Source of the DNA: Agapetus fuscipes | Lineage: Eukaryota > Arthropoda > Insecta > Trichoptera > Glossosomatidae | Reading direction: 5' to 3' | DNA: 64,000 nt | NCBI GenBank assembly: GCA_951799405.1 | Contig: OX637343.1 | Coordinates: 1,426,001 to 1,490,000, forward strand | In this document: positions 1 through 64,000 of the stretch, piece after piece | How the letters are laid out: each line of letters opens with the position of its first letter | Position numbering within the stretch: position 1 is the stretch's first letter | Notes under the pieces: model-generated | Seen by the model: only the letters and a program-made list of their open reading frames with translations | What the model was told of the DNA's origin: nothing | Databases searched by the model: none | Program-made: the position numbers and the translations under genes

Positions 1-540
1 AAAAAAAATATGGAAAAAAAATTCAAACTATTCACTGTTTATCAAAAATAAAGATCACTTGTTCAATTTTGGCAGTGTGTGATCACAAAATAATGTTCTC
101 TCGTTTGCCGCCCCCCCCTTAGCCCAAGGCGCCTCTACAGCCCCCTCCCCCCATCTCCTCGTCTCTCTGCTCCCCCAGACCCCCCGGCCCTCCCTGCTCC
201 GCAAATAAAGGTTAGCCTGGGACAAAGATTTTTTTGATTTAGCCCTGGCGCACTTTTTCCTCGACCTCCTCGGCTGGTCTACTGCCCTGATGGCCGATAA
301 TGAGTTTTCTCGGGGGTTTTTGTGGCGCGAAAGACCCCCGGATTAAAAGTGAAAGGAGCCAGTGGCTGAAAAGCAGGGCTCGCATTTATTATGGACATCA
401 TTCAACCGCCAACAATCTGTCATTCCGTGCGAGGACACAGAACTAGGAATGAATGTATCAGTCGCAGACCTATGTAGGTGTAGGTTCGCCTTTGCAAATA
501 ATTTGTGGATCTTTTATCTGTGATAATCTTTCCATCTGTA
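1..540. other. No recognised gene; C-rich tract
   Basis: AT-rich sequence with a cytosine-rich stretch at about 108-200. No credible coding frame, tRNA head or known tail was seen. Confidence 0.5.
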
Positions 541-960
541 ATATCTAATCTAATCTTATTTAAGTTGCAAAGATATGTAGACCGGTCCTTAGTCTTTGTA
601 TTTAACTAAGCGACACATGTAGTGTAACTTCTTTCTAATCTAATCTAATCTAAGCTGCAAAGATATATATCATTTAAGATTTATATTAAATGCATTCCCA
701 CAAGCAGATATGTATAATTTCGCGCTAACACATGCCGCATGTGGACCTACAATATAAAAACCCAATCTCAAATGAACATAAGCCTTGCAACTCTTGCCGT
801 CCTTCCCTGAAACAGGGGTGACATTGGCAAAGTGAACCAATTTTTTATATTATGGGTGGTCAGCCGCATAACAACCTATAAGTCAAGGAACATACATGAC
901 AAATTACATTTTTTTAAATCAATAAATAACAATATATACATGGACATAATATGGACACAT
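541..960 (-). mobile_element. LINE-X 3' tail
   Basis: Reading on the minus strand, the copy contains the conserved block from the 'tgacttataggttg' start through 'gaaacaggggtgacattggc' (seen here in complement) to the 'aagatatatatcattt' end. It finishes in imperfect tctaat repeats (the complement of the gatta tail) at 545-655. No coding part remains, so this is a 5'-truncated LINE or a SINE sharing its tail. Confidence 0.75.
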
Positions 961-968
961 GGACTTTG

Positions 969-1220
969 TTGAACCTATTTATTTTTACAAGGTAAGGGGG
1001 CCGGCCTGACGCCAACCACTTAAGTTGAAGTGGGGTTTCCCAGCTCCCGAGAGAACTGGTACTCATTTCTAGTGAGGCTGAGTAAACCTTGCCGGTATTT
1101 TATTTTGGGGTTTGAAATAAACACCGAAACGGGAAATCATTTCTGACACCCTCAGTGGGATTCGAACCCGAGCTCACGGCATGGAATGCAAGCACTCTAC
1201 CAACTGAGCTATCGACCGGA
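969..1220 (-). mobile_element. SINE-A, 3'-truncated
   Basis: The tRNA-like head lies at the right end: box A (tagctcagttgg) and box B (ggttcgaatcc) are both readable in complement. The body continues through the 'aaaataccggcaaggttta' block to the 'gtaaaaataaataggttcaac' region and stops before the usual 3' end. It abuts a SINE-B on the other strand at 1221. Confidence 0.85.
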
Positions 1221-1620
1221 CTGTTCTTTCCGGACTTTAGTGTTCGGACTCATAAATGGAAGATTTTGGGTTCGAATCCCGGCGGAGCGCAAAAAATATA
1301 CCATTTATATTTTCAAATACGCTCTTCGCTTTTAGCCAGTCCACAGTCCACAGTTTTAGTCCGTAGTCCACTGGTAACACTTTGGACTCGTGAATGCTCT
1401 TCACAAATATGGTCTTCGTTGGGTTAAAAAAATCATAAAACCTTTACCAAAGGCCGGTCACTAAAAAGTATATGCAGCCTTACAGCCATTGGGTCTTGCT
1501 TGAGTATTGGCGCTTTTTAGCGACGACCAAGCTCGTTAACACCTCTGCGGCACTACAACAAGTGTTATAAACCCCTATAGTCTCTGAAATCTAGGGAGTC
1601 TGCCGCAAAGGATTTCTTAA
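1221..1620 (+). mobile_element. SINE-B, rearranged copy
   Basis: Holds a box-B-like 'gggttcgaatcccggcgg' at about 1268, the body ('accatttatattttcaaata', 'cttgcttgag', 'gcgacgaccaagctcg') and the 3' part ending 'tctagggagtctgccgcaaa'. A second head copy at about 1341-1385 suggests an internal duplication or a SINE-B inserted in a SINE-B. Confidence 0.8.
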
Positions 1621-1624
1621 AAAA

Positions 1625-1950
1625 ACATTGAGGATTCACATTATATGCATTTTTACAAGCAAACACGTATAAGTTCGCGCTTGTACATGGCGCATGTGAG
1701 CCTACAATATAAAAACCCAAATCTCAAATAACATAAACCCTACAACTTTTGCCGATCTTCCCTGAAACAGGGGTGATATTGGCAAAGCGAACCATTTTTT
1801 ACAGCATGGGTGGTCAGCTACATACCAACCTATAAGTCAAGGATCATAATACCAACATCATACCAACCTATAAGTCAAAATCATCCTTATATACAAGTCC
1901 ATATATCAAATGAATGTAAAATCTTACAACTTTTGCCGCCCTTGCCTATA
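1625..1950 (-). mobile_element. LINE-X 3' tail plus a second fragment
   Basis: Complement of the LINE-X tail from 'ataagtcaagga' (1840) to 'aacattgaggattcacatta' (1628). A second diverged piece from about 1855 to 1930 again contains 'ataccaacctataagtca'. Confidence 0.7.
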
Positions 1951-2763
1951 AACGTTAGGGATGAATAACAGCGCCTAATTATAGGCAATTTATTTACTTA
2001 AAAACGTGTACCGTGTGCTCAAACCCTCCTCATACCCGTCCTGTATGTATGTGTCAGAAGGACCCACAGCACATGGACGTTCATACAAAGCTATATATTT
2101 TCTCAAGTGGTGGAAGGACTTGCAGTTACTAATAATAATAAAGTGAAAACTTGCAAGGAAGTACTGTTTTGAAGGGAAAAGGGCTTAAGAATTTTTATTC
2201 CTTTTTCACACTTCATGTATCGTCCCCCGAGTGCTTGTTTGTCTTATATCCATCAGAGGTCATTCCACATGAGTAATTATTTTACGTATACTGGACCAAT
2301 TTGTCTTATGAAAACAGGAAATTGACTTGTGTTTTACGTTTTTTTATTAGCTCAGATTGTGTAGAGTGTGATTATTAAGACAATTTAATTGAAAGGTCAT
2401 TCTGGAATCAGATGATAGATAAGCCAAATAAGCACTGGGGGGATGTTGTGGCACCCTATATCTAGGGATACGATGTCTCATACTCGTATGACTACCTGTA
2501 AATGGAATGCGCCTGATTGTAGGCAATCTACAGTTGCAGAATGAGTTGCGGACATTTTTCAATACGGATCTTTTTTCTCGGCGATCAAACGTCAGTCTTA
2601 TATGGAACCGCCATTCTAAGAAGCCAATAACAAAATATTTTTTATTTCTTAGGGTGTTTCTGTTGACACAGTGAAAGTCTATTGTATGCGTTCTATTGGG
2701 CGAAAACATTTGAGCAACAAAAGAAATAAAAGTGAATTGAAACTTTGTTTTTTTCTGTTTGTG
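1951..2763. other. Nothing recognised
   Basis: AT-rich interval between repeats. The 164-codon minus-strand open frame here runs into the SINE-A head at its 5' end and has no recognisable domain, so it is not called as a gene. Confidence 0.5.
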
Positions 2764-3086
2764 TCCGGTCGATAGCTCAGTTGGTAGTGTGCTTGCATTC
2801 CATGCCGTGAGCTCGGGTTCGAATCCCACTGAGGGTGTCAAAAATAATTTCCCGTTTCGGTGTATATTTCAAACCCCAAAATAAAATACCGGCAAGGTTT
2901 ACTCAGCCTTCACAAGAAATGAGTACCAACTCTCCCGGGAGCTGGGAAACCCCCACTTCAACTGAAGTGGTTAGCGTAAGGCCGGCTCCCTCACCTGTAA
3001 AAATAAATAGGTTCAACTCGCCACATGCGACCCCTTCGGGGATAACGCGGCAAGAAGTTACACTATATGTGTAGCTTAGTTGCGTT
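2764..3086 (+). mobile_element. SINE-A, full length
   Basis: Near-complete copy. The tRNA-related head (box A tagctcagttgg; box B gggttcgaatccc) is followed by the body 'cccgtttcggtgt', 'aaaataccggcaaggttta', 'gagctgggaaac', 'aaggccggc' and the 3' end 'tatgtgtagcttagttgcg'. Intact A and B boxes are what an internal RNA polymerase III promoter needs. There is no poly-A; the 3' end is a fixed sequence, as in SINEs mobilised by a partner LINE. Confidence 0.9.
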
Positions 3087-3385
3087 TAGGATGATTTCTT
3101 TGGTGATCGCTGTTTTTTTAAATGAATCACACTTCAAGAACCCTCAAAAGCTTGTTCGTCGTTGTAGAATGCGCCAATTCTTAAACTAGACCCAGTTGCT
3201 GTATGGCTGGATGGATCTTTAGTGACCGGTCTTTGGTAAAGGTATATGAATTTTTCACCCAGCGAAGAACATATTTGAAAATATAAATGGTATATTTTTG
3301 TGCTCCGCTGAGATTAAAACCCACAACCTTCCATTTACGAGTCAGAAAAGTTAACCATTAGATTACGGACCAGTCGAACTATCAA
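3087..3385 (-). mobile_element. SINE-B
   Basis: Complement of SINE-B. The 3' tail variant with 'gtgtgatacac'-type sequence lies at 3087-3150, then 'cttggtcg', 'gaccggtctttggtaaagg', 'aaatataaatggtatat', and the decayed head with box B at about 3310 and box A ('ggactacgg'-like) at 3365. Confidence 0.8.
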
Positions 3386-4065
3386 TTATGGGAAGTAACT
3401 CTACCATACATAAATTATATCATGTATTTTAAGCGTTGCTATTTTGTTAAATCGTAATTTGCATTAAACGCCTGGCAGTTTTTGTATCGAACCTTGCAGT
3501 AACCCTCGTCGGACCGTTTTGGGGAATTCGCCTGTAAAATCTACCCGATAGTTAATTCTGTGGCCCGCAGATTTTGACCGTCCCAGCATCAAAACATTAC
3601 AGAGTCAGCATTACAGGCCGAACAGGGGAGCAGGAGCTGGTAGGAGGTATTATGTAGCATGTAACCCGAGCCGCGTAGCTACATAGCAACCCGTCCTCCT
3701 AGTTAGGGAAACTATCGCAAACCCTTTCCGCCCAAAACATGAGCCAAGTTTCTAGACGTTTGGGAGCTCGGACGGCCAGGAGGTCATAAAGGATGAGGAG
3801 GGTTCGGACCGCCGGCTAGTAGCGGCTCTTAGACCCGCCCCCCTGTGCTCCTAGCTCACCCTCCCACATATATGTGCGCCTGGTACCTCCCCTGTACGCT
3901 ATAAGTCTATCCAAAGGCCTTTTTCATGTCATGTCATGCTGGTGAAATGACAAGCCAGCGCACCGCAATGGTGCTCTACTTAATCAACAGAAAATTATAA
4001 AGGGAAGTGGATTATATTCAACGCAGCAATGTATTGGTATTAATATTTTTTATTGCATTCGTTCC
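3386..4065. other. Nothing recognised; GC-rich patch
   Basis: No supported gene. Positions 3590-3905 are GC-rich and contain 'gcgcctggtacctcccc', similar to the ends of other GC-rich patches in the window (see findings). Confidence 0.45.
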
Positions 4066-4312
4066 TTGACTTATAGGTTGGTATGAGGCTGACCACCCAT
4101 GCTGTAAAAAATGGTTCACTTTGCCAATGTCACCTCTGTGTCAGGAAAGTTCGGCAAAAGTTGTAGGGCTTATGTTCATTTGAGGTTTGGATTTTATTTG
4201 TGTGTACACATTCAGCATTTGTAAGCGCGAACTACACGTGTTTGTTTGTGGGCATGCATTTGAGAACTTTAAATGAATATAATATACTTGCAACTTAGAC
4301 TATACTATGCTT
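4066..4312 (+). mobile_element. LINE-X 3' tail
   Basis: Starts at the family's usual 'ttccttgacttataggttgg' (4072), then 'gaggctgaccacccatgctg', 'ttcactttgccaatgtcacc', 'gttcatttgaggtttgga' and 'gcgcgaactacacgtgtttg', ending near 'tacttgcaacttag'. No LINE coding sequence precedes it. Confidence 0.8.
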
Positions 4313-4363
4313 TCGTTTTCAAATAATTTCAATTGTTAGAAGTATACATGATACTCCCCATCA

Positions 4364-4471
4364 GTCAGGTTGATAGCTCAGTTTAGAGTGCTTGCATTCC
4401 ATGCCGAGAGCTCGAGTTTGAATTCCACCGAGGGCGTCAGAAATATTTTTTCGTCTCGGTGTTTATTTAAC
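4364..4471 (+). mobile_element. SINE-A head, fused to SINE-B
   Basis: Box A and box B of SINE-A plus the 'cgtctcggtgtttattta' block. It switches abruptly to SINE-B sequence at about 4472, probably by template switching or recombination. Confidence 0.75.
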
Positions 4472-4637
4472 ACTTTAGACTCGCGATTGGAAGGTAGTGG
4501 GTTTGAATCCCGGCTGAGCACGAAAATATAACATTTATATTTTCAAATATGCTCTTTGCTGGGTTGAAAAATTCAAATGCCCTTACACCAACCTTATCTT
4601 GCTTGAGAATTGGTGACGACCAAGCTCGTTAAAAGTC
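4472..4637 (+). mobile_element. SINE-B body, truncated at the head
   Basis: Begins inside SINE-B at 'acactttagactcgcg', keeps box B ('gggtttgaatcccgg') and the body, and ends 'cgacgaccaagctcgtt'. It runs directly into the next SINE-A. Confidence 0.75.
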
Positions 4638-4639
4638 CA

Positions 4640-5135
4640 GTCGATAGCTCAGTGTGCTTGCATTCCATGCTGAGAGCAAGGGTATAATCCCCACCGAGGG
4701 TGTCAGAAATAATTTTTCGATCCGGTGTTTATTTCAAACTCAAAATAAAATACCGTCAAGGCTTACTTAGCCTTCACAAGAAATGAGTACCAGCCCCTCC
4801 AGAAGTTGGGAAACAACACCTTCTCTCAGGGTCAGTCTCCCCTCCACTGACCCACGCCCTGTATATCCATCCCATCCGGGGATGTGTCACAGGACTCGCA
4901 TGCAAAAGTTATGTGAGATACGAGTGGCAGAAGGCCCTCCCGAGAAGCTACACTTTCCCAAGTGTTTGCACAAAGCAAAGGAGGCTCAGAAATCACAGAA
5001 AAGTTATAGCCGTATAGTTGGGAAACAGCTACTTCAAGTGAAGTAAGGCCGGCCTTCATACCTGTTAAAATAGATAGGTTCAACTCGCCACATGCGACCC
5101 TTCGGGGAAAACGCGGCAAGAACTAAATATGGCGG
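4640..5135 (+). mobile_element. SINE-A split by a 200-bp insertion
   Basis: Head at 4643 (box A shortened), body to 4815, then the 200-bp unit. The SINE resumes at 5016 with 'agttgggaaacagc', 'ttcaagtgaagtaaggccgg' and 'cgccacatgcgacccttcgg'. The 12 bases 'agttgggaaaca' occur at both junctions (4804-4815 and 5016-5027), a target duplication. Confidence 0.85.
4816..5015. mobile_element. 200-bp dispersed unit, copy 1
   Basis: Inserted in SINE-A with a 12-bp target duplication, so it moved as a discrete unit. A second copy with few differences by eye lies in the Gypsy leader at 20684-20884. The unit is open on the plus strand (...PRPVYPSHPGMC..., ...KLHFPKCLHKAKEA...) and on the minus strand (...VISEPPLLC..., ...TFACESCDTSPDG...). 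It has no poly-A tail or obvious pol III boxes. Family unknown: it could be a short non-autonomous retroelement, a retroposed exon or a LINE end. Confidence 0.7.
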
Positions 5136-5839
5136 CTGCATTCGGCGGGCAATTTTAATTTCGTTGCATCATTACGCCCATATTTCATCCATTATAATAA
5201 TAATAATCTAAGTTGCAAGGATATATTCATTTTAAGCTCTCAGATGCATGCCCACAAACCAACACGTGTAGTTCAATAAATATTTAATTATCCAACAGAG
5301 TACATTTCTCATTCGCGTGCCCTGTAATAGTCCGTTCTGGAGGAGCCTCTCCCCGACCCTCAGTATCCCCCCTCCCCCCGGTTCACTGTCGCCTGTCCGA
5401 ACTGCGTCTTAGCCCTCCACCCCCTCCCCCCCTACTATTCTCCCACCCTCTGTACCTTCTGCCCTCCTAATACCCCCACATACTTACTCCTGCTACCCCC
5501 TCCAACAAATGAGGACCTACCGTTGACTTATGATATCTGTAGACTAGAAATTATTTTAATATATCTGTTTCAACCTACGTACGAAAATGGTCATTGGTAA
5601 GAAAGAGAACAAAGAACTTCACAGTTGAATTTGAATGTGTACGAAAAAACTCGGGCGAATGTAAAAATGTTCCTAGAAAGTTGGTACTATTGCGAATTAT
5701 AATGGCTGCCAGTTGACAGATAACACGCGTTATAAATATTGTGATCACTAAAATTGTTGATTTTTAAAGGAAAAGGGCATTATTTTTAGACTTTATGGCA
5801 TGTGTTATAATTGGATGTTGAAACACAAAATGTATTTGT
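5136..5839. other. LINE-X scrap and C-rich tract, otherwise nothing recognised
   Basis: Positions 5200-5280 match the outer end of the LINE-X tail in complement. Positions 5335-5510 are cytosine-rich. No gene is supported. Confidence 0.5.
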
Positions 5840-6345
5840 CGGTGCTATGGCCGAGGGGGCCAAGTGGGCTGATCATTCTAGCGTGTTTGGAATAGAATAA
5901 CGTTGGTTCGATCCCCGCCTTGGTCATTTGACCATAACTTTGACCCTGATTCAACAGATTTTTTGGGTTTTTTTTTTTTTTTTTAAATAGATTTGTGGAA
6001 AGGAATGCAATCCACCAACCTATTTTACCTGGCCAGTTGTCTTCATGCGAAAGCAGAAACTTGTGTGCATGCAACGGCATCTGTTGAACCAGGGTCGAAG
6101 TTATCGTCGCGGGATTCGAACCAGCGTTATCCGGTTCCAAATAACCTGTCTTGATCCCCGCGGCTATAACACCGACTATTAATTAAACACCGAATTATTA
6201 ATTAATAATTCATTAAAAGAAACAATAATGAATTATTAATTTATGATATTAATACCTGATTCTGTCCAGGCAGAATAGGTTGGTGAATTGCATTCCTCTT
6301 TACAAATCTATTTTAAAAAGGCCTTATTTCGTATGACTACACCAC
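5840..6345 (+). mobile_element. SINE-D split by an inverted SINE-D
   Basis: tRNA-like head at 5843 (tatggccgagggggcc; box B ggttcgatccc at 5909), then 'ccataactttgaccctg'. The 3' half resumes at about 6180 with the AT-rich 'aattattaattaataattc' segment and ends 'aataggttggtgaattgcat'. The order matches the uninterrupted copy at 49938-50180, so the middle is an insertion. Confidence 0.8.
5985..6172 (-). mobile_element. SINE-D nested inside SINE-D
   Basis: In complement it shows the SINE-D head ('ggttcgaatcccgcg' box B), 'cgaccctggttcaacagatg', then 'aataggttggtggattgcat' and the end near 'aaatctattt'. It lies in opposite orientation within the older plus-strand copy. The 111-codon minus-strand open frame here is this SINE, not a gene. 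Confidence 0.75.
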
Positions 6346-6785
6346 AGCTACGTTTGACAGGACTGAGACAAATGTGGTAGATAGTATGTATCAAGGCAGT
6401 AAGTTAGTTTCCGCTCCTCTATGTTATTACTCAATGGGACCTGCCTACTTATATTTTTACGGATGAATTATCTCCTTTGTGACAAGAAGGATAATTTGGT
6501 GATAATTTCTCCCTACATACAAGTACTTCGTATATTTATATATATGAGTTATTACTTTTCTGCGAAATTATACCTTGTCTGAAGTAATTCACATATTTTT
6601 GTACATGTATTTCCTTTGACCAGGCGCGTGCATAGCGTATAAGCAAATACATTTCAGAATTAAAAAAAATCCCATTCCTCTAAAAGAAGTCCTTTGCAAT
6701 AGAGTAAAGTGCTAACGATGGCCCTAATCAAACTTAAATTTGGATTTTTAAATCTGCCATGTGCCTGTATGGGATGCACGCCCCT
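6346..6785. other. Nothing recognised
   Basis: AT-rich DNA with short tandem-like 'tatata' runs. No supported gene or repeat family. Confidence 0.5.
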
Positions 6786-6792
6786 GCCTTTT

Positions 6793-7075
6793 ACTTATAT
6801 GTTGGTATGAGGCTGACCACCCATGCTGTACAAAAATATTTGACTTTGCCAATGTCACCCCTGTTGCAGGGAAGGTTGCTGGGTTTATGTCCATTTGAGG
6901 GTTGGTTTTTGCATTGTAGAGCATTTGGAAGCGAGAACTTGTCACACTTTTTTTTAAATTTAGTTTTGCATCATCATCATGAAAGACTGACGAAGAAAGT
7001 ATATGTTGCAAGAATAGATGGATGTCGTGGTAGAGGTAGGCCGAGAAAGCTATGGATGATGATGATGATGATGAT
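6793..7075 (+). mobile_element. LINE-X fragments ending in (gat)n
   Basis: A diverged LINE-X tail ('ggttggtatgaggctgacca', 'gtccatttgaggg') covers 6798-6950. A second LINE-X coding piece at 6982-7052 encodes residues like ERLTKKVYVARIDGCRGRGR. It runs into a gat microsatellite at 7053-7081. Confidence 0.7.
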
Positions 7076-7081
7076 GGATGA

Positions 7082-7400
7082 TTTCTTTCCTGTGGCGCCA
7101 TTTAATGGTCCAGGACCATCTCAAGGGCGCCATGGCTTCTGGAGAAAAGTAGTGTCTTCAGTTCCTTTCTGAAGGTGGTGGTAGGCTGTGTAGAGTTCCC
7201 CCCCCCTACGAAGAAATAAAAATGAGGGAGAGTGGTCCGAGTTCTGGAAAAGGTATTCTGGGAATGCTGGTATGGTGAACTCCTGGTTGATGAAGAAAGA
7301 TCAGAAATCTTGGGATCCTTGTGGATGCTGGCACTGCTCGTACTGGAACTGGTAAATATCCCTCGCTGCCTCCTCTGAGGATCATCGTCGTAGTATTGGC
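7082..7400 (-). pseudogene. CR1/L2-type LINE C-terminal fragment
   Basis: In complement, a degraded frame ends in residues like FRKELKTLLFSRSHGALE. It is followed by 'gcgcccttgag', 'ggcgcca', 'gaaagaaatc' and the atc microsatellite. The same tail order is seen at 51643-51715 and 58285-58375. The C-terminal 'FK-LKTHLF' type motif is typical of CR1/L2 LINE reverse transcriptases. Confidence 0.5.
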
Positions 7401-9050
7401 CAATTGGTGTGATCGTCTAGCTAAGGTTAGGACTGCTCGTCGTGTGGAAGATTATGAAACAGAACGTTGTGTGATTTTTTGTTTTACCGTTTCAAAATCT
7501 ACTTTAGTGGCAAACCCAAATTCGTTATCGTTTGGTGTGGAACATACGCATTTTCTAACTAAATTGTAAATTCAAAATTATAATTAAAAAGCTTACGAGA
7601 TTTAAGTTACGTGTAATGCAAAATGACTATATGATATTAAAACCGATTTTAAAACAAGTGACTTTCATTTTTAATGGGATTTTGTTTTCTGTGAAATTAC
7701 TAGAACCCGCTCTGGTAAGGTCACGGCGTATAGAAAAACCACGGCAGTCAACGTATTCAAAGGCGTATACAAAATGAGGAACAAGGAAAAAGGGGGGACG
7801 CAGATCGCGAAAAGTTAATTGATGTGTTAATTTTGTTAGTCTTTTTATTTGACAGATTACATAAATTTACAAAATAACATTATAATAACAATATGAATAA
7901 ATTACATTGTGCCTAAATGTATTACGTATAATATATTTATAATGATATGCAAAATCTACCTCCACCCACCCCATATTTACTTTAATTAAAATCCCACCTC
8001 TAAGTAGAAAATCTGCCTGCTAGCTCCAATGGAGAAGTCGGGGACTTGCGACCCCGAAGTGAGATTAACCGATCGGTTTACAAGCTTGACGCTCTCTCTC
8101 TTCTACCAAAGAATCGTCACAGGACTTTAGCACGCTAATTTTTGGAAAAAGGAAAGGAAGTCTTGTCACCAGCTTCGACTAAGTGTTACCCCACTGGGTC
8201 GGATATTTCAGCATTCCCGTTACCAAAACTTAACGCGCGCCTACTCCATATTCTATTCCAAGCTGCTTTTGTTAGGGAAGACAGCTTCTAATTTACCCCA
8301 TCATTCCACCAAAATTCGCAATACCATGGCACCGTCTGATGCTCAGCAAGTCCGGCCAAGTAGACCCGAGACAGATGCCAAAATAAAGAAAACCTGGCAA
8401 AACAATAATTGTGGAAATATCTACTCCATAACCTGTTCCTGGTGCACCTCAATATCGGGAAAACCCGATATGGGTGGAAGACCCGAAGCACAGACTACGA
8501 AAGACCTTTCCACATCCCCATAAATAATGCCTTAACCAATCGAAATTCGAATGGTAGAAAAATAATTGTGCAAACCGCTTTACTCACGGACAGGAACACG
8601 CCACTGGTTTTAAGTTTGTATTAATGTCGCGACATTAGTTATTTTTAGTGCAATCAGCCTAATTATTTTCTCCCGGCAGCATCTCAGGTCCATTATCAGC
8701 TCCATCCTCACACAAACACCCACAAATCAAATATTAAACAGCAATTTTCAGGATTTTAGCTAATGATTTTACACAGAAGAGACACGCCACCCACGGGAAA
8801 CAGATCGAAACTGAATTCAACCCAGCAATGGAGTTGTCAAAGGACAGCTCAAGGTTTTTTTATGAGGGTACCTTTTTTTTGTTCCAAGTTTTTAAGTGCC
8901 ATAGAAAGATATATAATACTTTGTATAGAATTACGGATGTTTAAACGAATATAGATGGAGTCAGATCTTTACAGCTGGTTCGCGCGAACACCGATGGGCA
9001 AATTGTTCCAGGCCATCGGCCCGGCCACCGCAAAGCTTCTGTCTGCAAAA
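7401..9050. other. Long interval without a recognised element
   Basis: Several open frames of 60-85 codons occur (for example around 8269-8624), but none has a recognisable domain and they overlap on both strands. Could be an old decayed element or unique intergenic DNA. Confidence 0.45.
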
Positions 9051-9054
9051 TTTG

Positions 9055-9530
9055 ATGTGTTTGACCAAATTTCCGAAATCACGAATGAATGGAATATCCA
9101 GAGTCATAATAAAAGGGGAGACTGTATAAAGAAGGTTATAACTCTGGAGAAAATGAAAGAAGTGTGTAAGCTCAGAAATAAATGGTGGCTGATCTGTGAT
9201 GTTGGCGGCTAGGGTTTTTTAAATTAGAATTTGTTTTCTGTTAGTTTTTGATGTCCATATATATTATAATTTGTTGATTTTAAAAATGTAATTTTGTGTA
9301 TGCTCCTTCACTTATAGGTTGGTATGCGGCTGACCACCCATGCTGTACAAAAATATTTGACTTTGCTAATGTCACCCCTGTTTCAGGAAAGGTCGGCCAA
9401 AGTTACTGGGCTTATGTCCATTTGAGGTTTGGTTTTTGAATTGTAAGTACTACGTGCAGCATTTGTAGGCAAGAACTTAGGCGTGTCTGTTTGTGAGCAT
9501 GCATTTAATATGAACTTTATTTTTTTGTAA
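9055..9530 (+). mobile_element. LINE-X, 5'-truncated
   Basis: Coding remnant to the stop at 9210-9212 (residues like FDQISEITNEWNIQSHNKR ... KEVCKLRNKWWLIC). About 90 bp later the tail starts at 'cttataggttggtatgcgg' and runs to 'gcatttaatatgaac' near 9515. Truncation is at about 9055; upstream DNA is unrelated. Confidence 0.8.
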
Positions 9531-9534
9531 AATC

Positions 9535-9665
9535 CGTGGAGGGTGAGAGGATCCTATTGAATGCAAGAGAATGGCTTAACACAGCAGCGAATAGACAGAA
9601 ATGGAGAGGATTGGAGGAGGCCTACGTCTAGGAGTGAACTGAGAAAGGCTTAGAAAGGAAAGAAT
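9535..9665 (+). pseudogene. LINE C-terminus, short fragment (EEAYV type)
   Basis: Encodes residues like ILLNAREWLNTAANRQKW then GLEEAYV and a stop, followed by a purine-rich 'gaaaggaaagaa' end. The pattern matches the fragments at 27646 and 63325 and resembles the extreme C-terminus of LINE polyproteins with a GEAYVQQW motif. Confidence 0.55.
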
Positions 9666-9674
9666 TGATTATAT

Positions 9675-9785
9675 TTGAAAGGCCGTAGTAATGTTTGTGT
9701 TTATTTGAGATTGGGTCTTATTTTGCATGCACACATGCAGCATATGCGAGCGCGAGCTTATGCTTGTGGAGATGCATTACTTAAA
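9675..9785 (+). mobile_element. LINE-X tail fragment
   Basis: Diverged middle part of the LINE-X tail: 'tttatttgagattgggt', 'cacacatgcagcat', 'gcgcgagcttatgc', 'tgcatta'. Confidence 0.55.
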
Positions 9786-10021
9786 TATGAAAAAATGTTC
9801 GTTTATATTTGGCGTAGAAGAGGAACGTCTCCTGATGACGTTGTATGCGTCTTCGATAAAACATTGAGAACTACGACACGGTTCGGAAAATCTGTTTTTT
9901 TTTTAAGAATGTTTTATTATGTATCATAGTTCAATTTTTAAATACGCTTTCTTTACTGTCCAACAGATGCCAGTTTTTTTTTTGTAATACCAAACAATTG
10001 CTCTTTTCACCTTAATAACTT

Positions 10022-10340
10022 AACCTTTGGACCGGTCCGTAGTCCAGTGGCAACACTTCGGACTCGTAAATGGAAGGTTGTAGATTCGGATCCCGGCGGA
10101 GCACAAAAAATATACAATTTATGTTTCCAAATATGCTCTTCGCTGGGTTGAAAAAAATCATAAAACATTCACCAAAGACCGGTCACTAAAAGGTCCATCC
10201 TGCCTTACAGCAACTGGGTATTGCTTGAGTATTGGCGCTTTGTAGCGACGACCAAGCTCGTACACCTTAGCGATACTACAACAAGTGTCATAGACCCCTA
10301 GAGTCTCTAGAATCTAGGTAGTCTCCCGCAAAGGATTTAA
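10022..10340 (+). mobile_element. SINE-B, full length
   Basis: Head 'ggaccggtccgtagtccagt' with box A, box B at about 10081 (gattcggatccc, one change from consensus), body with 'aaaatatacaatttatg', 'accaaagaccggtcact', 'gcgacgaccaagctcg', and the 3' end 'ctaggtagtctcccgcaaa'. Confidence 0.85.
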
Positions 10341-10685
10341 AATTAAAAAATATATAAAAATGATTAAACCTAAGTATCAGGGTACCATGTATTCGAAAGG
10401 ATTCTCCAACACACAGCATTGCAGGAGGTACATACATAGGTAGGTGGGTTGGAATTAAGCAGGCTGCCTCTGGAGGCTTCTGCCGTCCTGGTGGTACAAT
10501 CTTGTCACACGGAAGCTGTCTTGTACCCTGCCCCCCTCCCCGGGCCTGTCACATCCCCTCTCGGCTTCCAGAGTTGCCCTCCGCACTACGGGTAACCACC
10601 CCCGGCTCCTTACTGATATCCTGGTGCGCCCAAGCCAAACAAGAAATTAATATTGTAAACTGTTTTTATTAAATTGTTGTACGAA
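10341..10685. other. Nothing recognised; C-rich tract
   Basis: Contains a C-rich patch at 10520-10560 and no supported gene. Confidence 0.5.
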
Positions 10686-11900
10686 ATTTGTAGACTATTT
10701 TTTCGAACTCGTAGAACATCCTGCCACTCGTAGACCATTGTGCCACACGTAGACCATTTTGCCAGTCGTAGACCATTTTATCACTCGAAGTCCATTTTGT
10801 CACTTGAAGATAATTATCCCAAATATCGACCGTGTACTGCTAAGAGACTATTATCTCTGTTGTACGATTGTCGTAGATCATTATGCCGTCATTCCAGTTA
10901 TTAGAATTTTTGTGCAAGACCTAGAGTATTTCACCAAATACAGGTATGATTCAATATGCCAGTCGAGTCTGTGCTGTACGTTATTTATTTTATCTGTTGT
11001 ATAGCGTTATTTCAGTAGTAGACCATAATGTCAGTCGTAGATTATTCTACCTGTCGTAGCCCATTCTACTAGTCGTAGCTGATTCTTCCAGTTGCTGACC
11101 GTACTGCTAGTCGTAGATCATTCTACCTATCGTAGCCCATTCTACTAGTCGTAGCTAATTCTGCCAGTCGCTGACCGTAATGCTAGTCGTAGACCATAAT
11201 GTCTGTCGAAGATCATTCTACCTGTCGTAGCCCATTCTACTAGTCGTAGCTAAATCTGCGAGTCATAGACCATAATGTCAGTCGTAGGTTATTCTACCTG
11301 TCGTAGCCCTTTCTACTAGTCGTAGCTGATTCTTCCAGTTTTTGACCGTTATGCTAGTCGTAGACCATAATATCAGTCGTAGATCATTCTACCTATCGTA
11401 GCCCATTCTTCAATTCGTAGCTAATTCTGTCAGTCTCTGACCGTTATGCTAGTCGTAGACCATAATGTCAGTCGTAGGTTATTCTACCTGTCGTAGCCCT
11501 TTCTACTAGTCGTAGCTGATTCTTCCAGTCGCTGACCGTTATGCTAGTCGTAGACCATAATGCCAGTCGTAGATTATTCTACCTGTCATAGCCCATTCTA
11601 CTAATCGTAGCTAATTCTGTCAATCGCTGACCGTCATGCTAGTCGTAGACCATAATGTAAGTCGTAGATCATTCTACCTGTCGTAGCCCATTCCACTAAT
11701 CGTAGCTAATTCTGCCAGTCGCTGACCGTACTGCTAGTCGTGGACTATAATGTCAGTCGTAGATCATTCTACCTGTCGTAGCCCATTCTACTAGTCGTAG
11801 CTAATTCTGCCAGTCGCTGACTGTAATGCTAGTCGTCAGTCCTAGCCAATTCTGCCAGTATTAGACTGTTTCCGCCAATCGTGGACCATTCTTACAGTAC
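10686..11900. repeat. Satellite: 19-bp monomers in a 95-bp higher-order repeat
   Basis: The array is built from 19-bp monomers sharing a 'gtcgtag' core (for example agtcgtagaccataatgtc). From about 11030 five monomer types recur in fixed order, giving a 95-bp unit. The '(a)gtcgctgaccg' monomer starts at 11527, 11622, 11717 and 11812, exactly 95 bp apart. One unit near 11260 lacks a monomer. The left part (10686-11030) is monomeric and more diverged. The 81-codon open frame in it is a by-product. Confidence 0.95.
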
Positions 11901-12231
11901 TTACAGTTTACCATCAAAGTATCAGGCTAGCATAGCAGGAAAGAGGTGAAGAAGTTGCATAGACTTTATTCCACGAGGTCCGCGGCCGTCCTCTAGCAAC
12001 CCCTGTCCTCCCATAACTACCGGAACAAGGAACAGGCTACCAGGCGAGCATAGGGGATAGAGGGTGCAGGAGGTAGGGAGGTAGCAGGCCTGACATGTCT
12101 CGCATTACGGGCGCGAGGCTTTTTCACAGCCGCTTCCTCTGCTGCCGCTCACAAACGCCCGGGTAGCTGCTTTATCGAATCATGTGCAAGGAAATGTGAA
12201 AACATTGCTACATATTTAGTATATAAATTAT
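11901..12231. other. GC-rich interval, nothing recognised
   Basis: Contains 'gtatcaggctagcatag' (about 11920) and 'ggctaccaggcgagcatag' (about 12033), similar to the ends of GC-rich patches elsewhere. No gene. Confidence 0.45.
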
Positions 12232-12725
12232 TATAACGGTATAACTGTAACTGTCGTCATTCCGCTAGGGGTGGACAGAGCCTCTGCAGGGCTGGAAGTC
12301 TCATCACCATGGTAATTCTTACCTACCAAATATCGGTAATATTTGTCTGAAGACTAATCAGCTGTTCACTTGCGGCCATCTTGGATTGACAGGTCTTCAT
12401 ACAAATATTACCGATATTTGGTAGGTAAGAATTACCGTGGTGATGAGACTTCCAGCCCAGAGCTGCCTCAATTTCTTCCTATCCTTACATACACTCTTTC
12501 AATTCATTCATATCCATCACCTTTTTCATGTATTTTCTTCTTTTACTCTCACTTTGTATATCCCATTCTTTCACAATCTCCTCAATCTGATCACTCTATA
12601 CTTTTCTCGGTCGTCCTTTACCTCTTTTTCTTTTCACACTTCCTCTGTATATATACTTTATCAGTCTTATCATCATTCATTCTTTCCACATGCCCAAACC
12701 ATCTCATCACATTATTTTGTATTAA
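12232..12725 (-). mobile_element. LINE-Y 3' end, split by foldback M1
   Basis: In complement, coding residues match the intact frame at 52579-53349 (PRKVW-SDQIEEI, ERKRRKCMKKVMD). The 3' end 'cacccctagcggaatg' and a ttacag-like tail lie at 12240-12289. Element M1 interrupts it at 12290-12457 between flanking CAG triplets. The plus-strand open frames here are antisense shadows. Confidence 0.8.
12290..12457. mobile_element. Foldback MITE M1, copy 1 (complete)
   Basis: 168 bp with long inverted ends: 'ggctggaagtctcatcacc' left and 'ggtgatgagacttccagcc' right, continuing through 'ggtaattcttacctacc'. The centre is 'cttgcggccatcttgga'. It is flanked by CAG at 12287-12289 and 12458-12460, consistent with a 3-bp target duplication. 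No coding capacity; the driving transposase is unknown. Confidence 0.85.
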
Positions 12726-12774
12726 ACTAAACAAAATTGATGAATTATCTATTTTTAAAGTTTCAAGCATGTTC

Positions 12775-12890
12775 CCCGACAAAATAAAAACCCAAATCTA
12801 GAATGGACATAAACCCTGCAACTTTTGCCGACCTTCCCTGAAACAGGGGTGACATTGACAAAGTGAACCATTTTTAACAGTAAAAATAAT
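12775..12890 (-). mobile_element. LINE-X tail fragment
   Basis: Complement of the middle of the tail: 'aataaaaacccaaatct', 'gccgaccttccctgaaac', 'gacaaagtgaacca'. Confidence 0.7.
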
Positions 12891-12944
12891 TAATTCTATT
12901 TATTTAACTTTATAAAACAATGACTATTTGAATGTATTAATTGC

Positions 12945-13215
12945 TTGTATTCCTTGAGTGATAGGTTGGTATGCGACTGACCACCCATACTGTAAAAAAT
13001 GGTTCACTTTGCCAATGTCACCCCTGTTTCAGGGAAGGTCGGCAAGAGTTGCAGGGCTTATGTTCATTTGAGATTGTTTTTTTTTTATATTGTATGTCCA
13101 CATGCGGCATGTGTAAGCGCGAAATTATGCATGTCTGCTTATGGGAATGCATTTAATATGAATCTCAAATGATACATATCTTTGCAGCTTAGATTTAGAT
13201 TTTAGATTTAGACTA
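12945..13215 (+). mobile_element. LINE-X 3' tail
   Basis: Starts 'ccttgagtgataggttgg', keeps all internal blocks and ends with 'tttgcagcttagatttag' repeats at 13180-13215. Confidence 0.8.
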
Positions 13216-13600
13216 TGAAAAAACAACTTAACAATAAATATATCAATAAAAATGAAAATTCAATAACCTTAACCGCCAACATAACAGATCAACCGCCTTT
13301 TTTTCATCACCAATCAAGAAAAAGTGTGCTTTTTAAGATATTTTTTCACATATTGTTACCTGCATGGTATCAGGAGCCCATGAAATAATAAGAGACGAAG
13401 GGGTATTCGATATGGTTTCTGTCGCTGCGGGTTATAGCATGTAGGCCGCACCCCATGAGGGTTGGACGGCCGCAAGAGCAACCCTTCTCCATAATTCATC
13501 CCAACAGGAGGTGGCCGACCTAAGTCATGGTTCACCTGGAAGTAAAGAACGGAAAAATTCTATCTTTATTTCTCTTCTTCTACTACTTCGTAAGTCTGTT
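13216..13600. other. Nothing recognised
   Basis: AT-rich interval. Positions 13260-13330 carry a diverged 'gccaacataacagatcaaccgcc' match (complement of a LINE-X stop region). Confidence 0.45.
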
Positions 13601-13604
13601 CAGT

Positions 13605-13992
13605 GAAGATTTGCGATCATCATGACTCTGGATGAAATGAAAGAAGTATGCAAGGTCAGAAAAAAATAGCGGTTGATCTGTAATGTTGGCGTTTAGGGTT
13701 TTTAAATTAGAATTTTGTTTAAAGTTTTAGTTTTGATGTCCATACGTCGATTTAAAAAATGTAATTTGTTGTGTATGTTCCTTGACTTATAGGTTGGTAT
13801 GCAGCTGACCATTCATGCTGTAGAAGATGGTTCACTTTGCCAATGTCACTCCTGTTTCAGAGAAGATCGGCAAGAGTTGCAGGGTGTATGTTCATTTGAG
13901 ATTCGGGTTTTCATATGCGGCATGTTTTAGCGCGAATTTATACGTGTCTGCTTGTGAAAATGCATAAAATGTGAATTCTTAATGTTACATAT
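13605..13992 (+). mobile_element. LINE-X, 5' part of the copy hit by Gypsy
   Basis: Coding remnant (MTLDEMKEVCKVRKK, then an in-frame stop) and tail from 'ccttgacttataggttgg' to 'gaattcttaatgttacatat'. The tail continues on the other side of the retrotransposon at 22264 ('atatctttgcaacttat'). Confidence 0.85.
13989..13992. repeat. Target duplication ATAT, left
   Basis: The four bases before the 3' LTR equal those after the 5' LTR. Removing the element and one ATAT restores 'gttacatatctttgcaac', the normal LINE-X tail end. Confidence 0.85.
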
Positions 13993-14460
13993 TGTTACGA
14001 AATTAGGGTTCAATTGTCTTCAAATTAAAACTACACAGGTCTTCTTCAATAGTTATTTATTTTACACAGTTACAAAATTTATTTTCACACTACTTTCTCG
14101 ATTATTCCATTGGTTTCGGTTCACTGATCAGATGGCTTCGATGTGTTTGTTAGTCGCTATGATACTGGCCCGCTCTGCAGGCCATTCGCACCTTTATACT
14201 CTTCAGAGCAGTATGATCCAGAACTAAAGTCGCCAGACGGTTCCAGAGTAATTATTACTTCTCGATGTTTCACGTACTACCTAGACACAACCAAAATCCT
14301 ACCTACCAATGCAATACAGTATTCCTATTATAACAAATACCTACTTAGCCTAGAGAATTCTACACTTATACATAATTATCGATCTTACCTACCAATACTT
14401 TTGAGGATTCTTATAACTATAACTACCCATACTTATTTCAATATTTATATTTACATAACA
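13993..14460 (-). repeat. 3' LTR
   Basis: 468 bp with 5'-TG...CA-3' ends (plus strand tgttacgaaatt ... ttacataaca). By eye it matches the other LTR base for base at an offset of 7,803. As the downstream LTR it would supply the polyadenylation site. Short plus-strand open frames in it are not genes. Confidence 0.97.
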
Positions 14461-14473
14461 CTACCCCCCACCT
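14461..14473 (-). promoter_or_regulatory. Polypurine tract overlapping the pol stop
   Basis: Minus strand aggtggggggtag lies directly against the 3' LTR, the normal place for plus-strand priming. The same bases encode the last pol residues, and the final TAG is the pol stop codon, so pol ends exactly at the LTR edge. Confidence 0.9.
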
Positions 14474-15726
14474 AGACTGTTTCGTCCCGGAACAGTCTTG
14501 ACTCTGTGTAGGTAGGGGCATGCTGATCCACGTCGACACCCTGTGGTCAGGAAGAAGTGGCAGTCCACGGATTTCTCCCCACTGGCTCTCGGCTGCGCTT
14601 GCTCGCAGCACACCATGACGCTGATGCCGACTCCCGAGAACACTGCTTCAATCATACTCCGGATTATCCGCCAGTCTCGATTAGCGCGGCCGCCACCCAT
14701 CTTCGGTATTGCCAGACGCGCCTGCTGATCCTCCAACATGTAGTCACGCAGCTCAACAAGGCCGTCCCACAATGCCTTGTAGTCCTCTTCCAGGTTGCTG
14801 GAATCCGGGACAACCAGGCAGTATGCTTGTTGACGCCCCTTCGGTAGTCTCAGAGCTCTTCCTTGCGGGCTGCTCGAGGGTTGCGGTTCTCCGAATTTGT
14901 ATCGGAAGACCCGTGCAATTCCTCTAGACATATCTAGATCTTCCGGTACACTGCATGCCAGTGGGTGGTCCCTAGTGACCTCAAATAAGTCCTTGTGGAC
15001 TTCTGTGGTCACTCCATGGCGAAACTTCTGCCCTGCCTTCGCGTTCTCCCAAAACGTCTCAAAGGCTGGTGATCTTTCGGATGCGACGCACTGTCGTACT
15101 TTTTGGGCTGGTTGGTCATCATTATCGCCTAGGTATGGTGAGAGGCGATTGTAGTGCACGACCCTTGGTTTTCCGTTTGGTCTCTTTTTTATGCGGTAGA
15201 CCACATCGTTGATGCGCTCCAAGATCTCGTACGGCCCGTCCCAGGAACGCTGAAGTTTCGGACAGTATCCTTGGCGCCTCTTGGGGTCAAAAAGCCACAC
15301 CCAGTCACCAGCTTTGTACCCCATGCTGTCAGCTCTGGTGTCATAGCGCTCCTTCATTTGATCGCTGGCTTCCCCGATGTTCATGCGGACCTGATCATGG
15401 ATGTCATCCAGCCTCCTGCGAAGGTCTGTCACATAGTCTTCTCCGGCTAGGTCTTCACCTGGTTTGCAGCCAAATTTGAGATCACAAGGAAGTCGCATTT
15501 CTCGCCCAAACAGTATGCTGCTGGGAGTCTTCTTCGTCGTTTCCTGAACAGCCGACCGGTAAGCCAATAAGAACAAAGGCAGATGTCGGTCCCAGTCCCG
15601 CTGATGGCTGGACACTACTTTGGCTAAGTACCTCCCCACGGTACGGTTCATCCTTTCCACCATTCCATCAGACTGTGGATGTAGCGCAGTGGTCCTGGTC
15701 TTGTAGATCCCTAGCCGCTCACACAT
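14461..15726 (-). CDS. pol: Integrase C-terminus, macrodomain and CCCH finger
   Basis: Third pol frame, 421 codons from the internal ATG. The integrase catalytic Glu is in SDGMVERMNR (E24). A linker and the GPY/F module follow (GDWVWLF, SWDGPYEIL, VVYRIK, residues ~138-195). The frame then continues about 210 residues beyond a standard integrase. Residues ~240-373 resemble a macrodomain of the OARD1/TARG1 type (ACSVPEDLDMSRGIARVF, YKFG, IPKMGGG, MIEAVF). A CCCH zinc finger follows at 389-407. The stop is the last codon before the LTR. Integrase inserts element DNA; the extra domains suggest ADP-ribose and RNA binding, which is inference. Confidence 0.85.
   Translation of the reverse strand: MCERLGIYKTRTTALHPQSDGMVERMNRTVGRYLAKVVSSHQRDWDRHLPLFLLAYRSAVQETTKKTPSSILFGREMRLPCDLKFGCKPGEDLAGEDYVTDLRRRLDDIHDQVRMNIGEASDQMKERYDTRADSMGYKAGDWVWLFDPKRRQGYCPKLQRSWDGPYEILERINDVVYRIKKRPNGKPRVVHYNRLSPYLGDNDDQPAQKVRQCVASERSPAFETFWENAKAGQKFRHGVTTEVHKDLFEVTRDHPLACSVPEDLDMSRGIARVFRYKFGEPQPSSSPQGRALRLPKGRQQAYCLVVPDSSNLEEDYKALWDGLVELRDYMLEDQQARLAIPKMGGGRANRDWRIIRSMIEAVFSGVGISVMVCCEQAQPRASGEKSVDCHFFLTTGCRRGSACPYLHRVKTVPGRNSLGGG
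14506..14562 (-). other. CCCH zinc finger at pol C-terminus
   Basis: C389-X7-C397-X5-C403-X3-H407 (DCHFFLTTGCRRGSACPYLH). This is close to the canonical C-X7/8-C-X5-C-X3-H finger of RNA-binding proteins, including the typical aromatic and the G/R-rich spacing. It differs from the CCHC knuckle already present in Gag. Confidence 0.8.
14608..15009 (-). other. Macrodomain-like region of pol
   Basis: Residues ~240-373 of the last pol frame. Visible family features: an opening strand leading to ACSVPEDLDMSRGIA (the ligand-loop region of OARD1/TARG1-like macrodomains), RVFRYKFG, a strand AYCLVV, a helix LWDGLVELRDYM, the loop IPKMGGG before RDW, and a helix MIEAVF then ISVMV. By a from-memory alignment the Lys and Asp used by TARG1 for glycohydrolase chemistry are not conserved, so it may bind rather than cleave ADP-ribose. 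Assignment is by pattern recognition, not search. Confidence 0.72.
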
Positions 15727-16058
15727 TTGCTGGAGATAGCAGCTTCAAAGTTCCTTCCCTGATCAGAATGTAATTCCAGGGGTACGCCAAACCTGCTGAT
15801 AAATTCGGTAACTAGAACTTCAGTCACGGTTACGGCCTCTTGGTTAGGGATTGAGTAAGCTTCCACCCACTTGCTGAAGTAATCCATCACCACCATGATG
15901 TACTTGTTACCCTTCTCAGTTGTAGGAAATGGGCCAGCTATGTCGATGGCAATTCTTTCAAAGGGGCTGCCAACATTGTACTGACGCATTGGTGCTCGCC
16001 TTTTCCTTTGCGGTCCATTGGCCGTTGCACAGGTTACACATTTTCGACACCAATCTTT
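15711..16058 (-). pseudogene. pol: Integrase middle segment (frameshifted)
   Basis: Continuation of pol in a frame displaced by one base. It begins with the CX2C half of the HHCC zinc finger (WCRKC, then VTC) and holds the first two catalytic acids of the integrase core: D in IAIDIAGP and D in HSDQGRNF, 60 residues apart. A second one-base loss near 15735 ends this frame at CVSG. Domain content is normal for Gypsy integrase, so the break looks recent, or could be a sequencing error. Confidence 0.9.
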
Positions 16059-18715
16059 GCGCTGCAGTTGATCCAGTAAAATCGCTCTTTCACTTTCTCC
16101 AGCGTCTTCTTAACGCCTAGATGTCCTCCAGAAGTTCCTCCATGCAGCAGTCCAAGGATTTCCGGTACTCGGCTCCTCGGAACGAGGGTTTGCTTTCTTC
16201 TAAGTGTGCCGTCTTCCTTCTCGATCTTTCGTTTCAGAAACCCTCCTTCTATCACTATGGATCCCCATTGAGCCCAATAAGCCTTGACAGTTGGTGATAA
16301 GGGGGCGAGTTTTTCCCAGGTTGGCCTTTCTCCTTCTCGCGCCCATTCCATCACATACTTCAAGTCCGGATCATTCAGTTGGTCTTGCGCCAATTTTTCA
16401 TCTTGCCAGTCCTCATCTTCGGTGGTCGTCCTTTGGACAATTGCTACCTTGTCCTCCATCTTGCTGCAATGTTTGCAGTCACTGGCGCATGGTCGTCTGG
16501 ATAATGCATCCGCATTTCGATGAAGCGTGCCAGGTCTATGTTCGGAGTCATAATCATACTCCTGGAGCCTTTCAATCCATCTAGCCACTTGCCCTTCTGG
16601 GTTTTTGAATTTCAGAAGCCAAACCAGTGCAGCATGATCAGTCCGTAGTGTGAATTTTCTCCCGTACAAGTATTTGCGGAAGTGTTCCACTGATTTTATC
16701 ACGGCAAGAAGCTCTCGTCTGGTCACGCAATAATTTCGTTCTGGCTTGGAAAGCACTTTACTGAAGTAACCCAGAACAGTCTCATGCCCATCCTGTATTT
16801 GGGAAAGGACGCCTCCTATCCCCACATTACTAGCGTCGGTATCCAGGATGAACTTTCCATCTTTTCGTGGGTAGCTCAAGATGGGGGCACTTGTTAATCT
16901 TCCCTTAAGCTCTTCAAATGCTTGTGCGCAGGAATCACTCCAATGGAAGCGAGTGTTTTCTTCCGTAAGCTTGGTGAGCGGTTTTGCAATGTCCGCAAAT
17001 CTTGGCACAAACCTCCTGTAATAAGTGCACAGCCCCAGGAAACTCCTAGTTTCATGTTTGTCCTTCAGCACGGGCCAGTCTCTTACTGCCTTGATTTTGG
17101 CAGGGTCAACTTCAACTCCACGTTGAGAAACTATGTGTCCCAGGTAATTTACTTGTTTCTTGAACAGGTTACACTTTTTCGGGTTGAGCTTCAGTCCAGC
17201 GTCTTGTAGTCGCCCGAAAACTTGCTCCAGATTTCTCAACTGATGGTTGAAGTCCTTTCCCAGGATGATTATGTCATCCAAGTATACCAGGCAGGTTTCC
17301 CATGATAGTCCTCGCAGCACATTCTCCATCAGCCTTTCAAACGTGGCGGGGGCATTGCATAAGCCAAATGGCATCACGGTGAACTGCCAAAGTCCAGATC
17401 CAGTCGAGAATGCAGTTTTCTCCTTATCTTTGGCATCCAATTCAACTTGCCAGTAGCCACTTTTCAGGTCCAATGTGGAAAAAATGGTGCATCCTGCCAA
17501 TGTGTCCAAGGTGTCGTCAATCCTTGGCAGAGGGTAACTATCCTTTTTCGTAACATCGTTGAGCAGTCTGTAGTCCACACAAAATCTCGTGGTACCATCC
17601 TTCTTTTTCACCAGTACCACCGGGGATGTCCAAGGGCTACTTGATGGTTCTATGATGCCATCCTTGCTCATGTCTTTGATGATCTTGTCAGCTTCTTCCC
17701 GCTTTGCAAAGGGTAGTCTTCTTGGAGCCTGTTTTATTGGTCTCGCTTCTCCGGTGTCTATGCTATGTCGCACTACCTTGGTTCTTCCCAGACGGCCATT
17801 AGAGTCCTCGAAAATGTTCTGGTAGCGGCAGATCAAACTCCTCACTCTCCGTTTGTTTTCCTCGGTTAGACCTTGGGAAGCGTCGTGGACCAGGGCTTCC
17901 AATTGTGTTGACAATTTGTTTCCTTCGCATGACATGTTTGTCATCTGTTGCACAATGGAAGTTATCCTCTCACATCTGCCCAAAACAAAACCTTCATTCA
18001 TTTTAACTGGGTAGCTGTTCACATTCATGATCTTGACAGGAATGGTCTCCTTTGCGCGAATCACTGTTCTTGCCACCATGACTCCTTTGTTAACATTGTC
18101 CATGTTCTCCGGTTCTATCATACAGATTTGGTCATTTGTACTACTGGAATCCAGGCGGGCACTCACTATCATCTCGGATCGCCCCTTCACTTCGGTATTC
18201 TTGGCTAGGATAACACGTGCAGCCAGTTCTTTCCGTCTTTGCAGGATGACTTCTTCATTTCCAATTTTAATGGACCCTTTCTTTAAATTTAAACTGCACC
18301 CAAATCTGTCCAGTATGTCCATTCCCAATATAACGTCTTCTTCAATGTTGGCCACCAACGTCCGATGATCAAAAGTGGTGCTGCCAATTTGGAAGGTGGC
18401 AATCGTCTCCCCATACACCTGTGCTGACTCTCCCGTGGCGGTGTGCAGAGACCACTTTGTTGGTGCAATCTGCTTACCTCGTGCCACTATGTCGCGTCTC
18501 AGAATTGTCCTGGTTGCTCCCGTGTCCACCAGTAGTTCACGAGTTACTCCATCTATTATGCCATTGATAAAAATGCTGGTGGCTTTTCCTCTCACGGTTG
18601 CGACAGTAGCAGCAGATTTCAGGGCCTCTCCAGCGTGGGTCAACGGTTGCCCCTTCCCATTAACCCTTTCTAGTTTTCCGCAGCCTGTTTTCTGGGTTTC
18701 TGAGGCTTGGGACAC
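16034..18715 (-). CDS. pol: Pol: protease, reverse transcriptase, RNase H, integrase N-end
   Basis: Overlaps the end of gag in the -1 frame and has no good ATG, so translation probably needs a -1 ribosomal shift. Residue numbers count from 18715. Protease active site LLVDTGA (D64). RT: LDLKSGYWQ (D415) and YLDD (478-481). RNase H: LDTDAS (D625), E668 in RREL, D693 in RTDHAA and D736 in NADALS; all four acidic residues are present. The integrase zinc-binding start shows H858 and H865. The frame is then lost at about 16056-16058, an A-run one base too short, leaving a false C-terminus. RT and RNase H look undamaged. Confidence 0.95.
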   Translation of the reverse strand: MSQASETQKTGCGKLERVNGKGQPLTHAGEALKSAATVATVRGKATSIFINGIIDGVTRELLVDTGATRTILRRDIVARGKQIAPTKWSLHTATGESAQVYGETIATFQIGSTTFDHRTLVANIEEDVILGMDILDRFGCSLNLKKGSIKIGNEEVILQRRKELAARVILAKNTEVKGRSEMIVSARLDSSSTNDQICMIEPENMDNVNKGVMVARTVIRAKETIPVKIMNVNSYPVKMNEGFVLGRCERITSIVQQMTNMSCEGNKLSTQLEALVHDASQGLTEENKRRVRSLICRYQNIFEDSNGRLGRTKVVRHSIDTGEARPIKQAPRRLPFAKREEADKIIKDMSKDGIIEPSSSPWTSPVVLVKKKDGTTRFCVDYRLLNDVTKKDSYPLPRIDDTLDTLAGCTIFSTLDLKSGYWQVELDAKDKEKTAFSTGSGLWQFTVMPFGLCNAPATFERLMENVLRGLSWETCLVYLDDIIILGKDFNHQLRNLEQVFGRLQDAGLKLNPKKCNLFKKQVNYLGHIVSQRGVEVDPAKIKAVRDWPVLKDKHETRSFLGLCTYYRRFVPRFADIAKPLTKLTEENTRFHWSDSCAQAFEELKGRLTSAPILSYPRKDGKFILDTDASNVGIGGVLSQIQDGHETVLGYFSKVLSKPERNYCVTRRELLAVIKSVEHFRKYLYGRKFTLRTDHAALVWLLKFKNPEGQVARWIERLQEYDYDSEHRPGTLHRNADALSRRPCASDCKHCSKMEDKVAIVQRTTTEDEDWQDEKLAQDQLNDPDLKYVMEWAREGERPTWEKLAPLSPTVKAYWAQWGSIVIEGGFLKRKIEKEDGTLRRKQTLVPRSRVPEILGLLHGGTSGGHLGVKKTLEKVKERFYWINCSAKIGVENV

Positions 18716-20049
18716 TTGGTGCTAAGGTGGCCCAGCTGTCCGCAGTTCCAGCAGCGTGGGTCTCGTCTTCGAGGTCTCAGACGTTCCAGCACTTTTTCAA
18801 TTAGCTCCTCGGTTGTAGGTAGCTTGACCTCCTCTGCCTCGACTGCACGAACCCTGGCGTGGCCCCTGATGGACTGTTTGACAGCCTCAAACTCGAGAGC
18901 TTGGCTGAGCGCCTCGTTCAAAGCCTTGGGATGGGCCAGTTTTACGGCTTGTTGCGTCTCCCATTCCCGCAATCCATTTAGAAACTTGTCCACTGCCAAG
19001 CTCTCACAGATGTCGTCGGAGGCTGTCGGGTAAGCGTCTCGTACCAGGCGGGCGATGTCCATTTCAAACTCCTGGAGGCTCTCGTTGGGCTTCTGCACCC
19101 TTGTGTTCAGCTGCGACTTGTACAGCTGCTCCAGGCACTTGTGGCCATAGCGCATATCCAAGCGCTGCTTCAGCTGCCCAAAGTCACCACGGTTGTCCAG
19201 GGGTATGGCCTGCAGAACCCTGAGAGCGTCTCCTCGGAGCGACAGGCTGAGAACCGAAGCTTTCTTCTGCTGGCTCCAGGCTCCCATCATGGCAGCCGTC
19301 TCAAAGAGGGTCAAATACTCCTCCCACGACGTCTTCCCGTCGAAGGTCGGAAGGTTGTGCTTCGACAGCGAAGGGTCGTCATCCCCTCTAGTGACCCTGG
19401 TTGGAGTTGAGCATCCCTGGTCGGTCTCGTCGTGAAGGCCGTCTTTGGGGGATATTCTGGTGGACTCCATCTGGCACTTGTCAGCCAGCTCGGCACGCAG
19501 ACGATCCTCCAGGCTTGCCACACGGGCCTCAATCTCCGACATTGCTCGCGAGCTTTCTGCCACTTTCTTCTCCAGCCCGGCTAGGTTGCTGGTCATCTTC
19601 TCCTCCAGCCCAGTCATCTTCTCCTCCAGCCCGGTCAGGTTGCTGGTCATCTTCTCCTCCATGGTTGCCAGGTCCTCCTTCAGGGTCTTGGCGTTGTCAG
19701 CCATCTTCTCCTCCAGGGTCTTGGCGTTGTCAGCCATCTCCGCCTTCAGGTCTTCCCTCAGGGTCTTGGAATTGTCAGCCATTTTCTCCTCCAGGGTCCT
19801 GGCGTTGTCAGCCATCTCAGTCTTCAGTCCTGTCAGGTTACTGTTGATGCTGATATTTAGCTCGTCCAAGGCGCGGTCCCCTCCAGACGCCATGACAAAA
19901 TATGCCGGGTCTTCGCCTGACTGTTCCAAGGCCTCTATGAGGCGTGCTTGTAAGGCTGCCTTTCCTCCTGAGGTCTCCAGGTCCCTCTCCAGAAGCTCAT
20001 TTTTAAGCTCAGTGACTTTGAGGTCCTTGACGTTCACTTTAGTTGCCAT
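18670..20049 (-). CDS. gag: Gag polyprotein with SAP-like domain
   Basis: Structural protein that packages element RNA into virus-like particles. The ATG at 20049 is chosen; a TTG lies four codons upstream. Residues ~1-45 (VKDLKVTELKNELLERDLE..., GGKAALQARL) fit a SAP domain, a DNA-binding helix-extended-helix. Residues ~65-190 form a heptad-rich coiled coil with repeated EEKMADNAKTL-type units. The capsid-like core follows (LPTFDGKTSWEEYLTLFE, ...LSLRGDALRVL...). A zinc knuckle closes it: CWNCGQLGHLSTKC (CX2CX4HX4C). Stop at 18670-18672. About 459 residues, intact. SAP plus coiled coil at the N-terminus of Gag is uncommon in textbook Gypsy elements. Confidence 0.93.
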   Translation of the reverse strand: MATKVNVKDLKVTELKNELLERDLETSGGKAALQARLIEALEQSGEDPAYFVMASGGDRALDELNISINSNLTGLKTEMADNARTLEEKMADNSKTLREDLKAEMADNAKTLEEKMADNAKTLKEDLATMEEKMTSNLTGLEEKMTGLEEKMTSNLAGLEKKVAESSRAMSEIEARVASLEDRLRAELADKCQMESTRISPKDGLHDETDQGCSTPTRVTRGDDDPSLSKHNLPTFDGKTSWEEYLTLFETAAMMGAWSQQKKASVLSLSLRGDALRVLQAIPLDNRGDFGQLKQRLDMRYGHKCLEQLYKSQLNTRVQKPNESLQEFEMDIARLVRDAYPTASDDICESLAVDKFLNGLREWETQQAVKLAHPKALNEALSQALEFEAVKQSIRGHARVRAVEAEEVKLPTTEELIEKVLERLRPRRRDPRCWNCGQLGHLSTKCPKPQKPRKQAAEN

Positions 20050-20061
20050 TTTTTTTTTCAA

Positions 20062-20683
20062 AATTTACGTCAAAACAAAAATATTTTCAAATTTATTTAA
20101 TACAAGTTTTGAGTTTTATATATATAGCTGTTTTGAATACGTACTTTAGCAAAAATAATAATTTGTCTGATTACACTGATTGGTAGGTAGGTACTGTCTT
20201 TTAATATTTATTTTTAATTCACCAATATTTTTAACATAATAATGTCTGATAGTACATAATTATTTATTTCGTCTCAAGTCTTTCAAACACACAGGTAGGT
20301 ACTTAATGTACATTCACACACTTGTAAACAAAGGATAGTTATTCAAAAACTTTTTCTCGATGAATCTGGAACGTTCTTTTGTAATATTTTTCAAGATTTT
20401 TATTTATTTATTTTATTTTTTTAATCACACACAATAATAAAAAAACTATGGTCCAATTTGATGACTTTCTCAATGCGGTAAAATAGTCATTATGTTATGT
20501 CCAGAATTATGTCCAGAATTATGTTCCATATGATTCCAGAATTTATAAGCAACTTGCTTTTGCGTCTTTTCTTTTAACAAAAATTTATTTAAACACTTGT
20601 TTTCACAAAAGTCAGTTCACACAAAGTTCAATTTGAATAAAGTTCATTTTAACACTATTTAATTTATTTTATTTATTTTTAGA
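20062..20683 (-). other. Gypsy leader, AT-rich part
   Basis: Non-coding segment between gag and the 200-bp unit, rich in ttattt/tttaat runs. It is part of an untranslated leader of about 1.7 kb, long for a Gypsy element. Confidence 0.7.
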
Positions 20684-20884
20684 CAACACCTTCTCTCAGG
20701 GGTCAGTCTCCCCTCCACTGACCCACGCCCTGTATATCCATCCCATCCGGGGATGTGTCACAGGACTCGCATGCAAAAGTTATGTGAGATGCGAGTGGCA
20801 GAAGGCCCTCCCGTGAAGCTACACTTTCCCAAGTGTTTACACAAAGCAAAGGAGGCTCAGAAATCACTAAAAGATTATGGCCGT
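20684..20884. mobile_element. 200-bp dispersed unit, copy 2 (in Gypsy leader)
   Basis: Matches 4816-5015 from 'acaacaccttctctcagg' to 'ttatggccgt'. One extra g near 20699 shifts the plus frame relative to copy 1; the rest keeps frames such as KLHFPKCLHKAKEAQKS (plus) and TFACESCDTSPDG (minus). It is preceded by 'tttatttttag', which resembles a splice acceptor on the plus strand. Confidence 0.75.
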
Positions 20885-21077
20885 GGGGTTTAGGGCTCGA
20901 GGATTTTAATTTTACAAACAAAAATGCAAAGTGATTCTGAGCGTCTTAACATATGACTTAAGGCCTAAATTCGAGATGTTACTACTGAGACTGTTTGGGA
21001 GGTGCTCTCCAGACTAAGGGGCCAACCACCATAGAGGTGGGAAAGAATAAAGAAAAGAAGAAAGAAAATCGGTCTAA

Positions 21078-21790
21078 TTAGACAGACGAGTTCTCGCCAT
21101 AGCTAGCACAAAACTTTGAAAAAGCCCCAAAGTTAGATTTGTTGGCCACAAAGTCCGCATATCCGATCGGGCCGATGGCCGGTCTGACAGCGTTGAAGAG
21201 CGCCTCACGACCAGGCTGCAAGGCTTCGCAGTCCCACAGGATGTGTCGCACATCCTGCAGCGTCGCTCCGCACTCACAACCCGACCCCCTTGAGAGGCCA
21301 AGCTGGAAGAGCCTGGCCCTAAATTTACCGTGACCAGTCAAGAACTGACTGGTCCAATGGTCCGGGACCAACCAAGGAGCCTCGTATCTCTCACGGACCG
21401 AGGGAAAGAAAGAAAAGGTGGTTCTGCCTTTGTCGGAGGAATCCCATCGTTTTTGCCACACGCGGAGAGCCATAAGCACAACCAGTTTCCGAGTTCCAGA
21501 GGATATTCCTCGGGTGGGGGGATCAATGCTATCTTCGCCGATAGTAGCGGTGAGGCCGCGTCTCAAAAGACTTATGGCGTTGGCAACCTGGAGGTGAAGA
21601 TCCAGAGGAAGGACACCGGCAAGAACGGGGAGACAGTCCGTTGACGCGGATCTGTACGCCTTGGTGAGCAAGCGGAGAGATAATCTCTGGCCGGAAAGGA
21701 TGACACGCCGCTGTAGACTCAAAAGGCTCTTATTTTTCTCTATTTTTAGACAGAAGATCTTAATTTTTCTTGACAATTCCGCACCTGACG
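21078..21790 (-). pseudogene. R1-type LINE RT C-terminus inside the Gypsy leader
   Basis: An uninterrupted frame of about 237 codons runs from the primer site inward with no proper ATG. From about residue 28 it reads like the region after the RT domain of R1/Jockey-group LINEs (RVILSGQRLSLRLLTKAYRS), and near the end it has a Cys/His cluster (CECGATLQDVRHILWDC). A purine-rich 3' segment with 'aagaaaagaagaaag' follows near 21050. It is on the same strand as the Gypsy genes. Intactness suggests recent capture; a role in the element is not shown. Confidence 0.75.
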
Positions 21791-21793
21791 CCA
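21776..21793 (-). promoter_or_regulatory. Primer binding site
   Basis: Two bases inside the 5' LTR, the minus strand reads tggcgtcaggtgcggaa. The plus strand therefore looks like a tRNA 3' end finishing in CCA. The discriminator position would be G; the exact primer tRNA is not assigned. The solo-LTR remnant at 32670 has a related 'gcacctgac' site. Confidence 0.85.
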
Positions 21794-21795
21794 AT

Positions 21796-22263
21796 TGTTA
21801 CGAAATTAGGGTTCAATTGTCTTCAAATTAAAACTACACAGGTCTTCTTCAATAGTTATTTATTTTACACAGTTACAAAATTTATTTTCACACTACTTTC
21901 TCGATTATTCCATTGGTTTCGGTTCACTGATCAGATGGCTTCGATGTGTTTGTTAGTCGCTATGATACTGGCCCGCTCTGCAGGCCATTCGCACCTTTAT
22001 ACTCTTCAGAGCAGTATGATCCAGAACTAAAGTCGCCAGACGGTTCCAGAGTAATTATTACTTCTCGATGTTTCACGTACTACCTAGACACAACCAAAAT
22101 CCTACCTACCAATGCAATACAGTATTCCTATTATAACAAATACCTACTTAGCCTAGAGAATTCTACACTTATACATAATTATCGATCTTACCTACCAATA
22201 CTTTTGAGGATTCTTATAACTATAACTACCCATACTTATTTCAATATTTATATTTACATAACA
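21796..22263 (-). repeat. 5' LTR
   Basis: Second 468-bp copy and, given the minus orientation, the promoter-bearing LTR. It directly adjoins the primer binding site at 21793. I could not assign a TATA box or initiator with confidence. Confidence 0.97.
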
Positions 22264-22295
22264 ATATCTTTGCAACTTATATTAGATTAGATGTC
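22264..22295 (+). mobile_element. Target duplication ATAT and LINE-X tail end, right
   Basis: ATAT at 22264-22267, then 'ctttgcaacttat' and a short gatta repeat. This is the missing 3' end of the LINE-X copy that begins at 13605. Confidence 0.85.
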
Positions 22296-22424
22296 GATTT
22301 GCACCTTCGATACTGCAGCACGAAAGAGGGATCTCATGCTTCTGCCAAACCACTGTCTAAGGTTCTTCAACCGAGATGTTTTTCTTTGATCTTGAGCTCA
22401 TCTTCCTTCAATTCTTTTCTGGAT

Positions 22425-22460
22425 GATCCGGTCGATAACTCAGTTGGTAGAGTGAACGTT
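22425..22460 (+). mobile_element. SINE-A head scrap
   Basis: Only 'ccggtcgataactcagttgg' and a few bases remain (box A with one change). Sequence then switches to a LINE fragment. Confidence 0.6.
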
Positions 22461-22715
22461 GACTAATTTCCTTGAGCGCTTTCGATGTTATCATCGAGGG
22501 GAGTTTACGCAACGCTGTATACTTGGATCGTGCCTTTTGCATGGGCGGCTCTGTGCTGTGGAATGCTCTACGCCATGAGCGTAGAGCTGTAGAGAGTGCA
22601 AGTGCGTTTAGGTCCAGATTGACGACATGTTTGTTTGGGAGATGTTACAGTTGAATAGTGCCCTTGTAGTGATTCATCACAAAACGGCATTATAAATATA
22701 GTCTTCATTATTATT
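22461..22715 (+). pseudogene. CR1/L2-type LINE C-terminus
   Basis: Encodes residues like GGSVLWNALRHERRAVE and FRSRLTTCLF, the usual last motif of CR1/L2 proteins. After the stop come 'cggcattataaatatag' and an att microsatellite (22706-22718), the normal 3' end for such LINEs. Confidence 0.7.
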
Positions 22716-22724
22716 ATTATGACG

Positions 22725-23212
22725 GGTCCGTAGTTCAGTGGTAACACTTCGGACTCTGAATGGAAGGTTGTGGGTTCGAATCCCGGCGGAGCACAAAAAA
22801 TATACCATTTATATTTTCAAATTTGCTCTTCGTTGGGTTGAAAAATTCATAAACCTTTACCAATGACCGGTCACCAAAGGTCCATCCAGCCTTACAGCAA
22901 CTGGGTCTTGCTTGAAAATTGGCGCTTTGTAGCGACGACGACTAAGCTGTAAAAAAGGTCGATAGCTTAATTTGTAGAATGCTTGCATTCCATGCTGAGA
23001 GCAAGGGTTCGATCTCAAGGTTTACTCTGCCTTCACAAGAAATGAGAACCAGCCCCCCCCCCGGGAGCTGGGAAACCCCCATTTCAACTGAAAGTGGTTG
23101 GTGTGAGGTCGGCCCCCTTACCCGTAAAAATACATAGGTCCCGAATCGCCACATGCGATCCCCTCGGGGATAACGCAGGCGAGAAGTTACCATATGTGTA
23201 GCTTAGTTGCGT
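22725..23212 (+). mobile_element. Composite SINE B-A', copy 1
   Basis: SINE-B head and body (22725-22945, box B ggttcgaatcccgg) continue through 'gctgtaaaaaaggtcgatag' into a SINE-A lacking its second quarter: 'gagcaagggttcgatctc' joins straight to 'aaggtttactctgcc'. Ends 'tgtgtagcttagttgcg'. The same junction and deletion recur at 34525, 46650, 55738 and 61165, so this is a dimeric family. Confidence 0.85.
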
Positions 23213-23814
23213 TTTTTGCGACATTTTTTGGTAGTAATTCAGTATGGTAACAACTATTTACCTTTATTGAAGTTTCACCTTTGCTCCGAAGGGAACTGGG
23301 AACGAAGATATATATGTACATACATACGTGTTATTTATAATATCACTTAGTGTTTGTGGAAAACATGTATAGTGCGAATTTAAATTTATATCTCCTTGTA
23401 AGAGAGCCGAGCTACCAGGCTCGCATACATACGCAAGGGTAGACGCATGTAAAATAATCATGGGCTCATTACCTAAAGAAAGTCCCCGCGGCGTGCGGGC
23501 GAGAGGGCGACAGGCACGCGTAGGCACCCCTCTCCCTCACACTCTCATTTAAGCACAGCCCCAAGTACAAAACTTTACGCTCAAAATCAATCATACAGTA
23601 ACTTCACAGCGCCTCTGGTGAGCGTTTTAATTTCCGTAGATGTTTGGTGAACGCTACGGTAGAGTTTTAACGTGGAGCTTCACCGCAACTACCTACTAGG
23701 GAACTATGTAGGTTCGAATCCTCCGCGTGGTTTGGACGCCGATATCACACTGTGAGTTTTTTTTTTGGAGTAATAAAAATTACAAAAACTTTTGGAAATT
23801 AAAAAAATGTTATC
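23213..23814. other. Nothing recognised
   Basis: Contains 'gctaccaggctcgcataca' at about 23410. No gene or clear repeat family. Confidence 0.45.
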
Positions 23815-24085
23815 CTTCCTTGACTTATAGGTTGGTATGCGGCTGACCACCCATACTGTGAAAAAAAAATGGTTCACTTTGCCAATGTCACCCCTGTCTC
23901 AGGGAAGGACGGCAAGAGTTGCAGGGCTTATGTTCATTTGAGATGGGTTTTTATAATGTAGGTCCACATGCGGCATGTGTTAGCGCGAAATTTTACATGT
24001 CTGCTTGTGGGAATGCATTTGATGTAAATCTTAAATGGTATATATCCTTGCAGCTTAGATTAGATTAGATTAGATTAGATTATCC
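23815..24085 (+). mobile_element. LINE-X 3' tail
   Basis: Starts sharply at 'ttccttgacttataggttgg' and ends with gatta repeats (24055-24080). No LINE coding sequence upstream. Confidence 0.85.
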
Positions 24086-24359
24086 GATACATATACGGCC
24101 CAATAAAGGACGGTAACATAGGACGGTGAGAACTGAAAAAGATACGACTCTAAACTACATGAGCTGTACCAAGACGCTGTGACCCAGCTAGTGCAATTTG
24201 CGGTCAATAAGAGACTACAAATTGTATTGGCTTAGTCACATTCAGCGAATGTTATCTTTGTTTTGAGACACTGAAAGGAAGTGGCGATTGATATTGGTTT
24301 GAATAGGGTAAGGTTAAATTGGGGTGGAAACACGGATACCGACAGCTCATTTCATAAAC

Positions 24360-24800
24360 GGGCAGTTTGGCAAAGGAATGAGTCGTGATAACACCAAGTT
24401 CTGTTAGTTTTGATATCGACTGCAAGGGGATGGAAATGAGCCGTTCTACGAGATGCCCATGTTATGACGAGAAGAGGGGGGTGTAAGTGAGGATAGTTCA
24501 TCAAAACAGACGCCATTATAGCATCTATAGAAAAGACTGATCATTCTTTCTGTGCTCGAGAGAATTTAGGTTGGCTGTGAGAGTACGATCATCAATCAGC
24601 TTCACCGCTCTTCTTTGCACAGAATCAAGTTGGTCACACAGCCTCTTTGGTATACCAGACCAGAGATGACTGCTGTACTCGATAATCGGACGGATTTGGG
24701 ATTTATACGAGTCAGCAGTCGGGCTGAAGTAATAAATCTACGAGCTCTGTATAGCACGCCTAGTCGCCGGAAGGCCGAAGTAGTTGGAGAGCGGATGGCA
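24360..24800 (-). pseudogene. CR1/Jockey-type LINE RT C-terminal fragment
   Basis: Open from about 24722 to the stop at 24525-24527: residues YKSQIRPIIEYSSHLW, then LDSVQRRAVKLIDD, the thumb region after RT. A frameshift near 24530 leads to FYRCYNGVCFDELSSL, also typical of this LINE group, which decays by about 24430. Confidence 0.75.
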
Positions 24801-24969
24801 TCTTGATATTTCAGCTCGTATGAAAGTGGTTTTGGTTGGGTAAGGGGACGTTGTCAAAAATTGGAAGATTAGGACGTTGGTATGTATACACCATGCACCC
24901 ATATTTTCTCCTTAGTCTGCTCACCACAATGGCCACTGCACACAATGGAAATGCTTCGGCTGTTAAGTT

Positions 24970-25262
24970 GATGTACAAAACTTCGGACTCGTAAATGGAT
25001 GGTTGTGGGTTCGAATCCCGACGGAACGCAAAAAATACACCATTTATATTTTCAAATATACTCTTCGCTGGCTTGAAAAATTTATAAAACCTTTACCAAT
25101 GACCGGTCAATAAAAGTCCATCCAGACTTACAGCAAATTGGTCTTACTTGAAAATTGGCGCTTTCTACAGCGACGACTAAGCTCGTACACCTCTACGGCA
25201 CTACAACAAGTGTCATAGACGCCTAGAGTCTCTGGAATCTAGGGAGTCTCCCGCACAGGATT
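24970..25262 (+). mobile_element. SINE-B, head-truncated
   Basis: From 'aaaacttcggactcgtaaat' through box B (gggttcgaatcccga) to the 3' end 'ctagggagtctcccgcac'. Confidence 0.85.
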
Positions 25263-25272
25263 TCTACCAATT

Positions 25273-25712
25273 AACGGTCCGTAGCTCAGTGGTAACACTG
25301 CGGACTCTGAATGGGAAGGTTGTGGGTTCGAATCCCAGCGGAGCGCAAAAAATAAACCATTTATATTTTCAAATATGCTCTTCGCTGGCTTGAAAAATTC
25401 ATAAAACCTTTACCAAAGACCGGTCACTCAAGGTCCATCCAGCCTTACAGCAACTTGGTCTTGCTTGAAAATTGGCGCTTTCTACAGCGACGACTAAGCT
25501 CGCAGAGGACTCGTGAGGTGTGATACACACAAAAACAGCGCAAAAACAGACCGTTCACCAAAGGACCATCCTGCACTACAGCAACGTGGTCTTGCTTCAG
25601 TATTTGCGCTTTGTAGCGACAACCAAGCTCGTAAACAACACCTCTGCGGCACGACAACTATTATTATAGACCTTGAGTCTCTGAAATCTAAGGAATCTCC
25701 CGCACAGGATTT
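25273..25712 (+). mobile_element. SINE-B tandem (two partial units)
   Basis: Head at 25275 ('ggtccgtagctcagtggta', intact boxes) and body to 'gacgactaagctcgcagagg'. It then takes the 'gtgtgatacacacaaaaaca' tail variant and re-enters a SINE-B body at about 25548 ('accgttcaccaaaggacc') ending 'ggaatctcccgcac'. Confidence 0.8.
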
Positions 25713-26104
25713 CTTAAAAAAAAAACATGGATCAATCAATAAGCGATTCACAATATATTTTTGTTTGTTGCTCCGGATCTCCATGTGTGATGTGCGCTTG
25801 CCCCGTATCCTTTATGCAGAAACAGCTAAAGCCCCATCACACGTGGGCCTTACACCCTCAGTTACCTCCTCGCTCAGCTACCTCCTCGCTCCTCCTGCGC
25901 GCCTGGTAGCCCCGCACTATAATCGGCGGCTTATTGGGCGGGTGGAGGAACACAAATACGCAGTTAATGTAAAATCTAATCATTATGATGAGACAGACGT
26001 ATATTATGTGATAGATTGTTTTCACCTCCTTCGTCTTTAATTTTCAGTGTATTTCTAACTATCTTCCACCTTATTCTGCTCTCCTTGTAATAAAAGTAAT
26101 AATA
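25713..26104. other. Nothing recognised
   Basis: A 175-codon plus-strand frame spans this and the SINE upstream but has no domain. It begins in SINE-B, so it is not called. Contains 'gcgcgcctggtagcccc' at 25896. Confidence 0.5.
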
Positions 26105-26225
26105 ATATTGGGATGATTTATTTGGTGAGCGCTGTTTTTGCGTGAATCACACCTCGAAAGCCCTCTGCGAGCTGGGTTGTCTCCATAGAAAGCGCCAATT
26201 CTCAAGATAGACCCAGGGCCGTAAC
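26105..26225 (-). mobile_element. SINE-B 3' tail variant
   Basis: Complement of the 'ctcaccaaataaatcatcc' tail and the 'gcgccaattctcaag' body end. The head is missing. Confidence 0.7.
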
Positions 26226-26261
26226 AATTATACCTCATTAACAATAGTCCGCGTTATAACT

Positions 26262-26375
26262 TGGTACGAGGCTGACTACTGTAAAAATGGATCATTTTGT
26301 TGATGTCATTCCTCTTTAAAGGGTTTCGGCAAGAGTTGCAGGGCTTATGTTCATTTGAGGTTTAGGTCCTTATTT
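26262..26375 (+). mobile_element. LINE-X tail fragment
   Basis: Diverged: 'ggtacgaggctgacta', 'ggcaagagttgcagggct', 'gttcatttgaggttta'. Confidence 0.65.
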
Positions 26376-26439
26376 TCGAAGTTCATAATATATTGTAATG
26401 TATAACCTCGACTTTATACGTGTATACATTTCATTTAAC

Positions 26440-27300
26440 CCTTTTACATCTATAATCTATAATCTATAATCTAAGTTGCAAGGATATATTCATTCAAAGC
26501 TCTCAGATGTATGCCCACAAACAAACACGTGTAGTTCGCGCTTACAAATGCTGATTGTGTACTTACAAATAAAATCCAAACCTCAAATGAACATAAGCCC
26601 TGCAACTCTTGCCGACATTCCCTGAAACAGGGGTGACATTGGCAAAGTGAACCATTTTTTACAGTATGGGTGGTCAGCCTCATACCAACCTATAAGTCAA
26701 GGAATACGAGTAATAAATAACATTTAAGTATAAGAAAACAACAAAACCTTAAAAATAAATCTATACAAAAAAAGTAAAAAATGTCTTATGCAAAAAATGT
26801 AGCAAGCCAATAAACCAACATTAAAAATCAGCATTGCAGATTAGCCGCCACTTCTTCCTGTCCTTGCATACTTCTTTCATTTCATCCAGAGTCATAACTT
26901 TTTTCATACAAGCTCTCCTTTTATTATGACTCTGGATATCCCATTCACTCGCTATTTCGAAAATTTGGTCCATCAATACCTTTCTCGGTCTTCCTTTTCC
27001 ACGACATCCATCAATTCTTGCAGCATATACTTTCTTCGTCATTCTTTCCTCATTCATTCTCTCCAAATGTCCAAACCATCTAAGTATACTTCTTTTAATC
27101 TTTACTTTCACACTTTCTCTTACACCGCATTCCTCTCTAACAAAATCATTCCTCACCCTATCACTCCGTCTTTTTCCAATCATACTTCTTAAGTAATCCA
27201 TTTCTACCGTATGGACTTTACTAATCTCACTTTCACTCACCGTCCAGGCTTCACTTCCATACATCAGAGTGGGCACTAGTATACCACCGTGCACCGCCAG
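26440..27300 (-). mobile_element. LINE-X, longest copy in the window
   Basis: An unbroken frame 27294-26821 encodes the post-RT part of a LINE ORF2: residues LVPTLMYGSEAWTVSESEIS, then YLRSMIGKRRSDRVRNDF, ILRWFGHLERMNEE, RGKGRPRK and KEVCKDRKKWRLIC. A ~110-bp spacer and the full tail follow, ending in tctataa repeats at 26450. The clade is not assigned; the MYGSEAWT and RWFGH motifs are common in several LINE clades. 5' truncation is near 27300. No catalytic YADD motif is present, so it is non-autonomous. Confidence 0.85.
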
Positions 27301-27474
27301 TCGAACATTTTGTCAATATATCTTTGCAATGCTTGCGTGTACTGGACCAATGCGTCTGAAAACTGGATATTGATTTTAAAAACTCTCACATTATCGTGTT
27401 TTGTAGAATTTGATTTTTGAGACAATTTCATTAAAAAGTCATCTTTGAATCTAATGGCAGATAAGCCAAACAAG

Positions 27475-27645
27475 CACTAGAGTTGCGGGGCTTATGTTCA
27501 TTTGAGATTGGGTTTTTATATTGTAGGTCCACATGCGGCATGCGTTAGCGCGAAATTATACATGTCTGCTTGTGGACATGCATTTAATATAAACCTTAAA
27601 TAATATATATCTTTGCAGCTTAGATTAGATTAGATTAGATTAGAC
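27475..27645 (+). mobile_element. LINE-X tail, 3' half
   Basis: Begins 'gagttgcggggcttatg' and ends in gatta repeats at 27620-27645. Confidence 0.75.
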
Positions 27646-27837
27646 CAGAGATGGACGAAGAGATTGGTAGAGTGGAGACCTCGTGAAGATAGAAGAAGCA
27701 GAGGGAGACCTCCCACGAGATGGTCAGATGATATAAGAAGGCCTGCTGGAGACTGGATTCAAATAGCGCAAGACAGAGATGGATGGAGAGATATGGGGGA
27801 GGCCTATGTCCAGCAGTGGATGGAGATGGCTGTATAA
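27646..27837 (+). pseudogene. LINE C-terminus, GEAYVQQW type
   Basis: 64-codon frame directly after the gatta tail: residues RWTKRLVEWRPRED, then GRPPTRWSDDIRR, QDRDGWRDMGEAYVQQW and a stop. This C-terminus occurs in RTE/CR1-like LINEs. A short purine-rich 'aagaagcagattg' follows. It is either a 5'-truncated LINE inserted at the tail end or a LINE read-through. Confidence 0.75.
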
Positions 27838-28454
27838 GAAGCAGATTGATTCAATAGTCTGTAACTTTCTGAAATACGAGTAAAAGTGCTTGCATCATCA
27901 ACCAAGAAACAAGTATTTTAAATTGAAGCCCACTCCAAAATCACCAGAGACCATCAGAATCCTGTGCATGTGCTTTAAACAATTTTCTTAGATTTTCCCT
28001 TTGCATGTATCAGGACGTCATGAGCTCAAGGAGATGTTTGGTTTCCTCGTAATCTCCATCACCGCACCAGCTTCAGTTTCCCTCACAGCGTATACGTCAC
28101 ATCGTGAGAGACGATAGCGCGTACTTAATTAGTAAGCCGGTGTAGTGTATGTGCGTATTATTACGAATCCACGCGCAAAGTCCCTAACCGACATCTTCAG
28201 GAGGTGGGAGGAGTGCGTGTAACCTTATGAAAACAACAAGATAGGTGATTTTTTTCAGAAGGTAACTCTATGGAGAAAACGGAAGCCATCGAACATTAAA
28301 ATTCCATGGGGAAAAATAAAATATTACTTCTAAAAAAATAGCGCAACTGTTGCAATTTACACTTAAAGTTAATAAAAATGGCTTTGAAACACATATCTTT
28401 AAATTTTCATGCAAGACGTGAAATCCTGAGAAATTAAGGTAATCATTAAAAAAT
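27838..28454. other. Nothing recognised
   Basis: No supported gene or known family. Confidence 0.5.
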
Positions 28455-28985
28455 ATAATAAAGGACCAAATTTTCGAAATAGCGAGTGAATGGGATATCC
28501 AGAGTCATAATAAAAGGAGAGCTTGTATGAAAAAGGTTATGACTCTGGATGAAATGAAAGAAGTATGCAAGGACAGGAAGAAGTGGCGGCTAATCTGCAA
28601 TGCTGATTTGTAATGTTGGTTTTTTAGTTTGCTACATTTTTTTGCATAGGAAATTTTTTACTTTTTTTGTATAGATTTCTTTTTAAGGTTTTGTTGTTTT
28701 TATACTTAAATGTTATTTATTACTCGTATTCCTTGACTTATAGGTTGGTATGAGGCTGACCACCCATACTGTAAAAAATGGTTCACTTTGCCAATGTCAC
28801 CCCTGTTTAAGGGAATGTCGGCAAGAGTTGCAGGGCTTATGTTCATTTGAGGTTTGTATTTTATTTGTAAGTACACAATCAGCATTTGTAAGCGCTAACT
28901 GCACGTGTTTGTTTGTGGGCAAACATCTGAGAGCTTTAAATGAATATATCCTTGCAAGTTGCAACTTAGATTATAGATTATAGAT
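28455..28985 (+). mobile_element. LINE-X, 5'-truncated
   Basis: Coding remnant DQIFEIASEWDIQSHNKRRA ... KKWRLICNADL with stop near 28610, spacer, tail from 28733 and attatag-type end at 28970-28985. Confidence 0.85.
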
Positions 28986-29289
28986 CAAAAGAGTGAGTAT
29001 CTGAATTACCAACACCAACATCCAGAGACACACTCACACAAGTAAAAAACACACAGACACACAATATTCGTTATGTATATGAGTATCCCGAACAGACTGT
29101 TCGTTTTCTAGTGGCTAACGCTACAAACCGCTGATAAAAGGGTTGTGGGCTAAAAAATAAAACATAATTATTCTCTCATATTTAATTTTGTACCTAGTAC
29201 CTTGTACATGGCACGTGCATTACTATGAGAGAAAAAATCTACAACTGGTTCATTCTATAAATACGCAGTTTAAATTAGTCGCAACGATT
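28986..29289. other. Nothing recognised
   Basis: Short interval rich in 'cacaca'. No feature supported. Confidence 0.5.
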
Positions 29290-29527
29290 ACCCTTAGTAC
29301 GAGTTGCAAAACTTGAGAAAAGTAAAGTTTACGGAAAATATTAAAGAGGATTTCTCCCAAATTCTGCCGTTTTTGTTTCTTACACTTTATGGTCTTAGCA
29401 AAAGAGTTACAGTGATAAAGAAAATCAAGTTCAAACAAACAAAAACGGCAGATTTGGGGGGAAATCACTCTTTAATAATTGCCGTCAACTTTACATTACT
29501 CAAGTTTTGCAACTCGGACTATGGGTA
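29290..29527. mobile_element. Foldback MITE M3, copy 1
   Basis: About 238 bp with long imperfect inverted arms: 'gagttgcaaaacttgag' to 'gaggatttctcccaaatt' on the left mirrors 'gatttggggggaaatcac' to 'ctcaagttttgcaactc' on the right. A second copy lies at 58954-59191. 'gtcgcaacg' occurs just outside both ends here. No coding potential. Confidence 0.8.
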
Positions 29528-29534
29528 TTGTGGT

Positions 29535-30275
29535 CGCAACGTATCTAATCTAATCTAATCTAATCTAAGCTGCAAAGATATATATCATTTAAGATTTATA
29601 CTAAATGCATTCCCACAAGCAGACATGTATAATTTCGCGCTAACACATGCCGCATGTGGACCTACAATATAAAAACCCAATCTCAAATGAACATAAGCCT
29701 TGCAACTCTTGCCGTCCTTCCCTGAAACAGGGGTGACATTGGCAAAGTGAACCAATTTTTATATTATGGGTGGTCAGCCGCATAACAACCTATAAGTCAA
29801 GGAACATACATGACAAATTACATTTTTTAAAATCAAAGAATAAAAATAACAATATATACATGGACATAAAAAACTAAATCATAAAACCAAATTCACTTTA
29901 ACAAACCCTAGCCGCCAACATCACAGATCAACCGCCATTTCTTTCTATCCTTGCATACTTCTTTCATTTCCTCCAGAGTCATAACCTTCTTCATACAAGC
30001 TCTTCTTTTATTATGACTCTGGATATTCCATTCATTCGCAATTTCGGATATTTGGTCCATCCATACCTTTCTCGGTCTTCCTCTACCACGACATCCATCT
30101 ATTCTACCAACATATACTTTCTTCGTCAGTCTTTCCTCATTCATTCTCTCCATATGCCCAAACCATCTTAACAAACTTCTTTTAATCTTCACTTTCACAC
30201 TTTCTTTTGCACCACATTCTTTTCTTACAAAATCATTCCTCACCCTGTCACTCCGTTTTTTCCCAATCATACTTC
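29535..30275 (-). mobile_element. LINE-X with 120-codon remnant
   Basis: Frame 30270-29908: residues KKRSDRVRNDFVRKECG, LLRWFGHMERMNEE, RGRGRPRKVW and KKWRLICDVGG. Then spacer, full tail and gatta repeats (complement) at 29547-29570. Truncated at about 30275. Confidence 0.85.
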
Positions 30276-30395
30276 TTAGAAAGTATAGTCTATATAATTT
30301 TCTATTTCTTGAAAGTATAGTCTATATAAACTTTTTTAAATTTCTTGAAAGTATAGTCTATATAAACTTCTTAGAACGTATAGTCTATATAATTT
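30276..30395. repeat. Short tandem repeat, 'gtatagtctatata' units
   Basis: Five spaced copies of 'gtatagtctatata' between 30285 and 30395, interleaved with 'aaatttcttgaaa'-like spacers. It directly abuts the truncated LINE-X end. Confidence 0.75.
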
Positions 30396-30629
30396 TAGCC
30401 TCGTGTAAGTGCGCGTGTTTTGATGTATGCGGTATTTGTAGCGCGTATAGATATAGAAAGACCTACATTCTGTATGTATAGATTTAAGTTTTCAACATGC
30501 TTGTATCAGGGAGGTATAAGAGAGAAAAGCCGGTTTTTCTATGTATTAATAATAATATATTAAATACGCCTACCTTATATTAGGACTTTAACAAAATTGT
30601 ACGTGGAATTATTGTAAACACTCCTGCAT

Positions 30630-30895
30630 CTATATCTAAAATCTACAATCTAAGTTGCAAAGATATATTACATGTAAGATCCACATCACATACACCCCCT
30701 CAAGCTTGTGGGCTCACGCTTAAAATTACCACATAAAAACTTACAACATAAAAACCCAATCTTTAATGAACATTTGGTCTGCAATTCTTGACGACCTTCC
30801 GTGGGCAGGGGTGGCATTAGCAAAATGAATATTTTTTTACAGTATGGGTGGTCAGCCACATACGAACCTATAAGTCAAGAAACACGAAATAATTT
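30630..30895 (-). mobile_element. LINE-X 3' tail, diverged
   Basis: Complement of the tail with several changes ('cttgacgaccttccgtgggc', 'ggtggcattagcaaaatg'), ending in tctaaaatct repeats. Confidence 0.75.
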
Positions 30896-30949
30896 TACAT
30901 TCAGGTGAAAAATATACATAAAATATATAAGTACCAGTTTCTTGGACCG

Positions 30950-31250
30950 GTCCGTATAGTCCAGTGGCAGCACTTCGGACTCGTAAATGGAAGGTTGTGG
31001 ATTCGAATCCCGGCGGAGTACAAAAAATATACCATTTATATTTCCAAATGTGCTCTTCGCTGGGTTGAAAAATTCATAAACCTTTACCAAAGACCGTTCA
31101 CTGAGAGGTCCATCTAACCTTACAATAACTGGGTCTTGCCTGAGAATTGTCGCTTTCTACAGCGACGACCGAGCTCGCAAACGGCTCTTGAGGTGTGATA
31201 CACACAAAAACAGCGCTCACCAAATAAATCATCCTAATAATAATATTATT
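30950..31250 (+). mobile_element. SINE-B, tail variant 2
   Basis: Head with 'ggaccggtccgtatagtcca', box B 'ggattcgaatcccggcgg', body, then 'ctcttgaggtgtgatacaca' and 'caaataaatcatcctaa'. This is the alternative 3' end. Confidence 0.85.
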
Positions 31251-31257
31251 ACCACGG

Positions 31258-31375
31258 TCAAGGTTTACTCAGTTTTCACAAGAAATGAGTACCAGCTCCT
31301 TCACCTCGCTACATGCGACCCCTTCGAAGCAAGGAGTTACACTGCGTGTGTAGCTTAGCTGCGTAGTTCAGATCA
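31258..31375 (+). mobile_element. SINE-A fragment with internal deletion
   Basis: 'aaggtttactcag', 'aagaaatgagtaccag', then a jump to 'tacatgcgaccccttcg' and 'gtgtgtagcttagctgcg'. Confidence 0.7.
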
Positions 31376-31688
31376 CCCCTTTTGAATGTACAAGTCTCAT
31401 ATCATACTTGATTTTGTGTTTTAATCAATTTCGTGATACTTGATAGGGTCTCTTTGGTTCGATAAGTTGATCTTAGCGTACCCTGTGACCGATTCGACGC
31501 CCCCTTTGAAACAAACATGGTCCCTACACCCTTTGTGGGACAGATGAGGGCGTTTTCATACAAAACTACTCTGTCCCTTTCTGCCAAAAGACCAGAGACT
31601 TGTTTAGGGAAATCTTGTATCCAAAACTGACAACAGATTTGTAGTAACAGTACCTACAACAAAGCATAGACTACGTTTTTTATTTACT
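31376..31688. other. Nothing recognised
   Basis: No gene or family seen. Confidence 0.45.
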
Positions 31689-31990
31689 GCATGTGGAAAG
31701 AATGAATGATGATAGACTGACAAAGTATGTATACAAAGAAAGTGTGAAAGGAAAAAGAGGGAGGGGACGACCGAGAAAAGTATGGAGTGATCAGATTGAG
31801 GAGATTGTGAAAGAATGGGATATACAAAGTGAGCGTAAAAGAAGAAAATGCATGAAAAAGGTGATGGATATGAAGGAATTGAAAGAGGTATGTCAGGATA
31901 GGAAAAAATGGAGGCAACTCTGCAGAGGCTCTGGCCACCAATAGCGGAATGGCGACAGAGTTACAGTTACAGTTACAGTACAGTTCGACT
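31689..31990 (+). mobile_element. LINE-Y 3' end
   Basis: Frame 31693-31944 encodes the last 83 residues of the LINE-Y protein (ERMNDDRLTKYVYKESVKG ... KKWRQLCRGSGH). 'cggaatggcgacagag' and ttacag repeats (31960-31985) follow, the family's tail. Confidence 0.85.
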
Positions 31991-32091
31991 TTTCAACTTT
32001 GTTTTTAACTATAATTTTATTGTTAATTTTATTTACTGAATTATTCTAGAATTGTTTTATTTTGTCCATTTTTTTATAATTTTGCTTCTTA

Positions 32092-32355
32092 TATTCTAAT
32101 CTAATCTAATCTAAGCTGCAAAGATATATATATCATTTAAGATTTATATTAAATGCATTCCCACAAGCAGACATGTATAATTTCGCGCTAACACATACCG
32201 CATGTGGACCTACAATATAAAAATCCAATCTCAAATGAACATAAGCTCTGCAACTCTTGCCGTCCTTCCCTGAAACAGGGGTGAAATTGGCAAAGTGAAC
32301 CATTTTTTACAGTATGGGTGGTCAGCCGCATACCAACCTATAAGTCAAGGAACTA
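32092..32355 (-). mobile_element. LINE-X 3' tail
   Basis: Complement of a complete tail, from gatta repeats at 32092 to 'ataagtcaaggaac' at 32352. Confidence 0.85.
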
Positions 32356-32359
32356 TATT

Positions 32360-32615
32360 AATTTAATCTAATCTAAGTTGCAAATACATGTAACATTTAG
32401 GATTCACATTATATGCATTTTTACAAGCAGACACGTATAAGTTCGCGCTTAAACATGTCGCATGTGGACCTACAATATAAAAACTCGAATCTCAAATGAA
32501 CGTACACCCTGTAACTCCTGCCGACCTTCCCTGAAAAAGGGGGGACATTGGCAAAGTGACCATTTTCTACAGCATGGATGGTCAGCCGCATACCAACCTA
32601 TAAGTCAAGGGACGA
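32360..32615 (-). mobile_element. LINE-X 3' tail, second in tandem
   Basis: A further full tail in the same orientation immediately follows, with small differences ('cctgaaaaaggggggac'). Confidence 0.8.
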
Positions 32616-32650
32616 TGATTTTGTTTTTTTTTTCTTGGCCATTTAATTTA

Positions 32651-32669
32651 ACCCGCACCTGACAACAGT
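32651..32669 (-). promoter_or_regulatory. Primer-site remnant next to a solo LTR
   Basis: 'acccgcacctgacaacag' sits one base before the LTR-like start at 32670, in the same layout as the intact Gypsy primer site (cgcacctgacgcca). It marks the inside edge of a lost element. Confidence 0.6.
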
Positions 32670-32987
32670 TGTTAGAATTTTAGCTGGGGTCCTTTTTTTA
32701 ATTAAACTGCAATTATTTAATTTAACAGAATTTATTTAACACCAATTGGTTCACAATTAACAATAATTGATAATATCTGCATATAATGGTCTTCAATGTA
32801 AAATACTTGGAGCGACTAATCGCTCTCCGCAACATTGCAGTCCCTATATATAGGTACAAAAGAGATCTTTCTCGCATATTCTAGATCATTCTTCATGCAA
32901 TACCACCATCATGGACTACTCCCAGATTGTTTTACCCACACTATCGTACAGGCATAGGTAGGTACTTTGATTTCATAGTTTGTAACA
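32670..32987 (-). repeat. LTR-like remnant, family 2 copy 1
   Basis: Begins tgttagaatttt, ends ttgtaaca (TG...CA), about 318 bp. Shares the block 'aggtacaaaagagatctttc' and the end region with 42504-42980, and pieces with 58800 and 59285. With the adjoining primer-site remnant it is the 5' LTR of a minus-strand element whose interior is gone. Confidence 0.65.
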
Positions 32988-32989
32988 AT

Positions 32990-33115
32990 AAATACGAGTC
33001 GCTTTCCGGGATCTGTTGCCGTGTACTATACAAATTGGAGCTTCCGGACGTTTCGCCAATGTCGGTAATGGGCTTCTTCATCGCGATCATCATCATCACA
33101 TCATCTTAACGATTA
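32990..33115 (-). mobile_element. Penelope-like terminal fragment with hammerhead-like motif
   Basis: In complement 33047-33081 reads atgaagaagcccatt...ggcgaaacgtc: a hammerhead core with C3 changed to A, one mismatch in stem II and the GAAACGTC junction. Downstream 'ggaagctcc' and 'cggcaacagatcccggaaa' recur at 35515-35570. Confidence 0.6.
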
Positions 33116-33189
33116 AGAAGACCAACAAATACATGGAATTCCGGAAAACAACTCTCCAGTGTCAACAGCCTTTATTCTACAATCTTAGT

Positions 33190-33445
33190 TGACTTTCCTT
33201 GACTTATAGGTTGGTATGTGGCTGACCACCCATACTGTAAAAAATGGTTCACTTTGCCAATGTCACCCCTTATGTCAGGGAAGGTCGGCAAAAGTTGTGG
33301 GGCTTATGTTCATTTGAGGTTTGGATTTTATTTGTAAGTACACAATCAGCATTTGTAAGCGCGAACTACACGTGTTGGTTTGTGGGCATACATCTGAGAG
33401 CTTTGAATGAATATATCCTTGCAACTTGGATTATAGATTATTATT
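33190..33445 (+). mobile_element. LINE-X 3' tail
   Basis: Sharp start 'tttccttgacttatagg', end 'tgcaacttggattatagatt'. No coding part. Confidence 0.85.
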
Positions 33446-33838
33446 TTAGAAATGTCAATTACCTAATATTGTTTTGTCTTGTTTCAGGTAAGAGATTACT
33501 TCTGTCTTCCCCCACAAATAAGGTAAATTCCTTTATCTTAATAAACAGTCTCCTTCTTATTTGTGGCCAATGAGGTCCGAAAATTCAAAATATCTCTCGG
33601 CTATGTGATGTCATCCATAGTAAATTCCCGATTATCAGGGAAATTTTGCTAGCTCACAGCATTTAGTCGATACACGTAGGTCAAAGATGGAAATGGCAAT
33701 TTCATATTTTTGATAAATATCACTAAGAGATGCATACAAATACTGATGTTAATTGTAGAAAATATTTATTACTGTGAAATTACTTTTAAAGTTGAATTTC
33801 TTGCACATTAAAATGTACTTGGATATAGGTCAAACTGA
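33446..33838. other. Nothing recognised
   Basis: AT-rich interval. 'tctctcggctatgtgatg' at 33592 resembles 49555-49565, so an unnamed old repeat is possible. Confidence 0.4.
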
Positions 33839-33844
33839 AATGGG

Positions 33845-34095
33845 ATCTATAATCTAAGTTGCAAAGATACAGCAACATTTGAAGCTCATATCACATGCAT
33901 GCCCACAAACAGACACGTGTAGTTCGCACTTACAAATGCTGCATGTGTACTTACAAACTAAAACAAACTGCAAATTAACATAAACCTTGAAACTTTTGCC
34001 GTCCTTCCCTGAAACAGGGGTGGCATTGGCAAAGTGAACCACTTTTTACAGTATGCGTGGTCAGCCTCAGACCAACCTATAAATCAAGGAATTTA
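33845..34095 (-). mobile_element. LINE-X 3' tail
   Basis: Complement of the tail ('gccgtccttccctgaaac', 'ggcaaagtgaaccac'), end 'tataatctaagttgcaaaga'. Confidence 0.8.
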
Positions 34096-34398
34096 AAAAT
34101 CTAAATGCCACCCATTTATTAGGTACACACGGAGGCAAGACTTGTTGAGAGCCCTCTCCTCTATGTTATTCGTATACCCAATACCACACGCTTCTGCTCT
34201 CTATATTCTTATGTTGGCTGCTAAGTGCCAGGCTATCATACTAAAACTACCCTACACTTGTTAATTAATAATTTTAAGAATTATCTAACTGCTTGCCTTG
34301 CGGTACATCGTGTGGGCTAGTCTTCTCAAACATATTTAGCCATGCCTTGTGAGTATACATTTAACATGAATCTTAAATTATCGTATATCCTCACAACT

Positions 34399-34520
34399 GT
34401 CAACGATGATACCATGTTGAAAGCACCCGTTCTCATCAGATCACCGAAGTTAAACAACATTGGGCGCGGATGCTACTTGGATGGGTGACCGCTTAGGTAT
34501 ACACCGCGTGTCGTTGGCAT
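34399..34520 (+). rRNA. 5S rRNA-like copy (probable pseudogene)
   Basis: About 121 bases aligned by eye along the whole animal 5S rRNA. Hallmarks: 'accatgttgaaagcacc', 'gatcaccgaagttaa' (box A region), 'cttggatgggtgaccg' (box C) and 'acaccgcgtg'. Several substitutions (for example 'gcttaggtat' in place of the usual gcctggga block) suggest a decayed gene or a 5S-derived retroposon. It is followed two bases later by a SINE-B head, so it might be part of a composite element. Confidence 0.75.
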
Positions 34521-34524
34521 TTCT

Positions 34525-35022
34525 TGGAACGGTCCGTGGTCCAGTGGCAACACTTCAGACTCGTAAATGGAAGGTTGTGAATTTGGATCCCGGCGGAGCA
34601 CAAAAATATACCATTTATATTTCCAAATGTGCTCTTCGCTGGGTTGAAAAATTCATAAACCTTACCAAATACTGGTCACTGAAAGGTCCATCCAATCTTA
34701 CAAGAACTGGGTCTTGCTTGAGAATTGGCGATTTGTAGCGACGACGACCAAGCTCGTAAAAAAGATCGATAGCTCAATTGATAGAATGCTTGCATTCCAT
34801 GCCGAAAGCAAGGTTTCGATCTCAAGGTTTACTCAGCCTTAACAAGAAATGAGGACCAGCCTCCCCGGGAGCTGGGAAACCCTCACTTCAACTAAAAGTG
34901 ATTGGTGTGAGGCCGGCCCCCTTACCCGTAAAAATAAATAGGTCCCGAATCGCCACATGCGACTCCTTCGGGGATAACGCAGGCAAGAAGTTGCACTATA
35001 TGTGTAGCTTAGTTGCATTGTT
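34525..35022 (+). mobile_element. Composite SINE B-A', copy 2
   Basis: SINE-B (34525-34755) then 'gctcgtaaaaaagatcgata' and the deleted SINE-A' to 'gtgtagcttagttgc'. Same fusion point and same internal deletion as copy 1. Confidence 0.85.
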
Positions 35023-35510
35023 TTGCATGATTGCCTACCAGTGGCGAAGGGTGCCATACAAGCCGATTCCCATCGGTTTCCCGTTTAAAATGAGGCAAAA
35101 ATGATAATAAAGTAGACTGCATGGTTTCAATGGGGAAAAAATACGTATTGTTTCTTTGGTTTTAAATGTATTTTTTACTTTGTGCCTATATTTTTTAACT
35201 ACTTTGTTACATCATTTTAAAAGGAAAGCCGATGGCAACCGGCTTGTATGGCACCCTTCGCCGCTGTTGCCTACTCACTTTGAGAACCTCCAGGTCTGAT
35301 ACAGGAGGGTTCTCTGACATATTTCATTGTAACATTACGTTTTCCTGATCCCCCTATAGTTCAAAACATTAAAATGACTTATCTAACTGGCTGGAGGAAC
35401 CCTATGAATGAATTAAAAACGACTTTTCCTAACATTATTCACATTTGAAATGAATGCCGTATTATAAAACGTACTGATTAAGAGTTTTAGGCTTACACGG
35501 CCGGCTGATG
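35023..35510. other. Nothing recognised
   Basis: 'gccatacaagccgattccca' (35050) and 'ggcttgtatggcacccttcg' (35242) are partly inverted, hinting at a decayed foldback element. No gene. Confidence 0.4.
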
Positions 35511-35570
35511 ATGCTGGAGTGATGTTTTCCGGGATCTGTTGCCGTGGTCTGTGGGAGCTGGAGCTTCCAA
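35511..35570 (-). mobile_element. Penelope-like terminal scrap
   Basis: 'ttccgggatctgttgccgtg' and 'ggagcttcc' repeat the segment at 33003-33045 next to a hammerhead-like motif. It directly borders the 33-bp minisatellite. Confidence 0.5.
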
Positions 35571-36024
35571 TGATCGATCTATCAATGGAAGCTCCAGCTC
35601 CAATGATCGATCTATCAATGGAAGTTCCAGCTCTAATGATCGATCTATCAATGGAAGCTCCAGCTCTAATGATCGATCTATCAATGGAAGCTCCAGTTTC
35701 AATGATCGATCTATCAATGGAAGCTCCAGTTTCAATGATCGATCTATCAATGGAAGCTCCAGTTTCAATGATCGATCTATCAATGGAAGCTCCAGTTCTA
35801 ATGATCGATCTATCAATGGAAGCTCCATCTCCAATGATCGATCTATCAATGGAAGCTTCATCTCCAATGATCGATCTATCAATGGAAGCTCCATCTCAAA
35901 TGATCGATCTATCAATGGAAGCTCCATCTCCAATGATCGATCTATCAATGGAAGCTCCAGCTCTAATGATCGATCTATCAATGGAAGCTCCAGCTCCAAT
36001 GATCGATCTATCAATGGAAGCTCC
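35571..36024. repeat. 33-bp minisatellite, about 14 units
   Basis: Unit 'aatgatcgatctatcaatgg' + 'aagctccagctct' (33 bp). Variation is confined almost entirely to the last six bases. Because 33 is divisible by three, several plus and minus frames stay open (11-residue repeats such as MIDLSMEAPAP or NDRSINGSSSS), giving false genes of 160-180 codons. Part of the unit is a near-palindrome around gatcgatc. Confidence 0.97.
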
Positions 36025-36094
36025 TTTAAATTTTGTTATGAATTTTAAAGCATTTAAAATAAAAAAATAACATAACAAATAATATTTGTGGGCA

Positions 36095-36275
36095 TAACAA
36101 ATGCATGCCCACAAACAGGCATTTGCAAGTTCTTGCTTACAAATGCTGCATGTGTGCTAACAAATTAAAATACAAACCTCAAATGAACAAAAACCGTCCT
36201 ACTTTGCCGACCTTACCTGTAACAGGGGTGCCATTGGCAAAGTGAACCATTTCTTACAGTATGGTTGTTCAGCCA
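36095..36275 (-). mobile_element. LINE-X tail fragment
   Basis: Complement: 'aaatgcatgcccacaaac', 'caaacctcaaatgaac', 'ggcaaagtgaaccat'. Diverged. Confidence 0.7.
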
Positions 36276-36629
36276 AAAAAAAAGTATTTTTCTCCCTCTT
36301 TTTTACACAGTTTAGTGACAAAAACGTTATGAATTCTTTTTACAAGTATTGGTGTCTCAGTGTGAAACAAATTACGAGCAATCAATGCGAATTGAAGACC
36401 GGTTAGCGGGGGGGAATAAATGTACGAATAAAATCAATCGGTCAGAAGTGATTCGGCTCGGCACCCGGCCACCCCTTCTGCCCTCCTGATCAGAATTCGC
36501 GAAAACAATCAGGAGTCCTGAGGGAGTAGGAGGTAGGAGGAGGGAGAAGTGTAGCGCATACAGACGCACGCTTGACAGTCAAGTATATTTTCTGACTCAA
36601 TTTGTTATGTTGATTTACTATTAAAATAA
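36276..36629. other. Nothing recognised
   Basis: No supported gene; purine-rich patch near 36510-36550. Confidence 0.45.
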
Positions 36630-37130
36630 TTTATAATCTAAGTTGCAAAGATAACAACGGTTAAAAGATAAGCGACGTTTTGGTCGGAAATGAGTTATGA
36701 ATGCTATCTTACTTTAAATTTTCCGCTCTTTCTAATGCGCTAACTCCCATGGCTCTACGATGATTTTTGTTGTTGTTTATGCCCAAGCAAACAACTACGT
36801 TTTCAAAGTATGGTTTTGGCGTAAGCGACAAGATTTTGACCTTTTTTGTCCTAAAGGCGCTTTTGAAATAAAAAAATCGTAAAACCACATTAATAGGAAT
36901 GCCAATAAGTGCCTTTATTTTTTTAATTTTAGAGCTGTTTTGATTTTAACGATATGATAAAAAATAAAAAAGTTGTGGCATTTTTCTGCAATGTAAAACA
37001 TTAGACTGCTCTCCTGAACAATTAAGTTTTTGTCGCTTATGCCCTATTGACTTTTAGCGTCGATATATTAACATTCAAAGCTCATGTCAAATGCATGCCC
37101 ACATACAGACAAGTGTAAGTGTGTACTTAG
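36630..37130 (-). mobile_element. LINE-X tail split by M4
   Basis: 'ataatctaagttgcaaagata' ends at 36653 and the tail resumes at 37062 with 'gatatattaacattcaaagc', continuing to 'acagacaagtgtaagt'. Joining the two sides gives a normal tail. Confidence 0.75.
36654..37061. mobile_element. TIR element M4, 408 bp
   Basis: Insertion flanked by GATA (36650-36653 and 37062-37065), a likely 4-bp target duplication. Ends are imperfect inverted repeats: 'ggttaaaag' then 'ataagcgac' on the left; 'gtcgcttatg' then 'gacttttagcg' on the right. No coding frame, so non-autonomous. Superfamily not assigned. Confidence 0.65.
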
Positions 37131-37540
37131 TCAACGCATAGATTATAGATTTATATTTCAGATACGGGTCACATTCGGTTGGTACACAGAGTTGCTTTTA
37201 AACTGTATAGCTCGACGGCTTAGATACAAGTCTGGCTACAGAGCATCTCGGTCTCTATTTATAGGTGAGAGTAAAGCTTATTCTCGAAACATTGAGCGGA
37301 CATATAAAATGAAGATTCTCGAAAACCGTTTAGTGAACCACTTTTCTGGTTGTTTTTTAACCTGCTGGCATTCAAGTATACATGCAAAGATGACACGCAA
37401 GTACGTTGCTTTATAGGAGCTAGCATATACAAGGTCTGTTCGAGGGAATAGAGACCTCTTGGGCCCCATGCTACCCTGAGCACCTGCCAGGAATACAAAA
37501 GCAAAATTAATACGTCTCTGCCGTTCTTTAATTCTAACCG
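37131..37540. other. Nothing recognised
   Basis: Frames on both strands around 37084-37504 overlap and carry no domain. Could be a decayed LINE, but I see no diagnostic motif. Confidence 0.4.
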
Positions 37541-37545
37541 GGCTG

Positions 37546-37711
37546 GGCTGGAAGTCTCATCACCACGGTAATTCTTACCTACCGAATATCGGTAATTTCT
37601 GTATGAAGACTAATCCGCTGTTCACTTGCGGCCATCTTGGTTAGACAGGTCTAATACAAATATTACCGATTTCAGTAGGTAAGAATTACCGTGGTGATGA
37701 GACTTCAAGCC
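37546..37711. mobile_element. Foldback MITE M1, copy 2
   Basis: 'ggctggaagtctcatcacc' to 'ggtgatgagacttcaagcc', centre 'cttgcggccatcttgg'. Slightly diverged from 12290-12457. No clean target duplication seen. Confidence 0.85.
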
Positions 37712-37737
37712 CAGGCATCTTGATTTAAAGACCAGCA

Positions 37738-37830
37738 TTCTAATCTAATCTAATCTAAGTTGCAAAGATATGTTACATCGGCGATTCACTTTATATGCAT
37801 TCTCACAAGCAGACACGGTAGTTTGAATTA
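37738..37830 (-). mobile_element. LINE-X tail end fragment
   Basis: Complement of gatta repeats plus 'aagttgcaaagatatgttac' and 'ctcacaagcagacacgg'. Confidence 0.7.
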
Positions 37831-37837
37831 AAAACTG

Positions 37838-38035
37838 CGCCGGTTCGAGTCCCGTCGGGCTCCTGGACAATAGCTTTGACCTTAAGCCAACAGATTTCAT
37901 TTTGTAATTATATATGTCAATAATTAACTAAATAAAATTGATGAACTATCAATTTTTAATGTAAATACCTGTTTCTTTCCAGGCAAACATAGGTTGGTGA
38001 ATTGCATTCCTCTTCACATATATATTTGTATGAAA
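37838..38035 (+). mobile_element. SINE-D, head-truncated
   Basis: Starts near box B ('ccggttcgagtcccgtcg'), then 'agctttgacc', 'caacagattt' and the 3' end 'cataggttggtgaattgcat'. Confidence 0.7.
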
Positions 38036-38764
38036 AAGGATTAGATCGTCCCTTGTTACTTACCCGCTTCTCTAGTACATAATGGAGGTAGTAATTAAAT
38101 GGAGTAGCTATGAATGTAATTTAGTTCCTTAGTTTGGATCGGCATGATGCACCGTCTTTGACACCACACATTGTTCATAGTGCTGTCTCGCTCACGACAT
38201 TTGAAATGTTTTTGTCATTTCCATGTAAGCGATGTGTCTCTACTCCGTCTTCAATCTATATACATATCACCATAGAAACTCATGAAATCACCATGGCAAC
38301 GGTATTTGTTACTTGTGTTGTTAAAAGTATGACAATATCTGATAAATTCCGAATTAAAAAACGGAATGATTTTCACAAGTATCTACCTTGAGTTACATAC
38401 ATACTTGAATAAACAAGTTCCTACATACTTGAACATCACTAGTTCTAGAAATGGCTGTGACTTTCGAGAGCAAAGTATTTCGACTTTATATTCCGTGATC
38501 TGTGATTTCGACCCATGAAAAATAAAATTTATGTTCGTTATCATATAAAATAGTTTTTTAAGTGAAATATTATCTATAAATATTATCCACATTTTATAAA
38601 ACATTTATTTTCTTTTGTAAGCACGTTTAGAAAATATCCAGTTTGGCATTTAGATGGTTTTTTTCCTATTAGGTAACACACCTGTTGACAGTTGGAAGAT
38701 TACCGATAGACTGAATTTGGATTTTTGTATGATGAGTGGGTTAGCGCATTCCTGATTCTCAAAC
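38036..38764. other. Nothing recognised
   Basis: AT-rich. Frames of 73-85 codons carry no domain. Confidence 0.5.
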
Positions 38765-39545
38765 GATTGCTTTCTTAGCAATCGATAATAATAATAATAA
38801 TAAACACAGAATTTATATAGCGCCTTTTATGACAATGTGTCACTACAAAGGCGCTTGTCCATATGATTGGACGAAGAGGTGAGTCTTGAGACTTCTTTTA
38901 AATTGCGTCTCCAAATCCAGTTCCCTCAGTGTGTCAGGAAAAGCATTCCAGGTCATTGGAGCGGCTGCCTTGAATGCCCTGTCTTCAAAAACAGTGTGGG
39001 GTCTTCTTGCTGGGACTTCCAGGCAACTGCTTCTTGATGCAGCTGACCTCAGTGTTTGTCCACGCAAGGTTATAGTTGTTGGAGACACCAGCTCTATCAG
39101 GTACCCCGGAACACTCCCACGTAGTGCTTTAAAAGTGAGCAGACCAACTTTAAAGGTAATCCTCTCAGGGATTTTCAGCCAATGCAGAGCTTGAAGGTGA
39201 GGAGTGATGTGGCAAGACTTTGCAGCGCCATATATGATTCTACATAGCTGCAGCGTTCTGCAGCGATTGAAGCCTTTTGAGCTGATTTTTGGGCTGGCCA
39301 GCATAGATCGCATTGCAGTAGTCAAGTTTGGCCACAACAAAGGAATTTACAATCGCCTTTGTAGCACTTCTAGGCAGACTTTTAACCACGGTCTTAATTT
39401 GCCGGAGAGCAAAGAATCCGGATCTGACAGTGTTTGATAGTTGATTATCCAGTGTCAGGTGCTGGTCGATGCAAACTCCAAGAAGTTTAATGCTGGCAGA
39501 CGGGTTGACATTTACTCCGCAGATTCTGATGGGCGGTCATAATCG
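38765..39545 (-). pseudogene. L2/CR1-type LINE 3' end
   Basis: Minus-strand frames read the C-terminal half of an L2/CR1 RT: INVNPSASIKLLGV, DYCNAIYAG and IVNSFVVAKL (39545-39260, frameshifted), then the open frame 39340-38843 with WLKIPERITFKVGLLTFKAL, DRAFKAAAPMTWNAFP and FKRSLKTHLF. The 3' end 'ggcgctatataaattctgtg' and att repeats (38767-38800) are typical of L2-like elements. Confidence 0.85.
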
Positions 39546-39549
39546 ATGA

Positions 39550-39705
39550 CATAAATCTAAATCTAAATCTAAGCTGCAAAGATATACATAATTTAAGATT
39601 CATATTAAACGCATTCCCACAAGTAGACATTTATAATTTGCCGACAAACACATGCCGCATGTGGACCTACAATATAAAAACCCAATCTCAAATGAACATA
39701 TTAAG
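39550..39705 (-). mobile_element. LINE-X tail, outer part
   Basis: Complement: taaatc repeats, 'aagctgcaaagatatacata', 'acatgccgcatgtggacc', 'aacccaatctcaaatg'. Truncated inward. Confidence 0.75.
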
Positions 39706-40010
39706 CCCATACATAGGTAAAATAGCCAGGTTTGTATCTATACTTCACATTATACACTTCTTCATCTGGGGGGGTTGGGAGGAAGGGGGGGGGGGGCAGG
39801 CCCGCAACCTCCCCCCCCCCTCCCTCCGCCTCTTCTGTACGTCGAGGGACTCCTTTTAAATGAGGTAACGAGTTTTATTTTAACGTTTTTATTTGCCTTC
39901 TAGGAATTAGGTGGCGAAAAAAACTGGCAATTGTTTTTCTGTTTCTCCTCACACAAATTTGTACATTTTTTTTTAGGAAATTACAATTATGGGAGTGAGC
40001 CTCAGTGTAC
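39706..40010. other. Nothing recognised; G- and C-homopolymer patch
   Basis: Positions 39768-39830 hold a 14-G run followed by a 10-C run, potentially hairpin- or quadruplex-forming. No gene. Confidence 0.5.
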
Positions 40011-40014
40011 AATA

Positions 40015-40335
40015 ACTTTAGTTATAGATTGGTGTGAGGCTGACCACCCATACTGTAAAAAATTGTTCACTTTGACAATTTCGTCACCCCTGTTTCAGGA
40101 AGGTCGGCAAAAGTTGCAGGGTGTATGTTCATTTGAAGTTTGGTTTTAATTTGTAAGTACACATTCAGCATTTGTAAGCGCGAACTTTCACGTGTCTTTT
40201 TGTGGACATGCATATCAAATGTACCTATTGGTTGTACAACTGTAAATTTGTATGGAAATAAAGGATATTATTATTATTATTATATGAGTTTAGAATGTAA
40301 ATATATCTTTGCAACTTTGATTATAGAGTATAGAC
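40015..40335 (+). mobile_element. LINE-X 3' tail, with an att microsatellite piece inside
   Basis: Starts near 'tagttatagattggtgtgag'. The tail is interrupted at about 40215-40290 by 'tgtaaatttgtatggaaata' and tta repeats, then ends 'atatctttgcaactttg'. The interruption looks like another LINE's 3' end. Confidence 0.65.
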
Positions 40336-40945
40336 AATAATTAATTATGTATTTTGAATAAGAGTTGAAGGCTTGTACATGCACGGATGCAGTACAGAAT
40401 ATGTTGCTGTTGTGTGTGGCAGCTAGAGCTTTCGGACGTTTCGCCCATTTCTACGAATGGCTTCTTCAGCGTAAAGGTGAAGTGATGAAAGTGATTTTGA
40501 TGAGACTGTTATATCAAGCATGTATTATGCTTTCATTCTTAATTATTATAGCCGAAAAGACCGAAAAAGTACGACTTGATCAGATTGGTGAGATGGTGGA
40601 TGTGGGGGATATAAAGTGAGATTACCAATGAAGTAAATGTATGAAAAAGTGTTCAGGGACGAGTATCCCATAGAGGCACATATAATTTTGAAGTAGGCAA
40701 CTTTTTTTTACGTATACCTGTCTATTTAAAGAAGAAGACGATTCCTCAACGTAGTTTTTCCTAGTCAGAAACTGGTTTTAAAATTATAAATAAATATAAA
40801 TAAATTATTAATTAATAATTACCAATTGACATCTGTCGAACCAGAGTCAAAGCTGTCATATAGGGGATAGAACGAGCCTTTTTATTTTTATTTCAAACAT
40901 GCTAGTCGAAGTTACCGAGTAGACTGTAGACCTATTGTCCATAGC
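40336..40945. other. Penelope-like scrap with hammerhead motif, otherwise nothing
   Basis: The hammerhead-like motif at 40436-40469 is listed separately. About 40800-40885 contains a diverged SINE-D piece in complement ('tgacatctgtcgaaccagag'). No gene. Confidence 0.5.
40436..40469 (-). ncRNA. Hammerhead ribozyme-like motif (intact core)
   Basis: Minus strand: CTGAAGA, then stem II from gccatt/aatgggc with a small loop, then GAAACGTC. All conserved hammerhead core bases (CUGANGA and GAAA) are present. Stem III would be the palindrome ACGU, which needs pairing between two RNAs, as described for Penelope-like hammerheads. Downstream sequence matches the layout at 33005-33081 and 41940-42016. 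Confidence 0.6.
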
Positions 40946-40949
40946 AATC

Positions 40950-41390
40950 TATAATGTAAGTTGTCGAGATATATTGATATTCAATGATCATATTTAATGC
41001 ATGCCCACAAGCAGGCGCATGTAAGTTTGCGTTTACTCGTGCCTGCATGTGTACATACAAATAACCCTTGTTTCAGGAGCGTGCATCCCATACAAGCAAA
41101 TGCCCTAATAGGTAGGCAATATATGGTAAAAACGCATTTGAGTTTGATATTGGGATTTAAAATTCACAATTTGAGTTGGATTGGAGCCATCGTTAGCACT
41201 TCTTTCAATTTCAAATGAGTTATTTAAAAGAATAGGAGAAAATATTTATCCTGAAATGTATTTGCATACACCCTATGCACGCGCCTGCCTTGTAAGTCCT
41301 ACCGCCTTTCCCTGACACCGGGGTTGTATTGGCAAAAGTGAACCAAATGTTTACAGCATGGGGGTCAGCTTCATACCAACTGAAAGAGGT
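40950..41390 (-). mobile_element. LINE-X tail fragments
   Basis: Two diverged pieces: 40965-41060 ('atgcatgcccacaagcagg') and 41270-41385 ('cgcctttccctgacacc', 'ttggcaaaagtgaacc', 'agcttcataccaac'). Both are in complement. Confidence 0.55.
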
Positions 41391-41470
41391 ATGCTCGGAC
41401 AGAAAAAAGTGGAAGCAATCCTGCAGAGGTACTTGCCACACCTAGCAGATTGGTGACACAGTAACAGTTT
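41378..41470 (+). mobile_element. LINE-Y last codons and tail
   Basis: Residues ELKEVCSDRKKW-like with a frameshift, then 'ctgcagaggtacttgccaca' and 'cacagtaacag'. Diverged 3' end. Confidence 0.6.
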
Positions 41471-42503
41471 TATGTTGTGAAAAAAACCAAGAAGAAAAGT
41501 CCAATCTCGTTTGGCCTGTCTGATTTTAAGTATGAAAGTACCAGGGCGTCAGACTAAAGGCGCGGTGTTCGGACTACCCTTGGTTACTTATACCAAGCCT
41601 GGGGGGGGAGGGACAGCTCGGGGGAGTTGGGTGGAACCTTAAGGGGGAGGAGGGGGGCACCTTAAGCCCCCGGGTGGCACCCCACCCCCCGCCGCCCAAC
41701 GAAATGGCCGACCAACGCTTTCCACTTACAATATTAAACGGGGATATGGTATTTTTTCGACCTCCACCACCGCGGCACGCATATGCGCCCCTGGTATATG
41801 CGTGACTCATTTACAAGCTATTTCTCTACTAGAAATTTCTAGAAATGCAAAGCTAACTTTTCCACAAAATTGTGCATATGAAAATAACAAAAAAACACGA
41901 TATTTGATCTTATTTTTGTTGTGCTCGTTGGATTTAACTTCTTTCGGGCTATGAAGCCGTGGTGTGGTAGATTCTTTCCGGACAGTTTCGCCCATTGCTC
42001 CGATGGGCATTATCAGCGGTTGGCTAGTCGCTGTGATCTTCTTACAGGATCTGCTGTACTAGAAACAACGCCAGCCTTTAGATTAGTATTGTCGTTTTTA
42101 CTGTGAGAAATCAAGCCGCCATTGCCAGGCAAGGAAACAGACGTACGTCATAGATTATAGAATATAGTCAAGTTCAAAGTTATTTCAGACAGTATGTTGA
42201 ATTGACAATTTTCTCATGTTAAGTATGTTTCACTAAGCGAGTGGTATGTCCGTGCAAGTAGGTGATATTCATAAATAATTTTATGAAAATGGGTTGGCTC
42301 GGTACGTAGCTGGAGTGTAGTACAGCATGGGCTGGGGTTCTCATTTAGATGGTAGGTGGTAGGGGGGCTCCCGAGCATAATCCGGTCTCTCCCAACAACA
42401 GCGCCGAACCGTCGTCTGGCGCCGGGCCCGGACCCAAAAACCCAACCGAACCCAAACCCTAGGAGGAGGTCCCCAAATTGTGGGGCGCAACGGCTCCAAA
42501 AAC
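41471..42503. other. GC-rich patches and a Penelope-like scrap; no gene
   Basis: 41595-41790 is strongly G- then C-rich and ends 'gcgcccctggtatatgcg'. 41930-42020 is a Penelope-like end with a hammerhead-like motif (listed separately). 42355-42485 is GC-rich. Confidence 0.5.
41981..42016 (-). ncRNA. Hammerhead-like motif, one core change
   Basis: Minus strand CTGATAA (G8 changed to A), perfect stem II gcccat/atgggc, then GAAAC and TGTC instead of GTC. Probably inactive. Flanking sequence 'ccacggcttcatagcccgaa' parallels the other Penelope-like ends. Confidence 0.5.
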
Positions 42504-42980
42504 TGATGATTTTACTGGGTTCTCTTTTAATTAAAGTGCAATTATTCAGGAGAAAAGAAAAACAACTTTGTTTTCGATTACTATGAGTATATATATTTTA
42601 TGCCACAACCGGTTTCGCAAACATCCGTTTGCATCATCAGGTGGTTGAATTAATACTAAATGGCTTAGAAACGGAATCATCTGAGAGGGTGTCATTGTGT
42701 GAGGGTATGGGGGAGGGAGGGGGTGCAGGATGACCATGTGTTGAGTTTTTCCCAAGGAAGCAATTTCTAAGACATTATCCAGATGATGCAAACTCCACAT
42801 TATATAGGTACAAAAGAGATCTTTCTTGCATCTTCCAGATCATTCGATCTCTGTTCTAGATTATACTAGACAGCTTTTCCACTACCATGATGGATTATAA
42901 TAGACGAGTTTACACACACTATTGTGCCTGTACAGGCGTACGTAGGTACTTCGAAGTTCGTAGTTCGTAGTTTGGTAACA
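42504..42980 (-). repeat. LTR-like remnant, family 2 copy 2, with Penelope-like insert
   Basis: Shares 'ttttaattaaagtgcaatta' at its start, 'aggtacaaaagagatctttc' at 42815 and the end region up to 'ttggtaaca' with 32670-32987. The middle (about 42552-42795) is replaced by a Penelope-like segment carrying a hammerhead motif. Confidence 0.6.
42608..42640 (-). ncRNA. Hammerhead ribozyme-like motif (intact core, palindromic stem III)
   Basis: Minus strand CTGATGA, stem II gcaaac-ggat-gtttgc (perfect 6 bp), GAAA, then CCGGTT. Stem III would be the self-complementary ACCGGU with U as cleavage-site base, the form that works as a dimer. 'gttgtggcataaaat' follows, resembling Penelope terminal repeats. 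Confidence 0.65.
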
Positions 42981-43290
42981 TCGGAAGAGCTCGAGGAAAT
43001 AAATGAACTCGTGAAAAAACTTTGTGTTTTATTTTTACATTTTTTTTTTTTTTTTTTTTTTTATTTCATAAACAATTTTTACAAGAAATATTAAATCTTA
43101 AAAATTAAACATTTTTGTCCCGATAAACCAAAAATTTTCAGTTTGTCATCGGGTGCAACAATCAAATTAAAAAATAAAAGTCTTAGTATTTAGTGCTAGT
43201 ATGAAATAAAAAGTAAATTAAAGTTAAAATTAGGAGACAAGAGTAGAGTAAAAACACAAATATAGTATTAATACATTAATAATACACTTC
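42981..43290. other. Nothing recognised; poly-T
   Basis: A long T-run at 43038-43064 and AT-rich DNA. No gene. Confidence 0.5.
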
Positions 43291-43365
43291 AACTGAAGGC
43301 GGGTGGAGTGAGGCCGGCCCCCTTACCCGTAAAAATAAATAGGTCCCGAATCGCCACATGCGGCA
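43291..43365 (+). mobile_element. SINE-A fragment
   Basis: 'cttcaactgaaggcgg', 'aggccggcccccttacccg', 'taggtcccgaatcgcc': the middle of the A' variant. Confidence 0.7.
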
Positions 43366-43431
43366 TGAGATAGAAAGCTCTTCTAGAATCTAGAGGATTG
43401 TGGTGAAGGTTCAGACCTTCAAGGCTTGACT

Positions 43432-43640
43432 AAGTCTAAACCTAATCTGCAAAGATATATATCATGTAAGGTTCATATTACATGCATTCCCTCAAGCAGA
43501 CATGTATAAGCTCGCGCTAACACATGCCGCATGTAGACCTACAATATAAAAACCCAATCTCAAATCAACATAAGCCCTGCAACTCTTGCCGACCTGCCCT
43601 GAAACAGGGGTGACATTGGTAAAGCGAACCATTTTTTACA
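43432..43640 (-). mobile_element. LINE-X 3' tail, truncated
   Basis: Complement, complete from the outer end to 'aagcgaaccattttttaca'. The usual 'gacttatagg' start is replaced by unrelated DNA. Confidence 0.75.
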
Positions 43641-43679
43641 TGCTTGTGCGCAGGATTAATTGCAGAAAAATTGAGAACG

Positions 43680-44030
43680 ATGATTTTTTGCATAGGAATT
43701 TTTTTACTTTTTTTGTATAGATTTCTTTGTAAGGTTTTGTTCTTTTTTATATTTAAATGTAATTTATTATTCATATTCCTTGACTTATAGGTTGGTATGA
43801 GGCTGACCACCCATACTGTAAAAAATGGTTCACTTTGCCAATGTCACCCCTGTTTCAGGGAAGGTTGGCAAAAGTTGTGGGGCTTATGTTCATTTGAGGT
43901 TTGGATTTTATTTGTAAGTACACATTCAGCATTTGTAAGCGCGAACTACACTTGTTGGTTTGTGGGCATACATCTGAGAGCTTTAAATGAATAATATATC
44001 CTTGCAACTTAGATTATAGATTTATAGATT
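43680..44030 (+). mobile_element. LINE-X spacer and 3' tail
   Basis: 'gatttttttgcataggaatt' and 'tttgtatagatttctttg' are the post-stop spacer, followed by the tail from 43778 and attatag-type repeats at 44010-44030. Confidence 0.8.
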
Positions 44031-44430
44031 ATGACGACTAGGAACAGTGGTTTCACGAAAATGTTGACGTAAGCACGGACAAATGGTTTGGGAACCGTCA
44101 GACCCTATCCGAAGGGAGAAGCTCCAATAACTCGGAGCGTGTATCAGGCTTGCAGAGGAGGTGGGCGGTATATACTTTCTTGCGCGGGGAGGACGGTAAC
44201 GGTGGGCGGGCGGCGGGGGGACACGCTCCCTCCTCCTCCTCCCAGGAACAGACAGACCTCCTCCACCAGCCCTGCATTATGCTAGCCTGATACTTTTTTT
44301 TAATAAAATATATTTTTACACAAAAGACACTGAAATGCATTTAGGAAGAAGGAACTGTTTCTTCAACCGCAACTGAGCTGTTCATAAAGTGCAACTTCCT
44401 ACTGCGTTGACACCGAAGTCGCATGTGGCG
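44031..44430. other. GC-rich element, about 44138-44292
   Basis: A GC-rich block bounded by 'gtatcaggcttgcag' and 'gctagcctgatac', which are inverted (13-bp scale). Related ends occur at 54721-54890. No coding function seen. Confidence 0.45.
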
Positions 44431-44600
44431 CTTAGATTTTTTTTTATATAAATTCAATAGGAAAAACAAAGTTTTAGTTCACTTCTATTTTTTTTGCTCA
44501 AACGTTTTCGCCTAATAAGGCATCTTAAGGAACATAATTGTTACAAGTAAAATTGAATTAAAACTTTGTTTTTCCTATTGAATTTATAAAAAAATGTGCA
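44431..44600. mobile_element. Foldback element with degenerate hammerhead-like core
   Basis: Arms 'aaattcaataggaaaaacaa' (about 44449) and 'ttgtttttcctattgaattt' (about 44567) are inverted. The loop contains, on the minus strand, cTTAAGA-gccttattaggc-GAAAACGTT, a decayed hammerhead-like motif. Similar design to 55064-55317. Confidence 0.55.
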
Positions 44601-44634
44601 ATGGACTTTCAGGGATACCCTTAAAAATTAGAAT

Positions 44635-44720
44635 CTATTTATTTTTGCAGGTAAAGGGTAACGCCAACCACTTTACATGAAGTGGGGGTTTCTCATCTCC
44701 CGAGTGGGCTGATTCTCAGC
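44635..44720 (-). mobile_element. SINE-A fragment
   Basis: Complement: 'gaatctatttatttttgcag', 'acgccaaccacttt', 'catctcccgagtggg'. Confidence 0.65.
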
Positions 44721-44749
44721 GAGCTTGATCTTCTCTATATTGAGTGTCA

Positions 44750-44945
44750 TTTACTCAAACAAGACCCATTTTCTGTAAGGCTAGATGGACCTTTGGTGAC
44801 CGGTCTTTGGTAAACGCATATAAACGTTTAACTCAGTGATTTTTGAAAATTTCAAAAAAAGGATATGATTTTTTTTTTGCTCCATTAGGCATCGAACCCA
44901 CGGCCTTCCGTAATGTTTACCACTAGACTACGGACCGGTGTGTAT
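44750..44945 (-). mobile_element. SINE-B, diverged
   Basis: Complement: 'aaacaagacccattt', 'tggtgaccggtctttggtaa', 'cgaacccacggccttccg', 'ccactagactacggaccgg'. Box B weak. Confidence 0.75.
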
Positions 44946-45274
44946 ATAAATATTGCCATATATTTTTATTGAACACCTAGTTTCCTTCTGATTTTCAAAA
45001 ATATACCCCCTCTACAAGGCTCTGTGTGTCCGAAGTATTAAACTCAAACATATAGATTTCCAACAAAAACAATACAGCGCCTCTACTGAGCGTTTCACAT
45101 TTCATCCATTTTCTGGTAAAACGCTATGGTTGTGCTAAGACGCTAAATTTTGTACTTGCGTGCAGCAACAGCGGCCAAAACTCTACAAAGACAAATAGTT
45201 GTTGCATTATTAAGTACCTAAATTAAAAAAAAAATCCTGGATAAGACTGTAACTGGTCTAAAATAATATAAAGC
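44946..45274. other. Nothing recognised
   Basis: 'acagcgcctctactgagcg' (45074) resembles 23605 and 62980 ('acagcgccccaagtgaa'), possibly an unnamed old repeat. No gene. Confidence 0.4.
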
Positions 45275-45745
45275 TTCTAAACTAATCTAAATTGCAAAGA
45301 TATGTAACATTGGGGATTCACATTATATGCATTTTCACTAGCAGACTCGTATGAGTTCACGCGTAAACATGCCGCATGCGAACCTACAATATAAATACCC
45401 AGATCTCAAATAAACATACGCCCTGTAACTCTTGCCGACCTTCCTTGAAACAGGGGTGACATTGGCAAAGTGAACAATTTTTTACAGCATAGGTGAACAG
45501 CCACATACCAACCTATAAGTTAAGGAATATACACAACAAATTTCATTTTTTTAAATCACAAATAATAATATGGATATTATTATTAATACAGAATACAAAA
45601 TTCTAATTTAAAAAACCCTAGTCCCAGCCGCCAACATTACAGATCAACCGCCTTCCTTTCTGTCCTTAGATACTTTTTCATTTCCTCCAGATTCATAACC
45701 TTTTTCATACAAGTTCTCCCTCTATTATGACTCTGGCAGTATTTG
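45275..45745 (-). mobile_element. LINE-X, 5'-truncated
   Basis: Complement: tail 45285-45530, spacer, stop region 'ccgccaacattacagatcaa' at about 45628, and codons to 'ctattatgactctggc' at 45735. Confidence 0.8.
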
Positions 45746-46065
45746 TGCATGCGCATGCATTGTAGTATTTTCATTTACCGTCCCTCCAGTTTAAATTTTA
45801 CCTTAATCATATGGTTGCCTACCCGTGCCTGAAATGCTGTGCACGTCGCTGACTGCAGGGGTCTGTATAGTGAGTAGGTAGTCTGCCACGCTGGCGCCTT
45901 GGTACCACTAGAGAAGTACCTCCTGGTGCCCATTTGGAAGGCGGAGGATCGCCTCCCCGAGTGGAAACATGTATGCTCTCGTATACTCATGCTGGATACA
46001 GACCCAGATAGTATTAAATCTGTAGAGAACGGCTGGATAGTGTAAATTTCAAAAGTGAAAAAAAA

Positions 46066-46445
46066 CAACCAAATCTAATCTAATCTAATCTAGGTTGCAA
46101 TGATGATGTCTTGTCTTGTCTTGTCTTGTATCCTGCCGCCTTTCCTCTAGGGGTGGCCAGTACCTCCACACAAGTGCCTCCACTTGACTCTGTCCTTGCA
46201 TACTTGTAACATAAAATGTAACATTGGGAATTCACATTATATGCGTTCTCACAAGCAGACACGTACAAGTTCGCGCTTGCACATGCCGCATGTAAACCTA
46301 CAACATAAAAACCCAAATCTCAAATGGACATACACCCTGCAACTCTTTCCGTCCTTACCTAAATCGGGTGACATTGGCAAAGTGAACCATTTTTAGTGCA
46401 TGGGTGGTCAGCCGCATACCAACCTATAAGCTGAGGAGCAACAAC
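46066..46445 (-). mobile_element. LINE-X tail with LINE-Y-like insert
   Basis: gatta repeats (complement) and 'aggttgcaatgat' at 46072-46107, then an inserted LINE end in complement (46108-46210: tcttg repeats, then residues VCKDRVKWRHLCGGTGHP). The LINE-X tail resumes at about 46212 ('atgtaacattgggaattcac') and runs to 'aacctataagctgagg'. Confidence 0.7.
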
Positions 46446-46590
46446 ATAAAAACCCAAATCTCAAATGAACGCACACCCTACAATTTTAGCCGACCTTCCC
46501 TAAAACAGGGGTGATATTGGCAAAGTGAACCATTTTTACAGCATGGGTGGTCAGCCGCATACCAACCTATAAGTCAAGGAACAAACACGA
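46446..46590 (-). mobile_element. LINE-X tail, inner half
   Basis: Complement: 'aacataaaaacccaaatctc', 'ggcaaagtgaaccattt', 'ataagtcaaggaac'. It follows the previous copy head to tail. Confidence 0.75.
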
Positions 46591-46649
46591 CAAATGCCAT
46601 TTTAAAAAACAGTAAATAATAATATTATCATCTTACATACTATTTATAT

Positions 46650-46998
46650 TTTCTAAATTACTCTTCGCTGGATTGAACAATTCATAAACCTTATCGAAAG
46701 ACCAATCATCAAAAGGTCCATCCAGCCTTGCAGCAACTGGGTCTTGCTTGAGAATTGTCGCTTTGTAGCGACGACCAAACTCGTACAAAGTTTGTCGATA
46801 GCTCAGTCGGTAGAATGCTTACATTCCATGCCGAGGACAAGGTATACTCAGCTTTCACAAGAAATGAGAACCAGGCCCCCGGGCTGCGTAACCTCCACTT
46901 CAACTAAAAGTGGTCGGTGTGAGGACGGCCCTCTTACCTGTAAAAATAAATAGGTCCCAAATGTAAGAAGTAACACTATATGTGTAGCTTATTTGCGT
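46650..46998 (+). mobile_element. Composite SINE B-A', copy 3 (truncated head)
   Basis: Starts in the SINE-B body ('ttctaaattactcttcgctg'), passes 'cgaccaaactcgtacaaag' into SINE-A' with an even larger deletion after 'gaggacaag', and ends 'tatgtgtagcttatttgcg'. Confidence 0.75.
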
Positions 46999-47405
46999 TG
47001 CGAACAAGTACGTATGTCCTTAACACATTCGAGTATATCCATTGTCTACTGTTCCAGTCTGAGCTCCGCATATGCCTCACAGGATGAGGGCGACCCTAAA
47101 GGCTTTGGGTAGGGGTGAGGGGGGCAGGAAACGACCCTAAGGCTTGGGTCGGGGGTGTGGGAGAGGGGGGGCGACGCTAAAAACGACCAAGGAGTCTTCA
47201 GGGGCCACGGCTAGGGTCACCAGATGGCGGCCAAAGAGTATTAGTGAAAATAAAATAGCCAAGATTAAATGTTTGAAGCATGCAAGGGTAGCTATTTTGA
47301 AAGGTCGTAGTCTAGTGGATATTGCTCTTGACTAACAATTGAAAGCTAACAGCCTCGATAAACATGAACTATCCTTAGCTGGTAGTCTCATCACCACGGT
47401 AATTC
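46999..47405. other. GC-rich patch and M1 scrap; no gene
   Basis: 47090-47190 is G-rich. 'ggtagtctcatcaccacgg' at 47381-47399 is one end of foldback M1. Confidence 0.5.
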
Positions 47406-47409
47406 TTCT

Positions 47410-47535
47410 ATATAATAATCTAAAATCTAAGCTGCAAAGATATGTTAACATTTAAAGATCATATTAAATGCATGCGCACAGACAGGCACATGTAGATTGG
47501 CGCCTACACATTAAAATCTCGCATGAACATAAAAA
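47410..47535 (-). mobile_element. LINE-X tail fragment
   Basis: Complement: 'ctaagctgcaaagatatgtt', 'gcatgcgcacagacagg'. Abuts the next LINE-X copy. Confidence 0.65.
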
Positions 47536-47539
47536 TTGC

Positions 47540-48160
47540 AACTCCAGCCAATGAGTGATGAAAGATTGACGAAGAAAGTATATGTTGCTAGAATAGATGG
47601 ATGTCGTGGTAGAGGAAGACCGAGAAAAGTATGGAAGGATCAAATCTCTGAAATAGCGAATGACTGGGATATCCAGAGTCATAATAAAAGGAGGACTTGT
47701 ATGAAAAAGGTTATGACTCTGGATGAAATGAAAGAAGTATGCAAGGACAGGAAGAAGTGGCGGCTAATCTGCAATGTTGATTTCTAATGTTGGTGTATTC
47801 ATTTGCTACATTTTTTGCATAGGAAATTTTTGACTTTTTTTGTATAGATTTCTTTGTAAGGTTTTGTTCTTTTTTATATTTAAATGTAATTTATTATTCA
47901 TTCATATTCCTTGACTTATAGGTTGGTATGAGGCTGACCACCCATACTGTAAAAAATGGTTCACTTTGCCAATGTCACCCCTGTTTCAGGGAAGGTCGGC
48001 AAAAGTTGTGGGGCTTATGTTCATTTGAGGTTTGGATTTTATTTGTAAGTACACATTCAGCATTTGTAAGCGCGAACTACACTTGTTGGTTTGTGGGCAT
48101 ACATCTGAGAGCTTTAAATGAATATATCCTTGCAACTTAGATTATAGATTATAGATTATA
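47540..48160 (+). mobile_element. LINE-X, 5'-truncated, clean copy
   Basis: Frame to the stop near 47787: ERLTKKVYVARIDGCRGRG, DWDIQSHNKRRTCMKK, KKWRLICNVDF. Spacer, full tail from 47910 and attatag repeats to 48160. Confidence 0.88.
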
Positions 48161-48258
48161 GCCGCTTTTCCCTGAAACCGGGGGGGCATTGGCAAAAGTG
48201 AACCAATTTTTACAGCACCGAGGGTTAGCCTCATACCAACCGTTCAGTCAAGGAGCGG
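48161..48258 (-). mobile_element. LINE-X tail scrap
   Basis: Complement: 'ccgcttttccctgaaacc', 'ggcattggcaaaagtgaacc', 'cctcataccaacc'. Confidence 0.6.
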
Positions 48259-48404
48259 ATCACGGTAATTCTTAACTACCGAATATCGTTAATATTTGTA
48301 TGAAGACTAATCAGCTGTTCACTTGCGGCCACCTTGGAATGATTCATACAAATAATACCGATATTCGGTATGTAAGAATTACCGTGGTGATGAGACTTCC
48401 AGCC
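48259..48404. mobile_element. Foldback MITE M1, copy 3
   Basis: Left end shortened ('atcacggtaattctta'); right end complete ('gatgagacttccagcc'). Next to M2 with one base between. Confidence 0.8.
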
Positions 48405-48405
48405 C

Positions 48406-48603
48406 TGTACCCTGAGTACTAGTTATTTTCACTTTTCTCGAAGAATTGTGTATTCGAGAATAATGTATGTGAACTTGTAAAGCACCTCTAGCAAAAATAC
48501 TTTTGAAACCTTTTTTGCCAGGGGTGCTTTAGAAGTTCATATACATTTTTCTCGAATACACAATTCTTCGAGTAAAGTGAAAAAAACTCGTACTCAGGGT
48601 ACA
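48406..48603. mobile_element. Foldback MITE M2, copy 1
   Basis: 198 bp; ends 'tgtaccctgagtac' and 'gtactcagggtaca'. Arms continue through 'ttcacttttctcgaagaatt' and its mirror near 48553. The centre has 'aaagcacctctagcaaaaat' and a mirrored partner. Copy 2 is at 59769-59963. Confidence 0.85.
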
Positions 48604-49145
48604 GATCATGAAAGCTTCTCATTTTCCTGTAAATTGCCGAAGAATTGATTCTTTTTAGACACATAAGAATACCCCCACTTTTTACTGTTAGCTCTTTTTA
48701 TCTGCTACCAGTAAAATACTTGTCAGTAGCTGTACAGTGTTCACTAGACATTGCAAACTAAAACTTGTTAGTAAGGGACGCTTGGTCGCCTGTTTGGTTG
48801 GGGGCGTTGAGGACTGCGCCCCTTTTATGGGCCAAGCCTCGCCTAACAGGGGGTGTTAGGGGGTGGGGCGCCCCCGTGTTTATAGGAGCGCCCCAGAGCA
48901 CCAGGGGGGCGGGAGGAAGCAGGGGGGCGGCTTGGCACAAAGTTTGCCGTGTGTAGGCCGTTTAATCCGGAGCGCAGGGGGGCTTAAAGGGGGGCGGGGG
49001 GCGTTTTAAATGTGATTACTGATATTAATTATTTAAAAACACTACCCGCTGTCCAAAAACTATGAGCATCTATGGAGTTAACGTCGCTGTGAGCTTGTTA
49101 AAAGCCCCTGCAGTACTTACCAGTAATTAAAAAACAATATTTTTA
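48604..49145. other. GC-rich patch, no gene
   Basis: 48775-49010 is strongly G-rich with repeated 'ggggcg'. Small frames on both strands lack domains. Confidence 0.5.
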
Positions 49146-49148
49146 TAG

Positions 49149-49470
49149 TCCGGTCGATAGCTCAGTTGGTAGGGTGCTTGCATTCCATGCCGTGAGCTCG
49201 GGTTAGAATCCCACCGAGGGCGTCAGAAATGATTTCCCGTTTCGGTGTTTATTTCGAACCCCAAAATAAAATACCGGCAAGGTTTACACAGCCTTCACTA
49301 GAAATGAGTACCAGCACTATCGGGAGCTGGAAACCTCCACTTCAACTTAAGTGGTTGGCGTAAGGCCGGCCCCCTTACCTGTAAAAATAAATAGGTTCAA
49401 CTCACCACATGCGACCCCTTCGACGATAACGCGGCAAGAAGTTACACTGTATGTGTAGTTTAGTTGCGTT
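49149..49470 (+). mobile_element. SINE-A, full length
   Basis: Intact box A (tagctcagttgg); box B with one change (ggttagaatccc). All body blocks are present, ending 'tgtagtttagttgcgtt'. A good reference copy. Confidence 0.92.
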
Positions 49471-49930
49471 GCGTTTTTATATCATTGAAATTTGAAGAAA
49501 AATTTGTAATTGTTTACTTACGAGTATAACACTAATTATTTTTTCATTTTTATCTCTTGGCTATGTGACGCCCCCCAGAGTGAATTCTCGATAATTTTAC
49601 TAACTTTAATTTATTCTACTGATATATCAGTAGCATTAAACAGTCTTTACTTTAACAGTTTTTAAAATTTAAATCAAAATAAAATTTGTATCACGTGTTT
49701 TTTAATTTTTTTTTATGCCTTTATTTGTATCATTCATTTCATACCAAATCCATTATCACCCAAAAGCAATCTGAACGGCTATTCCGCTAAATTCCTTACG
49801 ACCTTAAGGCGACGAGATAACGATTCGTGTCCAAAAATAAGGTGTACCTACTGTGATTTTTTATCTACGGAGTTCTTTCGCAAGCGCTAGCAAGCTCCAG
49901 CTTGGATTGATATCCAAAGTGTAAGGAATT
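49471..49930. other. Nothing recognised
   Basis: AT-rich. 'tctcttggctatgtgacg' resembles 33592. No gene. Confidence 0.45.
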
Positions 49931-49933
49931 TCG

Positions 49934-50180
49934 GTGTTATGGCCGAGGGGGCCAAGTGAGCTGATCTTTCTAGCGTATTTGGAATAGAATAACGTTGGTT
50001 CGATCCCCACCTGGGTTATTTGACCATAACTTTGACCCTGGTTAAAACATATGTAATTGGGTAATTATTAGATAATAATTCATTAAAACAAAGAATTATT
50101 AATCGATGATATTAATACCTGTTTCTGGCCGGGCAGAATAGCTTGGTGAATTGCATCGTCTTCACAAGTCTATTTAAAAA
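49934..50180 (+). mobile_element. SINE-D, full length
   Basis: Reference copy: head 'gttatggccgagggggcc', box B 'ggttcgatccccacc', 'ccataactttgaccctgg', AT-rich middle, end 'cttggtgaattgcatcg' and A/T tail. The small 'aattattaat' core may fold. Confidence 0.85.
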
Positions 50181-50774
50181 AAATTTAAAAGCAGAATAGC
50201 GCTTCTGGAGGCTAAACAGATATTCTATGCATTTTCCTTCAGAGTGATTATCCCAACACAATGTTTCAACTTTCTTCTACACTATCATTTTATTCAATAC
50301 TTTTCCACTTTGAAAGTTAATATCCTGGGTTGATTCTTCGTGCACCAAGAGCCATGTACTACTTTCACCGCCGTGCTTCCTAAGGCTTCAATACGGGGGG
50401 AAGAATTGGGGGGAGAAAATGAGCAGAGGCGCTAGGGTACGTAAAGTTACTTGGGGGGTGGGGGTGAAACAGCGGGGGGCCGTAACGAAGGGCCCTGAAA
50501 CCTTCCGCCCTCTCCCCTCCTGAAACCGAGGGGACTTGGGGGGAGTTTCGTAGAACCACGAGGGGAGACGGCCAGCCTTTTTCGTCGTCGCGACCGTTTA
50601 TTATTTTTTTTAATAGACCAATGCCCCCATTTCCTTTTTCTCCCCTCTCCCATCTTTGTGATTGTACCGAAAAAAAAAAGATAAATTAATTACTATTGAC
50701 CAGGAAGTATTGAAAAAGTAAGCCTTTGTTTTGAAACTGGAAGCATATTTTTTTTATATATACTCGTACTAGTC
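50181..50774. other. GC-rich patch, no gene
   Basis: 50395-50575 is G-rich then C-rich. The 68-codon minus frame in it has biased composition only. Confidence 0.5.
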
Positions 50775-51085
50775 AAGGTACAAAATAATGTGATGAGATG
50801 TTTTGGGCATGTGGAAAGAATGAATGACAGACTGACAAAATATATAGACTCGTATACAGAGGAAGTGTGAAAGGAAAAAAAGTACGGGACGACCGAGAAA
50901 AGTATAGAGTGATCAGATTGAGGAGATTGTGAAAGAATGGGATATTTAAAGCGAGCGTAAAAGAAGAAAATGCATGAAAAGGTGATGGATATGAATGAAT
51001 TGAAAGAGGTATGTAAGGATAGGAGGCATATCTACAGAGGCTCTGGCCACCCCTAGCGGAATGGCGACAGAGTTACAGTGTACTG
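50775..51085 (+). pseudogene. LINE-Y 3' end, several frameshifts
   Basis: Matches 53065-53370 with small indels ('gtgatgagatgttttggg', 'gacgaccgagaaaagtat', 'gccacccctagcggaatg'). The frame is broken. Ends 'gttacagtgtactg'. Confidence 0.8.
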
Positions 51086-51318
51086 TCCTCTTTAAAACCT
51101 ATGTACCGAGTATCGTTGTGACATCAGATAGCGACAGCTCATTTTGGTGAAAATATGGAACCAATACACCAAAGGAATACTTATTTTTGCCCATCTGTGG
51201 GGCAAGAAAGTATAAAAGAAGACTGGAGTTTTTCGAAATGTAGTCCTATAGAAGATTAACAAGAAATTCCTGAAGGGACCAAATAGCAAATGAATGGGTT
51301 CTTCAAAAAATTAAAGTT
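51086..51318. other. Nothing recognised
   Basis: No gene or family seen. Confidence 0.4.
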
Positions 51319-51715
51319 GTGGACTGTATATTCAAATCCGGTTCGAAGGACCAAAATTATGATAGAGCCGAGTTTGACTCCACCATGTGCGATAGGAGAG
51401 AGGACATTGAGCGTTGTTTCTTAAAAGTCCTGGGCTCAAGGGAGCACACCTTAAGATCAGCAGAGAACGGAGCGGATACCTTGCTAAATGAACCTAGAAG
51501 GAAAATTGCCACTGTTTTCGGAGACCGTGCTTTTGCGGTGGCCGGCCCTGCGATCTGGAAGCAACTGCCACCAGAAATCCGGAGGACCAGGACGATTGAG
51601 GAGCTAAAGAGGAGGATGAAGACACACTTTTTCGCCCAGTAAACTACTTAGCGCCCTTGGAGTGACATTGAGTTACGAAACGGCGCTGATAAAGAAATCA
51701 TCATCATCATCATTA
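51319..51715 (+). pseudogene. CR1/L2-type LINE C-terminus
   Basis: 107-codon frame: EHTLRSAENGADTLLNEPRR, FGDRAFAVAGPAIWKQLP, LKRRMKTHFFAQ, stop. 'gcgcccttggagtgac', 'gaaacggcgctgataaagaa' and an atc microsatellite follow. The DRAFAVAGP-W-LP motif is a strong CR1/L2 marker. Truncated upstream at about 51320. Confidence 0.8.
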
Positions 51716-52185
51716 ATTAGGCGTTTGAGGAAAATCTGTCAGAGTCGCAGGAAACAAGGAGTCTTGGACTAATCAGAAAGGACTCACCTCATTCGCGAAT
51801 GATCTTATTTTATAAAGTTCTATTTGTCGATCGCGCGTGACTTGTGATGCAGCCGAAGAGACAAGATACGTCTCTTCTCAGTAGAGGTTAAACAAGCACT
51901 GAACTTCACACAGGGTTGTTGTTACATGGTGAGTAGGTAAGGATGGACAGGGCTAATAAAGGGCTAAATGAGTAAGGAAGACACCTGCTCAAAACCCTGT
52001 CCGAAACTCCACTCGTCACATGCAACCTCTTCGAGAACAATGCAGTAAAAAGGTGCACTCGATGTGTAGTTAAGTTGCGTTGGCGTTATATTAGCAGTCT
52101 TTTAGATTTCTTAAAAAATCGTAGAAGGGTAATAAAATATTAAAAACATTACATATTATAATGTAAATAAATATCAAAAGATTAG
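51716..52185. other. SINE-A-like scrap, otherwise nothing
   Basis: 52008-52090 has 'cactcgtcacatgcaacctc' and 'gatgtgtagttaagttgcg', a decayed SINE-A 3' end. No gene. Confidence 0.5.
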
Positions 52186-52189
52186 GATG

Positions 52190-52392
52190 ATTTTTTTGTG
52201 TGAATCACACCTCAAGAATCCTCCACAAACTTAGTCGTTGGTATTCAAAGCGCCAATAACACATGCAAGGCTTGATGGACCTTTGTTTTTTTTAATCCAG
52301 CAAATAGCATATTTAAAAATGGAATTGAATTTCACGACCTTCCAATTGCGAGTCCGTAGCGTTAACCACTAGACTACAGTCCAGTCTAAATA
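52190..52392 (-). mobile_element. SINE-B, diverged
   Basis: Complement: 'gtgtgaatcacacctcaaga', 'cttgatggacctttg', 'cacgaccttccaattgcgag', 'ccactagactacagtcc'. Confidence 0.75.
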
Positions 52393-52539
52393 GTCTACAA
52401 AAAAATATCCTTCTGTCCTACCCACACGAGTAACTACAAACTTAGGCATGTAAGAAAATATTTCGAGTATACAAAAATTGCGTAAATATAAAAAAAAATA
52501 TATGTAAGCTGTAACAGCATCCCAATTCAGTGATTAAGT

Positions 52540-53395
52540 TTTCATACATTTGCTGATTCAGCAGCAGAACTTCAGGCAATGCTCTCTAGTCTGAACCATG
52601 CTCTGTGTGTGAACAAGTTGAAAATTAATGCAAGTAAGACGAAAGTACTGATTTTTGACAGAACGGATGAAAATGAAGAATGCACGTTTATGTTGAGTGG
52701 TACGAAAGTTGAAATTGTGGATGAATTTAGATACTTGGGAAGTATGTTTGAGAAGAATGGAAAGATGACAAGAGAACTTGAGAATAGGGTGTGCAAGGGA
52801 AAGCAAGTGGTCGGTGCAATAGGAAGAATAGCAAAGAACAAGCGATTGACGATGGATCTGAGAATGGCGGTACACAATGGCATATTGTTACCGACTTTGA
52901 TGTATGGAAGTGAAGCATGGACAGTGAACGATAGCGAAGTGAGTAAAGTATGTACGGTGGAAATGAAGCATTTGAGAAGCATGACAGGAAAAACTCTGAG
53001 GGATAGAGTTAGGAATGAATGGGTAAAAAAAGAATGTAATTTGAAAGAGGATGTGAAAGTTAAGGTACAAAAGAATGTGATGAGATGGTTTGGGCATGTG
53101 GAAAGAATGAATGATGATAGACTGACAAAGTATGTATACAAAGAAAGTGTGAAAGGAAAAAGAGGGAAGGGACGACCGAGAAAAGTATGGAGTGATCAGA
53201 TTGAGGAGATTGTGAAAGAATGGGATATACAAAGTGAGCGTAAAAGAAGAAAATGCATGAAAAAGGTGATGGATATGAATGAATTGAAAGAGGTATGTAA
53301 GGATAGGAAAAAATGGAGGCAACTCTGCAGAGGCTCTGGCCACCCCTAGCGGAATGGCGACAGAGTTACTGTTACAGTTACAGTTACTCGATCGA
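52540..53395 (+). mobile_element. LINE-Y, longest copy
   Basis: Unbroken frame 52579-53349 (256 codons), open a little further upstream (TFADSAAELQAM). It is the ORF2 region just after the RT active site: KLKINASKTKVLIF, EFRYLGSMFEKNG, LLPTLMYGSEAWTV, RDRVRNEWVKKECN, MRWFGHVERMNDD, GKGRPRKVWSDQ and RQLCRGSGHP. The YADD motif itself is missing, so the copy is 5'-truncated. Then 'cggaatggcgacagag' and ttacag repeats. Its intact frame suggests recent insertion. Antisense frames of 190-229 codons are shadows. Confidence 0.88.
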
Positions 53396-53705
53396 AAGGG
53401 AGTTAACGCTATGTGGTATGTATTATACTTGGGGTATTTTTTTGTGTAAATAGGGGTAGGTGGTGTGTCGCTTGAAGGGCAGAAAAACAAATGAATTGGA
53501 GGAAATGAATCAATTGAAAACAGATGAGGCAACACCCTTGTTTTATATCCATTCACTCGGAATGAGGAGAAAAACATTCTTCATTTTTTACAGTGGCGCA
53601 GAGTTTTTTTTGGTTCAGGTTTTTATAAATTTTTGTGGTTGTTTCTGAAATAAACATGACCTACTTTAAAAGTTTTAAGGGTTTGTGTATTGACATTGCG
53701 AACAT
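53396..53705. other. Nothing recognised
   Basis: No gene or family seen. Confidence 0.45.
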
Positions 53706-53709
53706 GCTT

Positions 53710-54002
53710 GGACCGGTCCGTAGTGGCAACACTTCGGACTCGTAAATGGAAGGTTGTGGATTCAGATCCCGGCGGAGCACAAAATATACCATTTATATTT
53801 CGAATGTGCTCTTCGCTGGGTTGAAAAATTCATAAACCTTTACCAAAGACCGGTCACTGAAAGGTCCATTCAACCTTACAACAACTGGGTCTTGCTTGAG
53901 AATTGGCGCTTTCTACAGCGACGACCAAGCTCGCAGAGGGCTCTTGAGGTGTGATACACACAAAAACAGCGCTCACCAAATAAATCATCCTAATGTTATT
54001 AT
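53710..54002 (+). mobile_element. SINE-B, tail variant 2
   Basis: Head 'ggaccggtccgtagtggc' (4-bp loss), box B 'ggattcagatcccgg', body, then 'gtgtgatacacacaaaaaca' and 'caaataaatcatcctaa' with tta repeats. Confidence 0.85.
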
Positions 54003-54224
54003 TATTATGCATTTTAGATTAATTATATAAACATGAACACCCAAAGTTAAAAAAAATATTAAAATGTACTAAAAATATATTGATATTTTCTCTTTCTAAA
54101 AGACCGGTCACCAAAGGTCCACTCACCTTAAATTTTAAAGAATAGACTCGGCACAAACAATAAAAACAAAAAAAAGTAAAATTACATTGCCGAGTAGCTA
54201 AGGAAGAGTTAAACTAATATTTTT
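54003..54224. other. SINE-B scrap only
   Basis: 'aagaccggtcaccaaaggtcc' at 54101 is an isolated SINE-B piece. Otherwise AT-rich. Confidence 0.5.
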
Positions 54225-54229
54225 AATTG

Positions 54230-54475
54230 GTTTCCTTGACTTATACGTTAGTATGAGGCTGACCACCCATACTTTTAAAAAATAGATCACTTTGCCAATG
54301 CCACTTATTTTTCAGGAACGGTCAGCAAGAGTTGCAGGACTTATGTTTATTTGAGATTGGAGTATGATGTTGTACGGTCACATGCGGCATGTGTTATCAC
54401 GAACTTATGCGAATGCATTTAATATGAATCTCAAATGTAATATATCTTTTCAACTAAGATTAAAGATTACCTATA
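54230..54475 (+). mobile_element. LINE-X 3' tail, diverged
   Basis: Starts 'ggtttccttgacttatacg', keeps 'gaggctgaccacccata', 'cacatgcggcatgtgtta', ends 'tttcaactaagattaaagat'. Confidence 0.8.
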
Positions 54476-54950
54476 GATTGCTCGCAGGAGCGTGCATCCC
54501 ATACAAGCACATGCGCCTAATAGGTAGGCAATATATGGCAAAAAACTTTTTAAGTTTGATATTCAGATTTTAATCAGGCGGTTACACAAGATGTGCAGCT
54601 TAGTTTTCTTACTAAGGACCCTGGTAACATCGACCGATGACTTTGCCTGGCAAATTTCAAATTTTATTCCGACTTCATTTATAAATATCGAATATTAAAT
54701 ATTTTTCCTAGTAGATTTTATACCAGGGGGCAGGAGCGCAGACAACGCGAGGAGGTGGGGTGAGCCCGAGGACAAAGGCAGGCCTGTTATTGGGGGGGTT
54801 GGGGTTAGGAGGTGGGAGGGGGGAGGACAGGGCTCTGCGTGCGGTATTTTCCGGATAGATACACCGCCCCACCTCCTCGCCTGATATGTGCCCCTTGCGC
54901 CCGGCGCTACACCTACCAGGACAAACGCAAACTTAACTAAGCTAGACATA
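54476..54950. other. GC-rich element at about 54721-54890
   Basis: In complement it reads 'atatcaggcgaggagg', 'tggggcggtgta', close to the start of 44138-44292 ('gtatcaggcttgcag', 'aggaggtgggcggtata'). The other end is 'tataccagggggcagg'. No gene. Confidence 0.45.
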
Positions 54951-55008
54951 TAGTGTTACTGCCTTGCCGCGTTATCCTCGAAGGGTTTCATATGTGGCGA
55001 GTGAAATC
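54951..55008 (-). mobile_element. SINE-A 3' scrap
   Basis: Complement: 'tagtgttactgccttgccgc', 'atatgtggcgagtg'. Confidence 0.65.
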
Positions 55009-55063
55009 TATAATCTAAATAAAGTTTTAAACTTTCACTAACACTTTCATGGTCGGTATTAAC

Positions 55064-55317
55064 TACTGAATTGTTTTTGTGTTTTTTCGGGTTAGACCAT
55101 GGTCTATATGCAGCTTTTTTATAAGCCGACGTTTCGCCTTCATGAGTAGAAGGCATTTTCAAGGCGAACAGACAACCGAAGAGACAACGAAGGCCGCCGC
55201 GCCGGTATAACTCGCCTTGAAAATGCCTTCTACTCATGAAGGCGAAACGTCGGCTTATAAAAAAGCTGCATATAGACCATGGTCTAACCCGAAAAAACAC
55301 AAAAACAATTCAGTAGT
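55064..55317. mobile_element. Large foldback with paired hammerhead-like arms
   Basis: Two nearly perfect inverted arms of about 105 bp: 'actactgaattgtttttgtg' ... 'gccgacgtttcgccttcatg' ... 'ttcaaggcga' and its mirror from 55211 to 55317. They surround a ~45-bp spacer (cagacaaccgaagag...). Each arm contains 'gcgaaacgtcggcttataaa' after a gcctt/aaggc hairpin, as in Penelope-like terminal repeats. The CUGANGA box is degenerate (cttgaaaa). 'ctataatctaa' lies outside both ends. Confidence 0.8.
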
Positions 55318-55525
55318 CTATAATCTAAGTTGCAACGAAACAAACATGTGTAGTTCGCGCTTACGAATGTGTACTTACAAATAAAATCCAAACCTCAAAT
55401 AAACATAAACCCTACAACTTTTGCCGACCTTCCCTGGCACAGGGGTGACATTGGCAAAGTGAACCATTTTTTACAGTATGGGTGATAAGGCTCATACCAA
55501 CCTATGAGACAAGGAATAAACCTGT
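55318..55525 (-). mobile_element. LINE-X tail
   Basis: Complement: 'aagttgcaacgaaaca', 'ccgaccttccctggcac', 'ggtgacattggcaaag', 'cctatgagacaagg'. Confidence 0.75.
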
Positions 55526-55529
55526 TTAT

Positions 55530-55595
55530 GAATGAAACCTATTTATTGTTACAGGTAAGGGGGCCGGCCTTACGCCAATGACTTCAGTTGTAAGT
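55530..55595 (-). mobile_element. SINE-A fragment
   Basis: 'aacctatttattgttacagg', 'gggggccggccttacgccaa'. The copy stops at about 55592. Confidence 0.65.
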
Positions 55596-55737
55596 AAACA
55601 TTGTTATTTTATAGGTATTTCTTGCAATAAATAATGTTACAGTTGATTTAATTCAATTTCCATGAAATATTTATTTTAATTTGTAAAATTATTTTTCTGT
55701 GCCTAAAATCTGTATCTAAAATTATAACCTTTGCTGC

Positions 55738-56078
55738 AAGGTTCATTATACACATATAGTGTAACTTCTTGCCTGCGTTATCCTCGAAGGGGTCACATGT
55801 GGCGATTCGGAACCTATTTATTTTTACGGGTAAGGGGGCCGGCCTCACACCAACCACTTTCAGTTGAAGTGGGGGTTTCCCAGCTCCCGGGGGTGCTGGT
55901 TCTTATTTCTTGTGAAGGCTAAGTAAACCTTGAGATCGAACCCTTGCTCTCGGCATGGAATACAAGCATTCTACCAATTGAGCTATCGACCTTTTTACTC
56001 GAGCTTGGTCGTCGTCGCTACAAAACCCCAATTCTCAAGCAAGACCCAGTTGCTGTAAGGCTGGATGGACCTTTGCAT
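55738..56078 (-). mobile_element. Composite SINE B-A', copy 4
   Basis: SINE-A' 55738-55995 with the family's deletion ('aaccttgagatcgaaccctt') and the junction to SINE-B ('cgacctttttactcgagctt'). The SINE-B part is cut after 'ggctggatggaccttt'. Confidence 0.8.
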
Positions 56079-56272
56079 GTGTTTTATCATGTTCCTTTTA
56101 CCATTTTTGGTATTTTCTGTTTTAAGTATGTGCTGTTTTGTCATTGCGACGTACTTTATTATTATTTTTCGTAATGTATTTTGATTGTGTTGTTCTGTCA
56201 TATGTTGTAATGTCACCTGCTGTTTTGTCGCTGTGCTATTCTATCATGTAACCCGACTTAAGCAATATACTT
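56079..56272. other. Nothing recognised
   Basis: Contains repeated 'ctgttttgtc' at about 56129 and 56219; too weak to name. Confidence 0.4.
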
Positions 56273-56612
56273 AACGCAACGCAACTAAGCTACACATATA
56301 GTGTAACTTCTTGCCGCGTTATCCCCGAGGGGGTCGCATGTGGCGAGTTGAACCTATTTATTTTTACATACAAGTAAGGGGGCCGGTCTTACGCCAACCA
56401 CTTCAGATGAAGTGGGTGTTTCCCAGCTCCCGCAAGAGGGCTGGTACTCATTTCTTGTGAAAGCTGAGTAAACCTTGCCGGTATTTTATTTTGGGGTTTG
56501 AAATAAACACCGAAACGAGAAATCATTTCTGACACCCTCGCCTCGGCGGGATTCGAACCCGAGCTCACGGCATGGAATGCAAGCACTCTACCAACTGAGC
56601 TATCGACCGGAC
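56273..56612 (-). mobile_element. SINE-A, full length
   Basis: Complement of a complete copy: 3' end 'aacgcaactaagctacacat' at the left, body, and head with box B 'gggttcgaatcccgcc'-like and box A at 56594-56605. Confidence 0.9.
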
Positions 56613-56848
56613 TATCTATCCATTAAGCTAACACGTGTCTTCCTTTTTCTCCTACGTATCCAGCTTGTACATGGGCTAGGAAGAACACTTACTAAACAAC
56701 TAATACATGTATTTAATAGGAAGATCGGGTGAACTATGCCATTTTATTTATTCTTCCTATATTTACATAGGGAACGAAGGTCTGCACCCGTATTTCTACC
56801 ATAGTCTCTCACTGCCGTAGCAATTTTCTATGATAAATTCGATAGTTT
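56613..56848. other. Nothing recognised
   Basis: No feature supported. Confidence 0.45.
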
Positions 56849-56849
56849 G

Positions 56850-57185
56850 CTACATTTTTTGCATAATAATTTTTTTACTTTTCTTGTATAGATTTATTTT
56901 TAAGGTTTTGTTGTTTTTTTTTATACTTAAATGTTATTTATTACTCGTATTCCTTGACTTATAGGTTGGTATGAGGCTGACCACCCATACTGTAAAAAAT
57001 GTTGTTTGTTGCTGTTTCAGGGAATGTCGGCAAGAGGGGCAGGGCTTATGTTCATGTGAGGTTTGGATTTTATTTGTAAGTACACAATCAGCATTTGTAG
57101 GCGCGAACTACACGTGTTTGTTTGTGGACATACATCTGAGAGCTTTGAATGAATATATCCTTGCAACTTAGATTATAGATTATTA
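56850..57185 (+). mobile_element. LINE-X spacer and tail with small deletion
   Basis: Spacer 'gtttgctacattttttgcat', tail from 56950. About 20 bp is lost around 57005. Ends 'cttgcaacttagattataga'. Confidence 0.8.
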
Positions 57186-57461
57186 TTATAGATTGATTTA
57201 AAATAAAGTATCTATTTCACCTCAGGTTCTCTGTGTTTTTAGAACATTTTTATACTTTCTCATAAAAAATAATTTCCACTGTGTAAATACGAGTACACAA
57301 ACTCTTAGGCATATTCAAGTTTAGTAATATTTTAGTTATCTATTTCTTTAACTATTATTCAAAATACTCCAGTTTGAGTTAACTAAAACCGAGAATTACC
57401 GAAGTGACAAGCCCCGCTCCCAAATCATGGAAATAATTACAATGCCATTCAAAAGCTTTAA
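57186..57461. other. Nothing recognised
   Basis: AT-rich; no feature. Confidence 0.45.
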
Positions 57462-57464
57462 AAC

Positions 57465-57695
57465 ACTGTTACTGTAACTCTGTCGCCATTCCGTTAGGGG
57501 TGCCCAGAGCCTCTGCAGAGTTGCCTCCATTTTTTCCTATCCTTACATACCTCTTTCAATTCATTCATATCCATCACCTTTTTCATGCATTTTCTTCTTT
57601 TACGCCCGCTTTGTATATCCCATTCTTTCACAATCTCCTCAATGTGATCACTCCATACTTTTCTCGGTTGTCCTTAACCTTTTTTCCTTTCACAG
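57465..57695 (-). mobile_element. LINE-Y 3' end
   Basis: Complement: tail 'ctgttactgtaactctgtcg', 'gttaggggtgcccagagcc', then coding to 'ccatacttttctcggttgtc'. Frameshifts present. The plus-strand 67-codon frame is a shadow. Confidence 0.82.
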
Positions 57696-58139
57696 ATAGG
57701 TAACAGTTTAGAATATATGTTTTAGCGTTTTCTCTTTTAGGATTTTCAGTGCTATACTAAGTAGTGTTGCGCCAATGCTATGGGTATGGGGATCCTGTAT
57801 AAGTACCTAGATGTGGGAAATCCTTTGCCGTACCCTTCTCCAAAAACGCTTTGCCCGAAGCCCGTCCGGGTGGGTCCCCAGGCCCTGCAGAGGGTCTGAG
57901 AGGACTTTGGGGCCGTATTTTTAGGGAAAAAGGCAAGGGTAAGCCTTCTGCGATACCAGGAGAGCAGGGGAGTGGAGGAGGTGGTGGGATTCGGGACGCG
58001 ATGTGTCTTGTGCGAGTGTGGTTGTACTAGAGTTGCGTGAACGTATTACCCTTGTTTACCTCGCATTGTGCTTGGTTCAGACTGAGACAGTCGACACATC
58101 TCGGCAAGAAAAGCCTCACACTACGCTCGGCAGAAATTA
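57696..58139. other. Nothing recognised
   Basis: GC-rich patch at 57820-57990. No supported gene. Confidence 0.45.
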
Positions 58140-58375
58140 CGTGTTAAAGAGCCGATAAGACGAGTGCTTGGAGAGTGAGCATTTGCAGTTGCTGGTCTTC
58201 TGATCTGGAACCGCGTGCCGCATCATGTGAGAGAGCTAGAGGACCATGGAAAGTTCCGAAATGCACTGAAAACAAGCAAATTTCTCGCATCATTTGCACG
58301 AGCGCCCTTGGAGTGACTATATCACGAAACGGCGCTTTAAAGAAATCAGCAACTAAGCATCATCATCATCATTCT
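58140..58375 (+). pseudogene. CR1/L2-type LINE C-terminus, decayed
   Basis: Residues like FAVAGLLIWNRVPHHVREL are readable with frameshifts. 3' end 'gcgcccttggagtgactata', 'gaaacggcgctttaaagaaa' and atc repeats at 58357-58372, the same tail as 51643-51715. Confidence 0.7.
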
Positions 58376-58499
58376 GTTAAAGTCTTATATCAAAAACTGA
58401 AGCTCTTTGTATTGTCAAGTATGTTTTAATGCTGGAGAGGATACAGAAAAAAATCCTGAGATTCCTCTACATCATGGCGTATATGTGTGTGTTTTTCTC

Positions 58500-58770
58500 T
58501 GGCTTCCTTGATAATAAGGTTTGTATGAGGCTGACCACCCATGCTGTAGAAAATGTTTCACTTTCCTTATGTCACTCTTGTTTCAGGGAAGGCCGGCAAG
58601 AGTTGCAGGGTATATGTTCATTTGAGATTTGAGTTTTTATATTGTAAGTCCACATGCGGCATGTTTCAGCGCAAACTTATACGTGTCTGCTAGTGAGAAT
58701 GCATATAATGTGAAGCCTGAATGTTACATATCTTTACAAATAAGATAAAATTCGATAAGATTAGATTTTT
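58500..58770 (+). mobile_element. LINE-X 3' tail, diverged
   Basis: 'ggcttccttgataataaggt', 'gaggctgaccacccatgctg', ends near 'aagattagattt'. Confidence 0.78.
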
Positions 58771-58794
58771 CGATTTCTCGCTCACACCAGAACA

Positions 58795-58845
58795 CCGTTC
58801 TATGCAATATCACCATCATGGACTACTTCCAGATTGACATCTTTA
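58795..58845 (-). repeat. LTR family 2 scrap, part 1
   Basis: 'gcaatatcaccatcatgg' and 'actacttccagattg' match 32902-32932. The remainder lies at 59280-59355; between them is the Penelope/M3 block. Confidence 0.55.
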
Positions 58846-58849
58846 CTTT

Positions 58850-58953
58850 TTTTCTGGTATTGTATCCGTGTTCTTGTTTTTGGTATTTTTTTTTACTTTT
58901 TGATTAACACCGACGTTTCGCTCATTACTTCGATAAGTATCTTCCAAGGTCAG
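58850..58953 (-). mobile_element. Penelope-like end with hammerhead-like motif
   Basis: 58911-58949 in complement: cttggaaga, hairpin tacttatcgaagtaatgagc, GAAACGTCGGTG. The GAAACGTC junction is conserved and the CUGANGA box is altered (tggaaga). 'gttaatcaaaaagtaaaa' follows. Confidence 0.55.
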
Positions 58954-59191
58954 TACCCTAAGTACGTGTTGCAAAACTTGAGAAAAGTAAAGTTTACGGA
59001 AAATATTAAAGCGCGATTTCTCCCAAAATCTGACGTTTTTTTTTCTTACACTTTGTGGTCTAAGCAAAAGAGTTACAGTGATGAAGAAATCAAGTTCAAA
59101 CAAACAAAAACGGCAAATTTTGGGGGAAATCACTCTTTAATAATTGCCGTAAACTTTACATTACTCAAGTTTTGCAGCTCGTACTAAGGGT
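58954..59191. mobile_element. Foldback MITE M3, copy 2
   Basis: Same order as 29290-29527 with scattered substitutions: 'gttgcaaaacttgagaaaag' left, 'ctcaagttttgcagctcg' right. Confidence 0.82.
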
Positions 59192-59649
59192 GCAGCTAGA
59201 CGCTTCGACCTCCTTAAAGGCGCCGAAGATGAATTGGTAAAAAGTAAATATGTCAACTACAAACGGTCATGAAAGTTTCAATCTACTCCCAGATTGTTCT
59301 ACCCACACTATCGCACATGCATAGGTGCGCGTAGGCACTTTGATTTCATAGTCCGTCACTCCATCATCATCATTGTTCAACTTAGTTGCGTTGCGAACTT
59401 TCTTCTTCCACTGTCCCACCGCACTGCCTCCGTGTGAGCCGCCTGCCCCTGTCTGTGTTATCCCAGGGACGTCTTGGGGCAGGCAGGCACGTGCAGGGAG
59501 GGGGGGGGGCGCCTCCGATCAATTAATTATTTCTTTCGCTAACGAGTTTTTCATTCTCTCGTGTGGGCGCTATCCGACAGTACAGCGCTCCAATTGTTTA
59601 TACGCCTCTTTCCGTGCAAACAGAAAAAAACAATCGGCCCACGCACATT
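59192..59649. other. LTR family 2 scrap and GC-rich patch
   Basis: 59281-59360 matches the end of the 32670-32987 LTR ('ctcccagattgttctaccca', 'tttgatttcatagt'). 59440-59520 is G-rich. No gene. Confidence 0.5.
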
Positions 59650-59651
59650 AT

Positions 59652-59745
59652 TACTTCACTTATAGGTTGGTATGAGGCTGACCACCCATACTCTGTTTCA
59701 GGAAAGGTCGGCGAGAGTTGCAGGGCTTATGTTCATTAAGTAAGT
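59652..59745 (+). mobile_element. LINE-X tail, internally deleted
   Basis: 'cttataggttggtatgaggc', 'ccatactctgtttcagg', 'gagttgcagggcttatg'. Confidence 0.7.
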
Positions 59746-59768
59746 CCACGAATATCGTGTTTTCCTTA

Positions 59769-59963
59769 CAGGACCCTGAGTACGATTTTTTTCACTTTAC
59801 TCGAAGTATTGTGTATTGGAGAAAAATGTATGTGAACTTAAAGCACCCCTGGTAAAAAAGGTTTCGAAACTTGTTTTGCCAGAGGTACTTTACAAGTTCA
59901 CATACATTTTTCTCGAATACTTAATACTTCGAGTAAAGTGAAAAAACTCGTACTCAGGGTACA
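59769..59963. mobile_element. Foldback MITE M2, copy 2
   Basis: Left end 'gaccctgagtacg', right end 'cgtactcagggtaca'. Arms through 'ttcactttactcgaagtatt'. Left tip slightly decayed. Confidence 0.85.
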
Positions 59964-60057
59964 GAGCGTGATCCACCACGGCTGATTTTTTTTTCTGTTT
60001 TTGGTATAGTATTTATGCCTTTTACGTAATGTGTGTTGTTAGCAATAACGCTGCTAC

Positions 60058-60135
60058 TTCTAAGCTACACATAAAGTGCACCTTTTTGCCGCGTTTCTCC
60101 TTGAAAGTCTCATGGGGCGAACTTCAGTTGAACCT
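60058..60135 (-). mobile_element. SINE-A 3' end fragment
   Basis: Complement: 'ctaagctacacataaagtgc', 'ttgccgcgtttctcc', 'ggggcgaacttcagttg'. Confidence 0.65.
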
Positions 60136-60204
60136 TGAGAAAAAGAAGAAAAAAAAAAATGAACCACAGTCAAGACTCGAAAGAACAATTTCAAATTAAA
60201 ATTA

Positions 60205-60498
60205 AAAGTAGGCTGATTTATTTGGTGAGCGCTGTTTTTGTGTGTATCACACCTCAAGAGCCCTCTGCAAGCTTGGTCGTCGCTGTAGAAAGTGCCAATT
60301 CTCAAGCAAGACCCAGTTGTTGTAAGGCTGGATGGACCTTTTGATGACCGGTCTTTGGTAAAGGTTTGTGAATTTTTCATTCCAGCGAAGAGCAAATTTG
60401 AAAATATAAATGGTATATTTTTTGTGCTCCGCCGGGATTCGAACCCACGACCTTCCAGTTACGAGTCCAAAGTGTTACCACCTGGACTACGGACCGGT
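60205..60498 (-). mobile_element. SINE-B, near full length
   Basis: Complement: tail variant 2 ('tatttggtgagcgctgtttt'), body, box B 'gggattcgaacccacg' at 60434, box A 'ctggactacggaccgg' at 60482. Confidence 0.88.
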
Positions 60499-60551
60499 CA
60501 AGCATCGGAATCCGGCCATAACGCAAAAAAAACTTGCTCTCACCTTTTACT

Positions 60552-60775
60552 ATCTTGGTCGTCGCTACAAAGCACCAATTCTTAAGCAAGACCCAGTTAC
60601 TGTAAGGCTGGATGGACCTTTCAATGACCGGTCTTCGGTAAAGGCATATGAATTTTTCAACCCAACGAAGAGCAAATTTAAAAATGTAATTGTTTATTTT
60701 TGTCCTCCGCTGGGATGCGAACCCACAGCCTTCCATTTACGAGTCAAAAGTGTCACCACTGGACTACGGACCGGC
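60552..60775 (-). mobile_element. SINE-B, second copy in tandem
   Basis: Complement: 'cttggtcgtcgctacaaag' to 'ccactggactacggaccgg'. Lacks the 3' tail. Confidence 0.85.
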
Positions 60776-61164
60776 CATGAAAGCCTAAAAATAGTTAAAT
60801 AGATAAGTACTTCGTTTACTAGCTATTTGAGGTGGGCATTTCCCATCACATCTCTGATGGGATTACCACTATAATTCCTGCGACACAGTTTTAAACCAAT
60901 AATTCCTTCATCCGCAGGTCCTAGAGTCCGGTCACTTTTAATCCGGGCACTGGGGGTACTTAATAGTTTCGGGTCCGTTATTCTATTAAAATTTTCATTT
61001 ATAATTTTCGATACCAAGGGCTCAGAAGTTGGGGGTGAGATGGCAGGTTTGTCCCTTCCTCACAAGGGTTCTCCAAGCCTGAAATTCTCAATTTTGTGTA
61101 AACTCGGAACCCAAAATTGATCACAATTATTTTCTTGATAAGCGTTGCATTTTTAAAATTTCTA
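60776..61164. other. Nothing recognised
   Basis: No gene or family seen. Confidence 0.45.
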
Positions 61165-61660
61165 TTTTTAGTCCGTAGTCCAGTGGTAGCACTTCGGACT
61201 CGTGAATGCAAGGTTGTGGGTTCGAATCCCGGTGAAGTTCAAAAAATATCCACCATTTTTATTTTCTAACTTGCTTTTTGCTGTGTTAAGAAATTCATAA
61301 ACCTTTACAAAAGACCGGTCATTAAAAATGTCCATCCAACTTTACAGCAACTGGGTCTTGCTTGAGAATTGTCGCATTGTAGCGACGATCAAGCTCCTAA
61401 AAAAGCCTGTCGACAGCTCATTTGGTAGAATGCTTGCATTCCATGCCGAGAGCAAGGGTTCGACCTCAAGGTGTACTCAGCCTTCACAAAAAGAAGCACC
61501 ACCCCCCCGGGAGCTGGAAAATCACCACTTCAACTGAAAGTGGTTGGTTCACACCAACCCTTACCCGTAAAAATAAATAGATCCCGAATTGTCACATGCG
61601 ATCCCTTCGGGGATAACGCAAGCAAGTTGTTACACTATATGTGTAGCTTTGTTGCGTTTT
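61165..61660 (+). mobile_element. Composite SINE B-A', copy 5
   Basis: SINE-B 61170-61395 (box B gggttcgaatcccgg), linker 'gctcctaaaaaagcctgtcg', SINE-A' with the shared deletion ('gagcaagggttcgacctc'), end 'gtgtagctttgttgcg'. Confidence 0.85.
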
Positions 61661-61771
61661 TTTTGCGGCCTTCGAAGTTTTGTTTGTATTCTTAAATTTG
61701 TGAAGAGGAATGCTATTCATCATTTTTTTTAACTGTTCAGAAACAGTTATAAAAATGATCAATAAATCAAA

Positions 61772-61850
61772 CCCGGTCGATAGCTCAATTGATAGAGTGC
61801 TTGCATTCCATACCGAGAGCTCGGGTTCGAATCTCACCGAGGGTGTGGTG
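61772..61850 (+). mobile_element. SINE-A head
   Basis: 'cccggtcgatagctcaattg', box B 'gggttcgaatctcacc', cut after 'gagggtgt'. Confidence 0.78.
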
Positions 61851-62066
61851 AGATTTGCAGCTGCTTACCCGGTCAATTGACGTCACATATTTTCCCGGCA
61901 TTTTTTTAAATGTGCTGAGTCAATTGCTGAGTCTTCTAAGAAGTTTTTGTTTCACTCGCGGAACCCCTTTAGCTCATCCAAGGAGCCCCAAGCTTCCCCG
62001 GACCACATTTTGACAACCGTTGCCCTAGCTTACTAATATGAATGTATGAATATGTGTACAAATAGT
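61851..62066. other. Nothing recognised
   Basis: No feature supported. Confidence 0.45.
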
Positions 62067-62076
62067 TAACAACTTT

Positions 62077-62925
62077 CGGGGTTATTCTTAGACATTTTAG
62101 TCGCCCGTTGAGCCCACGCTTTGAAAAACTAATGATGCCTCGGCTGAAAGTTTCATGACCACGGTCATTCTTACCTACCTAATTTTGGTAGTTTTTGTAT
62201 GAAGACTTTGTAATCAGCTGATCACTTGCGGCCATCTTGGATTGATACCTGCCGTATTGTATCAGGATGCCTCAAGCCAACGCCCACGGGGAAGTTATAT
62301 CCTCTTGCAGGCATAGCCCCACCCCACATCAGACGCAAAGTGGCTTCGAGAGTCGAGAGGCAGAAGGCTCTAACGTGCACACAGCACTGCATTAACGGAA
62401 GTGGCATTTCATCACAGCAGCGCCTGAAGTCGAGACACAGCTTCCTTAGTTCCGTGCAGCCCTTGTCTTCGGATCCAGTGGCGGAGAGATTGCAAATGTG
62501 GAAAGAGGAATGCCCGGAGAGCTTTGTGCAGCCTGCAGAGAGCCTACCTCCAGGAAAGAACCTCGAGTGGCTCGTGTGGAAATCTATGAACAGATTGAGG
62601 ACCAATGTTGGAAGAACCCGGGCCAACATGTTGACCTGGGGATTTCTGGGACGGGAGGACTCTACACTATGTGAGTGTGGAGCTCAGCAAACAATGGAGC
62701 ACCTGCGGTGTTGTCCCTCCTGTCCGACAAGCTGCTCCATGGATGATCTCTTTGCGGGAAACCAAAGAGCTGTAGACATTGCTCGTTACTGGGCCAATAC
62801 GGTGTGAAGCTGACACGAAGAAGAAGAGATCTTGGATTGACAGGTCTTCATACAAATGCATCATTAGTTTGTCAAAGCGTGGGCTCAACGGGCGACTAAA
62901 ATGTCTAAGAATAGCCCCGTTTATG
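62077..62925. mobile_element. Long-TIR relative of M1, split by a LINE
   Basis: Outer inverted ends of about 60 bp: 'cggggttattcttagacatt' ... 'cccacgctttg' and the mirror 'caaagcgtgggctcaacggg' ... 'aagaatagccccg'. Inside lies an M1-like core ('ccacggtcattcttacctac', 'cttgcggccatcttgga', 'acaggtcttcatacaaat'). M1 may be an internal-deletion derivative of this longer element, or the reverse. Confidence 0.75.
62246..62828 (+). pseudogene. R1/Jockey-type LINE C-terminus with 12-bp target duplication
   Basis: Inserted in the M1 relative; 'atcttggattga' at 62234-62245 and 62829-62840 is the target duplication. The frame to the stop near 62807 reads VASRVERQKALTCTQHC, LEWLVWKSMNRLRTNVG, NMLTWGF and CECGAQQTMEHLRCC, i.e. 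the region after RT with a Cys/His cluster. The 3' end 'gctgacacgaagaagaagag' is short with no poly-A. Intact frame, so fairly young. Confidence 0.82.
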
Positions 62926-63320
62926 TTTTACCTCAAGCGTTTAGCGTTTAATAAAAAAAAAATCCAAACTAAAACAGCGCCCCAAGTGAAAGTTTCAATT
63001 TCCCTACACTTTTGGGAAAACGCTCGATTGTAAACCAGTACGTACTCACAGTATACAACATTGAAAATATTTAAAACATAAATTATTCTCGATCGCGTTA
63101 ATAGAAAAATGTATGATAGATACAGCAGCACCACTAGGGAGTGATTAAGTTTGCATACATTTTATTTATATTCACGTGATCGAGGTGGGATTCACGGAAT
63201 GTTTATACTAGGGGTAGAGGGAGAGCAGGAAGTAAAGAGGGTTTCAGAAGGGTCAGACCCTCGGGGTCTAAATCGAGAGGAGAAAATAAGTAGGACAGCC
63301 TAAACTAATGAGTAAGCATT
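62926..63320. other. Nothing recognised
   Basis: AT-rich with a GA-rich patch at 63215-63285. No gene. Confidence 0.45.
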
Positions 63321-63324
63321 ATAT

Positions 63325-63395
63325 AATGATGGTTCGGAAGAGGCCTACGTCCAGGAGTGGACAGTGATGGACTGAAAAAGAAGAAGAAGAAATAA
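63325..63395 (+). pseudogene. LINE C-terminus scrap (EAYVQEW type)
   Basis: Residues EEAYVQEW then a stop, followed by 'aaaaagaagaagaag'. Same 3' end type as 9640 and 27810. Confidence 0.55.
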
Positions 63396-63414
63396 TATCG
63401 CTTCCCTTGTTTAA

Positions 63415-63762
63415 AGAAAAAACAGCAAAAGTTGTAGAGCTTATGTTCTTTTAAAAGGTTTATATTTGTAAAATATCTTCTTCTTCTTGTGGCGATTGGC
63501 AAACATCATATCAATTTCCACCTCCTTGACTTGTAGGTTGGTATGCGGTTAACCACCCATGCTGTAAAAAATGGTTCACTTTTCCAATATCACCCCTGTT
63601 TCAGGGAAGGACGGTAAGAGTTGCAGGGTGTATGTCCATTTGAGATTTGTGCTTTTATGTTGTAGGCTCACATGCGGCATGTGCAAGCGCGAACTTATTC
63701 GTATTTGCTTGTAAAATAGGATATAATATGAATCTCCGATGCAACATATCTTTGCAACTTAG
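63415..63762 (+). mobile_element. LINE-X tail, two pieces
   Basis: A scrap at 63418-63460 ('gcaaaagttgtagagcttat'), then a full tail from 'cctccttgacttgtaggttg' (63522) to 'ctttgcaacttagattagat' (63760). Confidence 0.8.
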
Positions 63763-63767
63763 ATTAG

Positions 63768-64000
63768 ATAAGTCCGCTCAGTTGGTAGAGTGCTTGCATT
63801 CCATGCCGAGAGCAGGGGTTCGAAGCCCACCAAAGGTGTCAGAAATACTTTCCCGTTTCGGTGTTTATTTCAAACCCCAAAATAAAATATCGGCAAGGTT
63901 TACACAGCCTTCACAATAAATGAGTACCAGCCCCCTCGAGAGGTGCATGTAAAAATAAATAGGTTCCACTCGCCACATGCGAATCCCTTCGGGGATAACG
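63768..64000 (+). mobile_element. SINE-A, cut by the window end
   Basis: Head 'gctcagttggtagagtgc' (5' tip lost), box B 'ggttcgaagccc', body to 'cttcggggataacg'. Internal loss near 63940. Confidence 0.85.

Follow-up and report, generated by a model that had tools for sequence, protein, structure and literature searches.

A predicted TARG1-like macrodomain and CCCH zinc finger at the end of pol in a Ty3/Gypsy retrotransposon family of Agapetus fuscipes

The pol gene of a recently active Ty3/Gypsy retrotransposon family in the trichopteran Agapetus fuscipes continues past its integrase, and this extension is, as predicted from its sequence, a TARG1/ALC1-like macrodomain followed by a CCCH zinc finger. 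The macrodomain is under purifying selection, and the alignment indicates that the family, its sister families and a pol-less derivative have lost both catalytic residues of TARG1. The window in which the element lies is a stretch of 64,000 nucleotides (contig OX637343.1, positions 1,426,001 to 1,490,000), and the features of the element are, in window coordinates:

13989..13992, with its partner at 22264-22267: target-site duplication ATAT
13993..14460, minus strand: 3' LTR, 468 bp, TG...CA, a direct repeat with 0/468 mismatches to the 5' LTR
14461-14463, minus strand: pol stop codon, abutting the 3' LTR
14461..15726, minus strand: C-terminal open frame of pol (421 aa), with the end of the integrase core, the GPY/F module, the predicted macrodomain and the CCCH finger
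14464..14472, minus strand: polypurine tract, coding for the last pol residues (SLGGG-stop)
14506..14562, minus strand: predicted CCCH zinc finger, C-X7-C-X5-C-X3-H
14602..15006, minus strand: predicted TARG1/OARD1-class macrodomain (extension residues 37-171)
15136..15237, minus strand: integrase C-terminal (GPY/F) module (PF22938, E 8.3e-13; ORF residues 164-197)
15711..15989, minus strand: integrase piece in a different frame
16034..18715, minus strand: pol with protease, RT, RNase H and integrase H2C2 (Pfam)
18670..20061, minus strand: gag frame with SAP domain, coiled coil, Retrotrans_gag and CCHC knuckle (Pfam)
21078..21737, minus strand: nested fragment in the leader, the C-terminal end of a frame of 1115 aa that belongs to a different repeat family
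21796..22263, minus strand: 5' LTR, 468 bp, identical to the 3' LTR

Across 16034-18715 and 14461-15726 Pfam found the order protease, RT, RNase H and integrase, which together with the LTRs, the ATAT duplication and the polypurine tract, all present in this copy, bears out the Gypsy identity that the initial annotation had assigned to pol; a TGG stretch immediately internal to the 5' LTR is a candidate primer-binding site. The copy is young yet damaged, with the pol frame broken at about 15.7 and 16.0 kb. The leader fragment appears to be a nested insertion, since matches to it begin at ORF residue 19; it gave no Pfam match, and its repeat family is abundant and has a tail that reads as non-LTR in type.

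Pol had been described as open for about 210 residues past GPY/F, with a macrodomain-like stretch at about residues 240-373 and a CCCH finger at 389-407, and each part of this description held: the frame runs on for 217 residues (205-421) up to the stop, the OARD1 match spans ORF residues 241-372, and the finger reads C389-X7-C397-X5-C403-X3-H407, a spacing within C-X7..9-C-X5-C-X3-H. The profile search for a macrodomain that had been proposed as a test also returned matches. In a phmmer search of PDB sequences with the 217 residues alone, extension residues 37-168 matched human OARD1/C6orf130 (E 1.3e-10), and the extension was further matched by phrog_335 ('phosphatase', E 1.3e-8) and by NCBIfam DarG (E 1.4e-5, with a score far below that model's own cut-off). 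The OARD1 sequence profile and the macrodomain fold point to the ALC1/TARG1-like class. Pfam Macro (PF01661), a model with little power for this class (the OARD1-like exons of the host reach only about its cut-off), did not match the window protein and reached only E 0.094 in family C. The zf-CCCH model scored 21.6 bits on the extension alone and 19.4 on all 421 residues (cut-off 20.5). Chance resemblance to OARD1 was considered and is ruled out by the phmmer value and by a profile built from three of the type II elements described below, which alone found OARD1 at E 2.4e-24. A single-sequence AlphaFold model was of poor quality and carries no weight here. In a search of a viral fold library many macrodomains came up, and the best match to the modelled structure was VP8 of Kadipiro virus (E 5.8e-11), possibly a viral macrodomain of TARG1-like type.

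The extension is common to the window's family (family A), two sister families (A' and C), relatives from other records and the pol-less derivative, and the finger is kept beside the macrodomain in A, A', C, the derivative and P0004, a fragment with no pol part within view. A genome search with the 421-residue ORF gave 2391 candidates, of which the best-matching 99 were scored; each of these covered the 421 residues without a stop, the 98 besides the window copy had longer frames (525-1861 aa), and the frame measured exactly 1422 aa in 81/99; as the best-matching part only, these matches are uninformative on the remaining candidates. In the 618-Mb genome, with up to two mismatches allowed, there are 904 places matching a family A 33-mer from the macrodomain, 636 matching a 31-mer from RT and 224 matching a 36-mer from the derivative, and none matching the reversed control k-mers. 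We sampled 20 RT-anchored copies (every fifth among 100 of the 636 RT places, with RT assessed by the 31-mer anchor alone) and found the extension at the expected distance in 17, open over all 217 residues in 16 of these and interrupted by a premature stop in one; the other three had nothing at that distance, one of them carrying the 33-mer 1.7 kb off. Most of the sampled copies thus keep the extension open, where the initial annotation had named its loss, or stops within it beside an intact RT, as the outcome that would tell against the module. A first homolog search found P0002 alone, and a further one, which used the final 830 residues of pol from a sister copy with an open frame and was scored over the extension, gave 0 of 507 candidates at E 0.01. 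P0003, also from another record, has the type I layout of the window's family, with the macrodomain after the integrase C-terminus and no finger in the part visible. L045 (G000:C17:10821500-10827100) is a recombinant, its RT protein being 95% identical to family A and its integrase and macrodomain 99.7% and 97.8% identical to family C.

A second layout emerged from a genome search with the OARD1 stretch, which gave 995 candidates; among the 150 scored, three are host exons and nine have an internal stop. In nine elements (L012-L020, type II) a TARG1-like macrodomain lies between RNase H and the integrase H2C2, without a CCCH finger; junctions were read in these nine as far as the stretches extend and full frames in L043 and L044, the latter with an env frame matching Baculo_F (PF12259, E 2e-43). 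Baculo_F has 28 matches genome-wide and lies downstream of 6/9 type II loci, within about 1.5 kb on C12, C30, C147, C143 and C14 and at about 4.5 kb on C1; the matches on C14 and C1 contain stops. The pol-less derivative (L033, L038, L039, L040, L041) has a frame 656-805 residues long, with macrodomain and finger at its end. Its full order, in L033 and L039, is SAP, coiled coil, Gag, knuckle, a second coiled coil (myosin-like), macrodomain and finger, and Pfam shows no protease, RT, RNase H or integrase before the macrodomain of L039.

Two-sequence comparisons using Nei-Gojobori counts gave the dN/dS below 1 in the macrodomain that had been set as a further test, each time with p below 1e-7. 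Between A and A' the ratio was 0.17 (p 4e-10), compared with 0.017 in RT, 0.044 in RNase H and 0.032 in integrase, so that the type I macrodomain is constrained but fast-evolving relative to RT; between A and C synonymous sites are saturated in most domains. The two derivative sequences NA1 and NA2 gave 0.11 (p about 8e-8) in the macrodomain and 0.30 in the second coiled coil; because the NA1 macrodomain is 98.5% identical to family A with zero synonymous differences (NA2 has dS 0.27), this pair in effect compares A with NA2 and does not prove selection within the pol-less lineage. A type II pair gave 0.085 in the macrodomain (p below 1e-7), 0.068 in RT and 0.075 in the integrase core. Counts over the finger-bearing tail are marginal between A and A' (0.24, p 0.047) and fall short of significance between the two derivative sequences (p 0.35); the case for constraint on the finger is therefore mainly its conserved pattern. 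Over the last 49 pol codons of L035 and L031 the finger tail has a dS of 0.15, against about 1.0 in the macrodomain, which suggests exchange of 3' ends between families.

The catalytic pair of TARG1 consists of Lys84 and Asp125 (PMC9411070 and PMC7050489, the latter printing Glu125), and in our alignment Lys84 is found in 119/120 and Asp125 in 120/120 of the other rows. These positions are Pro and Ala in the window copy, in P0002, in A' and in the derivative, and Arg and Ala in family C, while P0003, P0004 and three type II rows (the third being L020) have the pair intact. The window family retains Asp20, Leu21, Gly43 and Gly123, and the window row is altered at His32, Cys33, Ser35, Thr83, Cys122 and Leu124. 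The initial annotation had noted that macrodomains bind or remove ADP-ribose and had suggested a counter-defence or self-regulating module: its TARG1-like macrodomain stood, and the lost pair speaks against removal of ADP-ribose in the window's family. The type I ancestor probably had the Lys/Asp pair, because P0003 and P0004 sit inside or beside type I in the tree.

In that tree (129 domains, 141 columns, UFBoot supports) type I is monophyletic (100) and has two flea proteins as its neighbours (69, weak), whereas type II joins P0077 (99) elsewhere. Together with the two positions within pol, the tree favours two captures of the domain. One capture followed by movement within pol is possible, since a tree constrained to unite all retroelement domains is 20.7 log units worse and is not rejected at 5% (AU p 0.062, 39 taxa). 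Recent capture from the host's own OARD1 is unsupported: host OARD1-like exons join flea OARD1 (94), apart from type I. These exons (G000:C31:352918, 266644 and C52:33000) are 43-45% identical to the human protein, and the two on C31, about 86 kb apart, may reflect a duplicated host OARD1. The two flea proteins nearest type I (P0044, P0075) are uncharacterized; in both, a TARG1-like macrodomain accompanies a long, charged N-terminal region.

We give a nearly even chance to the window family's macrodomain being an ADP-ribose reader of eraser descent, acting in docking or in shielding of marks beside an RNA-contacting CCCH finger, and all steps from ADP-ribose binding onward are what we infer. 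The macrodomain would dock a Gag/Pol or Gag-only particle, or the integration complex, onto host proteins or nucleic acids that carry ADP-ribose, or would alternatively shield such marks where the element's own products bear them, and the finger would supply contact with RNA. The reader would descend from an ancestral element with a macrodomain able to remove the mark, as other elements of the same genome may still do. We favour a reader because the fold is kept while the catalytic pair is gone, the substitutions fit selection, and the module is also joined to Gag. Macrodomain catalysis has been lost in insect-specific alphaviruses (PMC10221186), and for Chikungunya mutants the authors infer selection for binding and not hydrolysis, with mixed effects in mosquitoes (PMC12632316). 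In Drosophila, loss of PARP-1 raises several gypsy-type elements, possibly indirectly (PMC7712786), and host PARP catalytic exons are present on C3 and C17 of the genome studied here.

Possible, if doubtful, is that ADP-ribose chemistry was lost altogether and that the domain became an RNA- or DNA-binding module which, with the finger, would bind the element's own RNA for packaging. The finger's conservation beside the domain in A, A', C, the derivative and P0004, the joining of both to Gag where pol is absent and the lost catalytic pair would agree with this, as would the binding of nucleic acids by SARS-CoV macrodomains 2 and 3 (PMC10221186), but Asp20 and the Gly-rich positions are retained, P0003 has a macrodomain with the catalytic pair and no finger in the part visible, and type II elements lack the finger. 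Unlikely in our judgement is an eraser serving in counter-defence, which would clear ADP-ribose off the element's protein, off RNA ends or off its reverse-transcribed DNA like DarG, TARG1 or a phage antitoxin mimic, and to which the countering of DarT by the phage protein AdfB lends some support (PMC11481870). The pair kept in type II, P0003 and P0004 would suit such an enzyme, as would a type II macrodomain about as constrained as its integrase core and RT. Both residues are nevertheless missing in the window's family, A', C and the derivative, and we know of no ADP-ribosylating anti-retroelement factor in insects, which counts against it. Less likely again, the integrase-fused domain might steer integration to ADP-ribosylated chromatin, as chromodomains do in chromoviruses, where they occupy the same place directly after GPY/F; targeting as the sole role is, however, hard to square with the derivative, which has the module but no integrase, and the type II module lies upstream of the integrase. 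That ALC1, a chromatin remodeller, belongs to the same macrodomain class (PMC7050489) would fit such targeting. A passive passenger, a captured host fragment open by chance, would explain fast evolution relative to RT but is hardly credible given the dN/dS values of all three macrodomain comparisons and the 16/17 sampled extensions that are open.

TARG1/OARD1 (C6orf130), of the ALC1-like class, is a free-standing host enzyme with Lys84 and Asp125, whereas the window family has the domain fused in pol with a CCCH finger and lacks both residues. Chromoviruses are Ty3/Gypsy elements with a reader-type chromodomain, which reads methyl-lysine, after the integrase at the pol C-terminus, and the window family has a macrodomain and a finger instead. 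LTR elements with added reader domains are already known, as are, separately, macrodomains in RNA viruses and phages, which deploy them against ADP-ribosylation; among the matches listed from the open-licence PMC literature we recognised no report of a macrodomain in an LTR retroelement. Alphaviruses and coronaviruses are likewise genetic parasites with a macrodomain inside a replication polyprotein, and the repeated loss of macrodomain catalysis in alphaviruses resembles the window's family. DarG (of DarTG) and SCO6735 are bacterial, and both are active, DarG keeping the lysine and SCO6735 having Gln there (PMC9411070). Type II elements resemble errantiviruses (Gypsy, 17.6, ZAM type) in pol order and in a Baculo_F-related env downstream of pol, and the macrodomain between RNase H and integrase would set them apart.

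That selection preserves the domain suggests a possible tie between retrotransposons and host ADP-ribose signalling, with which they, like some RNA viruses, may interact. More speculatively, and on balance we doubt it, Ty3/Gypsy elements would have acquired macrodomains of the TARG1 class on two or more occasions and at two sites within pol, to erase or read the ADP-ribose that an undiscovered host defence attaches to their protein or nucleic acid. This would be an animal counterpart of DarTG and the phage antitoxin mimics, and an arms race would have turned erasers into binders in the window's family. If LTR retroelements carry selected and possibly twice-acquired macrodomains, ADP-ribosylation would become a candidate for one of the layers at which insects control transposons, and related elements with and without the catalytic residues are natural pairs for asking whether hydrolysis or binding is selected. 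Across the genome, COX1 reads as that of an insect, and the chorion family matched nothing either here or in the controls, so that its absence is no guide to a lepidopteran source, an early guess that was dropped. Elsewhere in the window lie a 5S rRNA gene (34399-34519) and, at 35493-36070, an array with repetitive frames on both strands.
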